Source: Thermoflexus hugenholtzii JAD2 (GTDB taxonomy: Bacteria > Chloroflexota > UBA11872 > UBA12225). From it: 34,093 bases of DNA. Below are positions 1-34,093 of the stretch, in pieces. The stretch spans positions 1 to 34,093 of the forward strand of contig CAMDTO010000014.1 in the NCBI GenBank assembly GCA_945907765.1. Reading direction: 5' to 3'. The notes beneath the pieces are model-generated. The model saw nothing but the letters and a program-made list of their open reading frames with translations. It had not been told where the DNA came from and ran no database searches. How positions within the stretch are numbered: position 1 is the stretch's first letter; each line of letters opens with the position of its first letter. Both the position numbers and the translations under genes were made by a program.

Positions 1-162
1 GCCCGTGCGTGGTCAATCTGGCGTGCGGGTGATAGTGTTGCATCCGAAGGCCTCCTTGGCGGGTGTGGTGTCGTTAACCAGCACCGTACCGGGCGAGGCC
101 TTCATGCCGTTCCCCCCAGCCCCTGTCAACAATGTCGTGAGAGACGACACCTAGGGTTCGAT

Positions 163-1530
163 TTACTTTCCAGTCGCCTTGGGCAGGTCAATTTGCAATT
201 GCAATGGACCCATCATGGTGCCAACAGTGGTATCGACGCTCTTCTCGCCCGCCCAGATGGGCGTGACTTCCTTTTGAAAGACGTTTTGGTAGTCGAGCAT
301 CTTGAAATTCTCGGGAACCGCCAAGGGACCAGGGCCTCCATCAGCTTCCATGAAGTCCTTGAACACTTTGAAGAGCGGCCGCTTGGCAAATTCCTCCCAT
401 GAATCCGGTCGGCTTCCGGGGATGTTTGTTTCGGGCATCATCTCGACGCCCTGTTCCTTGCTGACAAAGTGCTTCATGAGGTTCCAGGCGATATCGGGGT
501 TCTTGCCCTTCGCGTAGAGGGCCCACATGTCAACGTGTCCCTGTGATCCGCGCTTGCCACCTGGCCCCTTGGGAATCAGCACGGCTTCAATCTTGAAGCG
601 GTCTGCGACCGCAGCCTGATCGGCGCCGCCCCACATGCCAGTGGTCCACATGGCGATGTCGCCGTTCTTGTGATCGACCTTGTCCGCAGGCATGGGGTGG
701 ACCTTGTGTTTGTGCCTCAGGTCGTAAAGCCACTGGAGCGCCTGTTTGGCGGGGCCACGGTCAATCGCCGGTTTCTTGCCGAGGGACGGTGGGTCAAGCA
801 TCTCGCCGCCGAAAGACCTGATGAAGCACAGGATGGGCGGGTACACGGTCTCGGTATTGAGACCCCAAATGCCCGGTTTCGCCGCCATCACCTTACGCGA
901 AATGTCAACCAAATCATCATAAGATGACGTCAGCGTCGGAGGTTGAACTTGTGTGGTCTCAAAGATGTTGACATTGTAAAAAAGACCGATATGGCTTGGA
1001 TGCATGAGATTGGGCATGCCGAAGAGCTTATTGTCGACGAGGCGTGCAGTTTCAATCGCACGGGGGAAGTGTTGCTTGAGGTCGTACTTGTCCTTGGTTG
1101 TGTAGGGCTCGACATTCAGGAAGTGCCCCTGAGCCGCTAGCTCGAAGTAGGAACCCACGCCGGTACTCGCCCACACGACGTCCCCGAGATCGCCGGCGGC
1201 AAGCATTGCGATGAGTTTCTCGTACCCAGAATCCTGCACCAGTTCGACGGTGACATTCGGGTTCAGGTCGCTGAATTTCTTGGTCCTGACCGGGATGTAC
1301 TTCTCGGTTCGGTGGTTCACCCGAAGAGTGACCGGCGCAGCGGCTTTGGTCGGCGCGGCGGTAGGTGCGGGAACCGCTGCTGCTGTGGTTGGTGCGGGTT
1401 TCGCCACCCCTGCGGTTGGTTGCGCCGGTGTCGCTGGTGCGTCCCCTCCGCACGCAGACATCAGCAGGCCGAGCGCGGCTGCGGACGAGTGAAGGACCGA
1501 ACGCCGTGACCGGATCATGCCCAGATTCAT
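163..1530 (-). CDS. ABC transporter extracellular solute-binding protein (family 1, carbohydrate type), Tat-like/lipoprotein signal
   Basis: 455-aa ORF. N-terminus MIRSRRSVLHSSAAALGLLMSACGG has a twin-Arg motif and Cys, followed by a Pro/Ala/Thr linker. The body resembles SBP family 1 (FSDLNPNVTVELVQDSGYEKLIAMLAAGDLGDVVW; GDIAMWTTGMWG; AWNLMKHFVSKEQG). Confidence 0.9.
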   Translation of the reverse strand: MNLGMIRSRRSVLHSSAAALGLLMSACGGDAPATPAQPTAGVAKPAPTTAAAVPAPTAAPTKAAAPVTLRVNHRTEKYIPVRTKKFSDLNPNVTVELVQDSGYEKLIAMLAAGDLGDVVWASTGVGSYFELAAQGHFLNVEPYTTKDKYDLKQHFPRAIETARLVDNKLFGMPNLMHPSHIGLFYNVNIFETTQVQPPTLTSSYDDLVDISRKVMAAKPGIWGLNTETVYPPILCFIRSFGGEMLDPPSLGKKPAIDRGPAKQALQWLYDLRHKHKVHPMPADKVDHKNGDIAMWTTGMWGGADQAAVADRFKIEAVLIPKGPGGKRGSQGHVDMWALYAKGKNPDIAWNLMKHFVSKEQGVEMMPETNIPGSRPDSWEEFAKRPLFKVFKDFMEADGGPGPLAVPENFKMLDYQNVFQKEVTPIWAGEKSVDTTVGTMMGPLQLQIDLPKATGK

Positions 1531-1553
1531 GGTTGCCCCCTTACGTGAGCGGC

Positions 1554-1582
1554 AACATATCCGGAAGTGAACTGCACGTCAA
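1554..1582 (-). promoter_or_regulatory. Predicted sigma70/sigmaA-type promoter for the solute-binding protein gene
   Basis: Minus strand reads TTGACG - 17 nt (TGCAGTTCACTTCCGGA) - TATGTT, about 24 nt upstream of the ATG at 1530, with a G-rich AAGGGGGCAACC before the start. Confidence 0.6.
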
Positions 1583-1862
1583 AGCAGGGGAAGTCGATTA
1601 TCTGCTCGTGTTTGTGGTCTTGTGAAGTACGCAATCGTCACGCCGACGCCGATCAAAATCATTTTCGGCGAACCGCGGCGCGCGTTTCCCACGCACCGCC
1701 ACCGCTACCGCATCCTGTCTCTGCTGGGATGGGCAGAGTCGCCTCGGCGATCAGATTTGCGACGGACTCCGAACGCGAGGTCCAGTGCGGATCGCGGCTA
1801 CATGACATGTGACGTATTCACGCCCACCAGTGGGCAAGCGGTCCTCTGAAACTCCGCACCCC

Positions 1863-2978
1863 TCACCCGACCGAGTAGTGGCGGACGGCGTCCATGTCGA
1901 ACTCGCAGCCGAGGCCGGGCGCGTCGGGGACGGTTGTGTGGCCATCGGTGAAGGTCATCGGTGACGCCACCAACATGTGTTCACGCACCCAACTGCCAAC
2001 CAGGTCACTCGGCAGGACGCATGCGTGGGCAGCGGCACAAGCGTGCAGGTATGAATGTTCGGCCACCCCAAGATCCACACCTGATCCATGCCAGACGTGT
2101 GATCCGTACGCCGAGGCCATTGACGCCATTCGAACGAAGTCGACCATTCCTCCGCCTAGGTTGAAGTGGTCACACGCTTCGGACTTGATGGCGTTCACGA
2201 CATCGCGCGGATTGCCAAGGTGCAATGCCAGCGGCACATCAATCGCTGCCCGGATCTGCCGGTACCAATCCAGGTTCCACTTGGGGACCGGATCCTCGTA
2301 CATCGCGATCGTTTGAAACCGCGCCAACCTTCGCGCCAGACCGATCGCCTCGACCGGGCGGTAGAAGCGCTCGTTCGGGTCGAGGGTGAGAGTGAAATCT
2401 GGTCCGGCGGCTTCCAGGATTGCCTGGATCCGAGCCTCCCACGGGTCGTCGATCGCACACTTCATCTTGAGACCGTGGAACCCGCGTGCCTTGGCCTCGC
2501 CAGCGGCCCGGCCGGCGTCATCCGGCGACATCTGCCCGATCCAGTAGTCGATGGCCACGCGGTCGCGCACTTTTCCTCCGAGGAGTGCATGGACCGGCAA
2601 GCCAAGGTGGCGTCCGACAAGGTCGAAGAGCGCCATCTCGAAGGCGTCGTAGGCCGGGTTGAGGCGCCCGGTTCCGTGCAAGCCTTCGAGCGTTCGTCCG
2701 GTCGGCGCACCCTCGGCCCGCCCGATGTCGATCGGCAGGTCTTGCAGCGGCATCCGCAACGGATCCAAGCCGATGAGCGAATGGGCGGCTGATTCCACGG
2801 CTGAGCGGCCAATGCCTCGGCCGGTCTCCCCGATGCCGTAGACGCCGTCATCGGTCTGCAGGCGGATCAGATGCTTTGGAACGTGGTCCCACGTGGCAGC
2901 CCCGAATTCGGGGCTATTTACGGTTCCTGGCCTAGCGCGCACCACGACAGTCCAGATCTCACATCCGGTGATCTTCAT
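1863..2978 (-). CDS. Mandelate racemase/muconate lactonizing enzyme-like (enolase superfamily) protein
   Basis: 371 aa. Contains GHLGLPVHALLGGKVRDRV, KxK-type LKMKCAIDDP, LDPNERF and MYEDPVPKWNLDWYR, typical of MR/MLE enolases. Confidence 0.9.
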   Translation of the reverse strand: MKITGCEIWTVVVRARPGTVNSPEFGAATWDHVPKHLIRLQTDDGVYGIGETGRGIGRSAVESAAHSLIGLDPLRMPLQDLPIDIGRAEGAPTGRTLEGLHGTGRLNPAYDAFEMALFDLVGRHLGLPVHALLGGKVRDRVAIDYWIGQMSPDDAGRAAGEAKARGFHGLKMKCAIDDPWEARIQAILEAAGPDFTLTLDPNERFYRPVEAIGLARRLARFQTIAMYEDPVPKWNLDWYRQIRAAIDVPLALHLGNPRDVVNAIKSEACDHFNLGGGMVDFVRMASMASAYGSHVWHGSGVDLGVAEHSYLHACAAAHACVLPSDLVGSWVREHMLVASPMTFTDGHTTVPDAPGLGCEFDMDAVRHYSVG

Positions 2979-3097
2979 GGAAGCCCCCTTGACGTGCAGG
3001 ATAGCCGCAGGGCGTGGTGCTCAGGCGCGGGTTCTGTGGGCCACCATGGGATGAGGGAGAGGTTCCCTGCCGGCCACGCACTAACCGCTTGCGCCCA

Positions 3098-3853
3098 CTA
3101 GACGATGCGGGCGTCTCGAAGGGATTGGCGTACGGTTTCGGCCAGGATGCGGTACCCGAGTACTGTCGGATGCAAGCCGTCCGGGCCGATGTACTCGGGG
3201 TGTTCCCGTACCGGCCATGTTGTCCACAAGTCGATAAGGGTGACTTGGTGGCGTGCGACGATTTCACCAATCGCTGCATTCCATAAATTTGCAACGGTAC
3301 GACGCTGTGTCGCGGGCAACCCGAGGTACCCCGAGTTGTCCGGAGAATCCGGAACGTTTCCCACGGCAATCTCGGCCGGCGTCTCGGATTTCAGGCGTGT
3401 TAGGAGCGCGTCGAGGTCGGTTCGGTACGTGGTTAGCGGGACACTTCCAAGGATGTCGTTCACGACCAGCCAGATGGTGATGAGATTCGGTTTCGCCTCG
3501 ATAGCCGGACCAGTCTCGACGATGGCGGCTTCGCGCAATCGGATGCCCGGGATACCTAGGTTTACGACCCTCGTCGCCGGTGGAAGCAACCTGCCAAGGA
3601 CCGGCACCCACCCATCACGTGACGGCTGTTCGACCCCTACCCCGGCTGCATCGGATGCGCCCATTGCCACGTAGGTGACTGGGCCCTTGATCTTGGCGTC
3701 CGCAATCGCCGGCGACGGTACTGGCCCGAATGCGGAGCACGCAAGCGTTGCAGGGAGTGCAAGTGATGCAATCCCGCCGGTAACGGTCGTCGCAAGAAAG
3801 CGTCGCCTTGATTCATTCCGCGACCCAGTTGGCATCACATCGCTCGTTCTCAT
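3098..3853 (-). CDS. SGNH/GDSL hydrolase with Tat signal peptide
   Basis: SRRRFLATT Tat motif, YVAMGASDAAGVG block I, WLVVNDI block and DGLHPTVLGY catalytic Asp-His. An internal start at MPTGSRNESRRRFL is also possible. Confidence 0.85.
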   Translation of the reverse strand: MRTSDVMPTGSRNESRRRFLATTVTGGIASLALPATLACSAFGPVPSPAIADAKIKGPVTYVAMGASDAAGVGVEQPSRDGWVPVLGRLLPPATRVVNLGIPGIRLREAAIVETGPAIEAKPNLITIWLVVNDILGSVPLTTYRTDLDALLTRLKSETPAEIAVGNVPDSPDNSGYLGLPATQRRTVANLWNAAIGEIVARHQVTLIDLWTTWPVREHPEYIGPDGLHPTVLGYRILAETVRQSLRDARIV

Positions 3854-3875
3854 CCTCCAATACTAGCCGTGTGCT

Positions 3876-3900
3876 CTCCCGGGTTTTGGGATACCGGGAG
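3876..3900. other. Hairpin-forming inverted repeat in the divergent GDSL/BMP intergenic region
   Basis: CTCCCGG (3876-3882) pairs with CCGGGAG (3894-3900), loop gttttgggata. Confidence 0.45.
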
Positions 3901-4145
3901 CAAGTGCCGTCTCTGTGACTTCACACCAGGCAGTGGTGCGAGGTTGGGATTTCGTGAAGTCGTTGGGTCTCTGGCACAATCGCCATGCCTGTCAGGTGAT
4001 GTGCATCTGGCGGCACGGCTGCGCGGGCGGTCCGGCGGGTTCCGCGAGACGACGCAAACAAGGCAAACCAGCCATCAATCGCACGACCGGGCAGGGGAAT
4101 TGGCCCGATGGTGGGACTGCTTGGATGCACGGAGGAGTGAGGCAC

Positions 4146-5336
4146 TTGAAGAGTTCGCTTTCATCGTTCATGAAGCGTCCGCTGCTTGGCGCGTCGGCTG
4201 CCCTGGCGGTTGCCGGGTTGGCGCTGACGCCCATGCACGCGGCTATGCAGGGAGCGCCCTGCAAGGTTGCGCAGGTGTACACCAGTCCCACGAATGACAA
4301 GGGGTGGTCGTGGTCGCATGAGCAGAGTTTCCTTTCCATCAAGAAGGACATGCCGAGTGTCGACCTTTCTATCCGCAAGGACAGCGTGCCGGATGACAAC
4401 AAGCAGGCCGTGATCGATCTGTTGGAGAGCATGGTCGCCCAGGGTGCCAAGGTTGTTTACACCACGAGCTTCGGATTCATGGAACCGACCCGTGAAGTCG
4501 CGCGCAACCACCCTGACGTCATGTTCTTCCACGCGTCCGGCTACCCGGACCCCTCGGACCCACCAAACATTGGCTACTACTTCGCCTCAATTGAGGAAGG
4601 TCGCTATATCACTGGTGTCGTGGCCGGGATGGTTGTGCCATCTGGCACCAACATCGGCTACGTGGCCGCATACCCGATCCCGGAAGTCTTCCGTGGCGAG
4701 AACGCGTTCGCGCTCGGAGTTGCGAAGACCAATCCGCAGGCGAAGATATTCAACAAGTGGACCTTGACGTGGTTCGATCCGAAGCTCGAGAAGGACGCCG
4801 CCGAGGCGACCCTTGGAGCGCCGATCAACGCGTTGCTTGTCACCCAGCATCAAGACTCGACCGCTGCGCAGCTCGCCGCTGAGGCTGCCGGACGCTATGG
4901 CATCGCCTACCACGCCGACATGAACGATTCCGCCCCGAATGCGACCTTGACGGCTGCAACGTGGAATTGGACCGTTCACAACAGGCCGACAGTCGAAGCC
5001 GCGTGCAGTGGTGCATGGTCTCAAGGTGGGAAGGTAGTCATTCCAGACCAGTGGCGTAACTGGAGCGGATCGTTCCAAGACGGCACGGTTGGCGTCGCGC
5101 CCCTGAACGAGGCTGCACTCGCCAAGCATCCGCGGGCCACTGAAATCAAGGACCGCTACGACGCCGAAGTCGCCGCGTTCAAGTCCGGCGAGAAGACCAT
5201 GGTCACGATCTTCACCGGCACGATCAAAGACAATACCGGCAAGGTCCGCATCGATGGTGTGCCAGACATCGGAAAGTTGTACGACGATAACGGCATGTGG
5301 TTCGTAAGTAACGTCGTCGGTACCACCCAGCCTTGA
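4146..5336 (+). CDS. BMP family ABC transporter substrate-binding protein (nucleoside/simple-sugar type)
   Basis: ORF track 3915-5336. The best start is TTG at 4146, preceded by GGAGGAG at 4131-4137. Signal peptide, then BMP-like VAQVYTSPTNDKGWSWSHEQ...GKVVIPDQWRNWSGSFQDGTVG. Confidence 0.88.
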   Translation: MKSSLSSFMKRPLLGASAALAVAGLALTPMHAAMQGAPCKVAQVYTSPTNDKGWSWSHEQSFLSIKKDMPSVDLSIRKDSVPDDNKQAVIDLLESMVAQGAKVVYTTSFGFMEPTREVARNHPDVMFFHASGYPDPSDPPNIGYYFASIEEGRYITGVVAGMVVPSGTNIGYVAAYPIPEVFRGENAFALGVAKTNPQAKIFNKWTLTWFDPKLEKDAAEATLGAPINALLVTQHQDSTAAQLAAEAAGRYGIAYHADMNDSAPNATLTAATWNWTVHNRPTVEAACSGAWSQGGKVVIPDQWRNWSGSFQDGTVGVAPLNEAALAKHPRATEIKDRYDAEVAAFKSGEKTMVTIFTGTIKDNTGKVRIDGVPDIGKLYDDNGMWFVSNVVGTTQP

Positions 5337-5383
5337 TCATCAGGTGACCGTTTGATGGTTGCCGTTTTCATGATGGCGGTCCT

Positions 5384-5418
5384 TCGGGGCACTCCTTGGG
5401 GGTGCCCCGACTCTTTTC
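5384..5418 (+). terminator. Intercistronic rho-independent-like terminator/attenuator downstream of the BMP gene
   Basis: Perfect 9-bp stem TCGGGGCAC (5384-5392) / GTGCCCCGA (5402-5410), 9-nt loop, followed by CTCTTTTC. Confidence 0.7.
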
Positions 5419-5517
5419 CGGCTATGATCGCCCCATCGGTCCCGCGGATCTTCCCCGGGGCGAGCCCCGATGCGCGGCACTCACGTATGCTCAAGCAGCA
5501 GTCTCGACTGCCGATTG

Positions 5518-7236
5518 ATGAATGCAACGATGCCTGAACCGATTGCGGCTGTGATGAACCCCGCACCCGCGCATGGCTCGGATGGAAATGCGGCCGTTTC
5601 CCTGACCGGCATTGTCAAACGGTTTGGGGATGTCATGGCGAGTGACGGTGCCAACTTCGAGGCCGGCCCCGGTGAGATCCATGCCCTTCTAGGTGAGAAT
5701 GGTGCGGGCAAGACCAGTCTCATGAATGTCCTGGCGGGGGTGTACCGCCCTGATGCTGGACTAATCCGGATTGACGGCCGTTCGGTGTCAGTCGGATCAC
5801 CTGAAGCGGCGAAGCGTCTGGGCATAGGCATGGTCCATCAGGAGCAACGCCTCGTGTCCCGGTTCACGGCTCCGGAGAACATTTCGCTAGGACATCGCTT
5901 TCCAAGGTGGTTCACGTTGCGTCGCCGCTTCCGCGACCTCGCTGGTCGCCTCTCAGTGGATTTCGGTTTGCCAATCGATGCCGAAACCCCGGTTTGGGCA
6001 ATGCCCCTGGGTCGGCGCCAGCGCGTCGAGGTGGTGAAACTCCTGCACCATGGTGCGCGGATCATCATCCTCGACGAACCGACCGCAAATCTTGCGCCGA
6101 CCGAGGTGGAGACCTTCTTTGACGCCTTGCGCGGTCTTGTCGGTGCAGGACGCACGGTCATCTTCATCACGCACAAGTTGGATGAAGTGCTGCGCTTCAC
6201 GGACCGTGTGACCGTCATGCGGGGAGGGCGTGTGTTCCGGACCTTGGCGACGCGTGACGCGAGCCGTGAGGTCCTGAACCGCTTGATGGTGGGGGAGGCA
6301 TTCACGGTCAATCAGCGGGATGTCTCGGCATCTCAATCCGCCAGTGAAACGGCGCATGACCTGTACGGTGGAGATATCCGTACCCGGGCGACGGCTACGC
6401 CAGGCGACGTGGTGCTGAAACTCGACCGGGTGTCGGTCAGTGACCCAACCCAACCGGTGAACCTTACTGACGCGACAATCTCGGTACGCACGGGCGAGGT
6501 CCTAGCGGTGGCGGGCGTCGCTGGAAACGGCCAGACGCAACTTGCCGAAGCAATCACCGGCCTCGTCACGATTGCATCGGGCAGGATCCAGCTAGGCGTC
6601 CGTGACCTCCGCGGACTTTCAGTTCGTCAGATCGCTGACCTTGGGGTTGCCTACGTTCCCGAGGACCGGCGTGAGGTAGGGCTTGTCCTTAGCCAGACCG
6701 TGGCGACAAACCTTGCACTGCGACGGTATGACCGTAAACCGCTGAACCGTTTCGGATTTGTCGACCGTGGGCAGATCAGGCGCGACGCGATCGAACTGAT
6801 TGATCGGTACGGCATCCGACCCGCTGATCCCGATGTGGTGGTGGGGCGTCTGTCGGGTGGAAACCAACAGCGGGTGATCATCGCGCGTGAGTTTGCTGGT
6901 ATGCCCCGGCTGATAATCGTCGACAACTTCACGCGTGGTCTCGATCCGCGGTCAACCCGGCAATTCACGGATGAATTGTTCGCACATCGTGACCGCGGGG
7001 CGGCGGTTATCTGGATAACCAGTGACTTGTCGGAGGCGCTTGAGTGCGACCGCATTGCCGTCCTGAACCGTGGACGTGTGGTTGCGGTCCTGGATCGTGG
7101 GGATGCCACCCGCGAACGCGTTGGCTTGCTGATGTCGGCGGGAATTGCCTCCGGGGTCCCGGATGACGTTCCGCTTCCCGGCCCGACACGATCGGGCACG
7201 TCTCATGACCGCACCGACACGAAGGTGTCGGCATGA
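5518..7236 (+). CDS. ABC transporter ATP-binding protein, two nucleotide-binding domains (RbsA/NupO-like)
   Basis: Two ABC domains: Walker A LLGENGAGKTSLMN, Walker B RIIILDEPTANL, second signature LSGGNQQRVIIAREF. ORF opens at 5470; the ATG at 5518 or 5530 is the likelier start. Confidence 0.92.
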   Translation: MNATMPEPIAAVMNPAPAHGSDGNAAVSLTGIVKRFGDVMASDGANFEAGPGEIHALLGENGAGKTSLMNVLAGVYRPDAGLIRIDGRSVSVGSPEAAKRLGIGMVHQEQRLVSRFTAPENISLGHRFPRWFTLRRRFRDLAGRLSVDFGLPIDAETPVWAMPLGRRQRVEVVKLLHHGARIIILDEPTANLAPTEVETFFDALRGLVGAGRTVIFITHKLDEVLRFTDRVTVMRGGRVFRTLATRDASREVLNRLMVGEAFTVNQRDVSASQSASETAHDLYGGDIRTRATATPGDVVLKLDRVSVSDPTQPVNLTDATISVRTGEVLAVAGVAGNGQTQLAEAITGLVTIASGRIQLGVRDLRGLSVRQIADLGVAYVPEDRREVGLVLSQTVATNLALRRYDRKPLNRFGFVDRGQIRRDAIELIDRYGIRPADPDVVVGRLSGGNQQRVIIAREFAGMPRLIIVDNFTRGLDPRSTRQFTDELFAHRDRGAAVIWITSDLSEALECDRIAVLNRGRVVAVLDRGDATRERVGLLMSAGIASGVPDDVPLPGPTRSGTSHDRTDTKVSA

Positions 7237-8444
7237 GTGGGCGCTTCGCGGTTGGCACGCCGGGAGGAGTGGTTCTCCGGCGGACGCTCGCTTGGCTGAT
7301 CGGCATGGGGGGTGCTCTCGCGATCTTTGCCGGATTTGTCATGTTCCTCGGCAAGGATCCCGTGGCCGTGATCATGGCAACGGTCAAGGGAGCTTTCGGC
7401 AGCCCGCTGGGGCTGAGCCGCACGATTGGCCGCACGATTCCATTGCTGCTTCTGTCGGCCGGCCTGATCCCGGCATTCCGGGCCCGGTTCTGGAACATCG
7501 GCCTGAATGGATGCATGCTCATGGGTGCGGTCGGGGCGACTGGGGTCGCGCTGTACATTCCAACCGGTTCACCCGAACTGACTGGGCTGCTGATGTTCCT
7601 TGGTGCAGTCGTGTGCGGTGCGATCTGGGCGCTAATCCCCGGCTTGCTGCGGTTGCAGTTCCAGACACCAGAGATCATTGTCAGCCTGCTACTGAATTAT
7701 GTCGCGCAACGGATCGTCGACTTCCTGGTGTTCAGCGCATGGAAGAACCCGGCTGGTCGCGGATTCCCGGGAACTGCCAACTTCGAACAGTCACTTTGGC
7801 TATCCCGTTGGGACGTCACAAAGTTCGTCCTGCCATCCTGGCTCTCTCTGCCGGAAGGCTGGGGACCGCCGTTGCAGGTGTGGATGCGTGGCCTCGGCAA
7901 TAGCAACATCCACACCGGGCTTGCCGTAGCGGTCGTGGGAGTCGTTGCGATCTGGCTGATGATGAACCGCACGATCTGGGGGTTGCGCATTGACATCGCC
8001 GGTCAGGGAGCGCGGGCGTCTCGGTACCTTGGACTTTCCACCGGTTGGGTGATCGTGCTGGTCTCGGTCATCGGTGGCGGGTTTGCCGGGATCGCCGGAT
8101 GGAGCGAAGTGGCTGGGCTAAACCACCGTCTGGAGGCGGGCATCTCACAGGAACTCGGTTACACCGCAATCCTGGTGGTTGCGCTCGGTGCGTTGCGTCC
8201 CGGGTTGACCGCAGGCGCATCCGTATTGGTGGCCGGCCTTCTCATCGGTGGATCGCAATTGCAAGTCCAATTCAGCTTGCCGGTAGCGATGGCTGGGGTC
8301 CTGCTTTGGGCAATCCTCTACGGTGTCATGAACGCCCAGAACCTGGCCGAGCGATGGGCGCGTCCGGGGTTTCGCACGCCAGCCGTGCCTCCATCCCCGA
8401 CAGGAATTCCCGGGTTCGTCGGCGTGGCGACGGAAAAGGACTGA
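7233..8444 (+). CDS. ABC transporter permease (NupP/YufP-like, BPD_transp_2)
   Basis: ATGA overlap with the upstream ATPase; polytopic; GLIPAFRARFWNIGLNGCMLMGAVGA and QTPEIIVSLLLNYVAQ motifs. Confidence 0.9.
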   Translation: MSGRFAVGTPGGVVLRRTLAWLIGMGGALAIFAGFVMFLGKDPVAVIMATVKGAFGSPLGLSRTIGRTIPLLLLSAGLIPAFRARFWNIGLNGCMLMGAVGATGVALYIPTGSPELTGLLMFLGAVVCGAIWALIPGLLRLQFQTPEIIVSLLLNYVAQRIVDFLVFSAWKNPAGRGFPGTANFEQSLWLSRWDVTKFVLPSWLSLPEGWGPPLQVWMRGLGNSNIHTGLAVAVVGVVAIWLMMNRTIWGLRIDIAGQGARASRYLGLSTGWVIVLVSVIGGGFAGIAGWSEVAGLNHRLEAGISQELGYTAILVVALGALRPGLTAGASVLVAGLLIGGSQLQVQFSLPVAMAGVLLWAILYGVMNAQNLAERWARPGFRTPAVPPSPTGIPGFVGVATEKD

Positions 8445-8451
8445 CCGACCG

Positions 8452-9393
8452 ATGGATGTTGCGTCACTAAGTGCCTTCTTGGCGGTGGTCGTCAGCTCCG
8501 GCGCGGTCCTGTTGCCGGCAACGCTTGGCGCGATTGTCACTGAACTTTCCGGTGCGACCAACCTTGGCGTGGAAGGGATCATGCTCTTCGGGGCGATGGT
8601 TGCGTATGGAACTGCTTACACAACCGGTGATGCTGTCCTGGGGGTCATCGCCGGGTCGCTTGCCGGTGGGCTGCTGTCGCTCACTCATGCGATCCCGGTT
8701 GTCTATGGCCGGCTCTCACAGGAACGGCAACTTGTCCTTGGCCTGATCCTCGTATACCTAGGCGATGCCCTCAGCCGGCTCCTCGGTACGCCGTACATCT
8801 CCAAGGCGTCAAAGGCGCTCGACGTCCGTTGGGTTATCCCAGGGCTCAGTGACTTGCCACTCTTTGGCGAGGTGCTGTTCCGCCAGTATGGCCTTGTCTA
8901 CTGGGCCTACGGTATCGCCGTTGTCCTGACTTTCGTCCTGTATAAAACCCGTTTGGGCCTCCACCTGCGGGCAACCGGCGAAGACCCAGCTGCTGCCGAC
9001 GCCGCTGGCATCCGGGTCGACCTCTACCGGCTTGGCGCGATCTTTGCCGGTGGCGTCCTGATGGGGTTTGCCGGGTCAGTCCTTTCGCTCACGGTGGTTC
9101 GCACGTGGACGGAGGGAATGACGCGCGGGCGCGGTTGGATCGCACTGGGTCTCGTCACCTTCGCCACTTGGAACCCGCTCTGGGCGATAGCCGGAACGTT
9201 GCTCTTCGGTGGGTTCGAGGCTGCCCAATTCAGGTTGACCACGGATATTCCCGGTGCCCAGTACCTGCTTGGCATCCTGCCCTACCTCGCGCCGATCATT
9301 GCCCTTCCGATCGTCGGTCGCAGGCTTGCACGGCGACGGGCGGGTGCACCAGCGGGTCTGGGCCGGCCATACCTGCGTGAAGCGCGGGGCTGA
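8452..9393 (+). CDS. ABC transporter permease (NupQ/YufQ-like, BPD_transp_2)
   Basis: ELSGATNLGVEGIMLFGAMVAYG, LGLHLRATGEDPAAADAAGI and GRGWIALGLVTFATWNP motifs typical of the second permease. Confidence 0.9.
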   Translation: MDVASLSAFLAVVVSSGAVLLPATLGAIVTELSGATNLGVEGIMLFGAMVAYGTAYTTGDAVLGVIAGSLAGGLLSLTHAIPVVYGRLSQERQLVLGLILVYLGDALSRLLGTPYISKASKALDVRWVIPGLSDLPLFGEVLFRQYGLVYWAYGIAVVLTFVLYKTRLGLHLRATGEDPAAADAAGIRVDLYRLGAIFAGGVLMGFAGSVLSLTVVRTWTEGMTRGRGWIALGLVTFATWNPLWAIAGTLLFGGFEAAQFRLTTDIPGAQYLLGILPYLAPIIALPIVGRRLARRRAGAPAGLGRPYLREARG

Positions 9394-9403
9394 CCAAGAG
9401 TTT

Positions 9404-11011
9404 TCAGGCGCTTGGGTCGTCAATGGTTTCCGCGCTCTCATCATCATCGTTGTCGACGATGCCGGCAACGACCGTCGCTGGTAGCGACACGGTGAACATG
9501 CTGCCGGCATTGAGACTACTCTCGACCGTGAGTGTGCCTGCGTGCGCATCGGCGATCCAGCGGGCGATTGCCAGGCCAAGCCCGCTGCCGGTCGTGTGGC
9601 GGGCGCGGTCGGCGCGGTAGAACCGCTCAAACACGTGGGGCAGGTCATCCGCCCCTATCCCGACCCCGGTATCAATCACGCTGATCTGGGCGGTCACGGT
9701 GGCCGGTACATGCGTCTGGTTGGTCCGCACGGGATAGGGCAGCGCTCGATCGGCCGAAAGCCTCGACGATCCGGATACAACTGAACGGAGGGCAAGACTG
9801 ACCGATCCGCCGTCTGGCGTGTACTTGAGCGCATTGTCAGCGAGCGCAAGGACGAGTTGTCGCAGAGAGTCCGGGTCGCCCTCAACCATCAGGTCACCGT
9901 CGCCGGTGTACGGTACGACCGACACCGTCAGGCGTCCGGCGCCGAGTGTTCGAGCCTGGAAACCGACTGACTCCACAAGGGGTCGAAGCATGACCGGGCG
10001 TCTGACGATTGAAAGGCCGGCATCGGCGCGAGCCAACGTCAGGAGGTCCGTGACAAGGCGCGACATCCGGTCCGCTTCGCTGGAGATCTGCGTCACCATC
10101 TCGCGTGTGTCTTCTTCAGTGACCCCGGCGCCACGTGCCATCAGTTGTGCATTGCCCCTGATCGTGGTGAGGGGAGTGCGGAGCTCGTGCGATGCATCCG
10201 CAACGAAGCGTCGCTGTGACTGCAGCATGGCTTCAAGGCGGGAATTGGCGCGCTGCACGGCTGCGAACGAGTCTTGCAGCCGGTCAAGCATTGCGTTAAA
10301 GGTTGTGGCGAGGCGACCAACCTCGGCAGCACTCTCGCTCACATGGTCCGAGAGTCGCCGGTTGAAGTCCTGATCGGCTCCGATTGATCCGGCCTCACGC
10401 GCAAGGTCATCAATCGGGCGGAGGGCACTTCGTGCGACGACCCAGGCGAGGATGGCACATACAATGAGGACGATCCCGCCAACGCCGACCAGGACGATCT
10501 GAAGACCACCAAGGACGAGTTCGGTCGGTCCAAGCGGGCGGGCGACCAACAGGACGCCAAGGGTGTCTCCGCGCCACACGAGTGGCGCCGCGTGGACACG
10601 CAGTTGCACCTGTTCCACCGTCACTGTTTCGAAGAACACCTCCCCACGCTGTGCGGCTGCGAGTGCGCCACGCGATACTTCAAGGGTGACCCGCCCGAGA
10701 GACGCGGATCGAACAATCGTGCCGTCAAAACCCGTGACCTGCACCACGGCACCGCCAGCGGCGATCGCATCGACATCAGGCAACTGGATCGAGAGGCCGT
10801 CTGGAGCGGCAGTCACCGTGATTGATGCGATGACGACCCGCGCGCGGTCTGCGATCGCGCGGTCCACCTCCAGGCTCAGGGATCTGTCAAGCGTAAGGTA
10901 GACCAGCGTTCCAGACAGGACGAGCCCGGTCGCGAGGAGCGCGGTGGCAACGGCTGTCAGGCGAAGACGAAGGGTTGGTCCGTACCGGGCGGGTCGTCCG
11001 GTGGTGTTCAC
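9404..11011 (-). CDS. Two-component sensor histidine kinase (HAMP, HisKA, HATPase_c)
   Basis: FVADASHELRTPLTTIRGNAQ H-box, LVLALADNALKYTPDGG N-box, DTGVGIGADDLPHVFERFYR, GSGLGLAIARWIADAH; two N-terminal TM helices and HAMP. Confidence 0.95.
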   Translation of the reverse strand: MNTTGRPARYGPTLRLRLTAVATALLATGLVLSGTLVYLTLDRSLSLEVDRAIADRARVVIASITVTAAPDGLSIQLPDVDAIAAGGAVVQVTGFDGTIVRSASLGRVTLEVSRGALAAAQRGEVFFETVTVEQVQLRVHAAPLVWRGDTLGVLLVARPLGPTELVLGGLQIVLVGVGGIVLIVCAILAWVVARSALRPIDDLAREAGSIGADQDFNRRLSDHVSESAAEVGRLATTFNAMLDRLQDSFAAVQRANSRLEAMLQSQRRFVADASHELRTPLTTIRGNAQLMARGAGVTEEDTREMVTQISSEADRMSRLVTDLLTLARADAGLSIVRRPVMLRPLVESVGFQARTLGAGRLTVSVVPYTGDGDLMVEGDPDSLRQLVLALADNALKYTPDGGSVSLALRSVVSGSSRLSADRALPYPVRTNQTHVPATVTAQISVIDTGVGIGADDLPHVFERFYRADRARHTTGSGLGLAIARWIADAHAGTLTVESSLNAGSMFTVSLPATVVAGIVDNDDDESAETIDDPSA

Positions 11012-11739
11012 GGGCTCGGTTCGCGCAGGACGTAGCCCACGCCACGCACGGTGTGGATCAGGCGTGGAAGGCGCGTGCCCCCAGAACCAGGCAGGGTTTC
11101 CAGTTTGCTGCGCAGATACCCGACGTAGACCTCGAGGACATGGGTGTCAGCATCGAAGGTGATGCCCCAGACAGCCTCCAGCAAGCGTTCACGGGTCAGC
11201 ACAATGCGGGCGTTCCGGATGAAGTAGGTCAGGAGTTCGTACTCCTTGGTGGTCAGTTGCACGTCCCGTATGCCCCGGCGCACCTCGCGTGACGCGGTGT
11301 CCACCGACAGGTCGGCAAACCGTAGGGTGCGCTCGTTATCCGGTTCACGACGGCGACGCAGGGCCCGCAGGCGCGCTGTGAGCTCCTCGATTGCGAATGG
11401 CTTGACCAGGTAGTCATCGGCGCCGGTGTCCAAACCGCGTACACGGTCGGCAACTTCGTCGCGGGCGGTAAGCAGAAGTACCGGGATCATTGTTCGCTCG
11501 CCCTTGCCCGAACGTACCCGTCGCAGGACTTCGACACCGTCGTACCCGGGAAGCATGATGTCCAGAATCACGAGATCTGGCGACAGTCGCTCAATATCCC
11601 GGTTTGCATCGGGACCATTGGACGAGGTCTCCACGTCATATCCCTCGAGCGTGAGGGCACGTCGAAGCAGGGAGGTGATATTCGCATCGTCGTCGACAAC
11701 CAGGACAACAGGACGCGCGAGTGGTGATCGTGAGGTCAT
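11008..11739 (-). CDS. OmpR/PhoB-family response regulator
   Basis: Receiver domain VVLVVDDDANITSLL...LVILDIMLPGYDG...TGADDYLVKPF plus winged helix VYVGYLRSKLE...IHTVRGVGYVLRE. ORF extends to 11787; start at MTSRSPLARP (11739) preferred. Overlaps the kinase by 4 nt. Confidence 0.95.
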   Translation of the reverse strand: MTSRSPLARPVVLVVDDDANITSLLRRALTLEGYDVETSSNGPDANRDIERLSPDLVILDIMLPGYDGVEVLRRVRSGKGERTMIPVLLLTARDEVADRVRGLDTGADDYLVKPFAIEELTARLRALRRRREPDNERTLRFADLSVDTASREVRRGIRDVQLTTKEYELLTYFIRNARIVLTRERLLEAVWGITFDADTHVLEVYVGYLRSKLETLPGSGGTRLPRLIHTVRGVGYVLREPSP

Positions 11740-12157
11740 CTTTAATGCCCGCAAACCGAGGAGGCACTGTCCCAAGACCGTCACCACCCCGATCGAGTTG
11801 CGTCAAGTAGGGACACCAATCGCCCCGGCGACTGGAGCAGTGGCCTGGCCTGAACCCGGCACGCCAATGCTACGGCACCTCGTGACTCATATGTGCGCTG
11901 GGTGCTTCCAGTGAGGTATCGACGGGTCAATTGCCCTCGACCCGAGTGTTGTGTCCCGCGACTGTCGGTAACGGACCCAGAGCCGTTTCACCAAACAACG
12001 CCCCGGGTTCTCTATCCTAGGGGGATGGATTTCGGCGTGCAAGGCGCCCGGGTCGCAGCGGCGCGGAGTGTCCGCGTCAACTCGATTGGTCCGGGCGTAC
12101 GCAAGGGATGCAGGGAGGCGGTCTCGGACCGGAATGGGACGTGGCCGAAAGGGCTGA

Positions 12158-13522
12158 ATGGACATCCAGACACTTGCCGGGCTCGTGGCGGTCATCGCCT
12201 TGGTTCTGGCTAACGGCTTCTTCGTCGCGACCGAGTTCGCGATCGTTGCAGCGCGACATAGCCGGCTTGAGCAATTGCGGAACGAGGGCGTACCGGGCGC
12301 CGGTGCAGCACTCAAGATTGTTGACCAACTCGACCAATACATCGCGGCGTGTCAGTTCGGAATTACGCTGGCGTCACTCGCCCTCGGCTGGGTCGGCGAA
12401 CCTGCGATTGCCCATATCTTTCTCGGGCTGTTCTCTGGGATGGACGGTTTAACTGCCGTTGTATCGTCACACACTCTGGCCAGTGGCATAAGTTTCGCGC
12501 TCATCACCTCGATGCATATCGTCCTGGGTGAACTGGCTCCCAAGGGCTTGGCTCTGCAGCGCCCTGAAGTGACGGCCCTTTGGGTTTCTCGCCCAATGAC
12601 GATTTTCACCGTGGTCTTCCGATGGCCAGTGGTCTTGCTCAACAGCATCGGTAACGGGATGCTTCGGTTGGCGGGTCTCAATCCCGCCTCGGGCCATGAG
12701 ATGGTCCATTCCGTCGAGGAGTTGCGCCTCCTGGTCACCGGCAGCCAGAGGGCGGGTGTCGTTGAGGCAAGCGAAGCACGGATTGTCGCACGGGCGTTCA
12801 GTTTTGCCGACATCACCGCAAACATGGTCATGACCCCGCGGACGGAAATCGACAGCATCCCGATCGAGGCTTCGCGTGCCGAAGTCATAAAGGCTGTGAT
12901 CCGGAGTGGGCATCGACGCATTCCCGTCCGGGATGGCTCGATTGACCGGGTTGCGGGGATCCTTCATGCCCACGACGTCCTGTCGGTACTCGCTAGCGGA
13001 CCTGATGCGCCGATCAATCTCCGGTCGCTCGTCCGCCCTGTCCTTGCCGTGCCTGGATCCAAGGGTATTGATGACTTGCTCGATGAGATGCGCGGTTCTC
13101 GCCAGCAGGTCGCCATCGTCCTCGATGAACACGGTGGCACCGCTGGTTTGGTGACCTTGACGGATCTTCTGGAGCCACTCGTCGGACATTTCCTGGAAGA
13201 GGCGGTTCGGCCCGGTGATGCGCCGGAACCTCCTCCACTCGCGCGTCAGGACGACGGATCCATTCTGATTGACGGACTGCTTCGCTTGCCTGAATGGGAA
13301 GAGGCGATTGGCACGATGCTGCCTGCCGGTGACCACGAAATTGCCGATACGGTTGGTGGTCTGATCATGGCGAGGCTGGAACGCATGCCGGCAGTTCTGG
13401 ACCGTGTTGAGATCGGGGGTCTCCTCCACGAGGTTGTGGCACTCGACGGACGGCGGATCGACCGCGTCCGAATCCTCAAACGGTCAACTAAGGCGGACAA
13501 GTTGCCATCGACCGCATCGTGA
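12158..13522 (+). CDS. Hemolysin C/CorC-CNNM-like protein (DUF21, CBS pair, CorC_HlyC)
   Basis: VLANGFFVATEFAIVAARHSRLEQL DUF21 N-terminus; VMTPRTEIDSIP CBS; VAIVLDEHGGTAGLVTLTDLLEPLVG; C-terminal transporter-associated domain. Confidence 0.93.
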   Translation: MDIQTLAGLVAVIALVLANGFFVATEFAIVAARHSRLEQLRNEGVPGAGAALKIVDQLDQYIAACQFGITLASLALGWVGEPAIAHIFLGLFSGMDGLTAVVSSHTLASGISFALITSMHIVLGELAPKGLALQRPEVTALWVSRPMTIFTVVFRWPVVLLNSIGNGMLRLAGLNPASGHEMVHSVEELRLLVTGSQRAGVVEASEARIVARAFSFADITANMVMTPRTEIDSIPIEASRAEVIKAVIRSGHRRIPVRDGSIDRVAGILHAHDVLSVLASGPDAPINLRSLVRPVLAVPGSKGIDDLLDEMRGSRQQVAIVLDEHGGTAGLVTLTDLLEPLVGHFLEEAVRPGDAPEPPPLARQDDGSILIDGLLRLPEWEEAIGTMLPAGDHEIADTVGGLIMARLERMPAVLDRVEIGGLLHEVVALDGRRIDRVRILKRSTKADKLPSTAS

Positions 13523-14625
13523 AATCCGAGGGTTTGCCCGGTCGCCTGGAGTACATCGTGACGGAAGTCGACCTTCCTGAATCCAGTATCGGCGTCCGGT
13601 TCAGGACTTTTACGGCAGATGACCTGCCAGCATGGGTGGGACTCCACGCCCGCATCTTGCCCGAACACGCACAGGACTTGGCGGATGTGGTCCATCGCGA
13701 AGCGACGTGGGACAGCGTGCGCTTTTGGCGGAATCGCGTCGTAGCGTGCATTCCGGGCGGCCGAGTGATTGCGGTCGGGTTCATCGAGCACCTGCACTGG
13801 CAGTTCCATCCGGACCGATATGCAGTCCGGGTAATGGTCGACCCAGACCATCGAAATATGGGGATCGGTTCGTCGCTCCACTGCTGGATCCTCGGTCAGG
13901 CGAGCGATCGAAATGCCTGGTCTCTCAGGTGTGAGGTGCAGGAACACGACGACCGCTCCGTTGGGTTTGTGACACAGCGCGGATACTTGGAAGCACAGCG
14001 CAACTGGGAGTCCCGCCTCGACGTGACTGCGTTCGACATGAACCATTTCGGGACCGCGGAAGGCCGTGTGGCCGGTGCGGGGGTCAGGTTGACAACACTC
14101 GCTCGTGAGTTGGATCGTGCTGGCGTTGCCGGGCGGGATGGTGTCCTTCGCGCGGTGCATCATGTTGATTGCGAGGGGTCAAGGGATGAACCTTCACTTG
14201 ATCCAATCACGCCCGCGCCATTCGCGAGATGGGTTTCAGAGGTCGTCGAGGCACCTGATGCGCTGCCTGACGCGTTTTTCCTGGCTGAAGACGACGGGCG
14301 CTATGTTGGCTTGTCGGCAATGATGCAGAGGCGAGCGACCCCGGGAATACTTGGTCAAGGGTTCACGGCCGTGGTGAAGTCACACCGGGGCCGAGGGGTC
14401 GCTATGGCGCTCAAGGTGCGGACGGTGGCGTATGCACGGGCGAGTGGCTACCGTGAGATCGTGACGTGGAACAACTCGCGAAACCGTCCGATGCTTCGGA
14501 TCAACGAGGCAATGGGTTTCGTGAAGCAATCTGTCTGGATTGAGTACACCTTGCAATTGCGTGAACCCGATCATGGCCAAACCGGACCGTCGGTGATCCC
14601 GGGTGCCGATGGTCCGCTCCCTTGA
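13519..14625 (+). CDS. Tandem GNAT-domain N-acetyltransferase
   Basis: Two GNAT-like halves: VMVDPDHRNMGIGSSLHCWIL and TAVVKSHRGRGVAMALKVRTVAYARASGYREIVTWNNSRNRPMLRINEAMGF. GTGA overlap with the upstream gene. Confidence 0.8.
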   Translation: MKSEGLPGRLEYIVTEVDLPESSIGVRFRTFTADDLPAWVGLHARILPEHAQDLADVVHREATWDSVRFWRNRVVACIPGGRVIAVGFIEHLHWQFHPDRYAVRVMVDPDHRNMGIGSSLHCWILGQASDRNAWSLRCEVQEHDDRSVGFVTQRGYLEAQRNWESRLDVTAFDMNHFGTAEGRVAGAGVRLTTLARELDRAGVAGRDGVLRAVHHVDCEGSRDEPSLDPITPAPFARWVSEVVEAPDALPDAFFLAEDDGRYVGLSAMMQRRATPGILGQGFTAVVKSHRGRGVAMALKVRTVAYARASGYREIVTWNNSRNRPMLRINEAMGFVKQSVWIEYTLQLREPDHGQTGPSVIPGADGPLP

Positions 14626-14870
14626 CCATTGACCCGGGACCCGAACCCGTTCACGAGGCGGACCGCCAACGGGCGCGAATGGACCGCCGGCTTGCCGTCG
14701 GCGGGTTCTCAATCCTGATTGGCGTCGGTGGCTTGATCCTGTTGGTGATGTATGGCGGTATCGCAGCCGTCGTGAGCGGGGTGATCATCCTTGGGGGTGC
14801 ACTTGTCCTTTCGGGTCTCTGGTTCCTGCTGTCACTCATGGAGTGGTGGGCAAATCGGCCAAGTCCGTGA
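14622..14870 (+). CDS. Small two-TM membrane protein of unknown function
   Basis: 82 aa, TTG start overlapping the GNAT stop; GGFSILIGVGGLILLVMYGGIAAVVSGVIILGGALVLSGLWFLLSL. Confidence 0.55.
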   Translation: MTIDPGPEPVHEADRQRARMDRRLAVGGFSILIGVGGLILLVMYGGIAAVVSGVIILGGALVLSGLWFLLSLMEWWANRPSP

Positions 14871-14890
14871 GTCTCCGCCAGCCCGGGAAA

Positions 14891-15973
14891 TCAACTGCGA
14901 GCAAGAAGCCCACGGATTTCGTTCGCTGGGCCATCACCTGCGAGGGTGCGCAGGACGACTGTACGGAGGGACGTCCGTCTTGTCTCGAGTGCTCCCCACC
15001 CGACCGTGCGTTCTGTTGACGCTTCACCGACTTCAACGATCCGCAATTGTGTGGCGGCGATCGCAGCGATCATAAGTGCATGGGCGTCCACTTCATTGAT
15101 CCGCGACGCCAAGTCACCGCCGTGTATATCAACCAGATGTCGCGCAAACTGTGTCACGGATGCGGGTGTGAGTGCGGTACGGAACTTTCCGCGCGGGACG
15201 CCGGATTGAACCGATATTGCATATTGCGCGAAACGGCGCCCCGGCCAGTCGTAGCCAATCGTCCCTAAGTCGATTAACGTGAGGCTGGGATCAAGGTCAC
15301 CTACGACGACATTTGATGCGTGGTAGTCAAGTGGACCCACAGTCAATGGTGCGCCCAGAGCTGTCTTGAAAACCCGGGCCATGACCGTATGCCATTGCTC
15401 AGTAACCTCGATGGAGAACAACCAGGCGAGCCCGTCGACCGCATGGATTGCCCATGGTTCGAAGAGCTCCAAAGCCATAGCCCTCGCCGCCGCGGGGACG
15501 CCCCGTTGGGTGACTTGTGCGAATGCCCGTTCAATCTGGCCAACCGCATTTGAAAGTCGAAGGCCAGTATCGTCAATTTCCTGATCATCACATTCGCCGA
15601 GGAACGCGTCGAGCGTTCGTGTCCCAACCCATTCAGTCGCTAGCCATGCCGGGTCTTCACTCGTCAGGTCTGTTGCGATCACGAACGGAACGGGACACGC
15701 GGCGTTTGCAAGGAACCGCAGGGTTGCGACTTCGCGGACTAGAGGTGCCGACGGATTGCCAAACTTGACAGCGAACGACGATCTGGTCGCGGTTTCGACC
15801 TGAATGACCCGTCCTGACACACGCCGCATTCCCGAGATCGGCGCGTTGGCATGTGCCTCGATTGCCACCGAGATGGCATCCCAATGGCCATGCAAGTCTG
15901 GTACATGTGTGGAGATCGAAGTAAGCGACCGTGCTAGGTCCCATTCTCCGGCGTCTGGTCGTGGGAGGGTCAC
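14891..15973 (-). CDS. Phosphotransferase / aminoglycoside-phosphotransferase-fold kinase, substrate unknown
   Basis: SFAVKFG (Lys), REVATLRFL (Glu), GPLDYHASNVVV (catalytic loop), LTLIDLGTIGYDWPGRR (metal Asp). 12 nt downstream of ribH. Confidence 0.75.
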   Translation of the reverse strand: MTLPRPDAGEWDLARSLTSISTHVPDLHGHWDAISVAIEAHANAPISGMRRVSGRVIQVETATRSSFAVKFGNPSAPLVREVATLRFLANAACPVPFVIATDLTSEDPAWLATEWVGTRTLDAFLGECDDQEIDDTGLRLSNAVGQIERAFAQVTQRGVPAAARAMALELFEPWAIHAVDGLAWLFSIEVTEQWHTVMARVFKTALGAPLTVGPLDYHASNVVVGDLDPSLTLIDLGTIGYDWPGRRFAQYAISVQSGVPRGKFRTALTPASVTQFARHLVDIHGGDLASRINEVDAHALMIAAIAATQLRIVEVGEASTERTVGWGALETRRTSLRTVVLRTLAGDGPANEIRGLLARS

Positions 15974-15985
15974 TGTGGTCTGTGG

Positions 15986-16477
15986 TTAGGTCAGTGACGG
16001 GCGGGAGGGTGGGAGGTGGTTCATCAGGTCTGCCATTTCGATCGCGGTGACCGCAGCCTCGTACCCCTTGTTGCCAGACTTGGCGCCAGACCGGTCCATT
16101 GCTTGGTCGAGTGTCTCGGTCGTGATGATCCCGAAAATCACTGGAACTCCAGTGTCGATCGACGCACGTGCGACGCCGGCCGCAGCTTGCCCCGCAACAT
16201 AGTCGTAGTGCGAAGTCGCCCCGCGGATCACCGCACCCAGGCAGACCACGGCAGCGTAGTTCCCGGAACTGGCAAGTCGACGCGCAACAACGGGGATTTC
16301 AAAGGATCCTGGCACCCAAGCAACGTCGATCCTTGCCTCATCAACGCCATGGCGGACGAAGGCGTGAAGGGCACCAGCAAGGAGCTCCTTGGTGAAGAAC
16401 TCGTTGAACCGGGCCACGACTACCGCGTAGCGCTGTCCCTCGGAGGCGATCACCCGGCCCTCAAATGTCTGCCCCAT
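15986..16477 (-). CDS. ribH: 6,7-dimethyl-8-ribityllumazine synthase
   Basis: [66 protein letters not shown]. Confidence 0.97.
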
Positions 16478-16609
16478 GATGCTCGTGTCCCTCCGCGGTC
16501 CTGATGAATTGTCCCAAATGAATGATGTCGCTTGCTAGAGGCGCCACACGTACGGTGGGTTTGCCTCAGGTAGCCCAGTGATAAAAGTGTCGGCGAAGCG
16601 CTCGGCAAC

Positions 16610-17839
16610 CTAACCGGCGGTCGTCGCATCCGGAAATGAAAATGTGGCTAGATGGCCCATACGATCTCGCTTGGTCTCGAGATACCGGATATTGTGTGGA
16701 TTGGCATGCACCGGAATTGGAAGTTGGTCGGTCACTTTCAGGCCGTAGCCCTCGATCGCAACGAGCTTCTTGGGATTGTTTGTCATGAGAACCATCTGCG
16801 AGACACCGAGGTCCGCAAGTATTTGCGCTCCAATTCCGTAGTCCCGCTTGTCTTCAGGAAACCCGAGGCGCAGGTTTGCATCGATCGTGTCGGCACCTTG
16901 ATCCTGCAAGACATACGCTCGAAGCTTGTTGTGAAGGCCAATCCCACGGCCCTCCTGGTGCAGGTAGACGACGACTCCGGTGCCCGCCGTTTCAATCCGC
17001 TCCATCGCCCACTGAAATTGCTGTCCACAGTCGCAACGCAAACTGCCGAACGTGTCTCCAGTGAGGCACTTCGAATGCATCCGCACCAGGACAGGTTCCT
17101 TCGCGTTCCGAAGGTCTCCCTTGACCAGGGCGACGTGCTCCTCTCCGGTAATCGTGTCCAGGTACGCATGGGCAATGAAGTCGCCTGACGCCGTCGGCAT
17201 CGGGACTTCCACAACCTTGCGAACGAGTTGCTCGTGGTGACGTCGGTATGCGATCAGGTCGGCAACCGAAATGATCGGAATGTCGTGCCGTTCACTGAAT
17301 TGTTCAAGGCTTGGCATCCGCGCCATGGTTCCATCGGCATCCATGATATCGCAGATGACGGCGGCCGGTGCCAGTCCCGCAAGGTTGGCGAGATCTACCG
17401 AGGCCTCGGTCTGACCTGCACGAACGAGCACGCCGCCTTCACGGGCGCGCAACGGGAAGATGTGCCCAGGCCGTGCAAGATCTTCGGGCCGTGTCGCCGG
17501 ATCGATCGCCGTACGGATCGTGTGCGCGCGGTCCTTCGCTGAAATCCCGGTTGTGACCCCGCGTCTCGCCTCGATTGACACGGTGAATGCAGTGCCCATC
17601 GATGAGGTGTTCTCGGACACCATCATCGGTATCCGGAGATCATCAAGACGCGCGCCACTCATGGGAAGGCAGATGAGCCCTCGCCCGTGGGTGGCCATGA
17701 AGTTGATCGCTTCTGGCGTCACCAATTCGGCAGGGATGCACAGGTCGCCCTCATTCTCGCGGTCCTCATCATCGACGATGATGACGAACGAACCCGCCTT
17801 GAATCGTGCGATCGCGTCCTCAATCGATGCAAGTGGCAT
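16610..17839 (-). CDS. ribBA: Bifunctional 3,4-dihydroxy-2-butanone-4-phosphate synthase / GTP cyclohydrolase II
   Basis: FVIIVDDEDRENEGDLCIPAE; HSKCLTGDTFGSLRCDCGQQ zinc site; YLHQEGRGIGLHNKLRAY. Start at MPLASIEDAI rather than the ORF start at 17896. Confidence 0.97.
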   Translation of the reverse strand: MPLASIEDAIARFKAGSFVIIVDDEDRENEGDLCIPAELVTPEAINFMATHGRGLICLPMSGARLDDLRIPMMVSENTSSMGTAFTVSIEARRGVTTGISAKDRAHTIRTAIDPATRPEDLARPGHIFPLRAREGGVLVRAGQTEASVDLANLAGLAPAAVICDIMDADGTMARMPSLEQFSERHDIPIISVADLIAYRRHHEQLVRKVVEVPMPTASGDFIAHAYLDTITGEEHVALVKGDLRNAKEPVLVRMHSKCLTGDTFGSLRCDCGQQFQWAMERIETAGTGVVVYLHQEGRGIGLHNKLRAYVLQDQGADTIDANLRLGFPEDKRDYGIGAQILADLGVSQMVLMTNNPKKLVAIEGYGLKVTDQLPIPVHANPHNIRYLETKRDRMGHLATFSFPDATTAG

Positions 17840-17879
17840 CGCGTGAACCTCTACTTTCCAATGATGTGATGACGTCCGG

Positions 17880-17897
17880 GGTGCCCAGCAGAGCACC
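17880..17897 (-). other. Hairpin in the ribE-ribBA intergenic spacer
   Basis: Minus-strand RNA GGUGCUC-UGCU-GGGCACC: 7-bp stem (one G-U) and tetraloop, about 41 nt upstream of the ribBA start. Confidence 0.4.
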
Positions 17898-17975
17898 GTT
17901 GCGAGGGGGTTTGTCGTTAGTGAAGCCCTGCCGACGCTTACTCCGGTCCTGTGGGTCGAGATACGTGCGGCAAGT

Positions 17976-18596
17976 CTAGGCGGTACTGCCTACGACTGAG
18001 GGAGGCAGCGCGGCTTCGACTGCCCGGGCAACATACTTCGCAAGGATGTCCGCTTCGAGGTTTACCGTCGCGCCAACCGGCCGTTGTGACAGAAGTGTCA
18101 CGTCCAATGTATGCGGGATAAGCCACACATCGAACCAGTCAGCGCCGACATTCACGACAGTGAGACTGACGCCATCGACTGAGATCGATCCCTTGGGGAC
18201 CAGGTAGCGGACAATTTCGGGGGGGGCGGTAAATGACTGCACGACCGCGTCGCCTTCGGTCCGACGGTCACGGATCGTGCCCGTTCCGTCCACATGCCCC
18301 TGCATGAAGTGGCCGCCAAAGCGTCCGCTAACCGCGAGGGCGCGTTCGAGGTGAAGCCGGTCCCCAACCCCGAGGTCACCAAGGTTGGTGCGCCTGAGCG
18401 TCTCGAGTGTCGCCTCAACGGCAAACGTCCGCTCGTCGCGCGTGACAACCGTCAGGCATGCGCCGTTCATGGCAATGCTGTCGCCGACGCGCGTGCCTTC
18501 AAGTGCAATCGTGGCCTCAATGGTCAGACGCGCACCATCGGGCGTCACCGAAATCTGGCGTACCGTGCCCGTCTCTTCAACGATGCCCGTGAACAT
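17976..18596 (-). CDS. ribE: Riboflavin synthase
   Basis: MFTGIVEETGTVR start, MNGACLTVV, GGHFMQGHVDGTG, KGSISVDGVSLTVV: two lumazine-binding repeats. Confidence 0.96.
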   Translation of the reverse strand: MFTGIVEETGTVRQISVTPDGARLTIEATIALEGTRVGDSIAMNGACLTVVTRDERTFAVEATLETLRRTNLGDLGVGDRLHLERALAVSGRFGGHFMQGHVDGTGTIRDRRTEGDAVVQSFTAPPEIVRYLVPKGSISVDGVSLTVVNVGADWFDVWLIPHTLDVTLLSQRPVGATVNLEADILAKYVARAVEAALPPSVVGSTA

Positions 18597-18612
18597 CCGG
18601 GGAACCTTCCCT

Positions 18613-19836
18613 CTACGTGGCAGGACGGATTGGCCTGTCTGGACCGGCTTCCGGCCAGGCAATCGCCGAAAGTGTCCCGTAAACGAGTGTATCAATGCCG
18701 AGCTTTGTTACGGACGGCGTAATTAGGTGAAAGGCTTGGGCAAGTGCGGACGCGCCAGAGCCACCGATTGCACCTGGTGCGCCCCGACCTCCGATGATCA
18801 TGGGTGCGATGACGGCCGCGACGGCGTCGACGAGGCCCGCATCAAAAAACGCACCATGGATCGTGGAGCCACCTTCAATCAGCATGCTCGTGACACCGCG
18901 GTCAGCGAGAAGAGCCAGGACGCCCTCCGGCTGAGGTCGTCCATTGTGTCCGCCGGGCACCGCAACGACCTCCGTTCCCGGGCTGGACAGTGCAGTGCGA
19001 CGGGATGCCCAGTCAGTGGTCCCGTCGTCGACCCCGAGAATGAGGGTGTGTCCGGGAAGCGCGCCATTCACGACCCGTGAGGTGGCCGGTGTGCGCAGAG
19101 ACGTATCCAGAATGACCCGAAGGGGATGGTTTGCTTCATCCCCATGGTCTAGCCGACGGGGACGGACGCCGGATATCATCGGATCCTGGGACGTCGTTCC
19201 GTTTCCATCAAGCCTTGTCGTAAGCGACGGGTCATCAGCAATGACTGTGCCAACCCCAACCAAGATGGCGTCCATGCGGTCTCGCACGCCGTGCGCCCAC
19301 CTGCGCGCCTCGGGACCGGTGATCCATTGGCTTTCGCCTGTGGCAGTCGCAATCCGTCCATCAAGACTGCACGCGAACTTGGCCACAACGAACGGAAGTC
19401 GATTGGTGACCCATCGTGCGAACCCCGCCATGATCGCCCGTGCTTCGGCACCGCCCTCGCCAACAATCACAGCGACACCTGCTTCGCGAAGACGGGCAAC
19501 TCCACGACCGGCAACGCGGGGGTTCGGGTCGAGCGTCGCGACGTGCACGCGCCGAATTCCCGAAGCGATGACTGCCTCGGTGCATGGTGGCGTGCGACCG
19601 TGGTGATTGCACGGTTCGAGCGTGACGTACATGGTTGAGCCGGGCGTGCCAGAGTTGGTAACGGAAGCGAGTGCGACCGGTTCGGCGTGGGACTGCCCGT
19701 ACGGTCGCGTTGCGCCCTGTCCGATGATGACGCCGTCGCGGACGATCACGGCCCCGACCGAAGGATTGGGACTGGTTCGACCGAGCGCACCCGCCGCCAA
19801 AGACAGGGCTCGTGCCATGAAAGGGCCGGTTATCAC
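18613..19836 (-). CDS. ribD: Bifunctional diaminohydroxyphosphoribosylaminopyrimidine deaminase / 5-amino-6-(5-phosphoribosylamino)uracil reductase
   Basis: SPNPSVGAVIVRDG, GQSHAEPVAL, YVTLEPCNHHGRTPPCTEAVI, RIATATGESQWITGPEARR. Start at 19836 (GTG) or 19818 (ATG). Confidence 0.96.
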   Translation of the reverse strand: MITGPFMARALSLAAGALGRTSPNPSVGAVIVRDGVIIGQGATRPYGQSHAEPVALASVTNSGTPGSTMYVTLEPCNHHGRTPPCTEAVIASGIRRVHVATLDPNPRVAGRGVARLREAGVAVIVGEGGAEARAIMAGFARWVTNRLPFVVAKFACSLDGRIATATGESQWITGPEARRWAHGVRDRMDAILVGVGTVIADDPSLTTRLDGNGTTSQDPMISGVRPRRLDHGDEANHPLRVILDTSLRTPATSRVVNGALPGHTLILGVDDGTTDWASRRTALSSPGTEVVAVPGGHNGRPQPEGVLALLADRGVTSMLIEGGSTIHGAFFDAGLVDAVAAVIAPMIIGGRGAPGAIGGSGASALAQAFHLITPSVTKLGIDTLVYGTLSAIAWPEAGPDRPIRPAT

Positions 19837-21101
19837 GGGGCCATGTCACCTTCCGGCCACGGTTCGAGGGTGGCCATCGTCTCGATGGTCTCGCTCCCAC
19901 GTGCGATGGTCAGGGTGACCCTGTCGCCGGGCCGGTAGGTACGGTCCAGGTACGCGCCGAAGGCGTCCATGGTCTCCACTGGTGCGCGGTCAACAGCCGT
20001 GATGACGTCACCCTTTCGGAGACCGGCCCTTGCGGCGGGACCGACACCGACAACCGATCCAATCGCGACGCCACGGGAGACGGTCACACCAAGTTCACGA
20101 GCGCCCGATGGCGTGACATCCTGCCCCGAAATGCCAAGCCACGCATGCCGGATGTGTTCTCCGGCAAGCAGGCGGTCGGCAAAGCGCTTGACCGATGATG
20201 AAGGCACGGCGTAGCCAATCCCTCCAAAGCCAGTCCGCCCGGCAGTGCGCTCGATGGCATTCGTAATCCCGATCACCTCGCCAGCAGCGTTGAGCAGCGC
20301 ACCACCCGAGTTGCCCGGGTTAAGGGTTGCGTCAGTCTGGATGATGTGTCGCATCGGCCGGTCGCCATCTCGAAGGGTGCGTCCAAGGCCGGAGATGACC
20401 CCGACGCTGATGCTCCGATCAAGGCCGATCGGGTTCCCTATGGCTATCGCCAACTCGCCCGGACGCAGTTCGTCTGAGTCACCAAGGGTCAGCGTTTGCA
20501 GGTTCGGTGGGGCATCTTCCAGTCTGAGGAACGCGATGTCGTCCTGAGGATCCCGGCCGAGCATTGTCGCTATGAGACGGGTGTGATCAAGCAAGGTCAC
20601 TTCGATGGACGTCGCATCGCGCACGACGTGGTAGTTGGTCAGAACGGTTCCGTTTGGCGAAATCAGCACGCCAGATCCGGAACCGCGGCGTTCACCCCGA
20701 ATGGTCGTGATTTCGACAATCGACGGCGACGCACGTTCGTAGATCCCAGTCACGAGTGCACGGTCGTACAGCGCGTACTTGCCTGGTGACAGTGGGGTTG
20801 GAATAGCACGAACCGGCATTGCCACACCGGCGCGGCGCAAGAACGTTGCCATTTGAGGTGGAACTTTCGCGTCGGTGGCCCACACCGCGGTGCTGCCGGC
20901 CCCGGCGCCAACCGAAAGAAGGAAGACGACGATCGCAAACCACACCAGACCGCTGAATGCAATCCGGGCAAAGCGTAGCGCGGATCCCGTCCGGGAGCGA
21001 CCCGGGGTATCCGCCGAATTTGCAAGGTCTGGAGCCTCTGCTATCGGGGTTATTGCCATTCGCGTTCCAACATAGTCTGCCATTGAACGGCATGGCCGCA
21101 A
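19833..21101 (-). CDS. Membrane-anchored trypsin-like serine protease with PDZ domain (HtrA/DegP-like)
   Basis: N-terminal TM; triad motifs LTNYHVVRDA, DPQDDIAFLRLED, LNPGNSGGALLN; PDZ GPAARAGLRKGDVITAVD. Overlaps ribD by 4 nt. Confidence 0.93.
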   Translation of the reverse strand: MRPCRSMADYVGTRMAITPIAEAPDLANSADTPGRSRTGSALRFARIAFSGLVWFAIVVFLLSVGAGAGSTAVWATDAKVPPQMATFLRRAGVAMPVRAIPTPLSPGKYALYDRALVTGIYERASPSIVEITTIRGERRGSGSGVLISPNGTVLTNYHVVRDATSIEVTLLDHTRLIATMLGRDPQDDIAFLRLEDAPPNLQTLTLGDSDELRPGELAIAIGNPIGLDRSISVGVISGLGRTLRDGDRPMRHIIQTDATLNPGNSGGALLNAAGEVIGITNAIERTAGRTGFGGIGYAVPSSSVKRFADRLLAGEHIRHAWLGISGQDVTPSGARELGVTVSRGVAIGSVVGVGPAARAGLRKGDVITAVDRAPVETMDAFGAYLDRTYRPGDRVTLTIARGSETIETMATLEPWPEGDMAP

Positions 21102-21196
21102 GTCTCTCCGAGCGTGGCTCTGGGCTAACGAGGCACGTCTCGTGCGAAACGCGCCGCATCAAAGGGTCTCACCTGGATCCGACGTACACTCGTCCC

Positions 21197-21814
21197 ATGC
21201 GCACAATCGCTCTCACTGGGCGCATCGGAAGCGGGAAATCCACGGTTGCGGCGGTCCTAGCCTCCCGGGGCGCGGCCGTCATTGATGCCGACCGGATTGT
21301 CCATGACCTCTACCGCGACGATGTCGAACTCCGCAACGCACTCGAGGATCGTTTCGGTCCGAATGTGATGGCACGCGACGGCGTCAACCGCGCCGCTCTT
21401 GGTGAAGTTGTGTTTGCCGATGTAGTCGCACGTCGCGAACTCGAGATGCTTGTCCATCCACGTGTGCATGCCCGACAGGATCTATTCGTTGACAGGTCAC
21501 GCGCATCAGGAGTGCCATTGGCTGTCATCGAAGCGGTCAAGATCGTCGAGAGCGGCGGATCAGACCGCTGTGATGAATTGTGGATTGTCGTAGCAGACGC
21601 CGAAATCGTTTTTGGCAGGCTCGAGGGTCGGGGAATGGGTCGCGAAGAGGCCACGCGACGCATGTCTTCGCAGGGAACCGCCGGGAAATGGATCGATCAC
21701 TTTGTTTCGGCATCAGCGCGCTTGGGCAAGGCAAGACCTGTCGTGGTGATCGATAACAGTTCTACGCTCGACTCAACCTCGGCCCAGATAGATCGGTTCA
21801 ACACGATCGGCTGA
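21197..21814 (+). CDS. coaE: Dephospho-CoA kinase
   Basis: MRTIALTGRIGSGKSTVAAVLASRGAAVIDADRIVHDLY; LVHPRVHARQ; IEAVKIVESG. ORF opens at 20957; ATG 21197 fits the family N-terminus. Confidence 0.93.
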   Translation: MRTIALTGRIGSGKSTVAAVLASRGAAVIDADRIVHDLYRDDVELRNALEDRFGPNVMARDGVNRAALGEVVFADVVARRELEMLVHPRVHARQDLFVDRSRASGVPLAVIEAVKIVESGGSDRCDELWIVVADAEIVFGRLEGRGMGREEATRRMSSQGTAGKWIDHFVSASARLGKARPVVVIDNSSTLDSTSAQIDRFNTIG

Positions 21815-21835
21815 CCGGTGGGGCCGAACCCGTGA

Positions 21836-22732
21836 CTACCAGGAAATCGATGACCGTCTTGCGAGAAGCGGTTCCAGTAACTCTGCCGTCACTGCGGGTA
21901 CGCCAATCTCGCCGCTTCCGGCCTTCAATCCCGGGCCATGGAAGTCACTCCCACCCGTAATGACAAGCCCGTGGGTCGTAGCAATCGTGCAAAGTTGCTC
22001 TACCTGACGGGGAGAGTAGTCGCCGTAGACACATTCCATGCCACCCAGGCCAGCCTCTATCAGTGAAGGCAGTTGCCGTTCAAAGTCCGGAAAATAGCTT
22101 GGGTGAGCCAGAACCGCCACACCTCCAGCCCGGCGGATCGTGTCGATGACGTCGTTTGGTTTGACACGGTCGTAATGGACGTCGCCGGCCATCCCGTTTC
22201 CGAGCAACGTGGCGAAGGCGTCGTCGCGGCTCGCAACTGCGCCGATCGCGACCAAGGCGTCCGCAACATGTGGACGCCCGACTGCCCCGCCCTCGGCGAT
22301 ATTCGCCCGCTTTGCGATGTCGTCCCACCAGAGTTGGGGAACTGTCCCGGAGCCTCGTCGTCGGAGTTCAGCATTGACGCGTCTGACGATTTCCTGACCA
22401 CGTTCGATGCGTGCGGACCGGCGGGTCTCAAGCCAACTCGTAAATGCCTGGTCATCGACACGCACGTGGTACCCGAGAATATGGCAGTCACCTACTGGAG
22501 CGTCGGCACTCAGTTCAACGCCCGTCAGTACCTCGACACCAAGGGTGTTTCCGGTGGCTTGGGCTTCAGGAACGCCGCCAATACTGTCGTGATCAGTGAT
22601 CGATATTGTCCGCAACCCGATCGCCGCGGCCCGTACCACGATCGCGTGCGGTGAAAGAGTTCCGTCCGACGCCGTCGAATGGAGGTGGAGATCAATCTGC
22701 CCGAAAGGACGTCCTTGGCTACCTTCCGTCAC
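21836..22732 (-). CDS. PHP-domain phosphoesterase, YciV/TrpH (RNase AM)-like
   Basis: [69 protein letters not shown]. Overlaps rny by 4 nt. Confidence 0.88.
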
Positions 22733-24312
22733 CGCGCGTAGTCCACGACGCGGGTCTCGCGGATCACAGTCACCTTGATTTGACCAGGGAAATCCATGGT
22801 CTCTTCGATCCGTTTCACGATGTCACGACTGAGCGACCAAGCCTCATCCTCGTTCACCTGATCAGGTTTTACAAGGATGCGAACCTCCCGCCCAGCTTGA
22901 AGCGCGTAGGCCTTGTCGACCCCCGCGAAACTGCTCGCCACCCCTTCAAGCGCTTCAAGACGCTTGATGTAGTTGTCGACGGTCTCGCGGCGCGCGCCGG
23001 GCCGGGATGCCGAAATCGCGTCCGCGGCGGCAACCAGAAATGCTTCAACCGTCTGTGGGTCCACTTCAAAATGATGGGCCTGTATGGCATGGACGACCCG
23101 GGGTGGCACGGCGTATTTCCGGGCGAAGTCCGCTCCAATGAGGGCGTGAGGCCCTTCGATCTCGTGATCGAGCGCCTTGCCAATGTCATGCAGCAATCCG
23201 GCCCGCCGGCATACGGCTATGTCCGCACCAACCTCGGCCGCCATCGCTCCCGCCAGGAAACTGACTTCCAGTGAGTGCTGCAACTGGTTCTGTCCGTAAG
23301 AAGACCGGAACTTCAGGCGACCAAGCAGCTTGACAAGCTCCACATTGAGGCCGGGGACGCCTGCCTCATAGGCGGCGCGCTCGCCATCGTCTTTCATTTG
23401 TTGCTCGACCTCGGTCTTGGACTTTGCTACCAGCTCCTCGATCCGAGTGGGATGGATGCGTCCGTCTGAGAGCAGCTTGACCAGCGAAACCCGCGCAATT
23501 TCGCGCCGGATGGGATCGAATGACGACAGGATGACCGTCTCAGGCGTGTCATCAATGATCAGGTCCACTCCAGTCGCCGCCTCGAGCGCGCGAATGTTCC
23601 GACCTTCCTTGCCGATGATGCGTCCCTTCATTTCCTCACTAGGAATGGAGACTGATGTCTGGGTCAACTCAATCGAGGTGTCGGAGGCACAACGTTGTAT
23701 CGCCTGGGCGACAATCCACCGGGCACGGCGTGCGGCCTCCTCCTTCGTCTGCTGCTCAATTTCCCGGATCCGCTGCGTAGCTTCCTCGCGTGCCGAGCCC
23801 TCGATACGCGCGACAAGTTCAGCGCGAGCGGCTTCTTCGGTCAGATTGCTGATCCGTTCAAGTTCGCGCACTTGCGACGCGCGAAGTACCTCAGCCTCGG
23901 CCGTTTTTTGTTCCGCCAACTGCTCCTTGACGACCTGGGTTCGCTCGCGCTTTTCGAACTGTTCGACTTTTCTCTCGAGATGTTCCTCGCGCGTTGCCAT
24001 TCGCTGTTCGCGCTTCTGGATCTCCGCCTGCCGCTCACGAGCATGGCGTTCGGCCTCGGCCTTGTGCAGGACCGACTCTTCCTTCGCCTCCAGGATCAGT
24101 TCCTTGGCGCGTGATCTGGCTTCCTCCAGAAGCCGGTCTGCTTCCTCGGAGGCACCACGCAGCACCCGCTCGACATCTGCCTCGCGGTGGGAACTGGCTC
24201 CACGTACTTGCTGACGCGGGGTTCGGGCACTCAAGACAGCGTACGCGGCACCCATCAGGATCACCGCGACAATGACAATTGGAAGAAGCAAAGATAAAAT
24301 GGGGCTATCCAT
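22729..24312 (-). CDS. rny: Ribonuclease Y
   Basis: N-terminal TM, long coiled coil, KH domain [31 protein letters not shown] domain [29 protein letters not shown]. Confidence 0.97.
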
Positions 24313-24437
24313 ACGAACCTCCCCCCTGAAGCTTCAATGGTACGTCACGACCACCATGGAGTGATGCTGGTCGCGCACTCTGGTGTTCGTGCCACCATTC
24401 CAAGCCGCTACCATCCCGGGGCATCGGAGGCGCGTTC

Positions 24438-25124
24438 GTGATCTCGGACTTTCACACTCACAGTTTCTTCTCGGACGGTGTTCTCCTCCCTTCGGAACTC
24501 ATCCGTCGGTCCGTTGTCGCTGGATATGGGGTGATCGCGATTACCGATCACGCCGGTCCTGGGAACCTCGAGGAGGTGATTGGGCAGTTGGCACGTGAGT
24601 GCGCGGCAGCCCGGACCCATTGGCCAATCGTGGCACTTCCAGGTGTTGAACTCACGCATGTGCCCCCCGGTTCGATTGCATTGTTGGCGCGGCGCGCAAG
24701 AGCGGCGGGGGCGGCGGTCGTGATAGTCCATGGCGAGACCATTGCTGAACCTGTCGAGCCGGGAACCAACAGTGCGGCGATTGACGCTGAGGACGTGGAT
24801 ATCCTGGCCCATCCCGGGCTCATCACCCCTGAAGAGGCTTCGCGCGCTGCTCAACGTGGGTGCTTCATTGAGGTTTCAGCTCGGAAGAGCCACGCCTACG
24901 CGAATGGGCATGTCGTTACGGTAGTACGCGGCGTCGGGGGAAAGTTGCTCCTGAATAGTGATTGCCACGAGCCTGGGGATTTGCTCTCGTCACGGTTCCA
25001 ACGCCTCGTGCTTCTTGGTGCAGGTATCCCGGAAATCGATCATGCGACGATCCTGAATGACAATCCGCGCGAATTGCTTGCGCGTGTCCTGCCACGTTTG
25101 AAGGAAACCATCGCGGGGACTTGA
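24438..25124 (+). CDS. PHP-domain protein (histidinol-phosphatase-like)
   Basis: ISDFHTHSFFSDGVLLPSELIRRS, ITDHAGPGN, LPGVELTHVPPG, VDILAHPGLI, LNSDCHEPGD. Confidence 0.82.
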   Translation: MISDFHTHSFFSDGVLLPSELIRRSVVAGYGVIAITDHAGPGNLEEVIGQLARECAAARTHWPIVALPGVELTHVPPGSIALLARRARAAGAAVVIVHGETIAEPVEPGTNSAAIDAEDVDILAHPGLITPEEASRAAQRGCFIEVSARKSHAYANGHVVTVVRGVGGKLLLNSDCHEPGDLLSSRFQRLVLLGAGIPEIDHATILNDNPRELLARVLPRLKETIAGT

Positions 25125-25256
25125 GCTCCCCAACCCGGGGCTCTGCCTCCGCGAACGGGCTCAGGGTGTGCCGGATACCTTGTAGTCTTGGAAAAGAGAG
25201 TTCCGTGCATGGCCAATACAGACCTTTGACGGATGCCATCACCGGACAACATATTC

Positions 25257-27869
25257 ATGAGTGAACCAACTGATCAAGCCGCTATTCGACCGCTGGCACG
25301 GAAGCGTGCGATTCGGGCCGCTACAGATACTTCCCAACTGGCTGCCGAAGTCCCGGGCGAGGGGGTACCGGTGCGCCCCAAACCACGGGCTCGTCGGCCT
25401 CGGTCAATTCAAGTCGTTGAGATTGCCGTGCTTCCCGTTCGTGACTTGGTCCTGTTTCCGCATATGGTATCCCCGCTGCCGGTAGGGCGTCCACGGTCAC
25501 TCAGGGCGATCGAGTACTCGCTTAGCCATGGTCACACCGTTTGCATTGTTGCCCAGCGGAACCCTGACCTAGATGATGTCGACCTCGACGACTTGCACGT
25601 CATAGGCACTGAGGCGCTCATTGGACGCGTGCTGAAACTTCCGAATGGAAACTCCTCTGTCCTGGTTCAGGGACAACGGCGCCTCCGGTTGCTTGAAACC
25701 GTCCATACCGAACCATTCATGCTGATCCGTGCGGTTGTCACCGAGGAGCCTCCCCCGAGCATCGGAGATCATAGCGAGCAAGTGAAACGCGTCGTCGATT
25801 TGCTCGACAAGTGTGCGAAGTTGAGCAAGAACCTCGCTGAGGACACGGTCGTTGCGGCGATGAATGTCGACGATCCCGGCCGATTGGCAGACATGGTCGC
25901 CTCGACGGTGAACCTTGAACTTGCCCAGCGACAAGCAACTCTGGAGATGCTCGATCCGGTAGCGAGACTGTCACACGTCGAGACAATCCTGGAGCGAGAG
26001 TTCCGTCTCCTGGAGTTGGAGCGTGAGATCCATCAGCAGGCGCAGCACGAAGTTGACGTCACCCAACGGGAGTTTTTCCTGCGGGAACAACTCAAGGTGT
26101 TGCAGCGGGAACTTGGCGACCTGGACGCGGGAAACCGCGACCATGACGAACTACGGACGAAGATTTCAGGCGCGTCCATGCCCGTGGTCGTGGCCGAGCG
26201 AGCCAACCGGGAGCTTGACCGCTTACAGATGATGCCGTCAGCGTCTCCTGAAGTCGGTGTGATCCGCACATATCTCGATTGGCTCATTGCCCTGCCATGG
26301 TCGGCGCGCACCGATGACCTTCTCTCGATTACGAACGCTGCGCGAGTCCTTGACGAACATCATTACGGGTTGCCGAAAGTCAAGGAGCGCATCTTGGAAT
26401 ACCTAGCGGTACGCAAACTAAGCTCACGGATGCGCACACCGCTGCTGTGTTTTGTCGGGCCACCCGGTGTGGGCAAGACGAGTCTTGGAAGAAGCATCGC
26501 CACTGCACTCGGTCGCAAGTTTGTGCGGGTCAGTCTGGGTGGCATCCGTGACGAAGCTGAATTGCGTGGTCATCGCCGGACGTACATCGGTGCCTTGCCG
26601 GGCCGGATCATTCAGGGGATGCGCCAGGCGGGCACAGTGAACCCAGTCTTCGTCCTCGACGAGATTGACAAACTTGGCATGGATTTCCGTGGGGATCCCT
26701 CGAGTGCGTTGCTGGAGATCCTTGATCCCGAGCAAAACGTCAACTTCTCCGACCACTATCTAGAGGTTCCATACGACCTCTCCCAAGTGATTTTTATCGC
26801 CACCGCAAACCAGTTGGACACCGTCCCCTCTCCGTTGCGTGACCGAATGGAGGTGATCGACCTCCCAGGGTATACGGAAGAGGAGAAGTTGCACATCGCC
26901 CGCAACTTCCTGGTTGGTCGGCAGCGGTCGGAGCATGGTCTTACTGAAAAGCACGTGAATTTCAGTGATGCGGCGTTACGCCGTGTCATTCGGGAGTACA
27001 CGCGTGAGGCCGGGGTGCGGAACCTTGAGCGCGAGCTCGCGACGATTTGCCGGAAGATGGCACGTAAGGTCGCTGATCTCCTGCCTCCGCCAGACCCGGT
27101 TGCGGTTTCGACTGACGGTGTAACTGGGACAGACGCGCCTGGTGTCCCCGTTGCGGTTCAAGTTGCTGCGGTTGAAGAAAATTCTGTCGCGGCAGGCGGT
27201 GATGCGGTCTCGGGTCGTCCAACGACCGTTACGCCGGCGGTGATCCGAGCGCATTTGGGTCCCCGCCGGTTCAGCCACACGGCCGCGTCGGCGGCCGATG
27301 AGATTGGGGTTGCGACCGGACTTTCATGGTCGTCGGTCGGTGGGGATATCACCACCGTCGAAGTGACCTTGATGGAGGGTAAAGGCCGCCTCGTCCTGAC
27401 TGGCCAACTTGGTGACGTCATGCGCGAATCGGCCCAGGCGGCGCTTTCCTACACCCGTAGCCAGGCTTCGGCCTTGAACCTCTCCGCGGATTTCCACGAA
27501 CGGACGGATATCCATATTCACGTTCCCGCAGGTGCCACCCCGAAGGACGGACCGTCAGCTGGAATAACGATTGCAACCGCACTCGTATCTGCGGCCACCC
27601 GACGCCCGGCTCGCCGCGATGTTGCGATGACCGGCGAGATCACACTCCGCGGGCGTGTGTTGCCGATAGGTGGCGTCAAGGAGAAGGCGCTCGCCGCTCA
27701 TCGTGCGGGCGTTCGAACCTTGATCCTGCCTGAGAGGAACCGTCGCGACATCATCGACATCCCTGCAGACGTACAGCGCGATCTCACGTTCGTGTTTGTT
27801 GAACAGATGGATGCCGTCTTGTCGGTAGCCCTGACGCCCCTGCGAACGCCGGATGTGCCACCGGTCTGA
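25257..27869 (+). CDS. lon: ATP-dependent protease Lon
   Basis: Lon N-domain [26 protein letters not shown]+ [17 protein letters not shown]; catalytic Ser [17 protein letters not shown] and Lys [11 protein letters not shown]. Confidence 0.97.
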
Positions 27870-27870
27870 T

Positions 27871-27901
27871 CGAACCAAGTGACACGCGTGCATCTGGTTC
27901 G
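27871..27901. other. Inverted repeat immediately downstream of lon
   Basis: CGAACCA (27871-27877) / TGGTTCG (27895-27901), 17-nt loop containing ACGCGT; no T-tract. Confidence 0.4.
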
Positions 27902-27927
27902 CCCGTTCATGAGTCGTGGGCGTACCA

Positions 27928-29100
27928 ATGGCTGGCGGCGTGAATAAATCGGTTCACGATCGCCGTGTGACACGACGCGCCGTGATTGGGATCACAGTGA
28001 CCTTGCCCGTGCTGGGTGCATGCGTGGCCGACACCGTTGCGGTTCCGTCGTTACCGGCGCCATCGCGCGCAGTCCAGAACACCGAGGGAAACCCTTGGGG
28101 AACAAACACCTTCCTCCATAAGGAAGTCGAGGCGTGGAAGCGCGAACAGACCCTTTCGATGATAGAGGCCGCAGGGTTCACCTGGATCAAGCAGCAGTTT
28201 CCGTGGGAGGAGATTGAGCAACCACGGAAGGGTCAGTTCTTCGACGTCAAGTACGTACAGGGCACGTGGGAGAAGTTTGACGAACTCGTCCGCTTGGCAG
28301 GTCTGTCGGGTCTCAAGATGATTGCGCGGGTAGACCGTCCACCCGCCTGGGCAAGACTGGACAAGACCCGCCCGCAAGGACCACCCGACAACCTGAATGA
28401 CTTTGGCGACTTCTTGTTCTTGCTCGCATCCCGGTACAAGGGTCGTGTCAATCACTTCCAGGTTTGGAATGAACCGAACTTGGGCGAGGAGTGGACGGGT
28501 AAGCCTGACCCAGTTGGATACACGTCCATGCTAAAGGTGGCATACCGACGCATCAAGGAGGCCAATCCTCAGGCGTCCGTGCTTGCCGCACCCCTTGCCA
28601 TGAATGTGGAGCTTGGTCCGATCCATCTGAATGAAATGGATTTCCTTGATCAGATGTACCTGGCAGGCGCCAAGGGAACGTTCGACATCCTGTGCGCGAA
28701 CGCCTATGGCATGGACCGGACCCCGGCCGACCCACCCTCCCGGCAGATCCTGAACTTCCGCCGTGTCGAGCTCTTGCGTGCAGTGATGGAAAAGCATGGC
28801 GATAGCGCAACGGCGGTCTGGTTTAACGAATATGGCTGGAATGCAAGCCCAAAGGACATGCCCCGCGAGGAACTCATCTGGCAACGGGTAACCGACCGTC
28901 AGCAGGCGGATTGGACCGTTGAAGGCGTGGACTATGCCCGTCGAAACTGGCCTTGGGCCGGCGTTTTCTGCACCTGGTACTTTCGTCAAGTTGGGGATAT
29001 TTCCCCCTCAAAATCGGAGTACTACTTCCGTCTCGTCGACCCGGACTTCACGCCTCGGCCTGTCTACCACGCAATCAAGGCAGTGGCTGGGCGAAAGTGA
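27928..29100 (+). CDS. Glycoside hydrolase, clan GH-A / cellulase-like, Tat/lipoprotein-type signal
   Basis: RRVTRRAVIGITVTLPVLGAC signal; FQVWNEPNLGEEW (acid/base Glu) and AVWFNEYGWNASP (nucleophile Glu). ORF opens with GTG at 27916. Confidence 0.83.
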   Translation: MAGGVNKSVHDRRVTRRAVIGITVTLPVLGACVADTVAVPSLPAPSRAVQNTEGNPWGTNTFLHKEVEAWKREQTLSMIEAAGFTWIKQQFPWEEIEQPRKGQFFDVKYVQGTWEKFDELVRLAGLSGLKMIARVDRPPAWARLDKTRPQGPPDNLNDFGDFLFLLASRYKGRVNHFQVWNEPNLGEEWTGKPDPVGYTSMLKVAYRRIKEANPQASVLAAPLAMNVELGPIHLNEMDFLDQMYLAGAKGTFDILCANAYGMDRTPADPPSRQILNFRRVELLRAVMEKHGDSATAVWFNEYGWNASPKDMPREELIWQRVTDRQQADWTVEGVDYARRNWPWAGVFCTWYFRQVGDISPSKSEYYFRLVDPDFTPRPVYHAIKAVAGRK

Positions 29101-29151
29101 TCCGGTGATCTCCCCAGACCACGTCGCGGACGGCGCACATCGTTCCCTCTC

Positions 29152-32100
29152 ATGATCCGAACCGTTGTCGGTGTTTGCATTTGGATCACTGCGATCGGAC
29201 TGTCCGGTCTCGGCTTATGGACCGGCCGCCAGGTCCTCGATCGAGGGGTTGTCTACGGAGACCCCGGTCTGCCATTTCCGGAACATGACGTGACAGCCCA
29301 CGCCGTCAACACTCAACTTGAACTTGAACCAGATGATTTGTCGGTGGCGCGGACCCTTGATCTTGTAAGGGACGCCGGGTTTGGTTGGATTCGGCAGCAA
29401 GTGTCGTGGGCGGACATCGAACCCGGACACAAGGGCAATTTCTGGGACTTCGAACGGAATCGGCCAACATGGACACGGTGGGACACCATCGCGAGGTTGG
29501 CGCGTGACCGGAACTTGCGGGTAATTGCCCGTCTCGAACTCCCACCCGCTTGGTCTCGCCCAGAAGGGTCGTACAAGTCGCACCCGCCGGTCAACGTTCG
29601 TGACTATGCCGACTTCGCTGCAGCATTCGCGTCGCGTTACCGTGACCAGATCGGCTATTTGCAGATCTGGAATGAACCGAACCTTGCGGAGGAATGGGGG
29701 CGTCGGCCAGTCGACCCTGCGGCATACGTGGAGCTACTACGCGCCGGATACACCGCTGCAAGGCAGGGAAATCCCAAGGTTCGCATTCTGACCGCATCGC
29801 TGGCCCAGACGCTTGAACCGGACGACGAGACGGCCGCCGGACTTGACGACCTTGTCTATTTCGACCGGATGTACCTGTATGGCGCCGCGCCCTTCTTCGA
29901 TATCGCAGCAGCTAATGGGTACGGTCTATGGACCGGCCCAGACGACCATCAGGTCGGGTCCTGGTACACAAACCTGCCACGGATCACGCTGATCCGTGAG
30001 GTGATGGTGAGGTATCGCGATACGGCCAAGCCGATCTGGATTTCCGAGTTCGGATGGAACACCCAACCCGTTGACTGGACCGGAAGACCATCGCCGTGGG
30101 GTCGGGTCGACGAGGCAACGCAAGCGTCGCACCTGAGTGGTGGCTACGCGCGGGCTGCGCGCGAATGGCCTTGGCTTGGTCCCATGGCAGTCTGGCTGAT
30201 GAGACAGCCTCGCGCTGAGGTGGGCGACCCAACTCCGTTCTTTGCACTCGTCCGCGAGGATTGGACGACAAGACCGGCGTACGTTTCCCTGAAGGCGTCG
30301 GCGTCAACCCATGTCCTTGGTGTCGGCATGTGGCAGGAATCCGCACCAGGGGTGACCTACGAGGGCACATGGCAGGTCACGGATGACCCAAAGGCTGCGG
30401 GTGGTGCGCTTCGTGAGACACCAGCGCCGAATGCGCACGTTCGCCTTACGTTTGAAGGCACCCGTCTTGAGGTGGTGACTTCGGTTGGCCCGTCACGGGG
30501 CGTGGCTTATGTCACCATCGATGGGTCCTATCTGCTTGCAAACGAGCGCCCTCGGAACCGGTTCGGCCAGGCGACGCTCGACCTTGGATCGCCACGGCCC
30601 GCCGACGCAAACCGGTTCCTCGTAGCGTCGGGGCTTCCGGATGGACCCCACGAGTTTGAACTTACCGTCAGTGGTGACGTTGGCACCGGTTCATCTGCAC
30701 CGGGTGTTGCTTTCGATGGGGTGGTGGTGTCGAGGGACCGAACTTTCACAGCCGAGATCGTCTTCATCCTTGGGCTGATCGCGTCAGGGATCGGCTTTCT
30801 CTGGCTGTTGCGTGCCCCAGTCAGACGGGCGCTGGTCGACGGTATTGGCTACTTTCGCGACGACTGGACTATTCATAGTGGCCGGATCAAAGAGGAATTC
30901 GGTGCTGTCGACAGTCGAGCCCCTCTGGGCAGTTCGCACACGGGCGCCGATGTCGGTCCACCCACTGCGACCGATGAAATGTCATCCGGGACGATCCCTA
31001 ATCGAGATCTTGCGAACGAGGTCAAGGGACCATCCCAAGGTCAGACTGTAGGTTGGCTTCAACGGGACTGGATTTCCGACGCCATTCTTGCCTTCCCGGC
31101 GATCTTGCCTTTGGCGCCGGTAGCGCTCAGCACGACTGTTGGTCGGTTCTCGCCAGTTGAACTTGGTCTGCTCGGGTTGGTGTCACTCGCCTTCCTCAGG
31201 GCAATGCTTCGACCCCAGCCAAAGGATCCGTACGGTAAGAACGCAGCCGTTGCCCGCTTGCATTTTCAATGTGATGGTCTTGTGGTTGCTGCCGTTGCCC
31301 TCGGAGTTGCTGGAACGGTCGCGGCGGTGTCATCTGCCTACCCGAACCCGGCCTGGCGTGAGTGGAGGCAGGTCATCATTGAACCGGTCACGTGGTTCCT
31401 GCTCGCCAGATTGGTTGCACGACGCGAGGACGCCGGTAGACGTATCGCGATTGCGATGATCGCGGGCGCCTCCGTAGTGTCGGTCCTTGCGCTTGGGCAA
31501 TGGGTCTTTGGCATCGGTCTTGTTGACGCGGATGGGGTCGAGCGCGCGCGTGCGCTCTACCCAAGCCCCAACAACCTTGCACTGTTCATCGGCAGAGTTG
31601 CTCCGCTTGCGGTAGCACTCGGCCTGTGGCCGAGTCCCATCGGTAGCCCCCTGACGCGATTGTGGTTGCTCGCATCCGTCGTGGTCATTGTCACTGGGGT
31701 GGTCGTGACGTATTCCCGTGGGGCTTGGCTTGCGGTAGGGATTGCACTGATTTGGATTGGTCGCAAATGGCTCACTTCGAGGCAAATTGCGATACGGCCT
31801 TCGCGAAAAGTATTCCTTTTGTTCATGGCCACAGTTGCTGGTGCAATCATTGTGATGTCAATGTCGGAGAGGCTCCGGCTCATGTTCGTGTCTGGCGGAA
31901 CCGGCCTGTTGCGATTGAGTGTCTGGACCGGTGCCGTGGCGATGATCCGCGACCACCCATGGTTGGGCCTCGGGCTTGATCAGTTTGTCTACGCCTACCC
32001 GAACTACATGGGTGCCGACGCGTGGAGGGAGCCAAACCTTTCGCATCCGCACCAGTTCCTGCTCGATTTCTGGATCCGGTTGGGCGTCCCTGGGGTCCTC

Positions 32101-32358
32101 CTGTTGATGGTTGTCGGCATCAGGCTGATCTGGAGGCTTCGCGCTGGTGATCGCTCGCGGAACTTCAACCCCCTCGTGGTAGGCACTTCGGGTGCCTTCA
32201 TCGTATGGGCTATCCACGGCCTCGTGGACAACAGTTACTTTGTTTCAGACCTTGCGTACGCGACATGGGCGCTCCTGCTTATTCATGACCTCGCGACCGC
32301 GACTAACCCCTCCACCCTCAATTCGGGGCATGGCTCATTTGAAAAGTCGAACGACTGA
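29152..32358 (+). CDS. Fusion: N-terminal TM + GH-A-like glycoside hydrolase + beta-sandwich domain + O-antigen ligase/polymerase-like (Wzy_C) multi-TM domain
   Basis: Single 1068-aa frame: LQIWNEPNLAEEW and PIWISEFGWNTQP; GVTYEGTWQVTDDPKAAGGALRETPAPNAHVRLTFEGTRLEVV; then TM helices with YPSPNNLALFIGRVAPLAVAL, YSRGAWLAVG, DHPWLGLGLDQF and LSHPHQFLLDFWIRLGVPG. Confidence 0.85.
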   Translation: MIRTVVGVCIWITAIGLSGLGLWTGRQVLDRGVVYGDPGLPFPEHDVTAHAVNTQLELEPDDLSVARTLDLVRDAGFGWIRQQVSWADIEPGHKGNFWDFERNRPTWTRWDTIARLARDRNLRVIARLELPPAWSRPEGSYKSHPPVNVRDYADFAAAFASRYRDQIGYLQIWNEPNLAEEWGRRPVDPAAYVELLRAGYTAARQGNPKVRILTASLAQTLEPDDETAAGLDDLVYFDRMYLYGAAPFFDIAAANGYGLWTGPDDHQVGSWYTNLPRITLIREVMVRYRDTAKPIWISEFGWNTQPVDWTGRPSPWGRVDEATQASHLSGGYARAAREWPWLGPMAVWLMRQPRAEVGDPTPFFALVREDWTTRPAYVSLKASASTHVLGVGMWQESAPGVTYEGTWQVTDDPKAAGGALRETPAPNAHVRLTFEGTRLEVVTSVGPSRGVAYVTIDGSYLLANERPRNRFGQATLDLGSPRPADANRFLVASGLPDGPHEFELTVSGDVGTGSSAPGVAFDGVVVSRDRTFTAEIVFILGLIASGIGFLWLLRAPVRRALVDGIGYFRDDWTIHSGRIKEEFGAVDSRAPLGSSHTGADVGPPTATDEMSSGTIPNRDLANEVKGPSQGQTVGWLQRDWISDAILAFPAILPLAPVALSTTVGRFSPVELGLLGLVSLAFLRAMLRPQPKDPYGKNAAVARLHFQCDGLVVAAVALGVAGTVAAVSSAYPNPAWREWRQVIIEPVTWFLLARLVARREDAGRRIAIAMIAGASVVSVLALGQWVFGIGLVDADGVERARALYPSPNNLALFIGRVAPLAVALGLWPSPIGSPLTRLWLLASVVVIVTGVVVTYSRGAWLAVGIALIWIGRKWLTSRQIAIRPSRKVFLLFMATVAGAIIVMSMSERLRLMFVSGGTGLLRLSVWTGAVAMIRDHPWLGLGLDQFVYAYPNYMGADAWREPNLSHPHQFLLDFWIRLGVPGVLLLMVVGIRLIWRLRAGDRSRNFNPLVVGTSGAFIVWAIHGLVDNSYFVSDLAYATWALLLIHDLATATNPSTLNSGHGSFEKSND

Positions 32359-32404
32359 GCCCGGGTGGATTCAGCTTTGTGGCGCGGGGTATCACGGTTG
32401 ATCG

Positions 32405-33958
32405 TTGGATTGGTCGACTGAGGGACTTTTGACGACCGATCAGCAACGCGTTCCGGTGTCAGGCCGGACCACCTTACGCACCGTTTCGACGCCCAGTTCA
32501 GCTGTTGCCGTGACTGTTGGTGATGCCAGAGATGGCATGGTGTTCCCACACAGGACGGCCCCGCCACCCGCGTGGATGGTCGCGATCCCAATCGGGTTGG
32601 CCATCGCCCTCTTGCCCGCGTACTTGACCGCCGTGCTTCTCGTCGGTGTCGCTGGGGTTGCCGTCCTCATGGCACGTCCGCTATGGGCGCTCTTCGCGCT
32701 AGCGTTCACGGTCCCCTATCAGGGTCTCGCCGATTTCCGTTACCAGAGCGTCAACATTACGCCTACCGAGGCAGTTTTCCTTCTCCTGGTTATCGGATGG
32801 GGCACGGCAAGGGCGGCCGGTAGGGTGCCGGCACCGTCGCTCAGCCCCCTGGTTATCGCGATCGGCTTGCTGTTGAGCCTGCTGATCCTTTCCTGTGTGG
32901 TTGCGCCAAACCTGATCCTCGCTGGCAAGGAGCTGGTCAAGTGGGTTGAGGTCGCAGGCGTCACACTGATCGGTCAGAGCCTTCTTGTTCGCATTGCGGA
33001 CCGCCGGATGATGTTCCTGGTCATGACCGCGGCGGTGGTTTCGCAGGCGGTGTACGGATTGCTTCAGGCAACACAACACTGGGGACCTGACCATTTCATG
33101 ATCGGGTCATGGCTGATGCGTGCCTACGGAAATTTCGAGCAGCCAAACCCCTATGCTGGCTATCTCGGGTTGCACCTGCCGTTGGTGTTGTCGGTGGCAC
33201 TTTTCGGTGTCCGAACCCGCCCGGCGCGATGGTTCTGGGGAGGCGCTTCGGCCCTCCTCGCGGTCGCGCTGGTTACCTCGATGTCACGCGGTGCGTGGCT
33301 GGGGCAAATCACGGGCATTCTGACTGTCGTGCTGATTGAAAGCCGTAGTGCGCGCCACGCAGTCCTGACGTTCGGGGGTCTGGGTTCGGTTATTCTGCTT
33401 GCGTTGTGGCCGGTCCTTCCCTCAGAGGTGACCGACCGAATCGGCAGCATTTTCGGGTCGCTTTTCGCCGTCTTCTCACTGGCATCGACGACACTTACCC
33501 CAGCAAATTGGGCAGTCATGGAACGCCTGTCCCAGTGGTACGCGGGGTGGCAGATGTTCAGTGCGAACCCCATCGTTGGAGTTGGGATCGGCAATTACAA
33601 CACAGCCTATGCCACATATCGCCTGCCCGAATGGCCGGTGGCTCTGGGGCACGCGCACAATCACTACTTGACGATCGCGGCTGAGGCAGGACTGTTCGCG
33701 TGTCTCGCCTACATCATCGTCATCCTTGTCGCGATCCGGTCAACCCGCACGGCATGGCGAACGGCGACCACGAGATACGGTCGCGCAATTGCACTGGGAA
33801 CCCTTGGCAGTATCGGGGCTCTAGCGACGCACAATCTTGTTGACGTGCTGTTTGTGCATGGGATGAGCGTAACCATTGGCTTGTTACTGGCGCTGTCGAG
33901 CGTCAGTGATGAGCGTGATCCGGTTCCGTCTGGATTGATCTCACGGATCATGGAGTGA
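32405..33958 (+). CDS. O-antigen ligase/polymerase-like membrane protein (Wzy_C)
   Basis: Polytopic; NFEQPNPYAGYLGLHLPLVLS, MSRGAWLGQ, ANPIVGVGIGNYNTAYATY, GHAHNHYLTIAAEAGLFA. Start could be TTG 32405 or ATG 32537. Confidence 0.87.
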   Translation: MDWSTEGLLTTDQQRVPVSGRTTLRTVSTPSSAVAVTVGDARDGMVFPHRTAPPPAWMVAIPIGLAIALLPAYLTAVLLVGVAGVAVLMARPLWALFALAFTVPYQGLADFRYQSVNITPTEAVFLLLVIGWGTARAAGRVPAPSLSPLVIAIGLLLSLLILSCVVAPNLILAGKELVKWVEVAGVTLIGQSLLVRIADRRMMFLVMTAAVVSQAVYGLLQATQHWGPDHFMIGSWLMRAYGNFEQPNPYAGYLGLHLPLVLSVALFGVRTRPARWFWGGASALLAVALVTSMSRGAWLGQITGILTVVLIESRSARHAVLTFGGLGSVILLALWPVLPSEVTDRIGSIFGSLFAVFSLASTTLTPANWAVMERLSQWYAGWQMFSANPIVGVGIGNYNTAYATYRLPEWPVALGHAHNHYLTIAAEAGLFACLAYIIVILVAIRSTRTAWRTATTRYGRAIALGTLGSIGALATHNLVDVLFVHGMSVTIGLLLALSSVSDERDPVPSGLISRIME

Positions 33959-34093
33959 TCGGTGTAGCTACCGACCGCCTTGGAGCCGATTAGCGCCACA
34001 GATGAGCAGGTCGCGTCTTGACATGACGTCGACTAGCGCAAGTCGCCACCGATCTCCGTGAACCCGTTTCCCGTTGAATGCGGTCCGAGTACC

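Follow-up and report, generated by a model that had tools for sequence, protein, structure and literature searches.

Synthase-dependent systems encode a glycan-degrading enzyme (BcsZ, PelA, PgaB, or AlgL) together with the enzymes of glycan assembly, as does the locus described here; to our knowledge, the degrading enzyme of these systems is never fused to a Wzy-type enzyme, and their polymerases are of other types. We also know of no classical LPS in Chloroflexota, the phylum to which the locus belongs. The closest counterpart of its glycosidases is PslG of Pseudomonas aeruginosa (Psl locus; CAZy family GH39), a retaining endo-β-glucosidase (PMC11912335) with the catalytic residues E165 and E276 (PMC6813494, PMC11912335). 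PslA/D/E help to anchor PslG at the inner membrane, where it takes part in Psl synthesis; both its anchoring and its activity have been reported to be important for the production of Psl (PMC6813494, PMC9075953), whereas another group found that PslG has no role in synthesis (Baker 2015, cited in PMC6813494). The glycosidases analyzed here share with PslG the TIM barrel, the pair of Glu residues, the setting in a glycan-assembly locus, and the association with the membrane. However, PslG is made as an individual protein that is recruited to the membrane, whereas one of the copies here is fused to a Wzy/WaaL-type enzyme and the other is a predicted Tat lipoprotein. The second point of comparison is the WaaL/Wzy family (PF04932; structure 7TPG), with which the membrane domains have in common Wzy_C, the H(Q/N)-x9-G loop motif, the Arg residues, and many transmembrane helices, and from which the locus departs by the additional N-terminal anchored glycosidase and β-domain and by the presence of two distinct paralogues. 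Each part is of a known kind; in the open-access literature searched, we found no description of a glycosidase-Wzy fusion, of its phylum-wide spread, or of an inactivated clade of such proteins.

Three glycan genes at the end of the contig

The window, that is, the whole contig C14 (34,093 nt) of a draft genome of 3.3 Mb that is 87% complete, ends with three genes on the + strand: ORF1 (27916-29100, 394 aa), ORF2 (29152-32358, 1068 aa), and ORF3 (originally called at 32405-33958, 517 aa). The initial annotation had described these genes as co-directional with gaps of 46-51 nt. The coordinates and the shared strand hold, but the second gap of 46 nt does not: compared with same-genus genomes, the ORF3 frame upstream of the TTG codon at 32429 is disrupted by a 1-nt indel, and this codon is preceded by GAGGGA, so that 32429 is the likelier start (ORF3, 32429..33958) and the gap to ORF2 is ~70 nt. 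Directly 5′ of ORF1, on the same strand, lies the gene for the Lon protease (25233-27869), at a distance of 46 nt, as tight as the spacing among the three glycan ORFs, which implies a co-directional run of at least four genes. Promoter-like matches did not rise above those in shuffled sequence; terminator-like matches were ~1 sd above shuffles, with none in the gaps between the three ORFs, a result that permits co-transcription without demonstrating it.

ORF1 (27916..29100, +) is a stand-alone PslG-like glycosidase of clan GH-A, as judged by phmmer (PslG structure 5bx9, E 5.9e-10) and alignment, with a predicted acid/base at E186 (28471-28473) and a predicted nucleophile at E305 (28828-28830). 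It was called a Tat-type lipoprotein by pattern and eye, based on the twin Arg at aa 20-21, a hydrophobic stretch, and the lipobox LGAC, whose Cys (C36, 28021-28023) precedes the mature domain. The twin Arg and the lipobox recur in nearly all co-located stand-alone orthologues, in line with the proposal that a lipoprotein glycosidase acts outside. As initially claimed, ORF1 is a paralogue of the fused glycosidase: both motifs quoted for the pair are present, and the two domains are 36% identical over ~390 aa. A further, more distant PslG-like glycosidase is encoded elsewhere in the same genome (contig C95, L157:2488-4068).

ORF2 (29152..32358, +) is a glycosidase-polymerase fusion according to Pfam, profile searches, an AlphaFold model, and fold matching. 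It opens with a membrane anchor helix (aa 2-29, 29155..29238) seen in the AF2 model and hydropathy plot, followed by a PslG-like TIM-barrel glycosidase domain (aa 50-386, 29299..30309) supported by sequence, profile, and fold, in which the predicted acid/base E175 (29674-29676) and nucleophile E299 (30046-30048) align with E165 and E276 of PslG. The model then places a β-rich domain (aa 388-530, 30313..30741), of a type also found in non-fused relatives that combine glycosidase and β-domain (GH-beta), and a transmembrane helix (aa 533-552, 30748..30807; also apparent from hydropathy) that is predicted to bring the polypeptide back to the cytoplasm. A low-confidence linker (aa 569-637, 30856..31062; pLDDT <50), predicted to be cytoplasmic, leads to a WaaL/Wzy-type membrane domain, WzyA (aa 640-1050, 31069..32301), which was recognized by Pfam (Wzy_C, PF04932, aa 842-985; 76.1 bits, cut-off 31.7) and by profile. 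With a helix on each side of the glycosidase and the linker in the cytoplasm, the glycosidase and the His loop of WzyA would face the same outer side of the membrane, a placement that we infer from hydropathy and the model. The order of anchor helix, PslG-like domain, and WaaL/Wzy-type domain bears out the earlier suggestion of a tethered glycosidase-polymerase.

Both glycosidases are PslG-like: sequence and fold comparisons agree on this, although Pfam misses the domain (GH39, PF01229: 12.5 bits for ORF1, under the cut-off of 26; no match up to E 0.1 for ORF2). The N-terminal half of ORF2 matches PslG with E 1.2e-6 (phmmer), and a profile of 15 fusions retrieves PslG (E 8.5e-16), GH39 xylosidases, and WaaL 7TPG (E 1e-7). 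The best PDB matches of the ORF2 model (mean pLDDT 78) are PslG structures (E 6.9e-17), with ~19% identity between the glycosidase and PslG in the structural alignment. These comparisons make it possible to annotate proteins in which Pfam overlooks the glycosidase half.

The downstream gene was initially described as a second O-antigen-ligase-like protein, and ORF3, or Wzy2, fits this description by Pfam (68.9 bits for PF04932, cut-off 31.7), profile (WaaL 7TPG, E 3.8e-14), and fold (7TPG as the top match of its model, E 4.3e-8). Residues R798, R921, H965, H967, and H1022 are conserved in WzyA, and almost as strictly in Wzy2. The WzyA motif reads SHPHQ-x9-G-xx-G, with H967 at 32050-32052; H-[QN]-x9-G is present in both proteins of the window, and at the trailing position, which is G, T, or Y in the WaaL motif, ORF2 has G and ORF3 has A. 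Wzy2 also gives weak matches to the exosortase-associated O-glycosylation ligase TIGR03097 (40 bits) and to IctB (TIGR00947, 57 bits), far under the curated cut-offs of 188 and 366, respectively, and its identification as the bicarbonate transporter IctB was rejected on this ground. WzyA and Wzy2 would act as polymerases or ligases, two activities that sequence does not separate.

Extent and conservation of the locus

The contig end (33959..34093, +) is intergenic, and genes resume on contig C41 (L155), the start of which is 98% identical to the same-genus genome G003; comparison with the latter implies a gap of 30 nt between C14 and C41. C41 opens with genes for a flippase-like protein (132-1226) and a GT4 glycosyltransferase (1248-2375), so that the locus extends past the window, as anticipated when it was described as the edge of a larger one. 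In G003, too, Wzy2 is followed by a PF03706 flippase-like protein and GT4 (families assigned on G001 orthologues). Whereas Wzy, a single GT4, and the flippase-like protein are encoded side by side, no Wzz was found next to the locus: the only Wzz-domain match in the genome and the initiating transferase (PF02397) are encoded on other contigs. A separate locus on contig C11 encodes another Wzy, glycosyltransferases, and an initiating transferase without a glycosidase. Attachment of the glycan to the wall by LCP enzymes was considered and set aside, since no member of this family was found in the genome, an absence that carries little weight at 87% completeness.

Across Chloroflexota, we collected 63 distinct WzyA loci, 54 fused and 9 split; these were picked by similarity to the fusion, so that locus fractions are not unbiased frequencies, and in the split cases G058 and G218 frames spanning a stop were not called fusions from their length. 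The fused ORFs come from many families and assemblies, including the isolate Chloroflexus islandicus, Candidatus Chloroploca, a Ktedonobacter MAG, and many Anaerolineae MAGs, whereas Roseiflexus has the split form. Of 301 genomes sampled from the phylum as a whole, 186 gave at least one match to ORF2, many of them to the glycosidase half only. In a plasmid search, all matches were to the glycosidase half, and none reached 80% coverage of the query; one of these, a Methanomethylovorans disaggregatase-related protein (NC_019972.1:141908-142882; 27% identity, 4e-24), points to a possible link with archaeal matrix-degrading enzymes. One fused ORF (L091) is on a contig titled Alphaproteobacteria, yet its neighbor in the Wzy tree is the Chloroflexota genome G028, and the contig probably belongs to a mislabelled MAG. 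In another locus (L129), the N-terminal 500 aa of the Wzy ORF (896 aa) were discounted because they appeared to be read through from a non-coding frame.

The order lon, glycosidase, fusion, Wzy2, flippase-like protein, and GT4 is common to relatives from the same genus, family, and order wherever contigs reach; lon keeps its place before ORF1 in all order-level relatives with flank. The triad, whose conservation in relatives the initial annotation had proposed as a check, is found in every judgeable member of the order and recurs in distant families. Over the whole set, 23 of the 46 fused loci with flank have a glycosidase gene immediately upstream, and the full triad is present in 9 of the 39 with both flanks. 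Where WzyA is unfused, a GH-beta gene precedes it directly in seven of nine cases. Together with the fused forms, these cases show the pattern of fusion and fission that domains with coupled functions would be expected to leave. In two of the split loci (L042:9036-12248 and L058:5937-9119), the glycosidase and Wzy share one frame with a stop between them (TGA and TAG, respectively), representing either recent fission or the ancestral state.

The downstream genes behave as a unit. Within a flank of 6.5 kb, loci with Wzy2 encode the flippase-like protein in 11 of 14 cases and GT4 in 13 of 14, whereas neither is found in any of the 24 loci lacking Wzy2. The initial idea of one module is supported; the Wzy2/flippase/GT4 set, missing from 24 of the 38 loci with enough downstream flank, would form a second, separable module. 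Outside the order of the window, an SDR epimerase is often encoded between WzyA and Wzy2.

Two old families rather than a local duplication

The initial annotation read the arrangement as a symmetric cassette, in which the fusion is flanked by both separated partners, and ascribed it to duplication. Phylogenetic analysis does not support this origin. In a tree of 139 glycosidase domains (quick method), fused and stand-alone rows fall into different parts, with only four label changes, and among 88 Wzy domains the tree separates WzyA (100/100) from Wzy2 (100/98 for the main group), the two sharing ~25% identity. The duplication reading is thus mostly wrong: the fused and free glycosidases are old paralogues, the two Wzy proteins represent separate phylum-wide families, and a local or recent duplication of both halves is contradicted by both trees. 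The symmetry of the cassette is therefore a coincidence of two old families rather than a fusion standing beside its parents. Split forms are scattered among the fused ones in the Wzy tree, indicating at least three fusion or fission changes.

A proposed polymerase with a built-in chain editor, and the alternatives

The recurrence of the fusion across the phylum suggests that chain-making is physically coupled to chain-trimming. We consider it probable, if only just, that the locus encodes a membrane machine making a surface glycan, in which WzyA carries a built-in PslG-type chain editor. Such a machine would use lipid-linked units as the building blocks of the glycan. In ORF2, the WzyA half would be a GT-C-type polymerase (or ligase) with an outward-facing active site, and the glycosidase, held outside by two transmembrane segments, would act on the chain leaving the polymerase, cutting or transferring it and thereby setting its length or releasing it. 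Wzy2 may be a second glycan transferase, most likely a ligase or polymerase partner; ORF1 would act from the outer leaflet, trimming this same glycan further out, and the flippase-like protein and GT4 would complete the module. The fusion would hard-wire a PslG-type enzyme to the polymerase, replacing the recruitment seen in P. aeruginosa. In favor of this model are the match to PslG by both profile and fold, with the catalytic pair aligned, the match of both membrane domains (and the ORF3 fold) to 7TPG, and the conserved lipoprotein signal on the stand-alone glycosidase. Against it stand the dispute over the role of PslG in synthesis, the loss of catalytic residues in one clade of fusions, the single glycosyltransferase in the locus, and the many loci without the Wzy2/flippase/GT4 set. 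The fusion bears on the question of why glycan-assembly loci often encode a cutter of their own product and, for PslG, on the disagreement in the literature over its part in synthesis: a covalent, phylum-wide link between glycosidase and polymerase argues for glycosidase action at the polymerase.

That the fused glycosidase is mainly a module for binding or guiding the chain, with catalysis secondary and dispensable, appears rather unlikely to us, yet one lineage speaks for it. Glu occupies both catalytic positions, acid/base and nucleophile, in all 55 GH-beta rows, in 30 of 31 short stand-alone rows, and in 41 of 54 fused rows. The rows are related by descent rather than independent, so that Fisher tests on the raw counts are not to be read as probabilities. 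All losses among fused forms are confined to one 18-row clade (SH-aLRT 99). In this clade, the Asn of the NEP motif is replaced by D or H in 18 of 18 rows, 11 rows have lost the nucleophile and 4 the acid/base, whereas the fusion persists and WzyA R798, R921, H965, H967, H1022, and D1026 are kept in every scorable row; parsimony over the whole glycosidase tree requires at least five nucleophile and three acid/base changes. Hydrolysis is thus not required everywhere. However, the other fused copies, including that of the window, keep N-E-E, as do ORF1, all 55 GH-beta forms, and 30 of the 31 short stand-alone ones; the Chloroflexus fusion retains both catalytic residues. A combined proposition, namely that polymerases across the phylum possess their own PslG-type length or release device and that in one lineage this domain has become a non-catalytic chain sensor with the polymerase intact, is tentative and in our estimate clearly less likely than not. 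Nature thus offers active and inactivated as well as fused and split versions as ready test material.

Alternatively, the glycosidase could be a transglycosidase that hands completed chains on to the cell wall, a lipid, or a protein as acceptor, while Wzy2 would be the polymerase. The retaining mechanism expected of GH39-like enzymes (PMC11912335) and the lack of a detected LCP protein fit this scenario, but no sequence feature examined separates transfer from hydrolysis and the LCP result is weakened by genome incompleteness, and we regard it as improbable. Least credible of all, to the point of being highly improbable, is that the fusion reflects chance or misassembly and that glycosidase and Wzy work separately: split forms do exist, two of them with only a stop codon between the halves, but 54 distinct fused ORFs from many families and assemblies, among them an isolate, rule out an assembly artefact.

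Within the degenerate clade, at least three Anaerolineae loci (L095, L141, and L144) encode, at the position upstream of the fusion, a G5-domain lipoprotein with DUF348, G5, and β-propeller-like repeats. The reverse case is seen in L039 (3992-5245), where it is the stand-alone glycosidase that carries HEP and has lost its nucleophile; the fused copy of the same genome is intact. The remainder of the window includes riboflavin genes on the − strand (16610-19836), comprising a PF00926/PF00925 fusion of the ribBA type and a ribD-type gene, and a + strand cluster (3915-9393) encoding a Bmp-type substrate-binding protein, an ABC ATPase, and then two ORFs, which resembles a nucleoside-type ABC transporter.

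Follow-up and report, generated by a model that had tools for sequence, protein, structure and literature searches.

A PslG-like glycoside hydrolase joined to a Wzy_C-type membrane enzyme in one protein of Chloroflexota

The reason for the presence of glycosidases in polysaccharide synthesis loci is an explicitly open question (PMC9075953). The window (the whole stretch of DNA analysed, 34,093 nucleotides, from a lake bacterium of the Chloroflexota) poses this question for a single protein, in which a membrane enzyme of the polysaccharide-assembly type and a sugar-cutting enzyme are joined. What does each half resemble, are both kept by selection, and what might the joined protein do? The recurrence of the join across the phylum makes it testable why bacteria put a cutting enzyme beside polysaccharide-building machinery.

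The fusion protein is encoded at 29152..32358 on the forward strand, as are all features of the window described here. As the initial annotation had read it, the frame is uninterrupted, running from an ATG at 29152 to a stop at 32358 with zero internal stops and encoding 1068 amino acids. A predicted N-terminal TM helix or signal anchor (aa ~1-21, 29152..29214), placed by hydropathy averaged over the family, is followed by a GH39/PslG-like TIM-barrel domain (aa 46-395, 29287..30336) and a CBM-like β-sandwich (aa 396-530, 30337..30741). The sandwich is indicated by low-confidence strands in an AlphaFold2 model, by fold alignment with PslG and by domain conservation. A second predicted TM helix (aa ~534-555, 30751..30816), with its hydropathy peak at aa 544 and the basic segment RAPVRR behind it, leads into a polar linker that is predicted to be cytoplasmic (aa 556-640, 30817..31071) and then into a Wzy_C/WaaL-like polytopic domain (aa 641-1050, 31072..32301). 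The sandwich, TM helix and polar linker that had been described between the two enzymes are thus supported by the model and by hydropathy. Three genomes of the same genus carry the same fused frame with 97, 84 and 80% identity, and the frame is fused in 37 of the 41 genomes of the class (this one and 36 others). One of the same-genus loci is that of MAG UBA2235; UBA2235 is treated as part of an uncultured Chloroflexota class, and its MAGs are reported to top the phylum in their share of carbohydrate genes (PMC10608941). Within the genus, and excluding the pair with 97% identity, which is too close to measure, dN/dS is 0.04–0.05 for the GH, the most constrained domain, 0.05–0.07 for the β-sandwich, 0.16–0.21 for the Wzy domain and 0.46–0.70 for the second TM helix with the fast-evolving linker. 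The low values show that the GH and Wzy domains are both under purifying selection.

Profile and fold comparisons place the GH half close to PslG of Pseudomonas aeruginosa. A nine-sequence profile of this half matches PslG (5bx9) at E 7e-11 as one of its two best matches, and the Bacteroides GH39 structure 5jvk is also matched. In the AlphaFold2 model of residues 1-570 (mean pLDDT 66.7) the barrel blocks are mostly at pLDDT 80–95 and the sandwich is lower. The top PDB match of this model in Foldseek is PslG, with E 2.7e-20 and a fold alignment that covers nearly the whole PslG chain, and the next is 5jvk; the TIM barrel expected at the N-terminus is therefore seen in the model. The sequence identity with PslG is ~18%. 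Since the Pfam scan of the fusion protein returns no GH family up to E 1, and the cut-off of PF01229 (GH39) is not reached, the GH half is, as judged from sequence, a divergent GH39 relative and not a Pfam member. Both GH39-type catalytic positions, the Glu of the NEP motif and the nucleophile Glu, are present. E175 in IWNEPN (29674..29676), the predicted acid/base, aligns with PslG E165, and E299 in SEFGWN (30046..30048), the predicted nucleophile, aligns with PslG E276, in agreement with the initial description of a GH-A-like domain with both catalytic motifs. All class members keep E175, as do 42 of the 43 fused GH domains in the first set. Glycosidases of family GH39 are retaining and act on beta-linked substrates; PslG itself is of this kind, a retaining endo-beta-glucosidase (PMC11912335). 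It is bound to the inner membrane in P. aeruginosa, where Psl production depends on its hydrolytic activity; double mutation of E165 and E276 blocks normal Psl production (PMC6813494).

The sole Pfam match of the whole protein is Wzy_C (PF04932) at aa 842-985, with E 3.2e-21 and 76.1 bits against a cut-off of 31.7. Among PDB structures WaaL (7tpg) is the sole credible match for the Wzy half, at a profile E of 7e-6 and with weak overall similarity, and NCBIfam RfaL is not reached (17 bits, cut-off 277). An AlphaFold2 model of this half, with pLDDT 42 from an alignment that was too shallow, was left unused. In the profile alignment to 7tpg, R856 of the SRG motif (31717..31719) falls on WaaL R191, R921 (31912..31914) on R265 and H967 of HPHQ (32050..32052) on H313. 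In WaaL the two arginines bind phosphate and the histidine activates the acceptor (PMC10920833). The residue set of WaaL/GT121, two diphosphate-binding Arg positions and one acceptor-activating His position, is thus present, and the Wzy_C-type membrane domain with YSRGAW and HPHQ motifs that had been proposed holds.

Hydropathy averaged over relatives gives 11–12 hydrophobic peaks in the Wzy part, where basic loops (RREDAGRR, IGRKWLTSRQIAIRPSRK, IRLIWRLRAGDRSR) alternate with loops bearing R798, R921 and H967. The GH and β-sandwich are bracketed by the two predicted TM helices. On the basis of hydropathy and charge, the simplest topology would have the GH outside the membrane together with the catalytic Wzy loops, and the linker inside.

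The gene order in the window and in the genus is lon protease, GH-A, the GH::Wzy fusion, Wzy2, a PF03706 membrane protein and GT4. GH-A (27916..29100) is a stand-alone paralogous GH of 394 aa with both catalytic Glu and 38% identity to the fused GH, and lies directly upstream of the fusion in most class loci. Its VLGAC lipobox follows a RRAVIG signal segment, and GH-A is therefore probably a surface lipoprotein. Wzy2 (32405..33958) is a separate Wzy_C protein of 517 aa (PF04932, E 5e-19). Loci of other families add an SDR epimerase and extra GT4 genes, and a PF02397 initiating transferase is present at one GH-sandwich locus (L095). PF02397 transferases are found in all 41 class genomes; this genome also has a Wzx-type flippase (PF01943) and four Wzy_C matches, while LpxC is absent from 40 of the 41, this one included. 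The gene context points to surface-polysaccharide assembly.

The reading that we favour, with a probability of roughly 0.6, is that the protein is a polymerase or ligase of undecaprenyl-PP-linked glycan which carries a tethered, outward-facing PslG-like endo-beta-glycosidase that trims or releases its product. The Wzy_C half would be an inverting membrane enzyme of the Wzy/WaaL superfamily with an undecaprenyl-PP-glycan donor, adding lipid-linked oligosaccharide units to a growing chain (the favoured polymerase version) or passing the chain to an acceptor (the ligase version). The retaining endo-beta-glycosidase would be anchored to this membrane from the outside, where the GH and β-sandwich would grip the emerging chain and the GH, with both Glu in place here, would cut it, so that the length of the chain is set or the chain is released from its lipid carrier. 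This would be a covalent version of the role of PslG in Psl synthesis, where PslG is a separate membrane-bound protein. The chemistry of the two halves appears to fit because enzymes of the WaaL clan are inverting and form equatorial bonds (PMC10920833) and GH39 enzymes are retaining on beta-linked substrates; an equatorial bond, which is beta for D-sugars, would be of the type that the fused GH cuts. The topology, the linkage of the substrate, hydrolysis and the coupling of both activities are all inferred here. If the reading is true, chain length or release would be set intramolecularly by a coupled enzyme.

The alternative that survives best, though doubtful, makes the Wzy half a ligase of finished glycan onto a wall, lipid or protein acceptor and Wzy2 the polymerase, with the GH preparing the donor chain or transglycosylating it. 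Since polymerase and ligase both lie inside the wording of the favoured reading, the confidences given to the two overlap. O-ligases are marked by a His where the acceptor is activated, a position at which characterised polymerases of the clan mostly have Asp or Glu (PMC10920833). H967 therefore favours a ligase, as does the whole Arg/Arg/His pattern shared with GT121 ligases (PMC10920833), and the adjoining of two different Wzy_C proteins would suit a division of labour between them. However, the His motif occurs in Wzy2 as well (HAHNH) and so fails to separate the fused Wzy from Wzy2, and the pairing with Wzy2 would allow either activity. Because LpxC is missing from 40 of the 41 class genomes, lipid A as acceptor, and with it the role of a lipid-A ligase, is excluded on gene content.

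The main rival overall concerns the GH, which could be mainly a glycan-binding, chain-guiding domain of pseudo-enzyme type that keeps product or donor in place for the Wzy half to act on, with catalysis secondary or lost. Across the 60 fusions the position of E299 is changed to A, N, H, Q or S in 12 and the acid/base position in four, and at least one catalytic Glu is gone in 10 of the 20 families with a fusion, none of them in the host class, while the fold, the fusion and mostly the β-sandwich stay. At least two changes in the state of the nucleophile are required on the tree. In contrast, both Glu are intact in 37 of 37 class fusions and in family f16, and the GH is the domain on which selection in the genus is strictest. 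A mainly chain-guiding GH is rather unlikely, a little more so than the ligase, yet it is likely where the active site is broken, and holding the glycan may be the role that all the fusions share. The catalytic residues are thus, as the alignments indicate, kept in the host lineage yet not required for the fusion to persist, because the fused GHs of ten families have lost one or both Glu. The bifunctional enzyme initially proposed is accordingly plausible in this lineage, but it is not a general rule. Whether the protein represents a phylum-wide coupled family, in which the polypeptide that builds a chain would also cut or transglycosylate it as it exits, and in which the GH has elsewhere become a dead chain guide, can be entertained tentatively, at somewhat less than even odds.

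An IctB-like transporter as the C-terminal half is very improbable and this identity was rejected, since the TIGR00947 match of 45.7 bits is far below the cut-off of 366 and the half matches PF04932 and WaaL with catalytic residues retained, in an operon with glycosyltransferases. Weaker still is the possibility that two genes only seem to form one long frame, through chimeric assembly or chance read-through, a concern of the initial annotation to which the hypervariable linker and the separate GH and Wzy genes of some lineages lend some colour, but which is refuted by the recurrence of the fused frame in the genus, in genomes that are independent, in nearly the whole class, in 15 Chloroflexota families beyond it and in a single-contig genome.

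Several known systems share parts of this design. PslG, a GH39 enzyme of the P. aeruginosa Psl system, has the same barrel, β-sandwich and two Glu positions, belongs to a polysaccharide synthesis locus and works at the inner membrane; however, it is a separate protein of a diderm host, whereas the fusion adds a second TM helix, a linker and a Wzy_C enzyme. WaaL is polytopic and shares Wzy_C and the aligned Arg, Arg and His, but it has no GH, and the class that hosts the fusion has no LpxC. Wzy_C polymerases (clan GT-C1) are of the same superfamily as the Wzy half, with a presumed undecaprenyl-PP donor; the account of the characterised GT-C1 Wzy families, mostly with Asp or Glu at the His position, mentions no GH domain (PMC10920833). 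The closest precedent for a covalent join is given by the GT2-GH17 'Orphan'/NdvB glucan synthases of pseudomonads, in which a periplasmic GH barrel is attached to a membrane synthase (PMC10237404). They differ from the fusion in their GH family, in a Leloir GT2 with a cytoplasmic active site and in a proposed cyclic beta-glucan product, and the composition found here is another one, with Wzy_C alone in Pfam and a GH39-like GH in Foldseek. The notion that glycosidase and polymerase are normally separate proteins therefore stands for PslG, but has an exception in GT2-GH17. What is already known comprises separate GH partners and this one kind of GH-synthase fusion (PMC10237404); a GH39-like::Wzy_C fusion was not found described in a literature search limited to open-licence papers. 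The architecture, which had been inferred to be novel, is thus new to that literature but not unique to this genome.

The genome search was centred on Chloroflexota, with a contig scan that detects close relatives only. Six fusions outside the class came from the first locus set, and 17 of 20 further loci, picked by their Wzy matches, are fused, so that the fused proteins overall number 60, from 20 family-level groups. Plasmid and phage collections gave GH-only matches and zero fusions. In the Wzy tree the fused domains and ten unfused Wzy domains form one clade apart from Wzy2 of the operon, and well-supported branches force at least three switches between the fused and unfused states; L084 (unfused) and L088 (fused) are sisters within one family. 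The GH tree has two separate groups, GH-A and the fused GH. Unfused Wzy lies behind GH-A, without a fused-type GH, at loci L080, L082-L085, L105 and L106. Family f54 (L111, L114, L115) has its fused-type GH and its Wzy in two adjoining genes, and f16, its sister group, has them fused. A simple history of an ancestral split pair and later fusion was rejected, since the GH before an unfused Wzy is mostly GH-A and the only true split is that of f54. The proposal that unfused Wzy1 is always beside a GH was also rejected, as the search by Wzy gives matches on contigs away from the GH; the 10 of 10 loci with the two side by side (one with an intervening gene) were fetched via the GH and form a biased set. 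Some relatives of the Wzy domain occur without any fused GH.

Two other Chloroflexota genomes have the module of a GH39-like domain and β-sandwich on a different partner, a PMT_2 membrane glycosyltransferase in a protein of 1129 aa (L096:6610-9999, minus strand) and a GT2 glycosyltransferase in one of 999 aa (L097:7039-10038, minus strand). Such joining, repeated with assembly enzymes of different kinds, speaks strongly though indirectly for a role of the GH in assembly. The forms that occur in nature, active or dead and split or fused, offer a comparative experiment on whether a glycosidase acts on the product of its partner, which the same kind of module on two other types of glycosyltransferase widens. 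It also gives a handle on the surface polysaccharides of Chloroflexota, which are without lipid-A-based LPS and poorly known.

A few members depart from the common pattern. In a thinned set of fusions R856 is often changed where the GH nucleophile is gone (6 of 12, against 3 of 29 with it intact), an association that shared ancestry may explain. The nucleophile of GH-A is lost in one genus of the class, with SAYGWN at the position of SEFGWN (L058, L059, L060, L063, L064, L076). The single LpxC match of the class (G017:C28:3673-4476, E 8e-98) may be contamination of that MAG. In the fused protein of G009 (L075:1390-5100, plus strand; 1236 aa) the GH is matched twice in tandem, which may reflect internal duplication of a part of the protein or else an artefact of assembly. 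The frame of G024, of the same class (L138:277-2082, minus strand), consists of the β-sandwich and Wzy only, and its GH barrel appears to have been lost.
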